DNA from: Solirubrobacterales bacterium
GTDB lineage: Bacteria; Actinomycetota; Thermoleophilia; Solirubrobacterales; 70-9
Reading direction: 5' to 3'
DNA: 41,747 nucleotides
Assembly: GCA_025964255.1 (NCBI GenBank)
Contig: JAOPZF010000230.1
Location: forward strand, 1-41,747
Under the pieces are notes generated by a model that was given only the letters and a program-made list of their open reading frames with translations, was not told the origin of the DNA and made no database searches. Made by a program: the position numbers and the translations under genes. Positions 1-41,747 of the stretch are shown here, piece by piece (the stretch's first letter is position 1; each line of letters starts with the position of its first letter).

Positions 1-359
1 GGGAGGAGCGCGAGGATCCGCTTGGCCAGGCCGACCGCCTCAGCGGCGTTTTGGTCAAGGTCCGGGAAGCTGTCGTCGTAATCGGCACGGTTTCGGAGTG
101 CGCGCAGCGATCTCCCAAGGTCCGCGACCAGCTTCCATTCCCTGTTCGTCCGCGCCGAAGCATGTTCGGCAGTTTCAAAGAGACCCCAAACCTGGGCGTG
201 CATGCGGTGCCTGTCGATCGGCGCGCCGTTGCTCTCCAACCAGGCCCGGCATACGTTGAGCGTGCCGTAGTAGGAACGACTGACGGCACTCCGTTTTGCA
301 GCCTCGAAACGCTCGACGACCAGCCTTTCGGCGATGACGACGTAGTCCAGCCAGTTCAC
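1..359 (-). CDS. HEPN-domain protein (partial, C-terminus beyond window)
   Basis: The reading frame runs off the left edge, so only about the first 119 residues are visible. An all-helical protein with the HEPN layout: an early helix containing SRSYYGTLNVCRAWLE (the usual S-R-x-Y-Y signature) and a later LRNRADYDD motif. HEPN proteins are often RNases paired with a nucleotidyltransferase or other antitoxin. Here the catalytic RX4-6H His appears to be replaced by Tyr (RNRADY), so RNase activity is doubtful. The start is GTG at 357-359, overlapping the stop of the upstream partner by four bases (GTGA), which implies translational coupling. The partner is not a recognisable MNT nucleotidyltransferase. 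The family assignment is by eye; the function is inferred. Confidence 0.6.
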   Translation of the reverse strand, partial: MNWLDYVVIAERLVVERFEAAKRSAVSRSYYGTLNVCRAWLESNGAPIDRHRMHAQVWGLFETAEHASARTNREWKLVADLGRSLRALRNRADYDDSFPDLDQNAAEAVGLAKRILALL

Positions 360-730
360 AAGATGCCGATCGTGAGTTGCGGCCGAACCGGAGCCAAGAG
401 CTCGTGCTCGTCGCCGATGAGAGCTTTCAGCCGCTCGATTCTCTCGTCGAGATCCATGTCGGCGATGACCCGCAGATGAAATTGGTCGGGCGCATTCTCT
501 TCGTCCATCGGACTGAAGATCGTCCGTTCGATGCGGGCCTCGGGTCCGAAATGCTCGCGAATCTTTTCTTCGATCGCCGGGAGGCGTGAGTCAAGTTCCG
601 GATCGGTCGCGAGAAAAGCGGCGACGCGATCCGTGGCGGCCGATACGGAGGAAACTCCCGCCTCGGCCCGCGTCTCGTCTTCAGGCTTTCCCACATCGGA
701 GACGGTAGCGATGCCAGCCGTTGAGTTCAC
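356..730 (-). CDS. small partner protein of the HEPN gene
   Basis: A 124-residue acidic protein without signal peptide or membrane segment. The start chosen is the GTG at 728-730, because GCAGGAG lies seven bases upstream; an in-frame start at 799 would add 23 poorly structured residues and has no such site. Residues from about 45 on alternate helix and strand (IREHFGPEARIERTIF, then FHLRVIADMDLDERIERLKA) and end in LAPVRPQLTIGIL. This resembles the small alpha/beta proteins that commonly precede HEPN genes, in which a conserved 'FGP..' stretch is followed by a strand and a short helix. Its stop overlaps the HEPN start. It is probably an antitoxin-like or regulatory partner, but no precise family was identified. 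Confidence 0.65.
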   Translation of the reverse strand: MNSTAGIATVSDVGKPEDETRAEAGVSSVSAATDRVAAFLATDPELDSRLPAIEEKIREHFGPEARIERTIFSPMDEENAPDQFHLRVIADMDLDERIERLKALIGDEHELLAPVRPQLTIGIL

Positions 731-918
731 GTTAGAAACTCCTGCAAAAGTCGCATGAGAGAGAGGGATCACTGACTCACCTCTCTGCCATAAGGCCACG
801 TAACGAGGCGGATAGTAAAGAGACGGGGACGCATGCGCAACGTATTGTCTGCGAAAAATCCCCTATTAGCGGCATCACGCTGTGGATTGGCCAAACCCAC
901 TGAGGAAGCCTGCGGAGC
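731..918. promoter_or_regulatory. divergent intergenic region
   Basis: This 188-base AT-richer spacer separates the HEPN unit (minus) from the XRE gene (plus) and must hold both promoters. A purine-rich site, GAGGAAGCCTGCGGAG, precedes the ATG at 919. I could not fix -35/-10 boxes with confidence and see no clear palindromic operator. Confidence 0.4.
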
Positions 919-1188
919 ATGACCGTCTCCGACAGGTTCGGCGAGAACGTCCTGCGGATCAGGCAGGCGAGAAAGCTGACCCAGGAAACCTTGGCTGAAC
1001 GGGCACAAATTCACCGGACCCAGATCACTCTGGTCGAGACCGGGCGGCGGCAGCCGGGGATCGAGACGGTGGTGAGGCTCGCGGGGGCATTGGAAGTCTC
1101 GACCGAGAGTCTCTTCGAAGGGATCCGGTGGGATCCGCGGGCGGGGGAATTCGTCGTTGAGGACCCGCCGGAGCTGCCGCGGGTCTAG
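919..1188 (+). CDS. small XRE-family HTH regulator
   Basis: This 89-residue protein is almost entirely one Cro/C1-type helix-turn-helix. Residues about 8-66 carry FGENVLRIRQARKLTQETLA, then the recognition helix around HRTQITLVETGRRQPGIETV and a final helix VVRLAGALEVSTESLF. A short C-terminal tail follows (DPRAGEFVVEDPPELPRV). It is likely a DNA-binding repressor, and its divergent position makes the HEPN unit a candidate target. Its stop overlaps the convergent fabF stop by four bases. No effector domain is present. Confidence 0.85.
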   Translation: MTVSDRFGENVLRIRQARKLTQETLAERAQIHRTQITLVETGRRQPGIETVVRLAGALEVSTESLFEGIRWDPRAGEFVVEDPPELPRV

Positions 1189-2435
1189 TCGCGGCGGAAG
1201 GCTACGACGCAGTTCTGGCCGCCGAAGCCGAAGGCGTTGGCTATGGCGGTGGAGGTGTCGGCCTGGCGGGCGGTGAGGGCGATGTGGTCCAAGTCGCACT
1301 CGGGATCCGGGTTGGTGAGGTTGATCGTCGGCGGCAGGACGCCGTCGCGCATGCCGAGGAGGCAGATCATCGAGGCGAGGGCCCCGGCCGCGGCTATCAG
1401 GTGGCCGACCATCGACTTGGGTGAGGAAGCGGGGATGTGGTCGGTGGCGTCGCCGAGGGCCTTGCGGATCGCGTGGCTCTCGGAGGTGTCGTTGGCGCGC
1501 GTCGCGGTGCCGTGGGCGCAGATGTAGCCGAGCTCCTCGGGAGCGATGCCGCTGCGCTCGAGTGCGAGGCGGATCGCTCCTGCCGCGTAGTCGCCGCTCG
1601 GCTCCGGCGCGCTCATGTGGAAGGCGTCGCTGGTCAGGGCGCCGCCGGCGACCCGGCCGTATGACTTGGCGCCGCGGGCCGCGGCGTGCTCGGCCGACTC
1701 GATCACCATCACCACCGCTCCCTCGCCGAAGACGAAGCCGTCACGGTCGGAGTCGAACGGGCGGCTCGCCCCGGTCGGATCGTCGTTTCGCTCCGACAGC
1801 GGGCCCATGTTGGAGAGCCCGGCGAAGACCGCTTCATTGATGCCCGCGTCGGTCCCTCCGGCGATGACGACGTCGGCCTCGCCGCTGAGGATCAGTCGAC
1901 GCGCCTCGAGCAGCGAGTAGGTGCCGGTCGCGCAGGCCAGCGAGCTGGCCGTCACCGGGCCGTGGACGCCGAGGTCGATCGCGACCTCGCAGCTCGCCAT
2001 GTTGAGGATCGTCGAGGCGACGTAGAAGGGGCTGACCGCGCGCGGCCCGTCCTCGATCAGCGCCCGCACGTTGCGCTCGGTCTCCGGCGTCCCCGCCACG
2101 GCACTGCCGATCGCGACCCCGACGCGGTCTGACACTGCCTCGACGTCGAGGCCCGCGTCGGCGACAGCCTCACGCGCCGCGGCGATCGCCAGCTGCGAGA
2201 AGCGCGCCGTGCGGTGCGCCCGCTTGGCGCCGAGCGTCTCCACCGCGTCGAATCCGGCGACCTCGCCGGCGATCCGCGTCGCCAGGTGGGAGGCGTCGAA
2301 ATGCGTGATCGTTCCGATCCCGGATTGCCCGGCGACAAGCGCTTTCCAGGTCGACGGCGCGTCCAATCCGACCGGAGTGAGCGCGCCGAGCCCGGTGACG
2401 ACTGGGTCTCCTGCTGGGTTCACTGAGGACGGCAC
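1185..2435 (-). CDS. fabF: 3-oxoacyl-ACP synthase II (KAS II)
   Basis: A 416-residue condensing enzyme that extends acyl-ACP with malonyl-ACP in fatty-acid synthesis. The thiolase-fold catalytic triad is complete: Cys168 in SSLACATGT, His308 in CAHGTATRANDT and His345 in MVGHLIAAAG, with Lys340 just before it. The length is normal for FabF. The start is GTG at 2435; a second in-frame GTG four codons later is possible. The gene is transcribed away from the CHC-CoA-like operon, about 140 bases separating the starts, so shared control is plausible. A stand-alone KAS II beside a starter-unit pathway suggests a role in elongating cyclohexyl-primed chains, but priming would need a FabH-type enzyme, which is not present here. 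It could equally be a second housekeeping FabF. Confidence 0.9.
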   Translation of the reverse strand: MPSSVNPAGDPVVTGLGALTPVGLDAPSTWKALVAGQSGIGTITHFDASHLATRIAGEVAGFDAVETLGAKRAHRTARFSQLAIAAAREAVADAGLDVEAVSDRVGVAIGSAVAGTPETERNVRALIEDGPRAVSPFYVASTILNMASCEVAIDLGVHGPVTASSLACATGTYSLLEARRLILSGEADVVIAGGTDAGINEAVFAGLSNMGPLSERNDDPTGASRPFDSDRDGFVFGEGAVVMVIESAEHAAARGAKSYGRVAGGALTSDAFHMSAPEPSGDYAAGAIRLALERSGIAPEELGYICAHGTATRANDTSESHAIRKALGDATDHIPASSPKSMVGHLIAAAGALASMICLLGMRDGVLPPTINLTNPDPECDLDHIALTARQADTSTAIANAFGFGGQNCVVAFRRD

Positions 2436-2489
2436 CAGGCAATCATTCCCGAGGGATTATCGCGGTTCGTGCGGATCGGCATCCATGCG

Positions 2490-2531
2490 CCCCGCCTGAT
2501 CGGGGGACCGGACCCCGCCTGATCGGGGGAC
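2490..2531. repeat. two tandem 19-bp repeats, 23-bp period
   Basis: CCCCGCCTGATCGGGGGAC occurs at 2490-2508 and again, identical, at 2513-2531. Each copy can form a short CCCCG/CGGGG stem. The pair lies in the spacer between fabF and the CHC-CoA-like operon, about 45-85 bases upstream of the operon start. A two-turn spacing suits binding of a regulator to one helix face, but that is an inference. Confidence 0.7.
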
Positions 2532-2576
2532 GGCGGGCAACCTGGCGACCTGCACTCCATATACGTTGGTGTCTCT
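2532..2576 (+). promoter_or_regulatory. probable promoter of the CHC-CoA-like operon
   Basis: TATACG at 2560-2565 resembles a -10 box and lies 12 bases before the GTG at 2577. There is no convincing ribosome-binding site between them, so the transcript may be nearly leaderless. No clear -35 element was identified. Confidence 0.4.
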
Positions 2577-5500
2577 GTGCACCTTTATGTCCGGGAAACG
2601 GCGGGTCGCCTGCAGGGCGAGATCTCGGTCCCCGCGTCGAAGTACCACGCCCATCGGGCGCTGATGCTCGCGTCGCTGGCCGAGGGTGAGAGCCGCATCC
2701 GCGGCGGCGTCGCGGCGAAACACGTGCAGTCGACGATCGAGGTGCTGAACGGCCTCGGCACCGAGATCGAGCGGACGCCCGACGGCTTCGTCGTGCGCGG
2801 CAATGGCCTCCCCTACCGGCCGCTGCGCGACTCGGTCTCGGTCGGCTCCTCGGGCACGACGCTCTACTTCATGGTCGGGCTGGCCTCCCTGGCCGACGCG
2901 CCGGTCACGATCACCGGCCAGAAGTACTTCCAGCGCCGCCCGATCGGGCCGCTGCTGGAGGCGCTGCAGTCGACCGGGATCGAGCTCGAGTCGACCAACT
3001 CGACGCCGCCGATCACGGTCGCGCCGAAGCGCCCGCGCGGCGGCAAGGTTTCGATCGCCGGGACGCTCAGCCAGTGGATCTCGGGCCTGATCATGGTCGC
3101 CCCGTTCGCCACCGGCGCGACAACGATCGAAGTCGAGGGCACGCTGAACGAGCAGCCCTACGTCGAGCTGACCGTGAACATGATGCGGGACTTCGGCCTC
3201 GAGGTCGGCGTCGCAGACGACTGGCGCCGGTTCGAGATCGAGGGCAACCAGACCGCTCGCCCCGCCGACGTCACCCTGCCTCCCGACATCGGCTCGCTCG
3301 CCTTCGGCCTCGCCGCGACCTCGATCCACCCCTCCGACGTCTTCTTCCACGGCGTCCACGAGATCGACGGTGCCAGGGTCGACCACCCGGAGGCGCACTT
3401 CCTCGACGTCGCCGCCGCGATGGGGCTGCCGATGGAGCTCGACCGCGAGGCGGGTGGCGTCCGCGTCCGCCACGACGGGGTGCGCTTGCGCGGGGTCGAG
3501 ATCGACTGCCGGCCGATGCCCGACATGCTCCCGGTGCTCTCCACCATGGGCCAGTTCGCCGAGGGCGAGACCCGCTTCGTCAACGTCGCCCACGTGCGGC
3601 TGAAGGAGTCCGACCGCGTCGTCTCGATGCTGCAGCTGAACCGCATGGGTGGCGACGTCGAAGAGCAGGGCGACGAGCTGGTGGTGCGCGGGATCGACGG
3701 CGACCTCACCGGCTCCCCCCTCTCCAGCTTCAACGACCACCGCGTCCACATGGCGCTGACCGTCGCCGCCTCGCGGGCCCGCGGCGAGAGCTCGCTGACC
3801 TACCCCAACGCCTTCCGCATCTCCTATCCCGGCTTCCTCGACGACATGCGGGGGATCGGGCTCGACCTGGGGATTCAGGACGATCGCGAGCGGACCGCGG
3901 CAGGGGCCCCGGCGGGAGCGGGCGAGGCCGACTCGGGCCAACGGGCCGAGCAGTCGATCGCTGTCGACCAGGCGGCCGAGGTGCCGATCGTCGACTGGGT
4001 CGGGCGCTGGGTGGAGGAGCGGCCGGGCCAGGACGCGCTCGTCGACGTCCGCGCGAGCGGCACCCGGACCTGGACCTGGGAGGAACTCGACCGCGAGGCC
4101 GACAAAGCCGCGGCGGTACTGCTGGAGCTCGGGGTCGAGCCGGGCGAGACGGTCGCCTACCAGCTGCCGAACTGGGGCGAGTTCGTCATCCTGACGCTGG
4201 CCTGCATGAAGGTCGGGGCGATCTGCTGCGCCCTGATGCCGATCTTCCGCGAGCGCGAGATCGCCTTCGCGGTGCGCCGTGCGAAGGCGCGGGTGCTGGT
4301 CGTCGCCGACGAGTTCCGCGGGCGGAGGCACGCCGATGAGACGGCGACGATGCTGGTTTCTCAGGATGGCGCCGGGCCGCTCCCGGTCGAGCACGTGCTC
4401 GTCGTCGGCGCCGACGGCGCTCCCGTCCTGCCGAAAACCGAGGGCGCGCGCTGGCACGACTTCGCCGCGGCGCTCGCCGGCGCCGAGCCCGACCGGGCCG
4501 CGATCGAGGCGCGCAAACCGGCGCCGACGGCGCTGTCCCAGCTCTTCTTCACCTCCGGCTCGACCGGCGAGCCGAAAGGCGTGCTGCACCGCTACGACGC
4601 GCTCACCCGCGCGGCGATGATGGAGGTCGAGCACCTCGGCCTCGGCCGCGACGACACGGTCTTCATCCCCACCCCGCTCGCCCATCAGACCGGCCTGCTC
4701 TACGGGATGTGGCTGGCCTTCGCGCTCGGCTCGACCCAGGTGATCCAGGACGTCTGGGACGCCGGCGTCGCCGCCCGGGCGCTACGGGAGTGGGACGGCA
4801 CCTTCGTGCAGGCGGCGACGCCGTTCCTCGCCGACCTTGTCCGCGTGGTCGAGTCGGGCGAGGAGCAGGTGCCGCCGGCGCTGCGGATCTTCGTCGTCAC
4901 CGGCGCCGCGGTGCCGCGGGCGCTCGCCCAGCGCGCCACCACCGTCCTCTCGGCCGCCGTCTGCGGCGCCTGGGGCTCGACCGAGTCCTGCCTCGGCGCC
5001 CTCGCCGCGCCCGGCGACGACCCGGAGAAGGTCTGGGGCACCGACGGGCGGGCGCTCGCCGGCACGCGGATCCGGATCGTCGACGATGAGGACAACGTGC
5101 TCGGCCCCGGCGAGGAGGGCAACTACCAGGTGACCTCGCGCTGCCTCTTCGAGGAGTACCTCGACCGTCCCGACCTGACCGCGGCGGCGATGACGCCCGA
5201 CGGCTGGTACCGGACCGGCGACCTGGCGACGATCGACGCCGACGGCTTCCTCCGCCTCACGGGGCGGGTCAAGGACATCATCAACCGCGGTGGCGAGAAG
5301 GTGCCGGTCGCCGAGATCGAGCAGCTGCTCCACCAGCACGACGCGGTCGCCGAGGTGGCGATCGTGGCGATGCCCGACGAGCGGCTCGGCGAGCGCGCCT
5401 GCGCCTACGTCGTCCTCGATCCCGACTGGGCCGGCGAGTTCGGGCTCGCCGAGGTCCGCGCCCACCTCGACGCCGCCGAGGTGTCGAAGTTCTACTGGCC

Positions 5501-5633
5501 CGAGCGGGTCGAGACGATCGACGAGATGCCTCGCACGCCGAGTGGAAAGATCCAGAAGTTCGTCCTGCGCGACCGTGCCAAGGGGCTCCGTCCGGAGGAG
5601 CCGAAACCGACCTCCAAGGAGCCCGTCCGATGA
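2577..5633 (+). CDS. EPSP-synthase-like / acyl-CoA ligase fusion (PlmJK-type)
   Basis: One 1018-residue chain made of two enzymes. Residues 1-435 have the EPSP synthase (AroA) fold: SKYHAHRALM with Lys22 and Arg27, a Ser-Gln in TLSQW, Asp316, KE(S)DR with Glu344, and NDHR with Arg389. By eye against E. coli AroA, Ser23 is Tyr, Arg124 is Tyr and Lys411 is Ile, so ordinary enolpyruvyl transfer is unlikely. After a linker rich in Ala, Gly and Glu, residues about 460-1018 are an AMP-forming ligase: FTSGSTGEPKG near 658-668, YRTGD, GRVKDIINRGGEK and the catalytic Lys991 in PSGKIQK. The start is GTG; no in-frame ATG is near. The next gene overlaps by four bases. Fusion and operon order match PlmJK of the phoslactomycin CHC-CoA pathway (from memory), where shikimate is converted stepwise to cyclohexanecarboxyl-CoA. 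Confidence 0.85.
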   Translation: MHLYVRETAGRLQGEISVPASKYHAHRALMLASLAEGESRIRGGVAAKHVQSTIEVLNGLGTEIERTPDGFVVRGNGLPYRPLRDSVSVGSSGTTLYFMVGLASLADAPVTITGQKYFQRRPIGPLLEALQSTGIELESTNSTPPITVAPKRPRGGKVSIAGTLSQWISGLIMVAPFATGATTIEVEGTLNEQPYVELTVNMMRDFGLEVGVADDWRRFEIEGNQTARPADVTLPPDIGSLAFGLAATSIHPSDVFFHGVHEIDGARVDHPEAHFLDVAAAMGLPMELDREAGGVRVRHDGVRLRGVEIDCRPMPDMLPVLSTMGQFAEGETRFVNVAHVRLKESDRVVSMLQLNRMGGDVEEQGDELVVRGIDGDLTGSPLSSFNDHRVHMALTVAASRARGESSLTYPNAFRISYPGFLDDMRGIGLDLGIQDDRERTAAGAPAGAGEADSGQRAEQSIAVDQAAEVPIVDWVGRWVEERPGQDALVDVRASGTRTWTWEELDREADKAAAVLLELGVEPGETVAYQLPNWGEFVILTLACMKVGAICCALMPIFREREIAFAVRRAKARVLVVADEFRGRRHADETATMLVSQDGAGPLPVEHVLVVGADGAPVLPKTEGARWHDFAAALAGAEPDRAAIEARKPAPTALSQLFFTSGSTGEPKGVLHRYDALTRAAMMEVEHLGLGRDDTVFIPTPLAHQTGLLYGMWLAFALGSTQVIQDVWDAGVAARALREWDGTFVQAATPFLADLVRVVESGEEQVPPALRIFVVTGAAVPRALAQRATTVLSAAVCGAWGSTESCLGALAAPGDDPEKVWGTDGRALAGTRIRIVDDEDNVLGPGEEGNYQVTSRCLFEEYLDRPDLTAAAMTPDGWYRTGDLATIDADGFLRLTGRVKDIINRGGEKVPVAEIEQLLHQHDAVAEVAIVAMPDERLGERACAYVVLDPDWAGEFGLAEVRAHLDAAEVSKFYWPERVETIDEMPRTPSGKIQKFVLRDRAKGLRPEEPKPTSKEPVR

Positions 5634-6832
5634 CCCCGCAAGCCGCGATCCCCATGCCCGAGACCTTCGACGATTCGGGCTTCGAGGAGCTGAAGGCGGA
5701 GATCGCCGCCTACGTCGCCACCGAGGGCGAGGAGTGGACGCGGCGGATCGAGGCCGAGCGGGCGGTGCCGCCGGAGCTGCGGGTCGAGCTGAAGGAGCGC
5801 GGCTACCTGAGCCTCGCCGGGCCGGCCGAGTACGGCGGCCGCGGGATCCCCTTCTCGCGCTACCTCGAGCTGCTCGAGCTCTTCGCGATGTCGCACGCCT
5901 CCCTGCGGATGATCGTCCACGTCGCCAACGGGGTGTGGCGCTCGGTCGACCAGTTCGCGACCGAGGAGCAGCGGCGCGACTACGTGATGCCGGCGGTGAC
6001 CGGCGACATGACCGTCGCCTTCACGCTGACCGAGCCGACCGCGGGGACCGGCGCCGACCTGCGCTGCGAGGTCGAGCGCGAGGGCGACACCTACTACCTC
6101 TCCGGCGAGAAGCACCTGATCACCTTCGGCGTCAGCTGCGACCGCTGGCTCCTCTTCGCGCGGGCGGCGGGGACGAAAGGCGCCGAGGGAACGATCGCGC
6201 TGCTGGTCGACCGCGACACGCCGAACGTGCGCTGCGAGGACATGGGCGAATCGATGGGCTGCCGCGGGACCGACCACGCGCACCTGGTCTTCGATCGCGC
6301 CCCGGTGCCGGTGTCCGACACGCTCGGCGAGGAGGGCGCCGGCCTGCAGGTCGCCTTCGGCGGCTTCCTGACGCCGAGCCGGATCGCGGTCGCGATGACC
6401 TGCGTCGGGCTGGCGCGCCGGGCGCAGGAGCTGGCCGCCGAGCACGCCGCCAAGCGCGTCACCTTCGGCAAACCGCTGTCGCAGCGCCAAGCGATCTCGT
6501 TCGCGCTGGCCGAGAACGCCGCCGACATCGAAGCCTCGCGCCAGCTGGTGCTGCACGCGGCGCGGCGCTGGGAGGCGGGCGAGCCCGACGCGGCGGTGCT
6601 GTCGTCGATGGCGAAGCTGGTCGCGGTCGACATGCTCGGCCGGGTCACCGACAAGGCGCTGCAGGCGCACGGCGGGATCGGCTTCTGGGCCTCCTCGGAC
6701 ATCGAGCGGGTGTACCGCGACGCGCGCGCCCAGCGCTTCGAGGAGGGCACCAACGAGATCCAGAAGACGATCATCGCCCGCGAGGTCTTCGCCCCGGTCC
6801 ACGCGTCGATCGCCGAGCGGGAAGTCGGCTGA
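5630..6832 (+). CDS. acyl-CoA dehydrogenase (AnsL/PlmL-like)
   Basis: A 400-residue FAD acyl-CoA dehydrogenase. Family marks are FTLTEPTAGTGADLR in the beta-domain entry, YYLSGEKHLITFG, and near the C-terminus EEGTNEIQKTIIAREVF, which holds the usual catalytic Glu. The length is typical. Acting on a CoA ester made by the upstream ligase, it would introduce or isomerise a double bond in the cyclohexane/cyclohexene ring. Dehydrogenases of this family sit in the same position in the ansatrienin and phoslactomycin CHC-CoA clusters. It overlaps the upstream gene by ATGA and shares one base with the next start (TGATG), so the operon is translationally coupled. A role in general beta-oxidation cannot be excluded from sequence alone. 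Confidence 0.88.
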   Translation: MTPQAAIPMPETFDDSGFEELKAEIAAYVATEGEEWTRRIEAERAVPPELRVELKERGYLSLAGPAEYGGRGIPFSRYLELLELFAMSHASLRMIVHVANGVWRSVDQFATEEQRRDYVMPAVTGDMTVAFTLTEPTAGTGADLRCEVEREGDTYYLSGEKHLITFGVSCDRWLLFARAAGTKGAEGTIALLVDRDTPNVRCEDMGESMGCRGTDHAHLVFDRAPVPVSDTLGEEGAGLQVAFGGFLTPSRIAVAMTCVGLARRAQELAAEHAAKRVTFGKPLSQRQAISFALAENAADIEASRQLVLHAARRWEAGEPDAAVLSSMAKLVAVDMLGRVTDKALQAHGGIGFWASSDIERVYRDARAQRFEEGTNEIQKTIIAREVFAPVHASIAEREVG

Positions 6833-7695
6833 TGGCGGCTTCGGGGGGCGGTGAGCCCGCCGTGGGTGGGTTCGCCGAGGGCAAGGTCGCCCTCATCACC
6901 GGCAGCTCGCGCGGGATCGGGCGCACGCTGGCGCTGTCCCTCGCCGACAAGGGCGGCTCGGTGGTCGTCAACTACAAGGTGAACGAGGACCTGGCGAAGG
7001 AGGTCGTCGCCGGGGTCGAGGAGCGCGGCGGGCGGGCGATCGCGGTCCAGGCGGACATGGAGTCGCCGGAGGACATCGACCGCCTCTTCGATGCCGCGGG
7101 CGAGGAGTTCGGCCGGCTCGATTACTTCGTCGACAACGCAGCGGCGGCGGCCTTCAAGCTGATCAAGGACCTGAAGCTGCACCACCTCGACCGCTCCTAC
7201 GCGATGAACATCCGCAGCTTCGTGCTCGGGGCGCAGCGCGCGGTCGAGCTGATGACCGACGGCGGGCGGATCGTCACGCTCTCCTCGTACGGGTCGATCC
7301 GCGCCTACCCGACCTACGCCAGCCTCGGCGCGGCGAAGGCGGCGCTGGAGGCCTACGTCCGCTACATGGCGGTCGAGTTCGCGCCGGCCGGGATCAACGT
7401 CAACGCGGTCAACGGCGGCATCATCGAGAGCGACTCGAGCGCCTACTTCTACGGCGTCGGAGGGATGCCCGGTCTTGACGTCGTCCTGCCGAAGATCCCG
7501 AAAGGGCGCATGGGGACGGTGAAGGAGGTCGCCGACACGGTCGAGTTCCTGCTCGAACCGCGCTCCGAGTACATCACCGGACAGTCGCTGGTGGTCGACG
7601 GTGGGCTGACGATCGTCTCGCCGCCCTTCTTCGACGACGCGGGCCCGGAGCTGCGACTGCCGGGACGGGACGCGGCCGCCGCGTCCGATGCCTGA
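6832..7695 (+). CDS. chcA: ChcA-like 1-cyclohexenylcarbonyl-CoA reductase (SDR)
   Basis: A 287-residue short-chain dehydrogenase/reductase with NAD(P)-binding TGSSRGIG (23-30), DNAA around 101-104 and Ser151/152. The catalytic pair is Tyr162 and Lys169, separated by six residues (YASLGAAK). That Y-X6-K spacing is typical of enoyl-thioester reductases such as FabI/FabL and not of ketoreductases (Y-X3-K), so it should reduce a C=C bond conjugated to a thioester. ChcA of the CHC-CoA pathway does this at several steps. The ATG at 6832 shares its first base with the upstream stop. The chain carries a short C-terminal extension after the glycine-rich VVDGGLTIVS. Enoyl-ACP reductase is the alternative; context favours ChcA. 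Confidence 0.82.
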   Translation: MAASGGGEPAVGGFAEGKVALITGSSRGIGRTLALSLADKGGSVVVNYKVNEDLAKEVVAGVEERGGRAIAVQADMESPEDIDRLFDAAGEEFGRLDYFVDNAAAAAFKLIKDLKLHHLDRSYAMNIRSFVLGAQRAVELMTDGGRIVTLSSYGSIRAYPTYASLGAAKAALEAYVRYMAVEFAPAGINVNAVNGGIIESDSSAYFYGVGGMPGLDVVLPKIPKGRMGTVKEVADTVEFLLEPRSEYITGQSLVVDGGLTIVSPPFFDDAGPELRLPGRDAAAASDA

Positions 7696-9853
7696 CCCAC
7701 GCGACTCGGCGGCCCCGCACGGCGCGCTCCCGCACGTCTTCGCGCCGATCCGGATCGGCGGCCTCGAGCTCCCGCACCGGGTGGTGATGGGATCGATGCA
7801 CCTGGGGTTGGAGGGCGCGCCCGACGCGGGCGAGCGGTTGGCGGCGTTCTACCGCGAGCGGGCCCTCGGTGGCGCGGGCCTGATCGTGACCGGCGGCTGG
7901 GCGGTATCGGCGGACGCGGCGGCGGACGGCAGCTACGGGGTGCTGGCGACAGCGGAGCGTGAGCGAGCGGTCGGCGGGCCCGACGACGCGACGCTGCGCG
8001 CGTTGGAGGCGATCGCCGGTTCGACCGCTGGGACCGAAGCGGCGATCGCGCTCCAGCTCTTTCACGCGGGCCGCTACGCGCTAACCGACTCCCCCGGCGA
8101 GGTCGTCGCGCCGTCGGCGGTGGCGAGCCGGGTGTCGCGAGTCGAGCCGCGGGCGTTGGGCGAGGAAGAGGTCTGGGACGGGGTGGCGGAGTTCGCCCGC
8201 GGCGCGGTGCTGGCGAAGGACCTCGGCTTCGCCGCGGTCGAGGTGATGGGGTCGGAGGGCTACCTCGTCGACCAGTTCCTCTCCCCCGTGACGAACCTGC
8301 GCGACGACGAGTGGGGCGGCGACGCGGAGCGGCGGATGCGGTTTGGGATCGAGGTCGCGAGCGCGATCCGCGAGGCGGTCGGCGCCGGATTCCCGGTGCT
8401 CTTCCGGATGACCGGCGCGGAGCTGATGCCCGAGTCGCGACCCTGGGAGGAGGTCGAGGAGTTCGCCCGGGCGCTGGTCGCGGCCGGTGTCGACGCGCTG
8501 AATATCGGCGTCGGCTGGCACGAATCGGCGGTTCCGACGGTTCAAGGGGCCGTTCCGGCCGGGGCGTTCTTGCCTTGGGCCGCAGCGCTCAAGGATGCAG
8601 TGGACGCCCCGGTCATCGCCGGGAACCGCGTCAACAAGCTCGAAGACGCCGAGGCGATCCTCTCTGCCGGAGAGGTCGACCTGGTGTCGATGTCACGACC
8701 GTTCCTCGCGGATCCCCAGATCATCGAGAGGGGGAAGGGCCGCGCCGCGATCAACGTCTGCATCAGCTGCGACCAGGCGTGCATCGACCGCTCGCTCGTC
8801 GGCGGTCACGTCTCCTGCCTCGTCAATCCACGCTCCGGCTACGAGGTCGACTTCCCGATCCCGGAGCCAGCCTCGGAGCGTTCGCAGAAATCCGCGGATA
8901 GCGCGGCAAAGTGCGAACGCTCAAGTGGGGGCGTCGGTGGCGGGCGGCGGTTCGTGGTGGTCGGGGGCGGGCCCGCCGGACTCGAGGCGGCGCGGGCGCT
9001 CGCCGCTCTTGGCGGCGAGGTTCACCTGTATGAGGCGCGGGAGGAGTTGGGCGGACAGTTCCGCTGGGCCCGGCTCGTCCCTGGCAAGGAGGACTACGGG
9101 GCGACGATCTCCTACTTCGAGTCCGAGCTCCAGCGCCTCGGCGTCCACGTCCACCTCGACCGCGAACTAGGCGAGGACGACGCCGACCTCATCGCCGATT
9201 GCGCCGGCGTCGTCCTCGCCACCGGCGTCCACCCCCGCACGGTCGACATCCCCGGATCGAGCCTCCCCCACGTCGTCGACTACGCCACCGCCTTCGAGTC
9301 GGGTCTCGACGACGCCAAGTCGGTCGCGATCGTCGGCGGCGGCGGCATCGGTGTCGACCTCGCCCACTTGCTTACCCACACGCCGAGCGACGTCCGCGAC
9401 TTCTACGGGCGCTTCCATCTCCAGCCGCCCGTGGAACCTAAGTTGCGTATAGAGCCACCTTCTCTCCACAGCAAAGGCCTGAGTAATGGGGCGCGAGTGA
9501 CGGTCATGCGACGTTCCGGGCGAATCGGTAGTGGGATCGGCCGCACCACGCGTTGGGTGTGGCTCGACGCGCTGAAGCACGCGGGGGTCGAGACGCGGAC
9601 GGGGCTCTCCTACCGGCGGATCACGCCCGAGGGAGTCGAAATTGAGCTCGAGGACGGAACGGTCGAGGCGATCGCGGCGGAGCGTGTCGTCATCGCCGCC
9701 GGCCAGGAGCGCCGCGACGAGCTCCGCCCCTTGCTTGAGCGGCTGGAAGTCCCGCATCGGGTCATCGGCGGGGCCGAGAACCCGACCGAGTTGAACGCGG
9801 TCCGCGCCTTCGGCGACGGCCTCCGCGCCGCCTACGAGCTCGCCGCTGCGTAG
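7688..9853 (+). CDS. 2,4-dienoyl-CoA reductase-like flavoprotein (AnsM/PlmM-like)
   Basis: A 721-residue protein of the FadH/trimethylamine dehydrogenase family. Residues 14-350 form an old-yellow-enzyme TIM barrel for FMN. Cys358, 361, 365 and 377 (CISCDQAC, then HVSC) bind a 4Fe-4S cluster. From about 422 an FAD/NAD(P) module follows (VVVGGGPAGLEAA, later VAIVGGGGIGVD). It would reduce dienoyl- or enoyl-CoA intermediates with NAD(P)H. It starts inside the chcA gene (8-base overlap) and ends the operon just before a strong hairpin. Residues about 397-412 are encoded by a 47-bp palindrome-ended element also found at 13390, placed in the linker between the two flavin modules, so the frame survives. 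The same gene class closes the CHC-CoA clusters of Streptomyces (from memory). Confidence 0.85.
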   Translation: MPDPRDSAAPHGALPHVFAPIRIGGLELPHRVVMGSMHLGLEGAPDAGERLAAFYRERALGGAGLIVTGGWAVSADAAADGSYGVLATAERERAVGGPDDATLRALEAIAGSTAGTEAAIALQLFHAGRYALTDSPGEVVAPSAVASRVSRVEPRALGEEEVWDGVAEFARGAVLAKDLGFAAVEVMGSEGYLVDQFLSPVTNLRDDEWGGDAERRMRFGIEVASAIREAVGAGFPVLFRMTGAELMPESRPWEEVEEFARALVAAGVDALNIGVGWHESAVPTVQGAVPAGAFLPWAAALKDAVDAPVIAGNRVNKLEDAEAILSAGEVDLVSMSRPFLADPQIIERGKGRAAINVCISCDQACIDRSLVGGHVSCLVNPRSGYEVDFPIPEPASERSQKSADSAAKCERSSGGVGGGRRFVVVGGGPAGLEAARALAALGGEVHLYEAREELGGQFRWARLVPGKEDYGATISYFESELQRLGVHVHLDRELGEDDADLIADCAGVVLATGVHPRTVDIPGSSLPHVVDYATAFESGLDDAKSVAIVGGGGIGVDLAHLLTHTPSDVRDFYGRFHLQPPVEPKLRIEPPSLHSKGLSNGARVTVMRRSGRIGSGIGRTTRWVWLDALKHAGVETRTGLSYRRITPEGVEIELEDGTVEAIAAERVVIAAGQERRDELRPLLERLEVPHRVIGGAENPTELNAVRAFGDGLRAAYELAAA
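8876..8922. repeat. 47-bp palindrome-ended element, copy 1 (inside a gene)
   Basis: Perfect 11-bp inverted ends GAGCGTTCGCA / TGCGAACGCTC flank a 25-base centre. Copy 2 at 13390-13436 has identical ends and a centre differing at only a few bases. Copy 1 is inside the dienoyl-CoA-reductase-like gene, in frame, coding for a hydrophilic linker. No target duplication is evident. Confidence 0.85.
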
Positions 9854-9874
9854 GCCTCGCGACGGACCGCAGCA

Positions 9875-9938
9875 GTGGCCTTGGGGACCCCTGAACGAAC
9901 CTCCCGCAGTTCGTGAGAGAAGGGGTCCCCAAGGCCAC
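9875..9938. terminator. bidirectional hairpin, 18-bp perfect stem
   Basis: GTGGCCTTGGGGACCCCT at 9875-9892 pairs perfectly with 9921-9938 around a 28-base loop. It lies between convergent genes ending at 9853 and 9942, so a terminator role is likely. No U-tract follows. The loop (GAACGAACCTCCC...GTGAGAGA) recurs, inverted, in the hairpin at 13317. Confidence 0.75.
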
Positions 9939-9941
9939 GGC

Positions 9942-10814
9942 CTAAGCCACGGCCGAGACAACCCAGGTCGACGACGGCGCCAGGACTCCGTCCTCCGTCT
10001 CGAACCGCGCGAGCGCCGTGCGAATCTCGGCCGCGATCGTCGGCCGGATCTCCCCCGCCCTATCCCCCCACAGCCGCAGCACCTCACCCGCCGGCCCGAG
10101 CGCCATCGTCAACTCCACCGCGTCGTCCAAGCTCATGCCCATCCGCAACGGCAGGTCGCTCCGCAGCAGCTCGATCGACTCGAACCCCGCGATCGCCAGC
10201 TGGTCGGTGACCGTGTCGGCGTTGGCCATCGAGAAGGGCCCCGGGCCGCAGGTCGGCTCGTCGCTCTCCTCGGGGTGATCGAGGTACTTCTCGACCACCT
10301 GCTCGGCCTCCCAGACCCAGGAGTTGTCGAGCTTGCGGCGCCAGACGACGGCGCAGAAGCGACCACCCGGGCGCATCGCCTCACGCACGTTGCGCAGCGC
10401 CGCCACCGGGTTGGCGAAGAACATCACGCCCATGCGCGAGAAGACGTAGTCGTAGGGGCCGCCAAGGTCGGCGACCTGGACGTCGCCGGCGCGGAAGTCG
10501 ACGCTGTCGACACCGGATGCCGCGGCCTCTTCGCGCGCCACCTCAAGGAACGGCTCGGCGACGTCGACGCCCACCACCTCGCCGTCGCCGACCAGTTCAG
10601 CAAGCCGCAGCGTGGTGTCGCCGAAACCGCAGCCGATATCGAGGACGCGGTCGCCGGGAACCGGTGTGTGGGCGGCCAATGCGACCTCGCCGTGGGCGCC
10701 GAGGCCGGCAGTCATCGCGTCGCGGAAGCGGACGAAGCGCTCGAAGAGCGGGCCGCTCCAGGCCTCGGACGACTCGGCGTTGGCGGCGGCGACCTCGGGG
10801 GCGACGTCGCTCAT
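9942..10814 (-). CDS. class I SAM-dependent methyltransferase
   Basis: A 290-residue cytosolic methyltransferase. Motif I is RVLDIGCGFGDTTLRLAE, followed by an acidic strand end VVGVDVAEPFL, the adenine-side FRAGDVQ and the post-core VFSRMGVMFFANP. This pattern is close to UbiE/COQ5-type small-molecule methyltransferases, but the substrate cannot be read from sequence. The start chosen is ATG at 10814; an upstream in-frame start would overlap the preceding gene by 70 bases. It follows an NTF2-like gene by four bases on the same strand, so the two probably form an operon. The gene converges on the CHC-CoA-like operon, with a hairpin between; a role in that pathway is not indicated. Confidence 0.82.
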   Translation of the reverse strand: MSDVAPEVAAANAESSEAWSGPLFERFVRFRDAMTAGLGAHGEVALAAHTPVPGDRVLDIGCGFGDTTLRLAELVGDGEVVGVDVAEPFLEVAREEAAASGVDSVDFRAGDVQVADLGGPYDYVFSRMGVMFFANPVAALRNVREAMRPGGRFCAVVWRRKLDNSWVWEAEQVVEKYLDHPEESDEPTCGPGPFSMANADTVTDQLAIAGFESIELLRSDLPLRMGMSLDDAVELTMALGPAGEVLRLWGDRAGEIRPTIAAEIRTALARFETEDGVLAPSSTWVVSAVA

Positions 10815-10818
10815 CGCC

Positions 10819-11217
10819 TCATCCCTCGCCGACCGGGCGGAAACCTGAGCAGACGCTGCGCATCCAGCCGATCCGACCGTCGACCTCACCGATGTAGACC
10901 TGCTGCTCGACCTCGAACAGCCCTTCCGGGTTGCGGACCCGGAAGCGGTAGCCGACCCGCTCGCGGTCGGCGAAGGCGGCGGTCTCCAGCTTCAGCAGCT
11001 CCTCGATCTCGTCGGAGTCCTCGAACCACTCGCGGAGGACCGAGCCGATCACCGCGTCGGGGTCCGACGCCTCCCAACTGCGGCTCGGCGTCAGGCCGCG
11101 GAAATCGACTTCCGGATGGAGCATCGCGCGGATCGCGTCGAAGTCCTTCGCCGCCAAGGCGGTGGCGAAGGCGGCGCCGAGCGAAGTCGACGTTTCGACT
11201 TTGACAGTCTCGGGCAC
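10819..11217 (-). CDS. NTF2-like / SnoaL-like protein
   Basis: A 132-residue single-domain protein with the NTF2/SnoaL pattern: an N-terminal helix AAFATALAAKDFDAIRAMLHPEVDFRG, then strands ending in VEQQVYIGEVDGRIGWMRSVCSGF. Such cone-shaped domains serve as small cyclases, isomerases or binding proteins. No catalytic Asp/His pair is obvious. It is the first gene of a likely two-gene operon with the methyltransferase. The product is essentially hypothetical, and the fold call is by pattern. Confidence 0.75.
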   Translation of the reverse strand: MPETVKVETSTSLGAAFATALAAKDFDAIRAMLHPEVDFRGLTPSRSWEASDPDAVIGSVLREWFEDSDEIEELLKLETAAFADRERVGYRFRVRNPEGLFEVEQQVYIGEVDGRIGWMRSVCSGFRPVGEG

Positions 11218-11271
11218 GCACAGATCCTGGCGGCCTCATCCCCGCCTGTCAAAGCGAGAGGAGACCCTCAC

Positions 11272-12060
11272 ATGTGCTTCGAGTTCGATGCCCTGCCCCC
11301 TGAGCTGCCCGCCGGGCGCGCCGTGATCGCCGGTGGCGCCGCCGCCGAGTCCCTCACCGTCACCGCCGCCGACGGCAACGAGTTCGCCGCCGCGCTGGCC
11401 GAGTCGCCCGCGCCGCGTGGCCCCGGCGTCGTCATCCTGCCCGACGTCCGTGGCCTCTACCGCTTCTACGTCGAGCTGACCGAGCGCTTCGCCGCCGCGG
11501 GCCATCACGCGATCGCCTTCGACTACTTCGGCCGCACCGCCGGCACGGCCGAGCGCGGCGAGGACTTCGACTACAAACCGCACGTCGACGGGACGACGAT
11601 CGCGGGCGTCCAGGCCGACCTGAAGGCGGCGCGCGAGGCGCTCGCCGAGCGCACCGGGGCGACGCTGTTCGCCAGCGTCGGCTTCTGCTTCGGCGGCGGC
11701 CACTCGTTCTGGGCCGGGGCGAACCCGGACCTCGGGCTCGACGCGGTCGTCGGCTTCTATGGCGGGCTCAACCCGGCGCGCCGTGGGATCGAGAACCGCC
11801 CGAACCTGGTCGAGGACGCCGAGCAGATCAAGCTGCCGGTGCTCGGCCTGTTCGGCGAGGCCGACGAAAGCATCCCGGCCGAGGACCTGTCCGCCTTCGA
11901 CGCCGGGCTCGAGCGGGCGGGGGTCGAACACGAGATCGTCAGCTACCCCGGCGCTCCCCACTCCTTCTTCGACCGCAAACAGGAGGAGTTCGCCGAGGCC
12001 TCGACCGACGCCTGGACGCGGGTGCTCGACTTCCTCGCCGCCGAACCGGTGGAGGCGTAG
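11272..12060 (+). CDS. dienelactone hydrolase family protein
   Basis: A 262-residue alpha/beta-hydrolase. The nucleophile elbow is SVGFCFGGGHSFWA, with Cys as nucleophile as in true dienelactone hydrolases. The acid lies in LGLFGEADESIP and the His in YPGAPHSFFDR. The strand VVILPDVRGLYRFY before the elbow is characteristic. The ATG at 11272 has GAGAGGAG upstream, so the longer in-frame start at 11116 was not used. The gene is transcribed alone between the NTF2-like gene (divergent) and an MFS gene (convergent). It likely hydrolyses a lactone or ester; the natural substrate is unknown. Confidence 0.88.
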   Translation: MCFEFDALPPELPAGRAVIAGGAAAESLTVTAADGNEFAAALAESPAPRGPGVVILPDVRGLYRFYVELTERFAAAGHHAIAFDYFGRTAGTAERGEDFDYKPHVDGTTIAGVQADLKAAREALAERTGATLFASVGFCFGGGHSFWAGANPDLGLDAVVGFYGGLNPARRGIENRPNLVEDAEQIKLPVLGLFGEADESIPAEDLSAFDAGLERAGVEHEIVSYPGAPHSFFDRKQEEFAEASTDAWTRVLDFLAAEPVEA

Positions 12061-12071
12061 GCCGACTTCGC

Positions 12072-13283
12072 TCAGCCGGTGATCAACTCGCGGGGGGCGA
12101 ACAGGGTCAGGGTCGCCGCCGCGGTCATCGCGACGGCGAGGACCGCACCCGACCGCCAGCCCGCCGCCTCGACCAGCGGCCCGCCGACGGCGGCGCCCGC
12201 GCTGGCGCCGACCGTCGCGGCGAGGGAGAGCCAGGTGAATGCCTCGACCACCGTGCCCGCCGGGACCGACGATTGGGCGAGGTTGTTGCGGACGGTGATC
12301 TGTGGCGCGATGCAGATCCCCGAGATCGCGGCGAGGACGAACATCTCGGGGACCGCGGTGGCAAAGGCCAGCGGTAGGTAGGTCAGCGTCATCAGCGCGC
12401 CGAGCCGGACGACGGCGCGCTGCGGCCGGCCGAAGGTGCTCGGGCGCAGGCCGAAGGCGATGCCGCCGAGCGCCGACCCGGCGGCGAGCGCCGCGGTCAG
12501 CGGGCCACCCAGTGCGGCGGCGCCGTGGTGGGCGCCGAAGGCGGGCAGGCTGACGTCGAGCGCGCCGAAGGAGGCGCCGAGCGGCAGCCCGGCGAGGACG
12601 AGCACCCGCAACGTCGGCGAGCGCAGCGCCCCGAGCCAATGGCGCTCGGCGTCGGGGTCGTCGCCCGGCTCGACCGCCATGAGCACCTGGAAGAGGATCG
12701 CGCCGGCGGAACCGAGCACCGCCGCGACCAGGAGGCCGATGGCGGGGCCGGCGGTCGCAGCCAGACCGCCCGCGAGGAGCGGGCCGGAGACGAAGATCAG
12801 CTCGACCATCACCGCGTCGAGCGCGTAGGCGGTCTGCAGCTCCGACGGCTCGACCAGCTCGGCCCAGTGGCGGCGCAGGACTCCGCCGACCGGAGGCGTG
12901 CCGCAGCCGCCGAGCGCGGCGGCGATCACCAGCGGCACCGTCCCGGCCCCCGCCCGGCCGAGCAGGACGACGGCGACCAGACCGGCGGCGCTGAGCAGGG
13001 ACGCCGGGATGATCACGGGGCCCGAGCCCCGCCGGTCGATCTGCCGCGCCAGCAATGGGCCGGTGATGCCGATGCCGATCGTGAAGGCGCCGGTGACGAC
13101 GCCGGCGCTGCCGAACGATCCGGTTTCGCCGTGGATGAAGAGGATCAGCCCGACCGCGCCCATGCCGATCGGCATGCGGGCGAGCAGGGCGGCGAAGAGC
13201 AGCGGCTTGACGCGGGGCGCGGCGAAGACGCGGCGGTAAGCGGCGAGGCCCTGGGTCGGTTGCTCAAGGGACGTTGCGGCCAT
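12072..13283 (-). CDS. MFS transporter (12 TM)
   Basis: A 403-residue integral membrane protein with two bundles of six hydrophobic segments typical of the major facilitator superfamily. The A-motif-like loop is ARQIDRRGSGPVIIP after TM2. The C-terminal half repeats the pattern (FGLRPSTFGRPQRAVVRLGAL). There is no extra domain. Probable small-molecule exporter. It follows the DHA2 gene at 13439 on the same strand, but a strong hairpin and a 47-bp repeat separate them, so it is likely transcribed on its own. Substrate unknown. Confidence 0.85.
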   Translation of the reverse strand: MAATSLEQPTQGLAAYRRVFAAPRVKPLLFAALLARMPIGMGAVGLILFIHGETGSFGSAGVVTGAFTIGIGITGPLLARQIDRRGSGPVIIPASLLSAAGLVAVVLLGRAGAGTVPLVIAAALGGCGTPPVGGVLRRHWAELVEPSELQTAYALDAVMVELIFVSGPLLAGGLAATAGPAIGLLVAAVLGSAGAILFQVLMAVEPGDDPDAERHWLGALRSPTLRVLVLAGLPLGASFGALDVSLPAFGAHHGAAALGGPLTAALAAGSALGGIAFGLRPSTFGRPQRAVVRLGALMTLTYLPLAFATAVPEMFVLAAISGICIAPQITVRNNLAQSSVPAGTVVEAFTWLSLAATVGASAGAAVGGPLVEAAGWRSGAVLAVAMTAAATLTLFAPRELITG

Positions 13284-13316
13284 CCCACCAGCGTCGCATG
13301 AGGAGGCGTTGCGAGG

Positions 13317-13384
13317 GCGGGAGACGGGGATGGCCCTCTCTCACAACAGCGGGGAGGTTCGTTCGGGCCATCCCCGCCTCCCGC
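13317..13384. terminator. long hairpin, 20-bp stem, 28-base loop
   Basis: 13317-13336 pairs with 13365-13384 with one mismatch. The loop, read on the minus strand, begins GAACGAACCTCCC and ends GTGAGAGA, the same ends as the loop of the hairpin at 9875, although the two stems are unrelated. It lies downstream of the MFS gene 13439-14902 and may terminate it. Confidence 0.65.
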
Positions 13385-13389
13385 TTCAC

Positions 13390-13436
13390 GAGCGTTCGCA
13401 GAAGTCCGCGGTATGCGCGGCTAAGTGCGAACGCTC
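13390..13436. repeat. 47-bp palindrome-ended element, copy 2 (intergenic)
   Basis: The same 11-bp inverted ends as copy 1 (GAGCGTTCGCA / TGCGAACGCTC), with a near-identical 25-base centre. It ends two bases short of the stop codon of the MFS gene 13439-14902 and directly follows the hairpin at 13317. Confidence 0.85.
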
Positions 13437-13438
13437 GG

Positions 13439-14902
13439 TCAGTCGCGGGTCGCGCTGGGCAGGCCCGCGCTTGCCAGCTCGGATTCCTCCTCCTCACGGC
13501 GAAGCTCCTCGGCGGAGGGCTCGCCGCCGCGACGATCGACGGCGGGGATGATCCAGGCGAAGGCGGCGGCGATGATGCAGATGCCGACGGCGATCCAGGT
13601 CAGGGCGTGGTAGCCGGAGACGGTCGGCAGGGAGCCGCCGGATGGGGTCGCGCCGGCGAGGATCGAGGCGGCCAGGGCGCTGCCGACGGAGAAGCCGATG
13701 TAGCGGACCACCTGGTAGAAGCCGGTCGCGCTTCCCGTCTCGCTTTCCGGCACCGCGCGGACGATGATCCCGGGGATCGCGGCGTAGGTCAGGCCGTAGC
13801 CGAGGCCGAGCACGCCCATCATCACGAAGGCGCCCCAGAGGTGGCCGTCGGTGAGGGCGAAGATGACGCCGCCCGCGGCGACCGCGAGGCATCCCGTCGG
13901 CAACAGGTTGCGGGCGCCGACAAGGCGGGTCGAGAAGGGCAGGAGGCGGGCGCCGATCATGCTGACGATCGAGAACGGGACGAGGGCGAGGCCGGCGACG
14001 ACGACCGTGGCGCCGAAGCCGTAGCCGAGCTCGCTCGGCGCCTGGACGAACTCGCTCACCCCCGAGAGGTACATGTACATCGCGACGCCGAGGATCGTCG
14101 CGCAGACGTCGGCGCTCAGCACCGCCGGGATGCGGGCGAGGCGGAGGTCGACCAGGGGGTCGGAGGCTCGCAGCTGCTGGGCGACCCAGAGCGCCAGGAA
14201 GACGACCGCGACCGCGAAGAGGCCGACGGTCTGCGCCGAACTCCAGCCCCAGCCGCTGCCCTCGGCGATCGCGATCAGCAGCGCGCTCAGCCCGATCGTC
14301 AGCAGCGCCGCCCCGGGCAGGTCGAGCCTCTCCTGCGGCCGCCCCTTGGTCGAGGGGACGAAAGCCCAGGAGAGGGCGAAGGCGATCGCCGCGACGACGG
14401 CGCCGAACCAGAAGGCGGCGGAGAGGTCGATCCCCGCGAGCAGGCCGGAGATCGGGTAGCCGGCGCCGACCCCGGCCGCCCCCGCGACCGAGAGCAGGCC
14501 GATCGTCGGGGCGACCTTCTCCGCCGGCAGCTCGTCGCGCGCGGTCGCCATCCCCAGCGGCACCAGGCCGAGGCCGACCCCCTGCATCGCCCGCCCGGCG
14601 ACGAGCACCGCCAGGCTCGGCGCCAGCGCCGCGATCACGCTGCCCGCGGTGACCACGACGAGGCCGCCGAGCAGGGTCTCGCGCCGGTGCGGCCCGTCCC
14701 CCAGTCGTCCCATCACCGGCGAGGCGACGACGCCGATCAGGAGCGTCGCGGTCAGCGACCACTGGGCCGAGCTGAGTGAGACGTGGAGGTCCTCGCTGAT
14801 GCTCGGGATCAGCGGCGCGCCGAGCGAGGAGATGATCCCCGTGACCATCACGACGAAGAGCAGCACCCCGGGCATCGCTCGGACCCGGGTCGCCTCGCTC
14901 AT
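13439..14902 (-). CDS. MFS transporter, DHA2/EmrB-QacA type
   Basis: A 487-residue drug:H+ antiporter-like protein. Features are TM1 with GVLLFVVMVTGIISSLGAP, motif A MGRLGDGPHRRETLLGG, motif C-like AGAAGVGAGYPISGLLAG and about 14 hydrophobic segments. The C-terminal tail is cytosolic and charged (RRGGEPSAEELRREEEESE). Its start overlaps the stop of the upstream marR gene (ATGA), so both come from one message and the regulator probably represses its own exporter. Substrate unknown. Confidence 0.88.
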   Translation of the reverse strand: MSEATRVRAMPGVLLFVVMVTGIISSLGAPLIPSISEDLHVSLSSAQWSLTATLLIGVVASPVMGRLGDGPHRRETLLGGLVVVTAGSVIAALAPSLAVLVAGRAMQGVGLGLVPLGMATARDELPAEKVAPTIGLLSVAGAAGVGAGYPISGLLAGIDLSAAFWFGAVVAAIAFALSWAFVPSTKGRPQERLDLPGAALLTIGLSALLIAIAEGSGWGWSSAQTVGLFAVAVVFLALWVAQQLRASDPLVDLRLARIPAVLSADVCATILGVAMYMYLSGVSEFVQAPSELGYGFGATVVVAGLALVPFSIVSMIGARLLPFSTRLVGARNLLPTGCLAVAAGGVIFALTDGHLWGAFVMMGVLGLGYGLTYAAIPGIIVRAVPESETGSATGFYQVVRYIGFSVGSALAASILAGATPSGGSLPTVSGYHALTWIAVGICIIAAAFAWIIPAVDRRGGEPSAEELRREEEESELASAGLPSATRD

Positions 14903-15360
14903 GCGTCGGGGTCGGGCAACAGCTTCTCGATCAGGCTCCCCATCGTGTCGGCGGCGTGGGCCAGCTCGGTCAGCTCGGCGTCGGGCAGGTCGACGAGCGC
15001 CTCGCGCATGTTGGCGCGGATCAGCCTGCGCACCACCTCCAGCGCCTCGGCGCCGGCGGCGGTGATCTCGACCAGGACGACGCGGCCGTCCTCCTCGGAG
15101 CGGCTGCGGGAGACGAGCTCGCGGCCCTCGAGTTTGTCGATCAGCTGGGTGACGGTCGGCTGGGCGAGCGCCTCGGTCATCGCCAGCTGGGTGATCCGGC
15201 GAGGGCCGTCGGAGAGGGTGGCGAGGACGCCGACCTCGGTGCGCGAGATCTCGTGAGCGCCGCTCCGCATCAGCAGGCGGGTGAGGCGCGCGGCTCGTCC
15301 CAGGAGGTTCGAGGCGACGAGATCGATCGCGTCGGCGCGGTCAGCGGAAGACGAGTGCAT
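14899..15360 (-). CDS. MarR-family transcriptional regulator
   Basis: A 153-residue winged-helix repressor: dimer helix LLGRAARLTRLLMRSGAHEISRTE (the longest pieces within it are typical of MarR), recognition helix region LAQPTVTQLIDKLE, and the wing RSEEDGRVVLVEIT followed by AGAEAL. The start is ATG at 15360; the frame upstream is open for a long way but lies antisense-shifted inside the PAP2 gene. A palindrome ATAGG-AAA-CCTAT 12 bases upstream is the likely autoregulatory operator. It is the first gene of a marR-MFS operon, a common arrangement for efflux induced by the transported compound. Confidence 0.9.
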   Translation of the reverse strand: MHSSSADRADAIDLVASNLLGRAARLTRLLMRSGAHEISRTEVGVLATLSDGPRRITQLAMTEALAQPTVTQLIDKLEGRELVSRSRSEEDGRVVLVEITAAGAEALEVVRRLIRANMREALVDLPDAELTELAHAADTMGSLIEKLLPDPDA

Positions 15361-15371
15361 CACGACACTGT

Positions 15372-15384
15372 ATAGGAAACCTAT
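15372..15384. promoter_or_regulatory. MarR operator palindrome
   Basis: ATAGGAAACCTAT, a 5-bp inverted repeat with 3-bp spacer, 12 bases upstream of the marR ATG and overlapping the PAP2 stop codon. TATAGG within it also resembles a -10 box, so bound MarR would block polymerase. Confidence 0.6.
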
Positions 15385-16340
15385 GCAGTTTCCAAAGATT
15401 TTGCTACGGCCCGGCGCCGTTCCCACCACGACCAAGCCGACATGGTCACAGCAGCGTACGTCCATCCGAGCAGAATGTCGAAGAAGTAGTGCTCGCCGGT
15501 GGCCATCAGGGTGAGAGCCATCGCTGCCGGATAGAGGAAGACGAGCGGGCGCACGCGGCGCCAGGGGATCAGCGGCCGGAGGTTGATCGCGACCAGCATC
15601 GTGAGGCCGGCGTGCAGCGAGGGAACCGCTGCGACCAGATTGACCGACTCCTGGCCTTCGTTGAATAGGACGGAGGTGCCGACGCCGATGATCTTCCAGC
15701 CTTCCGAGGTGGTCCGGTGGACGTCGTGCAAGAGGCCTTCCTGACCGGCGAGCCAGGGCGGCGCGGCCGGGAACAGGATGTAGGTGACCAGGCCCGCGAT
15801 CGCCAGGGTTACGAGGCGCTTGATGAAGCGCAGGTAGGCGGGGCGGTCGCGCGCCCAGAGCCAGCCGGCGAGCGCGAACGGGGTGATGAAGTAGCTCGTG
15901 TAGACGAGCGTGAAGAAGACGTTCCAGCCGGTCAGCCGGGTCGGGTCGTAGAGGTGGTGCTGCAGCCATTCGGTCGGCGTCTGGCCGAAGAAGAACGCTT
16001 TGTCGAAGTCGATCATCGGGTGGAAGTGGGTCCCGATGCCGAGCTTGTCGGCGACCCCACGGGTCACGTCGTAGGCGGCGAGGACGATCACCATCGGCGC
16101 CCAGTCGATGACCAGCCACAGCATCTCGCGGGGGTGGCGGCCGATGCAGGCGCAGGCGAGCGCGCCACAGACCCAGAGGATCACCAGCTCCCGCTGGACC
16201 GGGATGCCGTAGTTGTAGCTCCAGACGACGAGGCCGACGAAGTACAGCGCGAGCGCACAACGACGCACCGCCGACCAGTGGCCGAAGTGCAGTACGGGCT
16301 CCGCCTCGGAGCCCGCCGGGGCAAGGTCGGCGGAACTCAC
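15381..16340 (-). CDS. PAP2-superfamily membrane phosphatase
   Basis: A 319-residue multi-pass membrane protein. The C-terminal third carries the PAP2 motifs: VPSLHAG (motif 2) and GEHYFFDILLGW (motif 3, His and Asp). These form the phosphatase active site on the outer face. The layout, with several helices before the motifs and a loop LYDPTRLTGWNVFF, resembles inositol-phosphorylceramide-synthase-like and phosphatidylinositol-phosphate-type PAP2 proteins. The start is taken as GTG at 16340 behind AGGG; longer frames upstream run through a perfect hairpin at 16431 and look non-coding. It probably acts on a lipid phosphate; specificity unknown. Confidence 0.82.
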   Translation of the reverse strand: MSSADLAPAGSEAEPVLHFGHWSAVRRCALALYFVGLVVWSYNYGIPVQRELVILWVCGALACACIGRHPREMLWLVIDWAPMVIVLAAYDVTRGVADKLGIGTHFHPMIDFDKAFFFGQTPTEWLQHHLYDPTRLTGWNVFFTLVYTSYFITPFALAGWLWARDRPAYLRFIKRLVTLAIAGLVTYILFPAAPPWLAGQEGLLHDVHRTTSEGWKIIGVGTSVLFNEGQESVNLVAAVPSLHAGLTMLVAINLRPLIPWRRVRPLVFLYPAAMALTLMATGEHYFFDILLGWTYAAVTMSAWSWWERRRAVAKSLETA

Positions 16341-16430
16341 CGTCCTAACCCTATTGGCGAAGGGGCGGAAGAAAGCACTGTTCGGTCGGATCGGGGCCGG
16401 GAAGCTGGCGCCCCGAGCTGAAAGGAGGCG

Positions 16431-16482
16431 CGGCCGTCTCGGCCACGGTCCGGGCAGGCTGTGGCCGTGGCCGAGACGGCCG
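16431..16482. terminator. perfect 18-bp hairpin
   Basis: CGGCCGTCTCGGCCACGG at 16431-16448 pairs perfectly with 16465-16482 around 16 bases. It lies in the 360-base spacer between the PAP2 start (16340) and the XRE-cupin stop (16701), both on the minus strand. No U-tract is seen. Function inferred only. Confidence 0.6.
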
Positions 16483-16550
16483 AAGGTGCGAAACGGGTGA
16501 CGAAGACTCATCGAACGTCACGGTTGGTCCCGCCTTCAGAGGCGCCTCGC

Positions 16551-16601
16551 TGTTGATGGGCCGAAAACTCCTGATATGGAGGAGTTTTCGGCCCATCAAC
16601 A
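16551..16601. terminator. perfect 22-bp hairpin downstream of XRE-cupin gene
   Basis: 16551-16572 pairs perfectly with 16580-16601 around a 7-base loop. The stem includes GGGCCGAAAACTCCT. It is the longest perfect stem in the window. It lies 100 bases beyond the minus-strand stop at 16701. The rest of the 16341-16700 spacer shows no gene. Confidence 0.65.
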
Positions 16602-16700
16602 TTGGGCGCGGACGGAAGGGTGACGAACGTGCCGAACCCGTGGAGTTCCCTGAATCTCCCTCACGTCCCGGGACGCACCTCGGACGGGCGGAGCGGCGGG

Positions 16701-17276
16701 TCAGCCGGCGGTGGCGACGCCGACGACCACGAGGCGGCCTTTGCCGCGGCCGACGTTGACGACGTGGTCGGCGCCGTCGCGGACCAACACCGAGTCGCCG
16801 GCCTTCACCTTCACCGGCTCCTCACCGTGGGCGGTGATCTCGAAGGTCCCGGCGATCACGTAGATGAAGAGCTCGTGTTGGTGGAGCATCTCGCGCACCG
16901 CCTGCTCGCCCTCGCCGACGTCGACCGTCCCGCCAGGCTCGTACTCGCTGATCCGCGGCTGCAGCTGCCAGCGGGCGTGGCCGAGGAAATGCGCGACGAC
17001 GCCCTCGCCGGGCGAGTTGAGCACGCTGCCCTCGCCCTCGCGGACGACCTCGATCGCGCGACGGCCGACCCGGCTGCCCTCGACCAGGTCGCCGAGCTCG
17101 ACGTCGTAGTAGTCGGCCAGCCGCAGGAGGCGGCTGATCGTGATGTCGGATTTGCCGCTCTCGACCAGAGAGAGGAACGAGCTGGAGATCCTCGTCGCGC
17201 TTTCCAGCTGGCTCAGCGAGAGGCCGCGCTCGGTGCGCAGCGCCCGCAGTCTCGTCCCAAGGTCGGTGCGGTTCAT
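16701..17276 (-). CDS. XRE regulator with C-terminal cupin
   Basis: A 191-residue protein. Residues 5-62 are an XRE helix-turn-helix (LRTERGLSLSQLES, then SSSFLSLVESGKSDITISRL). Residues about 110-190 are a cupin barrel with HQHELFIYVIAGTFEITAHGEEP and VKAGDSVLVRDGADHVV, whose His/Glu residues could bind a metal or small ligand. Such HTH-cupin proteins (SutR/PuuR-like) are metabolite-responsive regulators. It begins ten bases after the MFS gene on the same strand, so it is probably co-transcribed with that exporter. Confidence 0.9.
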   Translation of the reverse strand: MNRTDLGTRLRALRTERGLSLSQLESATRISSSFLSLVESGKSDITISRLLRLADYYDVELGDLVEGSRVGRRAIEVVREGEGSVLNSPGEGVVAHFLGHARWQLQPRISEYEPGGTVDVGEGEQAVREMLHQHELFIYVIAGTFEITAHGEEPVKVKAGDSVLVRDGADHVVNVGRGKGRLVVVGVATAG

Positions 17277-17286
17277 CAGCGGGCGA

Positions 17287-18753
17287 TCATCTCATCGCCG
17301 CGCGCCGGCGTCGACTTTTTCCATCGAATTTCCTTTTTGGCTGCGAGCGCCCAGGGGCGGTGGCGGGCCGACCGGGAAGCAGCTGGACGAGCGCCGCGAC
17401 GGCGAGGCAGATCGCCGCCACCGCGGCGAGCGACAGCTCGAAGGCGCCCGCGAAGTCGCCGTCGGGACCGATGGCGCCATAGAAGATCGCCCCGATCGCC
17501 GCCACGCCGATCGTGTTGCCGACCTGGTTGGCGGTCGAGAGGACGCCGGAGGCGGCGCCGGCGTGGCGCGCGTCCATGCCGCCGATCACGGTCGCGACCA
17601 GCGGCGCGGTCAGCAGTCCCATGCCGATTCCGTCGACGGCGAGCGCCGGGACGAGGAGGAGCGGCGAGCCGCCGGTGCCGATCGCGCCGACCGTCAGCGC
17701 CAGGCCGGCGAGCGCGGCGGCGCGGATCACGCCGCCCGCGGCGAGGACCTGGCGGCCGAACCGCGGGGTGAGCGCTTCGGCCCCGAATGACGCCGCCAGG
17801 TAGCCGCCGGCGAGGGCGCTGAAGACGAGTCCCGAGCCGAGCGGGCTGAGGCCGCAGCCGTCCTGCAGGTAGACGGCGAGGACGAGGAAGAAGGCGGCCA
17901 TCCCGGCGTAGAAGACGACCGAGGCGAGGACGCCGACGGTGAAGGCGCGCTCGCGGAAGAGCGCCGGGTCGACGAGTGGCGCGCCGCCGGTCGCGGCGAG
18001 GCGGCGCTGGCGCATGGCGAAGGCGAGCGCCAGCGGAACCGCGGCGGCGAGGCAGGAGAAGGTCCACGCGGGCCAACCCTGGCGGCGACCTTCGACCAGC
18101 GGCAGGACGACCGCCACCAGGGTCGCGGCGGCGAGCGCGGCGCCGATCAGGTCGAGCCGCTCCCGCGCCTCCGCCCGCGACTCGGGGACGGCGCGCGGCG
18201 CGAGCGCGATCGCGGCGATCCCGATCGGCACGTTGACGAGGTAACAGGCGCGCCAGTCGAGGCCGAAGAGGTTGAGCGCGATCAGCGCGCCGCCGATCAG
18301 CTGGCCGCCCGCTGCCGCCAATCCCATCGTCAGGCCGTAGGTGGTGACGGCGCGGAGCCGCCGCTCTCCGTCGTAGGTGACGCCGATGATCGAGAGGACC
18401 TGCGGGGCGAAGAGGGCGGCGCCGATCCCCTGCACGACCCGGCCGACGAGCAGGAGCTCGACCCCGGGCGCCGCGCCGCAGAGGGCCGAGGAGGCGGTGA
18501 AGAGCGTCAGGCCGGCCATGAAGACGCGGCGGCGGCCGAGGAGGTCGCCGAGCCGGCCGCCGAGGATCAGCAGCGAGGCGACGGCGATCGCGTAGGTCGC
18601 CACGACCAGCTGGATCTGCGCGTCGGAGGCGCCGAGCTCGGCCTGGGTCGAGGGGATCGCGACGTTGACGATGAAAAAGTCGAGGACGAAGACGAAGGTG
18701 CCGGCCATCAGCACGGCGATCGTCAGGGCATTGGTCTTGGCGTTCGCTTTCAT
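17287..18753 (-). CDS. MFS transporter, DHA2/EmrB-QacA type
   Basis: A 488-residue, about 14-segment drug-efflux-type transporter. TM1 contains VLDFFIVNVAIP, the classic DHA2 signature. Motif A is GGRLGDLLGRRRVFMAG, and VVQGIGAALFAPQ and GVLSTANQVGNTIGVA are also typical. The C-terminus is basic (QPKRKFDGKSRRRRAA). The start is ATG at 18753; a GTG three codons upstream is possible. The promoter region holds ATTAC-N7-GTAAT, the same site found before the adjacent MmyB-type XRE gene, so that regulator probably controls this exporter. Substrate unknown. Confidence 0.88.
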   Translation of the reverse strand: MKANAKTNALTIAVLMAGTFVFVLDFFIVNVAIPSTQAELGASDAQIQLVVATYAIAVASLLILGGRLGDLLGRRRVFMAGLTLFTASSALCGAAPGVELLLVGRVVQGIGAALFAPQVLSIIGVTYDGERRLRAVTTYGLTMGLAAAGGQLIGGALIALNLFGLDWRACYLVNVPIGIAAIALAPRAVPESRAEARERLDLIGAALAAATLVAVVLPLVEGRRQGWPAWTFSCLAAAVPLALAFAMRQRRLAATGGAPLVDPALFRERAFTVGVLASVVFYAGMAAFFLVLAVYLQDGCGLSPLGSGLVFSALAGGYLAASFGAEALTPRFGRQVLAAGGVIRAAALAGLALTVGAIGTGGSPLLLVPALAVDGIGMGLLTAPLVATVIGGMDARHAGAASGVLSTANQVGNTIGVAAIGAIFYGAIGPDGDFAGAFELSLAAVAAICLAVAALVQLLPGRPATAPGRSQPKRKFDGKSRRRRAAMR

Positions 18754-18787
18754 GGCGAGCACTCTGCGCGCCGAAGGTAGGCATGTC

Positions 18788-18806
18788 GATTACGTCAGGG
18801 GTAATC
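18788..18806. promoter_or_regulatory. operator upstream of MFS gene (ATTAC-N7-GTAAT)
   Basis: GATTAC at 18788-18793 and GTAATC at 18801-18806 form an inverted repeat, 35 bases upstream of the MFS start. The half-sites and spacing match the palindrome at 19657. The likely ligand is the XRE protein encoded between them. Confidence 0.65.
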
Positions 18807-18811
18807 GAACG

Positions 18812-19621
18812 TCAGCGGGGAGCCCAGGCGCGGCAGGCGGCGGCGGTGACGTCGTCGGCCGGGAAGAAAGACTCGATCGAGAGCTCGGCGACGGTCACGT
18901 CGAGGGCGGTGCCGAAGGTCGCGATCGTGCCGACGAAGCTCAGCTCGGTGCCGTCCTCGGCGCGCGTCCGATACGGGATGAAGACGTCGTGGGCGGCGGT
19001 CAGCTCGGCCTCGTCGACTTCCTCGCCGGGATAGGCGCGGAGCTCCTCGAGCAGCGCCCCGAGCGCTGGGTCGCCGGTCAGCCGCCAGTGGCGCTCGAGC
19101 CGGCTGAGGACGTGGTGGCGCCACTCGCCGAGGTTCAGCATGCGGCGGGGCAGCCCTTCGGGATGGAGGGCGAGGCGAAGGGCGTTGACCGGCGGCTCGA
19201 GCAGGTGCGGCGCGACGCACTCGGTCAGCAGGCCGAGCCCGCGGTTGCCGGTGACCAGCTCCCAGTGGTGGTCGACGACCAGCGCCGGATAGGGATCGTG
19301 GGCGGCGAGCACCTGGTCGATCGCCGCCCGCACCCGCCCGAGCGCCGGGTCCTCGTAGGCGAGCTGGCGGTACTCGGGCGCGTACCCCGCCGCGATCAGC
19401 AGTTCGTTGCGGTCGCGCAGCGGCAGGTCGAGGTTGGCGGCGAGGCCGATCACCATCTCGCGGCTCGGGTTCGCGCGGCCGGTCTCGAGAAAGCTGATGT
19501 GGCGGGCCGAGACGCCCGCGTCGAGCGCCAGCTCGAGCTGACTCCGCCGCCGCCGTCGCCGCCACTCGCGCAGCAGCGGCCCGACGCTTCGCTTCGGCGC
19601 GCTCACGGCCTGGGACGACAT
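18812..19621 (-). CDS. XRE regulator with MmyB-like ligand domain
   Basis: A 269-residue regulator. Residues 12-70 are an XRE helix-turn-helix (LREWRRRRRRSQLELALDAG, then SARHISFLETGRANPSREM). Residues about 85-265 match the MmyB-like PAS-type ligand domain: ALVVDHHWELVTGN, NALRLALHPEGL and ELSFVGTIATFGTALDVT. MmyB-type proteins usually control an adjacent reductase or exporter and may bind fatty-acid-like ligands. Here the downstream gene is an MFS exporter. Matching operators lie upstream of both, which predicts autoregulation plus control of the exporter. Confidence 0.9.
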   Translation of the reverse strand: MSSQAVSAPKRSVGPLLREWRRRRRRSQLELALDAGVSARHISFLETGRANPSREMVIGLAANLDLPLRDRNELLIAAGYAPEYRQLAYEDPALGRVRAAIDQVLAAHDPYPALVVDHHWELVTGNRGLGLLTECVAPHLLEPPVNALRLALHPEGLPRRMLNLGEWRHHVLSRLERHWRLTGDPALGALLEELRAYPGEEVDEAELTAAHDVFIPYRTRAEDGTELSFVGTIATFGTALDVTVAELSIESFFPADDVTAAACRAWAPR

Positions 19622-19656
19622 CCCCGCCAGCGTATCCGCGCCGCCCTCACGCGCCG

Positions 19657-19673
19657 ATTACCTCCGAGGTAAT
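19657..19673. promoter_or_regulatory. operator upstream of MmyB-type regulator
   Basis: ATTACCTCCGAGGTAAT is a palindrome with a single central base, 36 bases upstream of the regulator start. It includes the stop codon of the membrane-protein gene ending at 19658. It shares the ATTAC/GTAAT half-sites and seven-base spacing with the site at 18788. Confidence 0.7.
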
Positions 19674-20524
19674 GAGCGGTCGTCTTCGGCGTCCCGCCGT
19701 CCCAGCTTCGCCCCCATCTTCACCGCCTTGACCGCGCTGGTCGCACCCGCCTGCAGGGTGAAACCGACCAGGAAGAGGACGAAGCCTGGGAAGCGGAGGA
19801 ACGGCGAGCCGATCATCAGCAGGCCGATCCGGCCGATCACGTAGGCGGGGGTGCTGACGACGGCGCCGAGGAAGCTGCCGACGACGCTGGCCGAGAGGCG
19901 GTCGCGCAGGGTGCCGCCGGGCTTCACCCCGACCAGCCGCGCCGGGACGGCGACGTAGGAGATCATCATCACGCCGACGACGACGCTGAGGCTGAGCGCG
20001 AACCACGGCCGGTGGGCGCGGCTGACGACGGTGACGGTCAGTCCCAGGGCGAGGCCGACGAGGCCGCCGGAGGCGAGGATCGTGGCGAGGTGGCGGCGCG
20101 CTTCGGCGACCGCCGGGCGGATCCGCGGTCGGTCGCCGTCCTGGCTGATCGCGAAGCCGAAGACTGCGTTGAGGAAGAAGCATCCGGCGGTGATCGCGAC
20201 GATGCCGAGGACGATCGGGATCACGATCGGGCCGCGAATCGCTTGCCACGTGTGGTCGTGGAGCAGGTGGGCGCGCAGGTCGTACATCGCGATCCAGATC
20301 CACATCGCCGGCGGCACCTGGATCGCGATCAGGCGCCAGTTGCCGAACAGCAGGCGCAGCCCGCTGAAGAGGAGCGCGATGCCGCCGACCGCCAGCGCCA
20401 GCGGGGCGAGCAGGCGGTGGCGGCGGCTGAGGTCCTCGACCCCGCGGACGATCGCCGCCTCGTCGCCGTCGCGGACGGCGCGGCCGACCGCGGCCAACCG
20501 GTCTGCCATCTCGCGCCCGGTCAT
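19658..20524 (-). CDS. hypothetical multi-pass membrane protein
   Basis: A 288-residue protein. After a cytosolic N-terminus of about 35 residues come hydrophobic segments including LLAPLALAVGGIALLFSGL, then IVIPIVLGIVAITAGCFFLN, LATILASGGLVGLALGLTVT and FVLFLVGFTLQAGAT. The charged C-terminus is KAVKMGAKLGRRDAEDDRS. I recognise no family. It overlaps, or nearly abuts, the small upstream frame ending at 20526-20570 and likely forms an operon with it. Its stop codon lies inside the operator at 19657. Confidence 0.75.
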   Translation of the reverse strand: MTGREMADRLAAVGRAVRDGDEAAIVRGVEDLSRRHRLLAPLALAVGGIALLFSGLRLLFGNWRLIAIQVPPAMWIWIAMYDLRAHLLHDHTWQAIRGPIVIPIVLGIVAITAGCFFLNAVFGFAISQDGDRPRIRPAVAEARRHLATILASGGLVGLALGLTVTVVSRAHRPWFALSLSVVVGVMMISYVAVPARLVGVKPGGTLRDRLSASVVGSFLGAVVSTPAYVIGRIGLLMIGSPFLRFPGFVLFLVGFTLQAGATSAVKAVKMGAKLGRRDAEDDRSLPRR

Positions 20525-20569
20525 CTCAGCCTTCGACGGCCGGCCGCGCCTGCCGGTGGCGCGCGCGGA

Positions 20570-20764
20570 TCACGGTCGCTCCGACGTAGAGAGCAGCAAC
20601 CACCACTTGGAGACCGGCTCCGGTTCGTCGACCCGCGCTTTCGCTTCCTCGAGCGACTCGTGCCGGAACTCCTGGTCGGAGATCTCGCGAACGGCTTGGT
20701 CGAGCGGCCCGGCGACGAGCAGCCAGCCTCCGAGGAAACCACACCAGGCGATGATGTGAGGCAC
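20570..20764 (-). CDS. small membrane protein, probably frameshifted
   Basis: A 64-residue frame starting GTG at 20764: one membrane segment (IIAWCGFLGGWLLVAG), then a charged stretch and a second hydrophobic start SKWWLLL that breaks off at STSERP. In the next frame the DNA continues YVGATVIRARHRQARP and stops at 20526, which gives a TGA just ahead of the next gene's ATG at 20524. That neat junction suggests that the original protein was about 78 residues and that a one- or two-base indel lies near 20580-20595. Sequencing error or a real frameshift are both possible. No family recognised. Confidence 0.5.
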   Translation of the reverse strand: MPHIIAWCGFLGGWLLVAGPLDQAVREISDQEFRHESLEEAKARVDEPEPVSKWWLLLSTSERP

Positions 20765-20788
20765 CGCGCCTTCATAGCGGATCGGGCG

Positions 20789-21490
20789 CTACGGGGTCCG
20801 TGACCAGAGGAAGGCGAAGGAGATCGGGTGGCCGCGAAAGCGCTCCCACTTCGGCTTGAGGGCGAGGAACTCGTCGTCGACGACCCGCTCGTGGAGGGCT
20901 GCGAGCTTGAGCCCGGCACCGAGGCCCGCGGCGACGTGGTCGCTCAGCAGGTGGACGTGCGTCTCGATCGCGACCGCTTCACCCGACTCGGCGTCATCGA
21001 AATGGGTCGGCATGCCGGAGGCGATGATGAAGTGAGGGTGGAAGCCGACCAGTGCGAATCGCGCCCCGGGAACGGCGAGCCGCGCCGCCTCCTCGTAGAG
21101 CGGACGGATGTCGGCGAGGTGCTCGTCGACGAGACAGGAGACGACGAGGTCGTAGGCAGCGGAATCGAGGCCGGTGCCGGCGACCTCCGCCTCGCGGAGC
21201 GAGCGGTAGACGCCCCGAGCCCGCGCCGTCTCGAGCATCCCCGGCGAGAGGTCGACCCCGTCGATCTCCCCCACCCCACGCCCGGCGAGCCATCTCCCGG
21301 TCCTCCCGGTCCCACACCCAAGATCCGCCGCGGCGCCAACGTCCGCCCAATCGACCTCAAGCCGCGCAAGCAACGCCAGGTCCATCGAGTCCTCGACCGT
21401 GTCCTCATAAGTAGCCGCCCACCGGTCATACCCCTCCCGCGCCGCGACGGTCCGGTAGCCACGGGTGTCAAAGGCCTCGAATGAGCGCAT
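20789..21490 (-). CDS. class I SAM-dependent methyltransferase
   Basis: A 233-residue methyltransferase. Motif I is AADLGCGTGRTGRWLAGRG, then IDGVDLSPGMLETARARG (motif II with acidic end) and YDLVVSCLVDEHLAD (motif IV). The end of the chain, FLALKPKWERFRGHPISFAFLW, fits a small-molecule or quinone-type methyltransferase. The ATG at 21490 was chosen; one at 21508 is also possible, but it lies almost against the hairpin at 21519. Substrate unknown. Confidence 0.82.
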   Translation of the reverse strand: MRSFEAFDTRGYRTVAAREGYDRWAATYEDTVEDSMDLALLARLEVDWADVGAAADLGCGTGRTGRWLAGRGVGEIDGVDLSPGMLETARARGVYRSLREAEVAGTGLDSAAYDLVVSCLVDEHLADIRPLYEEAARLAVPGARFALVGFHPHFIIASGMPTHFDDAESGEAVAIETHVHLLSDHVAAGLGAGLKLAALHERVVDDEFLALKPKWERFRGHPISFAFLWSRTP

Positions 21491-21518
21491 CTCGATCCAC
21501 TTTCTCATGGACGCCCTG

Positions 21519-21568
21519 CACGACTGTTCACTTGTCCACACCAGGGGGTGGACAAGTGAACAGTCGTG
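21519..21568. terminator. perfect 21-bp hairpin containing TTGTCCACA
   Basis: 21519-21539 pairs perfectly with 21548-21568 around an 8-base loop (ACCAGGGG). The inner stem CTTGTCCAC/GTGGACAAG and the loop size are shared with the hairpin at 36108. It lies between two minus-strand genes. TTGTCCACA at 21532-21540 equals the actinobacterial DnaA-box consensus. Confidence 0.65.
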
Positions 21569-21593
21569 AGCGTCACAGTCGCCGAAATCTGCC

Positions 21594-21896
21594 TCAGAGG
21601 CTCGGCGGCCTCGGAGGCCCCATGCCGGCTTCGCGGAGCAACTCGTACATCTTCTCCTCGAAATTGGCATCGTCCGGGTGGATGGGCAGCGGCGGCGGGT
21701 GCAACTCACGGAGGAACCAGTCGGGCGCTGGGCTGCGTTCCTCGTCCGGGAGCCACGGTCCGAGGACCAGGATCACCTCATCATCGTGTGTGACCACCAG
21801 GCGCTTGGTCTTCCGGAGTCGCAAGTAGTGATGGGCGTCCCACCGCATCTCGTCGAAGGTCACCGTCACCGTTTCGATCTCGGTCATCTGATTCAC
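21594..21896 (-). CDS. hypothetical protein
   Basis: A 100-residue soluble acidic protein with no recognised family. The N-terminal half is beta-rich (TVTVTFDEMRWDAHHYLRL, RLVVTHDDEVILVLGPWLP). The C-terminal half is Pro-rich and then helical (NFEEKMYELLREAG). The start is GTG at 21896 behind GTGAGG; an ATG three codons on is also possible. Codon use and the site support a real gene. Confidence 0.6.
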   Translation of the reverse strand: MNQMTEIETVTVTFDEMRWDAHHYLRLRKTKRLVVTHDDEVILVLGPWLPDEERSPAPDWFLRELHPPPLPIHPDDANFEEKMYELLREAGMGPPRPPSL

Positions 21897-21942
21897 CGTA
21901 GCGCCTCACTTTCGGTTTTTCTTGCAGGTGTTCACGGCCCTG

Positions 21943-22275
21943 CTACTCGCGCTCGCGGCTCAGTTCGGCGGCGGTGTGGAGGTCGGTGAGGACGCGCTCG
22001 CGGATCGCGGCTACGAGGGCGGTGGCGGTCCGGCAGTCGCCGGGGCCGGCGGCGCGGGCGGCGGGATGGACGCTGCCGACGACCATTTCGAGGAGGACGT
22101 GGGCGTTGTCCTCGCCGGGGAAGGCACCTTCGGGGATCTCCTCGAGCAGGGCGCCCATCACGTCCTCGAGCGCGAGGGCGGTCAGCAGCACCTCTTCGAC
22201 CAGGTCGCGGGTGATTTCCAGGTCCGTCTGGTCGACTCGGCGGTCACGGCGGTGCGGGTCTCGGCGTCTGCTCAT
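21943..22275 (-). CDS. hypothetical helical protein
   Basis: A 110-residue, mainly helical protein: LEITRDLVEEVLLTALALED, MGALLEEIPEGAF, then a second helical region ALVAAIRERVLTDLHTAAEL. The N-terminus is Arg-rich. There are no membrane segments or signal peptide. It is divergent from the aldo/keto reductase gene with an 89-base spacer. No family recognised. Confidence 0.55.
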   Translation of the reverse strand: MSRRRDPHRRDRRVDQTDLEITRDLVEEVLLTALALEDVMGALLEEIPEGAFPGEDNAHVLLEMVVGSVHPAARAAGPGDCRTATALVAAIRERVLTDLHTAAELSRERE

Positions 22276-22364
22276 GGACGCTCAAGGCGCGGGCGCACCG
22301 AGTCTCTCCCCGCCCGACACCGGCGCTCAGCATGCCGAGGCCGCAGAGTGGGTAGAAATCAAGG

Positions 22365-23426
22365 ATGAGCTACGACGCGGCCCCCACTCGATACGACGGC
22401 AAGATGACCTACAGGCGCACCGGGCGCTCCGGCCTCGACCTGCCGGCGCTCTCGCTCGGCTACTGGCACAACTTCGGCGACGACCGCCAGTTCGAGACCC
22501 AGCGCGAGATCTCCCGGCGCGCCTTCGACCTCGGCATCACCCACCACGACCTCGCCAACAACTACGGGCCGCCCTACGGCGCCGCCGAGATCAACTTCGG
22601 CCGGCTGATGCGCGAGGACTTCCGCCCTTACCGCGACGAGATGGTGATCTCGACCAAGGCGGGCTGGGACATGTGGCCGGGCCCCTACGGCCAGGGCGGC
22701 GGCGGGCGCAAGTACGTGCTCTCCTCGCTCGATCAGTCGCTGCAGCGGCTGGGCCTCGACTACGTCGACATCTTCTACTCGCACCGGCTCGACGGCTCGA
22801 CCCCGCTGGAGGAGACGATGGGCGCCCTCAACACCGACTTCCGCCAGGGCAAGGCGCTCTACGTCGGCATCTCCTCCTACGACGCCGACCACACGCGGCG
22901 CGCCGCCTCGATCCTGAATGAACTCGGCACGCCGCTCCTGATCCACCAGCCGAGCTACTCGATGCTGAACCGCTGGATCGAGCGCGAGGGGCTGCTCGAC
23001 GCGGCCGAGAACCTCGGCATCGGCGTGATCGGCTTCACCGTCCTCGCCCAGGGCCTGCTGACCGGCAAATACCTGGACGGGATCCCGGAGGGCTCGCGGG
23101 CGACGCAGAAAGGCTACGGCGCCTTCGACTCGAGCTGGATCAACGACGAGGTGATCGGCCGGGTGCGGGAACTGAACGCGATCGCCGAGAAACGTGGGCA
23201 GTCGCTGCCGCAGATGGCGCTGGCCTGGAGCCTGCGCGATCCGCGCATGACCTCGCTGGTGATCGGCGCCTCCTCGGTGCAGCAACTTGAGCAGAACGTC
23301 GACGCGCTCGACAGCCTCGAGTTCTCCGACGAGGAACTGGCCGAGATCGACCGCATCGTCGACTTCGAATCGGGCGTCGACGAGTGGGCCGACGCTCGGG
23401 CCGGGAAAGTCGGCTCGGGGATCTGA
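22365..23426 (+). CDS. aldo/keto reductase, YghZ/Gpr type
   Basis: A 353-residue NADPH-dependent TIM-barrel reductase. The catalytic tetrad can be placed: Asp and Tyr in HHDLANNYGPP, Lys in VISTKAGWDMW and His in IFYSHRLDGS. LSLGYWHNFGDD and GPPYGAAE, together with the length, match the L-glyceraldehyde-3-phosphate reductase (YghZ) branch of the family. It probably detoxifies small aldehydes such as methylglyoxal. An LLM-class oxidoreductase follows on the same strand after about 70 bases. Confidence 0.9.
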   Translation: MSYDAAPTRYDGKMTYRRTGRSGLDLPALSLGYWHNFGDDRQFETQREISRRAFDLGITHHDLANNYGPPYGAAEINFGRLMREDFRPYRDEMVISTKAGWDMWPGPYGQGGGGRKYVLSSLDQSLQRLGLDYVDIFYSHRLDGSTPLEETMGALNTDFRQGKALYVGISSYDADHTRRAASILNELGTPLLIHQPSYSMLNRWIEREGLLDAAENLGIGVIGFTVLAQGLLTGKYLDGIPEGSRATQKGYGAFDSSWINDEVIGRVRELNAIAEKRGQSLPQMALAWSLRDPRMTSLVIGASSVQQLEQNVDALDSLEFSDEELAEIDRIVDFESGVDEWADARAGKVGSGI

Positions 23427-23495
23427 GCCAGGGAGAGGAGCGTCCGCCAGGCCCTCGCGGCGAGCCGGCGAAGCCGGTTCGCAATGATCTGGGGG

Positions 23496-24539
23496 ATGAG
23501 CGATTCCACCGACGCGCCGCGGCGCCCCGACGTCCCCCTCTCGATCCTCGACCTCGCGGCGGTGGGCCCGGACGAGACGATCGCCGACAGCTTCGCCGGC
23601 TCGGTCAAGCTCGCCCAGGCGGCGGAGCGGATCGGCTACAAGCGCATCTGGTACGCCGAGCACCACAACATCGGCTCGATCGCCAGCTCGGCGACCGCGG
23701 TACTGATCGCCCACGTCGGCGCCAACACCGAGAAGATCCGCCTCGGCGCCGGCGGGATCATGCTGCCGAACCACTCGCCGCTGGTGATCGCCGAGCAGTT
23801 CGGCACCCTGGAGACGCTCCACCCCGGGCGCATCGACCTCGGCCTCGGCCGCGCGCCCGGCTCCGACACCGCCGCCATGCGGGCGCTCCGCCGCGACGAG
23901 TTCTCCAGCGAACGCTTCCCTCAGGACGTCCAAGAGCTGCAGGGCCTGCTGTCGGACAACAGCCCGATCTCCGGCGTCATCGCGATCCCCGGCAAGGGCA
24001 CCTTCGTGCCGCTCTACATCCTCGGCAGCTCGCTCTTCGGCGCCCAGCTCGCCGCGGTCCTGGGACTCCCCTACGCGTTCGCCTCGCACTTCGCGCCGCA
24101 CTCGCTCTTCGACGCGCTGCAGACCTACCGCGAGAACTTCAAACCGTCGGCGCAGCTCGCCGAGCCCTACGCGATCGCCGGGGTCGGCGTGATCACCGCC
24201 GCCGATAAGGAGAGCGCCGAGGCGCAGCTCGAGATCACCCGCCGCGCCCGGGTGAAGAACCTCTTCAAGTCGCCCTCCGGCGGCAAGCTGAACGACGGTG
24301 AAGTCGACGAGGTCCTCAGCTCATATCGCGCCAAGGTGGTCGACGAGATGCTCACCTACTCGGCGGTCGGGACCGGCACCGAAGCGGCGGCTTACCTCGC
24401 CGACTTCCAGGAGAAGACCGGCGCCCAGGAGCTGATCACGGTCCACTACGCCGACTCGGTCGACAACCGGGTCAAGTCGGTCGAGCTACTGGCCGAGGCG
24501 GCCGAGCTGACCGAGGCCGCGGAGCCCACCGCCGCCTAG
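23496..24539 (+). CDS. LLM-class flavin-dependent oxidoreductase
   Basis: A 347-residue luciferase-like TIM-barrel protein (MsnO8 subgroup). Signature stretches are [49 protein letters not shown] and [16 protein letters not shown]. It would use reduced flavin and oxygen for a monooxygenase-type reaction; the substrate is unknown. The ATG at 23496 opens the conserved N-terminus; an ATG four codons upstream is also possible. The gene end overlaps the convergent HAD gene by four bases. Confidence 0.88.
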
Positions 24540-25189
24540 AGCAGGCGGGCGACGGCTTCGACGAGGGAGTCGAGGACGACGGTCGCGCGCCCGAGTTCTT
24601 GCTCGGGGTGGGTGGTGCGGAAGGCGACGACGGACATGCCGGCGGCGAGGCCCGACTCGATTCCGGGCGGCGCGTCCTCGAGGACGAGGCAGCGGGCGGG
24701 GTCGACGCCGAGCCCGCGAGCGCCGAGCAGGAACGGTTCCGGGTCGGGCTTGCCGCGGGTGATCGAGTCGGCGGTGATCAGCACGGCGGGCGGCTCGAGG
24801 CCGGCGCCGCGCAGCCGCGCCGTCGCCAGTGCGGTCGAGCCGCTGGTGACGATCGCGATCGGGATCCGCCCCGCGAGCAGCTCGACGGCGCCGGGGTAGG
24901 CCACGACCGTCCCCGCGTCGTCGACCTCGTCGCTGTCGACCTTGCCCTGCTCGGCGACGCGTTCGTCCTCCGGCACCAACAGCGCGATCGTCTCCCGCGT
25001 CGGCCGGCCCATCGCGAAGCGGTGCGTCTCGTCCTCGTCGAGCCCACGCCGCCTCGCCAACGCGCCCCAGGCCCGCTCGCTCGAGGCAACCGAGTCGACC
25101 AGCGTCCCGTCGAGGTCGGCGAGGATCGCGGCGGGGGTCCAGATGTCGGCGGCGGCGCCCGGCGCGTCCTGCTGATCGATCTCGCTCAC
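24536..25189 (-). CDS. HAD hydrolase, sugar-phosphatase/phosphoglucomutase-like
   Basis: A 217-residue HAD-superfamily phosphatase. Motif I is [11 protein letters not shown] (Asp nucleophile), motif II is [12 protein letters not shown], the Lys is in [16 protein letters not shown] and motif IV is [14 protein letters not shown]. The subclass I cap between motifs I and II is helical. The pattern fits GS1-like sugar or polyol phosphatases. The start is GTG at 25189, ten residues before motif I region begins; the long upstream frame is antisense to the neighbouring HAD gene. Confidence 0.88.
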
Positions 25190-25244
25190 CGGGCCGATCC
25201 TAGGGAAGTGGGTACCCGGGGCGACCCGACCGAGGAGCGTCCGC

Positions 25245-25913
25245 CTGAGACCCGTATCCCTGATCCTGCTCGACGTCAACGAGACCGTGTCCGACCCGGC
25301 GCCGCTGCGCGGCGTCCTCGAATCGGTCGGGGCGCCGCCGGCGACGCTCGAGGCCTGGCTGGCCGCCACGCTGCGCGATGGCTTCGCCCTGACCGCGGCG
25401 GGAGGCTACGCCGACTTCGAAACGCTGGCCGCGGGCGCGCTCGACGAATTGCTTCGCGACCTCGCCCCCGCGGCGGGCGCCGCCGAGCGCGACGCGGTGC
25501 TCAAGGCCTTCGGCGAGCTTGGCGTCCACGACGACATCCGGCCGGGCCTCGAAGCCGCTCGCGCGGCGGGGATCCCGGTCTCCACCCTCAGCAACGGCTC
25601 GACCGACTACGCCGAGTCGCTGCTGCGCCGCGCCGGGCTTACGGACCTCGTCGCCGAGAACTTCTCGGTCGCCGAAGTCGGTCGCTGGAAGCCCGCGCCC
25701 GAGCCCTACCGGCACGCCGCCGAGCGGAGCCGCCTTCCCTTGGAGGAAGTCGCGCTGGTCGCCGTCCATCCGTGGGACGTCGAGGGCGCCCGGCGCGCGG
25801 GTGCGCGGGCCGGCTGGGTCAACCGCGCGGGTGGTCCGTTCCCCAACTCGCTGCCGAACCCCAAGGTGGAGGGCCGGGACCTCACGGCGGTCGTCGTGGG
25901 GCTCCTCGGCTGA
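25245..25913 (+). CDS. HAD type II (2-haloacid dehalogenase-like), probable CTG start
   Basis: A 222-residue HAD hydrolase. Motif I LILLDVNETVSD carries the nucleophile Asp and the VNET variant of type II dehalogenases. Motif II is VSTLSNGSTDYAESLL, Lys lies in GRWKPAPEPY, and motif IV is VALVAVHPWDVEGARRAG. The first ATG/GTG in frame, at 25287, would remove the nucleophile. Upstream, GAGGAG at 25232-25237 lies seven bases before CTG at 25245, which restores the full motif, so a CTG start is proposed. It faces the other HAD gene across a 55-base divergent spacer and precedes the DUF1264 gene. Substrate unknown. Confidence 0.82.
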   Translation: MRPVSLILLDVNETVSDPAPLRGVLESVGAPPATLEAWLAATLRDGFALTAAGGYADFETLAAGALDELLRDLAPAAGAAERDAVLKAFGELGVHDDIRPGLEAARAAGIPVSTLSNGSTDYAESLLRRAGLTDLVAENFSVAEVGRWKPAPEPYRHAAERSRLPLEEVALVAVHPWDVEGARRAGARAGWVNRAGGPFPNSLPNPKVEGRDLTAVVVGLLG

Positions 25914-25947
25914 CCTGACGAAACACGCACGAAAGGTTGGAGAACTG

Positions 25948-26667
25948 ATGGCAAATCCGACGATTCCCGAACGAAAGAGCCCGATGGAGCCGGCGGGCGA
26001 AGGCCGCTCGCTCTGGCGGAAGACGCTGGAGGCGGGGGCCGCGCTGATCCAGGACACCACGCCGCTGAAGGACTTCGACATCTACGTCGCCGGCCTCCAC
26101 TGCGCCAAGGACGAGCCGGACATGCAGATGGAGGCGCACCATTACTGCCGACAGGTGAATCAGGATCTGCTGCAGTGCACGATCTTCGACGGCAACACGA
26201 TCGACGCCAACCTGATCGGCATCGAGTACATCATCTCCGAGCGGCTGTTCGAGGAACTTCCCGACGACGAGAAGCCTTCCTGGCACCCGCACAACTACGA
26301 GATCCTCTCCGGCCAGCTGGTCGCGCCGGGCCTGCCCGAGATCGCCGAGCGCGCCTTCCTCAAGGAACTCATGAACAGCTACGGCAAGACGTGGCACACG
26401 TGGCACACCGGGCGGCACGACGGCGAGGCCGGGGACCCGCTGCCGTTCGGCGAGGCGAAGCTGATGTGGTCGTTCAACCGGGACGGCGAGGCCGACGAGA
26501 GCCTGAAGCAGAACTTCAACCGCAACATGGAGGTCGACGAGGCGGACAAGCGCAATCAGCGGGCCCGGTTCGTCGACCTCGCCCACCCGCAGCACGGCGT
26601 CGACGCGATGGCGGCGCAGTTTGAGGACACGGAGCCGCTCCCCGGGGTGGTCGACGCCGACGAGTGA
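25948..26667 (+). CDS. DUF1264 / oil-body-associated-protein-like
   Basis: A 239-residue soluble protein of the DUF1264 family, known in plants as OBAP. The family pattern is clear: DIYVAGLHCAKDEPDMQMEA, HHYCRQVNQDLLQCTIFDG, LIGIEYIISERLFEELP, SWHPHNYEILSGQLVAPGLP and YGKTWHTWHTG with LPFGEAKLMWSF. His and Cys residues are strongly conserved and could bind a metal, but no enzyme activity is established. GGTTGGAGA precedes the ATG at 25948. It follows the HAD gene by 34 bases. In bacteria the role is unknown. Confidence 0.85.
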   Translation: MANPTIPERKSPMEPAGEGRSLWRKTLEAGAALIQDTTPLKDFDIYVAGLHCAKDEPDMQMEAHHYCRQVNQDLLQCTIFDGNTIDANLIGIEYIISERLFEELPDDEKPSWHPHNYEILSGQLVAPGLPEIAERAFLKELMNSYGKTWHTWHTGRHDGEAGDPLPFGEAKLMWSFNRDGEADESLKQNFNRNMEVDEADKRNQRARFVDLAHPQHGVDAMAAQFEDTEPLPGVVDADE

Positions 26668-26677
26668 TCCCCCCCGA

Positions 26678-26708
26678 GGGCCGACCGCGGCCCGTACGCG
26701 GCCGGCCC
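26678..26708. terminator. bidirectional terminator hairpin
   Basis: GGGCCGACCGCG at 26678-26689 pairs with 26697-26708 with one mismatch around a 7-base loop. It lies between the convergent stops at 26667 and 26714. Confidence 0.6.
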
Positions 26709-26713
26709 CGGGC

Positions 26714-28423
26714 CTAAACGCCGCTCCCTTTCGATATTTCGATCCGCCGCGCCGCCTTGGTCTTCTTGTGGCGCACGACGCAGCGGCGCTCGCGGTTCTT
26801 CGCGTGCTTTTGCGCGGCGACACAGACGAGCTTGCGCACCTTCGCCTGCGCCTTCCGCGCCTTCTTCTTGGCCGCCTTGCCGGCCGACCCGCGGGCGCCA
26901 CGCTTGCCGGCGGGACCATTGGGACCAACCTGCCCGACCGGACCCGTCTCACCCGTCGCGCCGGCCACTCCCGTCGGTCGGCTGGGACCGGTCGCACCCG
27001 TCGCACCTTCGGGACCCTGTGGCCCGACCACGGTCGCGACCGGCGTCGCGCCGACCCGCAGGGCGATCACGTCGCCGAACGGCACCGGCTGTTCGGCGGC
27101 CACCGCTTCGTTGCCGCGGTCGAGCCGCAGCACCCAGCTCTGATCGGCATTTTCGGGACCCTGCCCGTTCAGCGTGGCGAGCTTCGAGCCTTCGTAGGAG
27201 AACGAGCCCACGCAGCCTTCCGGATAGCTCGGGAAGGCTGCCGCCTGGGCGTCGGTCAGCAGCGTCCCCAGCGACGCTCCGCTCGGGCCTTCGACGCTGC
27301 ACATCCGCACGACGCCGGAGGGGCCTTCGATCGCCAACTCGTGGGCGACCGGCGTGCCGTCGGCGACGATCGGCGCCGGGCGCAAGCTCGGCAGAGCCGC
27401 GTCTTCGCGGGGGGGTGGTTCGACCACGAAGCCGTCGCCGGCGAGCGCCAAGGTGGCGAAGGTCGAAGCGTAGAGGTTCGGCGTTTCGCCGACTTCGGAG
27501 GGGAAGCCGCCTTCGCCCGCCCCGGTCGGCGTCTGCAACGAGATCAGGTAGTCGAGCGGCGTCGAGCCGGTCAGCCGCCATTCGATCCCCTCGAGGTCGA
27601 CGCCGCAGGCGTTCATCCCCATCACCGCGATCGCGGTGCTTTCGGTGTTCGTCGCTTCGATCGCGCCGGTCCCCGGCTGCTTCTCCCCGTGCAGGTAGGC
27701 GACTCCCGCCTGCACCGCCGGGTCATAGCCCGGCACACCGGCCTCACAGAGCGCCGCCAGCACGATGCCGGTCGTTTCAGCTCGCGGGAAGCCGCCCGGT
27801 TCGGTCCAGCCGCCGTCGGGTTCCTGCAGCTCGCGCAGCTTGGCGATCGCCGGGGCGAGCGCCCAGCGCGGCGTCGCGCTGGTGACGAGGCCGAGCAGGC
27901 CGAGCGCGCTCGGCGTCGGGAACGCCGCGGCTTCGGTGCCGCCGAAGCTGCCCGTCACCTGGTTCCACTTGCCGGCGATCCGCGCGGGGAGGTTCACCGT
28001 CGCCGAGACGCGCGAGGTGTCGAGCCCCGCGGGGTGGGCGATCAGGGCAAGCCGCGACCATTCTTCGGGCGCGAACTGGGACGGCGGGCCGGCCAATTCG
28101 CCGGTCGGGCTACCGTATTCGACGCTGAGGAAGTCCTGCAGGCTGGGTCCGCCGTTCGTCGCGTCGGCGGCGTTGACGCCGACCGCGGCCAGCGCGATCG
28201 CCGACCAGTCGGCGCCGAACCGAGAGTGTTCGAAGGCGATGCCGCCTTCGGGATCGGACGGTTCACCGCTCTCCGCCACCTTGCCCTTCAGGTAGGTCTC
28301 GGCCTTCGCCTTCGCGGCTTCGATCTGCGCCGGCGTGGCGGCCGAGGCGAGCGCCGGGAGCGCGGCCAGGGCGAGCAAAGACAGTAAGAACACGGCCAGG
28401 CGGCCGGACGACGACACTCTCAT
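26714..28423 (-). CDS. secreted transcobalamin-like protein with collagen-like tail
   Basis: A 569-residue exported protein. Residues 1-28 are a signal peptide ending ALASA. Residues about 30-330 form an alpha/alpha-toroid with prenyltransferase/squalene-oxidase-type repeats (ATPAQIEAAKAKAETYLKG, EPDGGWTEPGGFP, VLAALCEAGVPGYD). A DUF4430/transcobalamin-C-like domain follows (VVRMCSVEGPSGAS, then WVLRLDRGN and PFGDVIALRV). About 17 Gly-X-Y triplets come next, with one break at GPSRPT, then a Lys/Arg-rich tail. There is no DxDD motif, so it is not a cyclase. Cysteines in LCEAG, NACG, MCSV and GCVG match those of the gene at 28897, indicating paralogy. A cobalamin riboswitch precedes it. I infer extracellular binding of B12 or a related corrinoid, with trimerisation through the collagen-like part. 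Confidence 0.8.
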   Translation of the reverse strand: MRVSSSGRLAVFLLSLLALAALPALASAATPAQIEAAKAKAETYLKGKVAESGEPSDPEGGIAFEHSRFGADWSAIALAAVGVNAADATNGGPSLQDFLSVEYGSPTGELAGPPSQFAPEEWSRLALIAHPAGLDTSRVSATVNLPARIAGKWNQVTGSFGGTEAAAFPTPSALGLLGLVTSATPRWALAPAIAKLRELQEPDGGWTEPGGFPRAETTGIVLAALCEAGVPGYDPAVQAGVAYLHGEKQPGTGAIEATNTESTAIAVMGMNACGVDLEGIEWRLTGSTPLDYLISLQTPTGAGEGGFPSEVGETPNLYASTFATLALAGDGFVVEPPPREDAALPSLRPAPIVADGTPVAHELAIEGPSGVVRMCSVEGPSGASLGTLLTDAQAAAFPSYPEGCVGSFSYEGSKLATLNGQGPENADQSWVLRLDRGNEAVAAEQPVPFGDVIALRVGATPVATVVGPQGPEGATGATGPSRPTGVAGATGETGPVGQVGPNGPAGKRGARGSAGKAAKKKARKAQAKVRKLVCVAAQKHAKNRERRCVVRHKKTKAARRIEISKGSGV

Positions 28424-28454
28424 CAAAAGTCCCTTCCTCGAGGATCTGACGAAG

Positions 28455-28610
28455 GGATCGGAGGGAGGTCTCCTGGCTTCCGAGCTTTCCCCCCGCGCCT
28501 TCCCGGCTCTCGCCAGTGGCCGCGCACACACGGTGCGCTGCGAGGGGCATCCTCGGTCACAGTGGCGGGACCGCGCCGGTTTTTCACCGGACTTCCCTGT
28601 CCACCGATCC
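28455..28610 (-). promoter_or_regulatory. cobalamin riboswitch A
   Basis: On the minus strand the element carries GGGAAGTCCGGTG, then CGGTCCCGCCACTGTGA (B12 box region), GCCACTGG, GCCGGGAAGGCG and GAAGCCAGGAGACC, all classic cobalamin-riboswitch blocks. P1 is GGATCGG (28604-28610) with CCGATCC (28455-28461). Downstream, TCCCTTC (28451-28457) can pair with the ribosome-binding GAAGGGA of the 26714-28423 gene, a plausible translational switch. The anti-SD strand partly overlaps P1. Confidence 0.92.
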
Positions 28611-28691
28611 GCTATTCGGTTTGTGGCGGGCAACCTAGCGGACATCCATCCGTCGCGCCGCCGATCCGCCGCCCGACCTACTACCTTGCTC

Positions 28692-28795
28692 GCGCCGACT
28701 GGTGAGGGAACCCGGTGTGAATCCGGGACTGACGCGCAACGGTGATGGGACTGGCTTACCGCCGCTCCCGAGTCCGAATGCTCGCCCGCCGGCGC
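28692..28795 (+). promoter_or_regulatory. cobalamin riboswitch B
   Basis: Compact actinobacterial form: GGTGAGGGAACCCGGTGTGA, AATCCGGGACTGACGCGCAA, CGGTGATGGG and GAGTCCGAATGCTCGCCCGC. P1 is GCGCCG (28692-28697) with CGGCGC (28790-28795). CCTTCT at 28843-28848 can pair with AGAAGG at 28881-28886, the ribosome-binding site of the gene at 28897. The architecture differs from riboswitches A and C. Confidence 0.88.
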
Positions 28796-28896
28796 AGACA
28801 TAAGGACCCCTGTTTCGCGAACGGACGGTCGGTCATCTCCCCCCTTCTGACAGGGACGAGGCGCCGCCGTCCCCCAATCCAGAAGGAGCTCCATTG

Positions 28897-30297
28897 ATGC
28901 GTTCCATGACCGCGCGGCTGGCAGTGCTCGCCGCGATCCTGGTCTCACTGGCGGTGCCGACGATGGCCTCGGCGACGGTGAGCACGACCGAAATCAACGA
29001 ATCGCTCAGCAAAGGCGTCACCTACCTGAAGGGCCTGCAGTCCGAAGCCAACGGCGAAATCGCAGGCTTCGGCGGCGATTGGTCGCTTACCTCGCTGGCC
29101 GCCGCCGGCACCGCCGCGACCGACGTCAACAAATCCGGCATCGCGGGCCGCGACGCGCGCAGTTGGTACGAAAGCGTCGTCGGCGCAGCGGGCTGGCCCT
29201 CGGGCGGGCTCTCAACCGACTACGAGCGCGGCGCCCTCGACGCCTACGCGGCCGGTATCGATCCGGCCCGGATCTCGAAACGGTCGAACCTGCTCGCCGG
29301 CGTCGCGGGCTCCTACCAGCCCGCGAGTCCGGGCTACTACGGCGAAACGTTCAACGGGACCGTGTTCGGCCTCCTCGCCCTCGCCGACGTGAAGACGACC
29401 GCCGGGGTCAAACGGTTCCCGGCCAAGGTCTACGAAGGGGCGATCGCCGCGATCGAAGCCAACCAGCACACCGACGGAGGCTGGACCTGGCAGAAAGTCG
29501 CGGGCAACGAAACGGCGCTGAAAAGCGCGTCCGAACCGGACCTGACCGGGGCCGCGATGGCTGCCCTCTGCGACGCCGGCGTTCCCAACACCGCGACGAC
29601 GATCACCGAGGCGAAGGCCTATCTGGTGTCGATCTTCGAAAGCAAAACCGGGGCGTTCAAATCGGAATTCGGCAACAACACCGACTCCACCGCCTGGGCG
29701 GTCGACGGCCTGAAGGCCTGCAAGATCGATCCGCAGGGCAGTGAATTCACCGGCGCGGCGCCGGCCAAAAAGACGCCGCTGAACTACCTGATCAGCCAGC
29801 AGATCGCCAGCGGCACCGGCGCGGGCGGGTTCAAATACTCGACCGCCTCGACCGCCGAAGAGTACGCGAGTCAGGATGCGATCCGCGCCCTCGGCAGCGG
29901 CAGCTTCACCGCGGTCCCGCCGGTGCCGAAAAGCGGCGAACAGTGGCACGGCGTCAAATCCTTTGGCACGGTCGCGGGCGAAACCGACTCGTTGGCGCTA
30001 GTGATCGAAAAGGGCTCCGAACCGCTGAAGGTGTGCTCGGTGACGGTGAATCCGGAAGCAACGACGATCCCGCTGTCGAAGGTCCTCGACGCGGCCGTCG
30101 CCGGCGGCAGCAAACCGTCGGCGTGCGTGACCAGCTACCTGCCGAGCAGCGGCACCGGCGCGATCACGCAGGTCAACGGCGCGCCGAGCACGGCCGAAGC
30201 GCGCTGGAAGATCGGCATCGACGGCGGCGCCCTGGCGACCGCCGAACGCGGCACGACGATCCACGTCGGCGACACGATCTACCTGAAGTTCGAATAG
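28897..30297 (+). CDS. secreted transcobalamin-like protein
   Basis: A 466-residue exported protein: signal peptide 1-26 ending TMASA, an alpha/alpha-toroid from about 30 to 350 (YLKGLQSEANGEIAG, ANQHTDGGWTW, GAAMAALCDAGVP, STAWAVDGLKACKID), and a C-terminal DUF4430/transcobalamin-C-like beta domain from about 365 (LKVCSVTVNPEATT, RWKIGIDGGALA, HVGDTIYLKFE). The order toroid then beta domain is that of human transcobalamin and intrinsic factor. The ATG at 28897 follows AGAAGGAG by eight bases; a TTG one codon earlier is possible. Riboswitch B controls it. It is divergent from its paralogue at 26714. It lacks the collagen-like tail and any membrane anchor. Corrinoid binding is inferred. Nearly all Glu codons are GAA. 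Confidence 0.82.
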   Translation: MRSMTARLAVLAAILVSLAVPTMASATVSTTEINESLSKGVTYLKGLQSEANGEIAGFGGDWSLTSLAAAGTAATDVNKSGIAGRDARSWYESVVGAAGWPSGGLSTDYERGALDAYAAGIDPARISKRSNLLAGVAGSYQPASPGYYGETFNGTVFGLLALADVKTTAGVKRFPAKVYEGAIAAIEANQHTDGGWTWQKVAGNETALKSASEPDLTGAAMAALCDAGVPNTATTITEAKAYLVSIFESKTGAFKSEFGNNTDSTAWAVDGLKACKIDPQGSEFTGAAPAKKTPLNYLISQQIASGTGAGGFKYSTASTAEEYASQDAIRALGSGSFTAVPPVPKSGEQWHGVKSFGTVAGETDSLALVIEKGSEPLKVCSVTVNPEATTIPLSKVLDAAVAGGSKPSACVTSYLPSSGTGAITQVNGAPSTAEARWKIGIDGGALATAERGTTIHVGDTIYLKFE

Positions 30298-30308
30298 CCC
30301 CGAGGAAT

Positions 30309-30342
30309 CGCCCGCTCGCCGGTCTGGGCGGGCGGGCGGTTT
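30309..30342 (+). terminator. terminator-like hairpin
   Basis: CGCCCGCTCGCC at 30309-30320 pairs with 30327-30338 through one wobble, followed by GTTT. It lies just after the gene ending at 30297 and before riboswitch C, so the next operon probably has its own promoter. Confidence 0.6.
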
Positions 30343-30380
30343 CCGGCCGCGCCCCGAGCGTCTATGCTGCGCGGCCAAGA

Positions 30381-30536
30381 GGATCGGTGGACAGGGAAGT
30401 CCGGTGTGAAACCGGCGCGGACCCGCCACTGTGATCGAGCGCAGACCCCCCGTCGCAGTCATCGCGACAGCCACTGGCCCAGAAGCCGGGAAGGCGCGCC
30501 GGGGAGCTCGTCAGCCAGGAGACCTCCCTCCGATCC
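30381..30536 (+). promoter_or_regulatory. cobalamin riboswitch C
   Basis: Same length (156 bases) and same P1 (GGATCGG/CCGATCC) as riboswitch A, with GGGAAGTCCGGTGTGAAACC, GACCCGCCACTGTGA, GCCACTGGCCC, GCCGGGAAGGCG and GTCAGCCAGGAGACC. It is followed 36 bases later by the start at 30573. GCCCT near 30550 may pair with the AGGGGC that includes the ribosome-binding site. A and C look like duplicates. Confidence 0.93.
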
Positions 30537-30572
30537 GTGAACGTCGATCGCCCTCGCGGAAAGGGGCAAGGC

Positions 30573-32042
30573 ATGCGGATACGCAATCTCTTCGCGACGC
30601 TCTGCGTCGCAATTTCAGCTCTACTCGCGCTCACCTCGGTGGCCGGAGCGGCCCCAATCACCGTCAACGTGCGGATCGAGGGGGCAACCGAAACGCTGTT
30701 CGAAGGGCCGATCTCGGCGACCGCTCACGGTGTCAAAGCGAGCACCGACACGCAGGAACGCTCCTGCGACGGACTCAACTCGCTCGACCCCTGGAACACC
30801 GCCGCAGGCGTCACCCCGACCGCCTCCTCCGTCGACGCGATGTCGCTGATCGGCGAAAGCTTCGACGGCAAGTGGTACCCCGGCTTCAACGACTACTTCC
30901 TCAGCCGATTCGGCCCCGACGCGGAAAAAGAAGGGAGATCCTGGGGGATCCTGGTGAACAACACTTTCACCAACGTCGGCGGCTGCCAGTACCAGCTCGA
31001 CGAAGTCGACGAAGTGCTGATGGTCTTCAACGCCTTCGATTTCCGACCCTTCCTGGCGCTGTTTCCGGCGGCTGCGAACTACGCCTCCGGCCCGCGGCCG
31101 CTGACCGCGACGGCGACGCTGGGCCAGCCGTTCGAAGTCGAAGTCGCCTCCTACGAAGACGACGCCGAAGACGTCCCGCCCGACCACCCGGAGCGGACCG
31201 GCTCGACCGGCTTCGCGGGCGCCGACGTCTCGCCGGTCACCACCAACCCCATCAACGGCTTCGAGAAAGTCGACGTAGAAGATCAGGCCACGGTCGAAAC
31301 CGACTCGCACGGCAAGGCGTCGATCACCTTCACCACGCCGGGTTGGCACCGGATCAAGGCGACCGTGCCCGGCGCGACCGAAGAAGAAGCGATCCGCTCC
31401 AACCGGCTCGACGTCTGCATCGAAGGCAGTGGTGGCCAGCCGCTCGAAGGGGCGACCGAGTGCAGTGAACTGCCTGCCGCCGACCAGGTGCGGGTGCCGC
31501 AGGCGACCATCGAAGCGCCGGCCAGAGAACAGAAAGAACACGAAGCGCAAGAAGCGCAGAGACAGGAAGAACGCGAAGCGCGGGAAGGGGCGGAACGCAA
31601 AAAACGGGAAGCCGCCGAACAAGCCACGCGGGATAGAGAGGCGAAAGAAGCGGCCGAAGAGGCCGCCGCGAGCGGCACCGGGAAATCTTCGCTGCCGCCG
31701 GCCCCGCAGCCTCCCGCGATCGGTTCGACTCCGACGCCCGGCGCGCTCCGCGTGAGCGTCCCGAAGGTCGACCCGAAGCAACTGAAACAGGGGAAGGTCG
31801 CGCTCGCCTGGAAGGTGGTCGAAGCCGGCGCCGGGGTGAAGAGCTGGACGATCAGCTCGCAGTCGCTCGGCGCCAAGAAGGCGCCTTACGTGAAGCGGGC
31901 GAGCGGCTCGACCGCGACCTCGGCCTCGCTGAGGCTGCCGCCCGGTTCCTATCGCCTGCGGTTCGCGGTCACCGACGCCCGCGGGCGGACCTCCAACGTG
32001 ACGATCGGCAAGGTCGTGGTGCCCGGTGGCGGCCGCGGCTGA
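30573..32042 (+). CDS. secreted DUF4430 protein with charged helical spacer
   Basis: A 489-residue exported protein: signal peptide 1-26, then a DUF4430/transcobalamin-C-like domain (ITVNVRIEGATETLFEGP, SWGILVNNTFTNVGGCQY, DEVDEVLMVFNAF), an Ig-like beta region to about 300 (KASITFTTPGWHRIKATVPG), a Glu/Lys/Arg-rich helix around 320-385 that is probably a coiled coil, a Pro-rich joint and a final beta domain (GSYRLRFAVTDARGRTSNV). There is no toroid. The start is ATG at 30573 behind AAGGGG; a GTG at 30537 falls inside the riboswitch end. The following toroid gene overlaps it by 17 bases. A two-part receptor, DUF4430 here and toroid next door, is a reasonable inference. Confidence 0.8.
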   Translation: MRIRNLFATLCVAISALLALTSVAGAAPITVNVRIEGATETLFEGPISATAHGVKASTDTQERSCDGLNSLDPWNTAAGVTPTASSVDAMSLIGESFDGKWYPGFNDYFLSRFGPDAEKEGRSWGILVNNTFTNVGGCQYQLDEVDEVLMVFNAFDFRPFLALFPAAANYASGPRPLTATATLGQPFEVEVASYEDDAEDVPPDHPERTGSTGFAGADVSPVTTNPINGFEKVDVEDQATVETDSHGKASITFTTPGWHRIKATVPGATEEEAIRSNRLDVCIEGSGGQPLEGATECSELPAADQVRVPQATIEAPAREQKEHEAQEAQRQEEREAREGAERKKREAAEQATRDREAKEAAEEAAASGTGKSSLPPAPQPPAIGSTPTPGALRVSVPKVDPKQLKQGKVALAWKVVEAGAGVKSWTISSQSLGAKKAPYVKRASGSTATSASLRLPPGSYRLRFAVTDARGRTSNVTIGKVVVPGGGRG

Positions 32043-33726
32043 GCGCCGTCACGCCCGCCGCCGCCGCGCGGCGCTGATCGCCGCGGCGCCGGTGGCGATC
32101 CTCCTCATCGCGGCGCTGGTCGGCGGCGCCCGCGCCGAAACGCCGAGCGGCCGCTACCAACCGACGCTCGATCGCCTGGTCGCCTTCCTGCAGCGCGACC
32201 AGAACGCGGACGGCGGCTTCGGTGGCGAAGCGGGCTCTCCCTCCGATCCCGACTTCAGCGCCTGGGTCGCGCTGGCGCTCGCGGCGGCGAGCGTCAATCC
32301 CCACGACCAGAAGCAACCGGGTGGAGTGGACGTCTACACCTACCTCGCCGAACACGCCGAAGAACTGAAAGTGACGACCGACTTCGAGCGCGAACTGATG
32401 GTCGTCAACACGGCGGAATACCCACCGCAGCGGCTCGGTGGCATCAACCTGGTCGAACGGGTGCTCGAAGCCCGCATCCCGAGCACCGGCGCCTTCAGTC
32501 ACAACCTGGGCGGGACGACTCCGGGAATGAACGACACGATCTTCGCGATCCTGGCGCTCGCCCCGATCAAGGAACCGGCGATCGAAGGGGACGTGCACGA
32601 AGCGGCCGAATGGGTGATCTCCGAACAGAACGCCGATCGCAGCTGGCCCTCTTGGTGTCCGAAATCGGTCTGCGGACGAAACGGCAAAGACCCGCAGGAC
32701 TCGACCGATATGACCGGCGCGGCTCTCGAGGCGCTGAACGCGGCGGGCATGCACGACACCCCGGCGCAGGCAGCGGCGCTCGAATACCTGAAGGAAGCCC
32801 AGCTCCCCGACGGCGGCTGGCCGCAGGCGATCGGCGAAGCGGAATCGAACGTCGGCTCGACCGCCTGGGTCTGCCAGGGAATCTGGGCGGCGGGGGGCAA
32901 TCCCGAAAACTGGGTCTCCGAAGGCGGCATCGAACCGCTCGGCTACATGGCCTCCCTGCAGCAGCCAGACGGTCACATCCGCTACATGAAGAGCCACGAC
33001 CTCAACGGCGTCTGGATGACCGCCTACGCGGGGCCGGCCTACGCGGGCCAGTACAAACCGATCCCCGAGGCCGCGCGATCGGTGCCCCCGGAACCGCAGC
33101 CCGAAACGGGCGAGCTTGGCACGGCGCCGACCCAGACCGGCACCGAACAGAAGGGCGAAAACGAAGGCTTCAAGCGCGGCGAGGGCGTGACCGCGGGCGG
33201 TGGCGGCGATGGCGCGCCGCTGTTCAGTCGGCCGAAACCGCAGAGCAAGGGCAAGACGCCGGGCGGGGCGCGGGTGGTGCGACGACAAAAGCTCGAGGCC
33301 CTGGACCACAGCCACAACCGCCGTGGCGCCAACCAGCACCAAGCGAGGGGGACCGAGAAAGTTGAACCGCGGGAAAGATCGGAAGCCGACCAGGAAGTCG
33401 CGGCGGTGAGCTCCACCCCGGCGGGTGGCGGCGAAGGCGGTGGCGGCGGTAATGAAGGCCCGGGGCCGGGCGCCAAGGGCGCGCCGCTGCCGGTCAAGGG
33501 CGGCGCCAAGGGCGATCCGACCGGTGGACACGAAGAGGTCAGCGGCACCGTGATCGGCTCGCCCCACGGGACCCACGGCAAGCTCGCCTTCGGCGCGCCC
33601 GGTTTGAAGAGCGCCGGCGGCGGTGGCTCCAACGGCCTCGGCGCGGCGATCGCGATCGGCATCGCCGCCCTCCTCGCGGCCGGTCTTGGCGCCGGCTGGG
33701 AACAGCGCCGCGGGAGGCTCGCGTGA
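32026..33726 (+). CDS. membrane-anchored alpha/alpha-toroid protein
   Basis: A 566-residue surface protein. N-terminal arginines and a hydrophobic stretch (ALIAAAPVAILLIAALVGG) form a signal or signal-anchor. Residues about 40-340 contain toroid repeats: LQRDQNADGGFGGEAG, ISEQNADRSWPSWCP, STDMTGAALEALNAAGM and EAQLPDGGWPQAIGEAES. No DxDD motif, so not a terpene cyclase. A low-complexity Gly/Pro/Lys-rich stalk follows, then a C-terminal membrane helix (LGAAIAIGIAALLAAGLGAG) and a short basic end, so the toroid faces outside. It starts with GTG inside the upstream DUF4430 gene, and its stop overlaps the next start (GTGA). Probable surface receptor of the B12 system; ligand binding is inferred. 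Confidence 0.8.
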   Translation: MAAAAERRHARRRRAALIAAAPVAILLIAALVGGARAETPSGRYQPTLDRLVAFLQRDQNADGGFGGEAGSPSDPDFSAWVALALAAASVNPHDQKQPGGVDVYTYLAEHAEELKVTTDFERELMVVNTAEYPPQRLGGINLVERVLEARIPSTGAFSHNLGGTTPGMNDTIFAILALAPIKEPAIEGDVHEAAEWVISEQNADRSWPSWCPKSVCGRNGKDPQDSTDMTGAALEALNAAGMHDTPAQAAALEYLKEAQLPDGGWPQAIGEAESNVGSTAWVCQGIWAAGGNPENWVSEGGIEPLGYMASLQQPDGHIRYMKSHDLNGVWMTAYAGPAYAGQYKPIPEAARSVPPEPQPETGELGTAPTQTGTEQKGENEGFKRGEGVTAGGGGDGAPLFSRPKPQSKGKTPGGARVVRRQKLEALDHSHNRRGANQHQARGTEKVEPRERSEADQEVAAVSSTPAGGGEGGGGGNEGPGPGAKGAPLPVKGGAKGDPTGGHEEVSGTVIGSPHGTHGKLAFGAPGLKSAGGGGSNGLGAAIAIGIAALLAAGLGAGWEQRRGRLA

Positions 33727-34382
33727 TCGCCGCCTCGGTTGACCTCGGCGACGGCCTCTCCCACATCGCGACCGCGCTCCGAGTGCCGGTGCTGATCGCC
33801 GCAGTCGTTATCCTCATCCTCTGCGCGCTCGAGTGCGGTCGCTTCGCGGTCGAATGGTGGCGGCGCCGGCGCAATCGCCGGTTCGACCTGCGGCAGGTAG
33901 TCGCCGAGGCGATCGCTGAACCCTCCCACGCCGCTCACTATGCGCGGTACGCACGCAGTCCGATCACCGCTCGCGCGGTCCTCGCGATCGCCGCCGCGCC
34001 ACCGGCCGAACGCACCCTGGCGACGGAGCGGGCCCTGGTCGACTACGAGCTCGCGGTCGAGCGCAGCCTCGACCGCACCCGGCTGCTCGTCCGCGCCGGT
34101 CCGGCGATCGGGCTGATGGGAACGCTGATCCCGCTGATCCCCGGGCTGGCGGCGCTCGCCGGCGGCGACGTCGGCACCCTCGCGAACGATCTGCGCGACG
34201 CCTTCGGCGCGACCGTCGTCGGCCTCCTGGTCGGCACCGTCGCCTTCGCCCTGACGCTGACCCGGACGCGGATGTTCACCGAAGACCTGGCCGGGCTTGA
34301 GCAGGGGAGCGCGGTCGCGGCACCGGCCGCGCCCGCGGACGCCGGACCGGCATTCGAACCTCGTCCGGGGCTGGCGGGATGA
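33723..34382 (+). CDS. MotA/TolQ/ExbB-family proton channel protein
   Basis: A 219-residue membrane protein: one N-terminal helix (VLIAAVVILILCALECGRF), a cytosolic helical loop, then two helices containing GPAIGLMGTLIPLIPGLAAL and AFGATVVGLLVGTVAFALTL, the MotA/TolQ/ExbB signature. Such proteins use ion flow to drive motion or transport in complex with an ExbD/TolR partner. It starts with GTG overlapping the upstream stop, and its own stop overlaps the DUF2149 start (ATGA), so the two are tightly coupled. No TonB or outer-membrane receptor is present here. The role of energising corrinoid uptake or receptor cycling is a hypothesis. Confidence 0.88.
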   Translation: MIAASVDLGDGLSHIATALRVPVLIAAVVILILCALECGRFAVEWWRRRRNRRFDLRQVVAEAIAEPSHAAHYARYARSPITARAVLAIAAAPPAERTLATERALVDYELAVERSLDRTRLLVRAGPAIGLMGTLIPLIPGLAALAGGDVGTLANDLRDAFGATVVGLLVGTVAFALTLTRTRMFTEDLAGLEQGSAVAAPAAPADAGPAFEPRPGLAG

Positions 34383-34696
34383 GCCGGATCGGCCTCGGCC
34401 GCCACCGCCGGATCGAAGACAACGCGGGCGACCCTCTTGACGGCCTCGTCAACCTCTTCGATGTCGGCATGATCCTCGCGATCGCCTTCCTGATCGCGGG
34501 CCTCGGCATCACCCTCAACCTGAAAACCGACAAGTTCGAAGCCCGCCAAGGCAAGCGCGCGAGCGGCAAGTCAAAGGTGATCCAGAGTCCCTCGCACGCA
34601 CCGAAAGCGAGCGGCCGCGGCGTCCCCGTCGGCCAGGTCTACCGCCTCCCCGACGGCCGCCTCGTCTACGTCAAGCACGGCCGCAGTTCGCGGTAG
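34379..34696 (+). CDS. DUF2149 protein, ExbD-like
   Basis: A 105-residue protein with a short cytosolic N-terminus, one membrane helix (about 27-46, FDVGMILAIAFLIAGLGITL) and an outward basic C-terminal part ending VGQVYRLPDGRLVYVKHG. Asp28 stands at the start of the helix in the order L-F-D-V-G-M-I-L, like the proton-carrying Asp of ExbD/TolR (L-I-D-V-x-x-x-L). DUF2149 genes commonly neighbour MotA/TolQ/ExbB genes. It is the last gene of the riboswitch C operon. Confidence 0.82.
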   Translation: MSRIGLGRHRRIEDNAGDPLDGLVNLFDVGMILAIAFLIAGLGITLNLKTDKFEARQGKRASGKSKVIQSPSHAPKASGRGVPVGQVYRLPDGRLVYVKHGRSSR

Positions 34697-34753
34697 GGGC
34701 GCCGCCTCGGCGAATAGCTCGGGCGGAGCTACCCACCGTGAGGCTCGAGTTGC

Positions 34754-34816
34754 TGCACCCTGTAAGGTCGAGAACTTGCACCCTTTAAGCCCAAGATACT
34801 GTACCCTCAACTACCG
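34754..34816 (+). promoter_or_regulatory. three 23-bp operator-like repeats and promoter
   Basis: TGCACCCTGTAAG at 34754, TGCACCCTTTAAG at 34777 and TGTACCCTCAAC at 34800 recur with an exact 23-base period. GATACT (34795-34800) may be the -10 box, which makes the transcript almost leaderless. No ribosome-binding site precedes the ATG at 34817. The gap 34697-34753 shows nothing else. Confidence 0.6.
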
Positions 34817-36088
34817 ATGGACTACCTACCACGGGTCCTCGAAGCCGAACTCGACGAGCTCCTCGCCTCACTGCCGGCCCTGGCGATCGAGGGCTCCAAA
34901 GGCGTGGGCAAGACGGCTACGGCCAGTCGTCGAGCCGCGACGATTCACGCGCTCGACGACCCCGAGCAGCTCGAGTTGGCCCGGGCCGATCCGAAACGCC
35001 TGCTCTCGTCCGACCTTCCAATCCTGATCGACGAGTGGCAGCGGTTGCCCCAGGTCTGGGATCTCGTTCGCCGCGCCGTCGATGCCGGCGCGAAGGCCGG
35101 AAGCTTCCTCCTCACCGGCTCGGCTTCCCCGGATGGAACCGGCACCCACTCCGGCGCCGCTCGCATCCCGATGGTTCGCATGCGTGCGCTGGCCATGTCG
35201 GAGCGCCTCGGCACCGAGATGCCGATCAGCGTTGCCGAGTTGCTGAAAGGGAAGCGGCCGGCCCTTGAGGGGGAGACTTCTTTCGCCCTCGAGGACTACA
35301 CCGATGAGATCCTGGCCTCCGGGCTCCCCGGACTTCGCAACCTCTCAGGCAAAGCGCTGCGCATCCAACTCGACGCCTACCTCGCGCGGGTCATCGACCG
35401 CGATTTTCCGGAACTCGGCCACAGTGTGCGCAACCTGGCGGGACTGCGGCGATGGATGAGGGCGTATGCCGCGGCGTCGTCGACCACGGCGTCATTCGAG
35501 AAGATCCGCAGGGCGGCGACCGGTGGCGACGGCGAAAACGTCAATCGCAAGGCAGCCACCCCCTACCGCGACATCCTCGAGCGGCTCTGGATCCTTGAAC
35601 CGGTGCCGGGATGGCTGCCCACCCGCAGCCATCTGAACCGCCTCAACACCGCCGCCAAGCACCAGCTTTCCGATCCGGCCCTGGCCGCCCGACTGGTCGG
35701 CGCGACGAAAGACGCGCTTCTCGGAGGCGACTCCGTCGGTCCCACGATCCCGCGGGACGGACCATTCCTGGGCGCCCTGTTCGAGTCGCTCGTGACGCAG
35801 TCGATCCGCGTCTACGCTCAAGGCGCGGAGGCGAACGTCAGGCACCTACGCTCACACGCCGGCGACCGCGAGATCGACTTGATCGTGCAGCGTGACGACG
35901 ACCGGGTCCTGGCGATCGAGGTGAAGCTGGGCGCGATACCCGACGACCGGGACGTACGCCACCTTCACTGGCTGAAGGAGAAGATCGGCGATGACCTCCT
36001 CGACGCGATCGTCGTCACCACTGGCAACGTCGCCTACCGACGCGCCGATGGCATCGGCGTGGTTCCACTCGCCCTGCTCGGTCCCTGA
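34817..36088 (+). CDS. AAA ATPase with DUF4143 domain
   Basis: A 423-residue protein. Walker A is IEGSKGVGKTATA (about 24-36) and Walker B is PILIDEWQRLP. These are followed by SFLLTGSASP (sensor-like) and, from about 180, the DUF4143 region (AYLARVIDRDFPELG, PYRDILERLWILEPVPGW). The C-terminal part has the nuclease-like core GDREIDLIVQRDDDRVLAIEVKLG, with the D-x20-ExK pattern of PD-(D/E)XK folds. Such archaeal/bacterial ATPases are widespread and poorly understood; toxin-antitoxin or regulatory roles have been suggested. Transcribed alone, with three 23-bp repeats at its promoter. Confidence 0.88.
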   Translation: MDYLPRVLEAELDELLASLPALAIEGSKGVGKTATASRRAATIHALDDPEQLELARADPKRLLSSDLPILIDEWQRLPQVWDLVRRAVDAGAKAGSFLLTGSASPDGTGTHSGAARIPMVRMRALAMSERLGTEMPISVAELLKGKRPALEGETSFALEDYTDEILASGLPGLRNLSGKALRIQLDAYLARVIDRDFPELGHSVRNLAGLRRWMRAYAAASSTTASFEKIRRAATGGDGENVNRKAATPYRDILERLWILEPVPGWLPTRSHLNRLNTAAKHQLSDPALAARLVGATKDALLGGDSVGPTIPRDGPFLGALFESLVTQSIRVYAQGAEANVRHLRSHAGDREIDLIVQRDDDRVLAIEVKLGAIPDDRDVRHLHWLKEKIGDDLLDAIVVTTGNVAYRRADGIGVVPLALLGP

Positions 36089-36107
36089 GCTCAACCCTCC
36101 CCGGCGT

Positions 36108-36147
36108 TCGTGCGCTTGTCCACACTCTGGGGTGGACAAGCGCACGA
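36108..36147. terminator. perfect 16-bp hairpin containing TTGTCCACA
   Basis: 36108-36123 (TCGTGCGCTTGTCCAC) pairs perfectly with 36132-36147 around ACTCTGGG. It shares the inner stem CTTGTCCAC/GTGGACAAG and loop length with the hairpin at 21519. It follows the ATPase stop by 20 bases. Confidence 0.65.
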
Positions 36148-36247
36148 TCGCCGCCGGTGACGCTCGACGCCTTGCAGCTCGTCCCGTTGCGGAACCCGAG
36201 TGGGGCCGCCGCCCCGGCGCGCCGAGCTGACGCCCCCCGCCGAATTC

Positions 36248-36294
36248 GCCCGTCCGACTTTCACCTGCCAGGGCAAGGTCAAAGTCGGACGGGC
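36248..36294. terminator. 14-bp hairpin downstream of the lipoprotein gene
   Basis: GCCCGTCCGACTTT at 36248-36261 pairs with 36281-36294, and the stem continues imperfectly inward (ACCTGCC/GGCAAGGT). It lies just beyond the minus-strand stop at 36302. Between it and 36147 I see nothing recognisable. Confidence 0.6.
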
Positions 36295-36301
36295 ACCCTG
36301 C

Positions 36302-36922
36302 TCAGCCGGATTGCGAGCCCTGCGGCCCGCCCAGCAGTTCCTGGCACTGAGCGCTCGCCTTCTTGAATTCGGCGCTTTCCGATTCGGCCTTTTCGAAGAT
36401 CGGTCCTTCGCCGGAGAAGTTCGGTTCGCCGAGTTCGTAGCCGTTTTCGCGGACGCAGGCGACGTATTCGTTCACCTGCTTCTGGAAGGCCGCCGAGTTG
36501 GTGTTCGGTTTGCCGCCCGCGCCGCCGGGACCGCCTTTGAATTCCGGCGCTTCGACGCCGCATTCTTCGAACGCCTTTTTCATTTCTTCGGACCTTGCGC
36601 CGCCGAAGCCGCCACCAGGGGGACGACCTTCGCCGCCTCCCGGCATACCGCCGCCTTCCGGTTTTTCACCGGCGGACGGTGGGCCACCTTCGCCGCCTTT
36701 GAATCCAGGCAGTTCGACGCCCTTTTCCTTCAGGCAGGCTTTCGCTTCTTCGGAGATGTTGAACATCCCGCCGCCTTTGCCTTCCCCGGTCGCGGATTCC
36801 GAGCCGGAGCTACTCGTAGTCGCGCTCGATTCCGCCGTCGACCCGCTGCTGGAGCCGCCGCAACCGGCGAGCACCAGCGCCCCGATGACCAGCGCCAACG
36901 CGGCGATCGATATTCGTTTCAT
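36302..36922 (-). CDS. lipoprotein with repeated Cys-containing motif
   Basis: A 206-residue exported lipoprotein: signal with lipobox LVLAGC (Cys about 21), then a Ser/Thr/Gly-rich linker. Three related units follow: ACLKEKGVELPGFKGGEGG, EECGVEAPEFKGGPGGAGG and ACVRENGYELGEPNFSGEG. The last matches the 'CMRENG' pattern of actinobacterial lipoproteins. The ATG at 36922 has AAAGGA six bases upstream; an earlier ATG at 36940 overlaps the preceding stop (ATGA). It is the last gene of a MacA/MacB-like export operon and may be its extracytoplasmic partner. Function unknown. Glu codons are all or nearly all GAA. Confidence 0.75.
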   Translation of the reverse strand: MKRISIAALALVIGALVLAGCGGSSSGSTAESSATTSSSGSESATGEGKGGGMFNISEEAKACLKEKGVELPGFKGGEGGPPSAGEKPEGGGMPGGGEGRPPGGGFGGARSEEMKKAFEECGVEAPEFKGGPGGAGGKPNTNSAAFQKQVNEYVACVRENGYELGEPNFSGEGPIFEKAESESAEFKKASAQCQELLGGPQGSQSG

Positions 36923-36936
36923 GTTCATTCCTTTCG

Positions 36937-37620
36937 TCATTCTTCAAAGAGAGATTCGACCGAGGTTTCGGATTCCGAGCCGCCGGAAGTCGCGGTCGCG
37001 CCGGGGCCGGTGGTCGTCGCTTCAACGCCCGATTCGGTCGCCGAAACGGAGCTGGCGCGAACGGTCGAGCCGTGCTTGGACCCTTCGACCGTGACCGTGT
37101 CGCCGGGATGGATCTTTTTCGTGGCGACGTTCGAGTCGCGGGTCACGGTGGCGCCGTCGCCGACCGTTACCGCGACCGTCGTCCCGTCCGATTCCTTGAC
37201 GTAAATCGTGTGGCCTTCGACCGAGGTGACGGTCCCGGTCGCTGCCGCGGATGAGCCGCCGAAGCTGGGGACGCCCGATTCGGAGCCTTTCGATTCGGAG
37301 CCGCCTGCTGCCGATCTGCCTTCTTTCAGCGCCGCGAAGTTCGGCAGGCCGCCGCCCCCCAGGCCGGCCGTGGCGCCGGAGCCGCCTTCGCTGCCCTTTT
37401 GCGCCTCGATCCCGCCGAGGAAGCCGGCCGCGGCGATGATCAGAGCGATCAGGGCCAGCGGCAACGGCCGCAGCAGGCGACCGCGGGGACGCGGCGGGAT
37501 CGTCACGTCGTCGCCGTCGTCGTCCCAGCCGCCGCGGCCGCTGGACTCGGAGTCGATCCAGCGCTCGTCGTCCTCGCGCTCCTCCTCGCGCTCGTCGGTG
37601 TCGATCACGCGGGTCGTCAT
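36937..37620 (-). CDS. membrane-anchored protein with DUF5666-like beta domain
   Basis: A 227-residue type II membrane protein: an acidic cytosolic N-terminus (about 50 residues), one helix (PLPLALIALIIAAAGFLGG), a Gly/Ser linker, then a small beta domain ATGTVTSVEGHTIYVKESDG ... TVAVTVGDGATVTRD ... IHPGDTVTVEGS that looks like the DUF5666/OB-type repeat. The start is ATG at 37620 behind GGAGG; earlier ATGs lack a site. It lies between the permease and the lipoprotein of the export operon. All seven Glu codons in the cytosolic part are GAG, and 14 of 15 outside are GAA. Confidence 0.72.
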   Translation of the reverse strand: MTTRVIDTDEREEEREDDERWIDSESSGRGGWDDDGDDVTIPPRPRGRLLRPLPLALIALIIAAAGFLGGIEAQKGSEGGSGATAGLGGGGLPNFAALKEGRSAAGGSESKGSESGVPSFGGSSAAATGTVTSVEGHTIYVKESDGTTVAVTVGDGATVTRDSNVATKKIHPGDTVTVEGSKHGSTVRASSVSATESGVEATTTGPGATATSGGSESETSVESLFEE

Positions 37621-37651
37621 CTGGTCGTCCTCCATTGGTTTGTCGGTTCGT

Positions 37652-38850
<1,199 letters not shown>

Positions 38851-38851
<1 letters not shown>

Positions 38852-39594
38852 CAGCGGGTCGCCTCGTCGCGGACGATCCGCCCGTCGGCCAGCCGCACGA
38901 GCCGGTCGGCGTGGGCGGCGACGTCGTCCTCGTGGGTGATCATCACCACGGTGCGGCCGCTGCCGTTGAGGTCCTCGAAGATCTTCAGCACGTCCTCGGT
39001 CGAGCGCGAGTCGAGGTTGCCGGTCGGCTCGTCGGCGAGGATCAGCGCCGGGTTCGTGACGATCGCGCGGGCGATCGCGACCCGCTGCTGCTGGCCGCCC
39101 GAGAGCTCGTTCGAGCCGTGGTCGAGGCGCTGTCCCATGGCGACGGCCTCGAGCGCACGCGTCGCCCGGTGGCGTCGCGCGCTCCGCGTCAGCCCGGCGT
39201 AGACGAGCGGCAGTTCGACGTTGGCGAGCGCCGAGATCTTCGGCACCAGGTTGAAGCCTTGGAAGACGAAGCCGATCTTGCGGTTGCGCAGGTCGGAGAG
39301 GTCGTCCTCGTCGAGCTCGCGAACGTCGACGCCGTCGAGCAGGTAGGTCCCCGAGGTGGGCGCGTCGAGGCAGCCGAGCGTGTTCATCAGCGTCGACTTG
39401 CCGCTACCGGAGGGGCCCATGATCGCGACGTACTCGCCGCGCTCGATCCGCAAGGTGACGCCGCGCAGGGCGCGCACCGTGGTGCGGCCCATCACGTAAG
39501 TGCGGACCAGGTCCGCGATCTGGATGACCGGGCGCGTGGGGACCGCGGCGAGGCGGGGCGCCTCGCCCGCCGGCGACTCAGACGTGGTCGCCAT
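38851..39594 (-). CDS. ABC transporter ATPase, MacB/LolD type
   Basis: A 247-residue ATPase: Walker [11 protein letters not shown]-loop VFQGFNLVP, signature [14 protein letters not shown], Walker [14 protein letters not shown] and H-loop ITHEDDVA. The sequence [20 protein letters not shown] is typical of the MacB/LolD/FtsE branch. It is translationally coupled to the adaptor gene upstream and the permease gene downstream, each by one shared base. Confidence 0.93.
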
Positions 39595-41243
39595 CAGCGG
39601 CCCCCGAAGGCGGGCGGGCCACCACCGGAGAGTCGGCCGGCGAAACCGCCGCCGGCCGCGGCGGCGCCGAATCCGGCGAAGCCTTCTTTTGAGCCCGATC
39701 CGCCTTCGGCGCCGGTCGCCGCCGCCACCGTCACTTCCGGCAGCAGCAGCGTCTGCCCCGCCTTCAACCCGCTCACCACCTCGGTCGTTTCGTCGCCTTC
39801 AAGCCCGGTCGTGACCGTCTTCGTCACTTCCTTGCCTTCTTCTTCGACCGTCACCGTCTTGTGTGACCCGGCTCCCGAGATCGCTTCGGTCGGCACGGTG
39901 ACCGCGTTCTTCACCTGTTCGACGACGACTTCGGCGCTCGCCGACATCCCCGCCCGCAGCCCCTTGGCGCTCTGCGTGAGGACGATCGTCGCCGGGTATT
40001 CGACGACGCCGGTCGACCCTTCGCTCGGCAGCACGCTGACCTTGGTGACTTCGCCGGCGAGTTCGGTGCCTTCCATCGAGTCGATCGAGACGGTCGCCGT
40101 CTGACCCTTACGGACCTTGCCGATGTCGGACTCGCTGAAGCTGACTTCCATCTTCAGCCGATGCAGCTGGGCCAGCACGATGAAGGCGGATCCCGAGCTT
40201 TCGCTGCCAGAGGATTCGCCGCCGGCGGCCCCGAGCGCGGCGGCTTCCGAGGTGCCCCCGCCGCCCGAGGATCCACCGGTGACGGTTTCGCCGACCGACC
40301 CCGAGACGGAGGCGATCGTGCCGGAGATCGGCGCGCGCAAGGTCGTTTCGCGGACTTCCTGGCGGGCGCTCTTGACCGCGAGTTCCGCCTCGCGCAGGTT
40401 CGCTTCGGCGGTCGGCAGCGACACCGAGGCACCGCCGGCGGCGCCCGTCGATTCGCTCCCGCCGGTGGTCGCGGCACCGATGGACTCGCCACCGGCGGAG
40501 CTCGCTGCGGCGCCCGTGGCTTCGCCGCCGCTCGCGGCTTCTTCCGGAGCACCGCCTTCGGCCTGAGCCGGACCTGCCGTCGCCCCCTTCTGCGCCGCCG
40601 CCGCTTCCTGCTGCGCTTTGGCGGCGGCTTTCTGGGCGGTTTCGGCTTCTTTCTTCGCCTTTTCGGCTTCGCGTTCGGCCTTTTCTATTTCGCGCGTGGC
40701 ATCGGTGCTTTCGGCTTCCGGTTCGACGGGTTCTGCTTCCGGCGGGGTCGTGCCGGTCGTGCCGGGCGCGCCTTCGGTCAGCGCGACGAACTCGGTCGTC
40801 GCGCTCCCGCCCTCATAAGCCGCTTCTTCGGTTTCACCTTCTTCGGCTTCGGCGGCCGTTTCGACCGCTTCTTCGGCTTCCAGCAGCGCCGCTTCGGCGG
40901 AGGCGAGCGAGGCGCGGGCGGAGCTCGAGTCGACTTCGGCGAGCACCTGACCCTTGGTCACCTTCTGCCCCGCCTTGACGTAGATCTTGGTGACTTCGCC
41001 CGAGGCGCCGAAGCTGAGTTCGACCTTCTGCGCCGGTTCGAGCGTGCCGTTGCCGGAGACCGTCGACTGGACGACGCCCTTGCCGACCGTCGAGGTCCGC
41101 TTGGTCGCTGCGGAGCTGCTCGAAGAGCCAGTGCCCAGCGAGCTGACGCCGATCGCGACGAGCGCGATGGCGACGATCGCGAGCACCCACTCGAGCGGGC
41201 GTCGGGGAAGCGGGATGCGTCTACGGCGGGAGCGTTTCTTCAC
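39594..41243 (-). CDS. MacA/HlyD-family membrane-fusion adaptor
   Basis: A 549-residue adaptor: a basic N-terminus, one anchor helix (WVLAIVAIALVAIGVSSLG), a first half-barrel and lipoyl part (VVQSTVSGNGTLEPAQKVEL, IYVKAGQKVTKGQVLAEVD), a long Ala/Glu/Lys-rich helical hairpin (about 110-330) interrupted by low-complexity Gly/Ser/Thr stretches, then the second lipoyl part (APISGTIASVSGSVGETV) and barrel (GQTATVSIDSMEGTELAGE). The length exceeds typical MacA (about 370) because of the low-complexity inserts. The C-terminus is Gly-rich. It is the first gene of the export operon. In a monoderm it probably links the transporter to the cell wall; this is an inference. Confidence 0.88.
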   Translation of the reverse strand: MKKRSRRRRIPLPRRPLEWVLAIVAIALVAIGVSSLGTGSSSSSAATKRTSTVGKGVVQSTVSGNGTLEPAQKVELSFGASGEVTKIYVKAGQKVTKGQVLAEVDSSSARASLASAEAALLEAEEAVETAAEAEEGETEEAAYEGGSATTEFVALTEGAPGTTGTTPPEAEPVEPEAESTDATREIEKAEREAEKAKKEAETAQKAAAKAQQEAAAAQKGATAGPAQAEGGAPEEAASGGEATGAAASSAGGESIGAATTGGSESTGAAGGASVSLPTAEANLREAELAVKSARQEVRETTLRAPISGTIASVSGSVGETVTGGSSGGGGTSEAAALGAAGGESSGSESSGSAFIVLAQLHRLKMEVSFSESDIGKVRKGQTATVSIDSMEGTELAGEVTKVSVLPSEGSTGVVEYPATIVLTQSAKGLRAGMSASAEVVVEQVKNAVTVPTEAISGAGSHKTVTVEEEGKEVTKTVTTGLEGDETTEVVSGLKAGQTLLLPEVTVAAATGAEGGSGSKEGFAGFGAAAAGGGFAGRLSGGGPPAFGGR

Positions 41244-41309
41244 GCCCCCGATAGTTCAGGCCGCCGCTGAGCGTCGGGTAACGGAATGCTGGGGGTTCGC
41301 TGAGAGCGC

Positions 41310-41747
41310 TCAGCCGCCGGGCGGCGGCGTGTCGGCGCGCGGCGGGTCCCCGTGCGAGGCGCGCCCTTCGATCCGCGCCCGCAGTTCCTTCCCGCGCCCG
41401 GCGGCGACGGCGCGGGCGGCGCGGGCCGAGGTCAGCTCGAAGCCGTTGTCGATCGCCAGGTCGAGCAGGTCCTGTTTTTCGATGTCCTCCTTCGCCCAGC
41501 GCAGGAACACCCAGGCGAAGATGCCGAGCGCGAGGAAGGTGCACTCGGCCATCAGGATCGCGCCGGAGGTGCTTTGGTCGGCGATCGCCGTGATCCCCGC
41601 CGCTTCGGCGGTCGCCGTGTAGTCGGGGTAGAAGACGACGTCCGACCACATGAAGACGTTGGCCAGGATCATCGCCGGCGCCCAGATCCCCACCGTGTAG
41701 AGGGCATGGGCGCCCTTTCCGAACCACTCCGGTTTCGGCAGCGGCCC
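41310..41747 (-). CDS. CtaG-like cytochrome oxidase assembly protein (partial)
   Basis: The frame enters from the right edge, so the N-terminal part is missing; about 145 residues are visible. Two membrane helices are seen (GIWAPAMILANVFMWSD and AILMAECTFLALGIFAWVFL), separated by an outer loop ending in DQSTSG. The order with DQ-x-x-x-G before the last helix and RW-x-KE after it fits the caa3-type CtaG family, which helps insert copper into cytochrome oxidase. A Pro-rich C-terminal tail follows. The family call is by pattern on a partial protein. Confidence 0.6.
   Translation of the reverse strand, partial: GPLPKPEWFGKGAHALYTVGIWAPAMILANVFMWSDVVFYPDYTATAEAAGITAIADQSTSGAILMAECTFLALGIFAWVFLRWAKEDIEKQDLLDLAIDNGFELTSARAARAVAAGRGKELRARIEGRASHGDPPRADTPPPGG

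Follow-up and report, generated by a model that had tools for sequence, protein, structure and literature searches.

Proton-driven motors of the ExbB type are familiar mainly from two-membrane bacteria, and the arms TonB and TolA are anchored at their N-termini. On the side of cobalamin capture, Burroughs et al. (2007; PMC1796856) reported, in the portion of their paper available to us, bacterial proteins that combine a toroid with an SLBB domain, are encoded in operons with CbiO- and CbiQ-like genes and were proposed to scavenge vitamin B12; their hosts usually lack the enzymes of B12 synthesis, the clade is found mainly in low-GC Gram-positives, planctomycetes and some archaea, and ExbB is not mentioned in that portion. 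On the side of the motor, the accessible text of a 2023 study (PMC10100974) likens HmuU and HmuV to ExbB and ExbD, and treats HmuY, HmuT and HmuV as apparently diagnostic of heme transport. For monoderms, Actinobacteria included, incomplete Ton systems are considered likely non-functional in the accessible part of a 2025 survey (PMC12204202). Within the openly licensed literature, searches for SCO2321-SCO2325 and for transcobalamin-like proteins with riboswitches gave nothing relevant, and the combination of a motor with ECF capture, a C-terminally anchored arm and a single-membrane setting were not found.

Here we describe a locus from a Solirubrobacterales bacterium for which the most likely reading, held with moderate confidence, is an ECF-type importer of corrinoids under riboswitch control, equipped with transcobalamin-like carriers and with a receptor arm linked to a motor. 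The window analysed is the whole of contig JAOPZF010000230.1 (41,747 nucleotides; working label C143), one of 277 contigs in a 4.0 Mb assembly with 90.9% completeness and 6.5% contamination. Relatives were scanned in 80 named loci, all from Actinomycetota, 27 of which were run through Rfam; the closest named relative was a Solirubrobacterales MAG. Three pairs of these loci were assumed to be the same locus in two collections (L053/L067, L054/L064 and L051/L066), the genes of L171 were poorly predicted by the gene caller, and FecCD, Tup, EcfA and MetH labels without Pfam support were assigned by similarity or by our own reading.

Control of the locus by cobalamin, as read from sequence, is supported by three matches to the cobalamin riboswitch model RF00174, all of which exceed its gathering score of 31.5 bits and agree with the number claimed in the initial annotation. 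One lies on the minus strand 5' of P1 (28452-28633; 74.0 bits, model positions 1-189, full core), a short one on the plus strand 5' of P2 (28683-28803; 36.3 bits, peripheral part unmatched) and the third on the plus strand 5' of the P3-P4-P5-P6 run (30363-30545; 72.1 bits, full core). All three had been placed before genes for proteins with a toroid and a C-terminal domain; this is correct for P1 and P2, but the gene downstream of the third encodes P3, a separate DUF4430-like protein. Genome-wide, Rfam revealed one further RF00174 element, on contig C178. Among the relatives, RF00174 was present in 10 of the 19 loci scanned first, and was not found in the other nine (L058, L059, L061, L063, L065, L068, L070, L072 and L073); ten additional loci yielded five more with a match. 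It was present in all eight named loci with a P3-type gene, seven of which have a head-to-head pair between the gene for the toroid and C-domain protein and P3; in L071 it sits between EcfS and the toroid, and L060 has two elements, both adjoining other genes. It was not found in any of eight control loci, of which L076 belongs to the clade of the window and the remaining seven to the other ExbB clade. Cobalamin riboswitches give no information on the form of corrinoid imported.

P1 (26714..28423, minus strand) and P2 (28897..30297, plus strand) are exported proteins, 35% identical to each other, whose genes diverge head to head, each behind its own riboswitch. Predicted structures resolve P2 into a toroid (residues ~30-335) followed by a transcobalamin-type beta domain (~364-466), and both fold calls are backed by predicted-structure matches; the C-terminal domain was also folded separately from the whole protein, because the match list for the whole-P2 fold tests the toroid only. 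The two-domain order of transcobalamin, a toroid and then a beta-grasp domain of the transcobalamin clade, had been claimed for these proteins and is borne out in the predicted structure of P2. P1 was assigned, by Pfam and by alignment with P2, a toroid (SQHop_cyclase_C at 0.0082, under the Pfam cut-off), a transcobalamin-type C-domain (called by alignment to that of P2) and a collagen-like tail (Collagen, 5.6e-8). The tail had previously been missed. Pfam gave no match at all in P2 and no DUF4430 in either protein, and hhalign detected no relation in sequence between the P1/P2 C-domain and DUF4430 lipoproteins (2%), the question being decided by fold; the domain first labelled DUF4430 is accordingly of transcobalamin type, by fold in P2 and by alignment in P1. 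When the P1/P2 profile was compared with PDB sequences, the matches were cyclases, prenyltransferases and similar proteins as well as collagens, with no transcobalamin among the best 60 of 66. The transcobalamin-like capture role proposed earlier is well supported by the fold matches of P2, and the proteins may bind corrinoids.

P3 (30573..32042, plus strand) is an exported protein with its start probably at the ATG at 30573, since the longer reading frame, open from 30537, overlaps the riboswitch. It had been called a separate DUF4430 protein; its Pfam match lies below the cut-off (E 0.039), and the assignment as DUF4430-like comes from a weak profile match to DUF4430 lipoproteins (hhalign probability 39%, E 3e-4) and from relatives: eight P3-type rows share 35-58% identity with it, and the C178 protein shares 27%. 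Its profile found no transcobalamin in PDB sequences, only weak Ig-type rows. P4 (32026..33726, plus strand) is an exported toroid followed by a conserved linker motif and one C-terminal membrane helix, and we propose it as the transducer arm; its SQHop_cyclase_C match (2.2e-13) passes the Pfam cut-off, which confirms the anchored toroid protein of the initial annotation. The P4 toroid aligns with P1/P2-type toroids (hhalign 99.9%, E 1.5e-37), and the linker motif GGGG..AP.F(S/T)RP is common to 15 P4-type rows, or 12 without the three duplicate loci. Against PDB sequences, the P4 profile matched cyclases, prenyltransferases and similar proteins, and no transcobalamin entry. The genes from P3 to P6 overlap end to start, with the third riboswitch upstream.

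The last two genes, both on the plus strand and both above their Pfam cut-offs as first called, encode P5 (33723..34382), a channel subunit of the ExbB/TolQ/MotA family (MotA_ExbB, PF01618, 1e-8), and P6 (34379..34696), a DUF2149 protein (8.4e-11) with one membrane helix that we propose to be an ExbD-like subunit. The ExbB motif GLMGT is kept in 83 of 86 rows, duplicate loci included. An acidic residue follows NLF in 95 of the 96 DUF2149 rows that fit the search pattern, again with duplicates counted, and hhalign aligns this site with the membrane aspartate of ExbD; 14 further rows did not fit the pattern, of which L104, L107, L110 and L111 start past the motif and the others read NLFD by eye. 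Overall, the hhalign probability of DUF2149 against ExbD/TolR is only 32%, Pfam finds no ExbD match in P6, and neither the DUF2149 nor the ExbB profile matched PDB sequences. The pairing of ExbB with a DUF2149 protein that has an acid at an ExbD-type position is in keeping with the earlier suggestion of a possible proton-driven element. Of the 80 loci, 75 had calls for both ExbB and DUF2149 (exceptions: L065, L084, L115, L118 and L134). Directly 5' of ExbB, 42 of 52 genes encode proteins that carry one membrane helix, at the C-terminus, compared with 22 of 849 other genes (Fisher 3e-46, with related loci treated as independent; a looser count for the gene in front of ExbB gives 47 of 75), and 39 of these 42 helices have a glutamate near the helix end. 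At cobalamin loci the protein ahead of ExbB is the P4 toroid, replaced by the S component in L063, L064 and L067, and at non-cobalamin loci it is often a PKD-domain protein (7 of 10 scanned) near FecCD-like or Tup-like importers. A tree of 86 ExbB rows split off, with full support, the clade of the window (24 rows, 15 of them cobalamin-labelled); six further rows, four of them cobalamin-labelled, formed another clade nested within the other side. The label includes loci with a toroid but without an ECF gene. Gene order and conserved residues are what suggests a motor role, and P5 and P6 may be coupled to protons.

An ECF transporter had been reported as lacking, which is true within the window, but a riboswitch-led ECF locus lies on C178 in the same assembly. 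This run comprises RF00174, an exported protein (DUF4430 at 0.0025, sub-threshold), a DUF4430 protein (4.4e-12) with a lipoprotein-type signal, EcfT, a double EcfA and a fusion of an S component with a toroid, so that EcfT, EcfA and an S component are all present in the source genome downstream of a cobalamin riboswitch. EcfT and EcfA were identified by similarity to genes of L054, in which EcfT passes Pfam CbiQ; the S component falls short of the ECF_trnsprt cut-off (27.6 against 30.7 bits), and that of L170 passes ECF-ribofla_trS (33.3 against 26.7). The idea of a system without an inner-membrane transporter is not supported, in view of the C178 genes and of two Patulibacter genomes with ECF genes between toroid and motor genes: Patulibacter minatonensis (L054/L064) and Patulibacter sp. 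(L053/L067) have a single co-directional, riboswitch-led run in the order P3, P4, DUF4430 lipoprotein, EcfT, EcfAA, EcfS, ExbB, DUF2149. L170 and L173, from another family of the class, have the order riboswitch, a protein in the place of P3, DUF4430 lipoprotein, EcfT, EcfAA, EcfS, toroid, ExbB, DUF2149. In view of these single ECF and motor runs, the window and C178 appear to be halves of a single kind of system, and the two contigs may work together. L063 contains EcfT, EcfA, EcfS, ExbB and DUF2149, on a contig that begins just 5' of EcfT and has no riboswitch; the L188 and L189 stretches have a fusion of toroid and EcfS, and neither ExbB nor DUF2149 was found in them. A plasmid search with the DUF4430 lipoprotein gave no match.

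The favored reading builds on what was computed: the riboswitches, the folds of P2, the gene order, the ECF-type genes and the missing CbiC, FecCD and Omp85. From these we infer corrinoid binding, the steps of ligand transfer and proton coupling. The locus would provide the outer half of a corrinoid importer under riboswitch control, in which P1 and P2 would serve as exported carriers, holding the corrinoid between the toroid and the transcobalamin-type beta-grasp domain. P3 and the DUF4430 protein of C178, together with the anchored toroids (P4 and the EcfS-fused toroid of C178), would form a "split transcobalamin" at the membrane, which would receive the ligand and hand it on; the ECF transporter would then import it at the expense of ATP. 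P5 and P6 would constitute a proton-driven motor gripping the C-terminal helix of P4 and moving its toroid; such movement could strip the ligand from the carriers or open the sandwich of toroid and DUF4430 domain.

It is unlikely, in our estimate, that the locus serves ordinary ECF uptake of B12 with surface proteins resembling transcobalamin, in line with the 2007 prediction, and that the ExbB-DUF2149 pair is an unrelated neighbour. Toroid, DUF4430 and ECF genes do occur without ExbB, in Latilactobacillus curvatus and in L188 and L189 (the latter two with the EcfS-fused toroid), and the P4 toroid profile matches 186 of 349 genomes of the class, as against 50 of 349 for DUF2149. An unrelated neighbour, however, accords poorly with the overlap of the P4, P5 and P6 genes, the order toroid-ExbB-DUF2149 in two well-separated ExbB clades, the motor genes at the end of the riboswitch-led runs of L170 and L173, and the recurrence of the single C-terminal helix 5' of ExbB at other loci.

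Improbable to a greater degree is a ligand other than B12 itself, be it cobinamide or a similar corrinoid precursor, or a different metal tetrapyrrole, which the motor would free from a chelator or carrier. Precursor salvage is made plausible by CbiC (PF02570), which has no match in the source genome and is present in 20 of 101 genomes. The DUF2149-ExbB pairs of Bacteroidota accompany heme genes (accessible parts of PMC10434189 and PMC10100974), those on a Trichlorobacter plasmid lie beside CobN and cobalamin genes, and the toroid motor set of L073 adjoins a FecCD-like importer. Position downstream of cobalamin riboswitches speaks against this ligand, though a riboswitch does not tell the imported form. 

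The CbiC result also bears on the need for import in general. BtuC is a member of the FecCD family. FecCD had no match in the source genome, with 13 of 14 control genomes positive; the source genome also has four B12-binding-domain matches, among them, by our reading, MetH and mutase parts. Omp85 was found in none of 61 genomes and TonB-dependent receptors in one of 61, and neither was found in the source genome. Because the assembly is only 91% complete, its gene absences are not proof; the lack of Omp85 and, but for one genome in 61, of TonB-dependent receptors fits a single membrane.

That the toroid proteins are secreted enzymes, terpene cyclase-like or sugar-active, is very improbable given the transcobalamin-type domain fused in P2 and the cobalamin riboswitches ahead of the genes. 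As a separate check on terpene cyclase function, the DxDD motif is missing in 22 of 24 toroids, including P1, P2 and P4, with P4-type rows covered over their first 380 residues.

Returning to the motor-linked importer, a broader generalization is possible but somewhat short of probable: single-membrane Actinomycetota may own proton-driven receptor motors, composed of ExbB, an ExbD-like DUF2149 protein and an exchangeable extracytoplasmic arm anchored by a C-terminal membrane helix (a toroid for corrinoids, PKD-domain proteins at iron- or tungstate/molybdate-type loci), that pass their ligands to ECF or ABC importers of the same membrane. The locus would join a transcobalamin-like capture system and ECF importer with a motor of the ExbB type in bacteria that lack outer-membrane genes, and suggests an unexplored route for powering vitamin uptake in a seemingly single-membrane bacterium; if true, nutrient import would here be driven by force in the absence of an outer membrane. 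It bears on the views, each as worded in the accessible text, that the incomplete Ton systems of monoderms are likely non-functional (PMC12204202) and that HmuV, the DUF2149 protein, appears diagnostic of heme transport (PMC10100974). Riboswitch-led motor loci are found in the named isolates Patulibacter minatonensis DSM 18081 and Conexibacter arvalis DSM 23288, which make both views testable. A bacterial "split transcobalamin" would also be relevant to the origin of animal B12 carriers.

Compared with known systems, capture combined with ECF transport is a known prediction, given Burroughs et al. 2007 and L. curvatus, and the DUF2149 pair is a known part, given HmuU/HmuV and Trichlorobacter lovleyi, a plasmid of which has DUF2162, ExbB, DUF2149 and CobN amid cobalamin genes. 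With the systems of PMC1796856, as far as the available portion describes them, the locus shares exported proteins of two domains, an additional SLBB protein, CbiO/CbiQ-like neighbours, the usual absence of enzymes for B12 synthesis and a predicted role in B12 scavenging, and it differs in its cobalamin riboswitches, anchored toroid, ExbB-DUF2149 pair and Actinomycetota host. ECF-CbrT of Lactobacillus delbrueckii likewise has an ECF module and a cobalamin S component; the accessible text (PMC5997447) names no toroid, DUF4430 or motor partner, whereas here the S component is fused to a toroid (C178) or has a separate one. Plasmid CP117684.1 of L. curvatus has a toroid-like gene (found via similarity to P4, with no Pfam call), DUF4430, EcfT, EcfA and S component in one row, but its toroid is LPXTG-anchored, ExbB and DUF2149 are not annotated and RF00174 has no match. 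Transcobalamin, intrinsic factor and haptocorrin have the same domain order and, on the predicted models, both folds; the present proteins are bacterial, 10-20% identical in aligned rows and predicted to bind, with a collagen-like tail in P1. Like ExbB-ExbD-TonB and TolQ-TolR-TolA, the locus has a channel-family subunit, a one-helix acidic subunit and an anchored extracytoplasmic arm with a flexible linker; unlike TonB and TolA, the arm is anchored C-terminally, in relatives without Omp85 and, bar one of 61, without TonB-dependent receptors. Finally, the HmuU/HmuV genes of Bacteroidota show the same succession of an ExbB-family and a DUF2149 protein and, in the accessible texts (PMC10100974, PMC10434189, PMC13227078), Hmu heme operons belong to two-membrane cells with a TonB-dependent receptor and the CobN-like HmuS; in contrast to a heme-only view of Hmu, the pair is found here at B12, iron-type and tungstate/molybdate-type loci.

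One predicted B12 carrier of the window, P1, ends in a collagen-like tail (window 26714-27060), which may fix it in a surface layer; a relative in another genome (locus L051, 13587-15740) carries a tail of the same kind.

In a Patulibacter sp. (L071, 5504-7513), ExbB-DUF2149 pairs lie in tandem downstream of the toroid gene, with a riboswitch placed between the latter and EcfS, the S component of an ECF transporter. Four loci with an ExbB of the window's clade (L061, L065, L068 and L076) encode a distant toroid-like protein a few genes away, and the Rfam scan of these loci found no riboswitch. In Patulibacter americanus (L073, 7786-13949), toroid, ExbB and DUF2149 genes are followed by three others: one for a fused protein that by its sequence resembles an enzyme of heme use, one for a FecCD-like permease and one for an ABC ATPase. 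The Rfam scan of this locus detected no cobalamin riboswitch, and toroid motors, as at L073, may also serve iron or heme.

At L175 (G172:C81, 1308-2336 and 3409-7237), the ExbB-DUF2149 pair adjoins genes reading like a methylamine-type methyltransferase, corrinoid proteins are also present, and the Rfam scan gave a match to PYLIS_3 (pyrrolysine) at 4294-4393; this locus possibly ties the motor pair to corrinoids in one more way. On plasmid pGLOV01 of Trichlorobacter lovleyi (L192), genes for a TonB-dependent receptor, DUF2162, ExbB, DUF2149 and CobN occur in that order and precede a regular ExbB-ExbD-TonB set, with cobT and BzaF in the surrounding region. A single cobalamin gene cluster thus holds two different motors.
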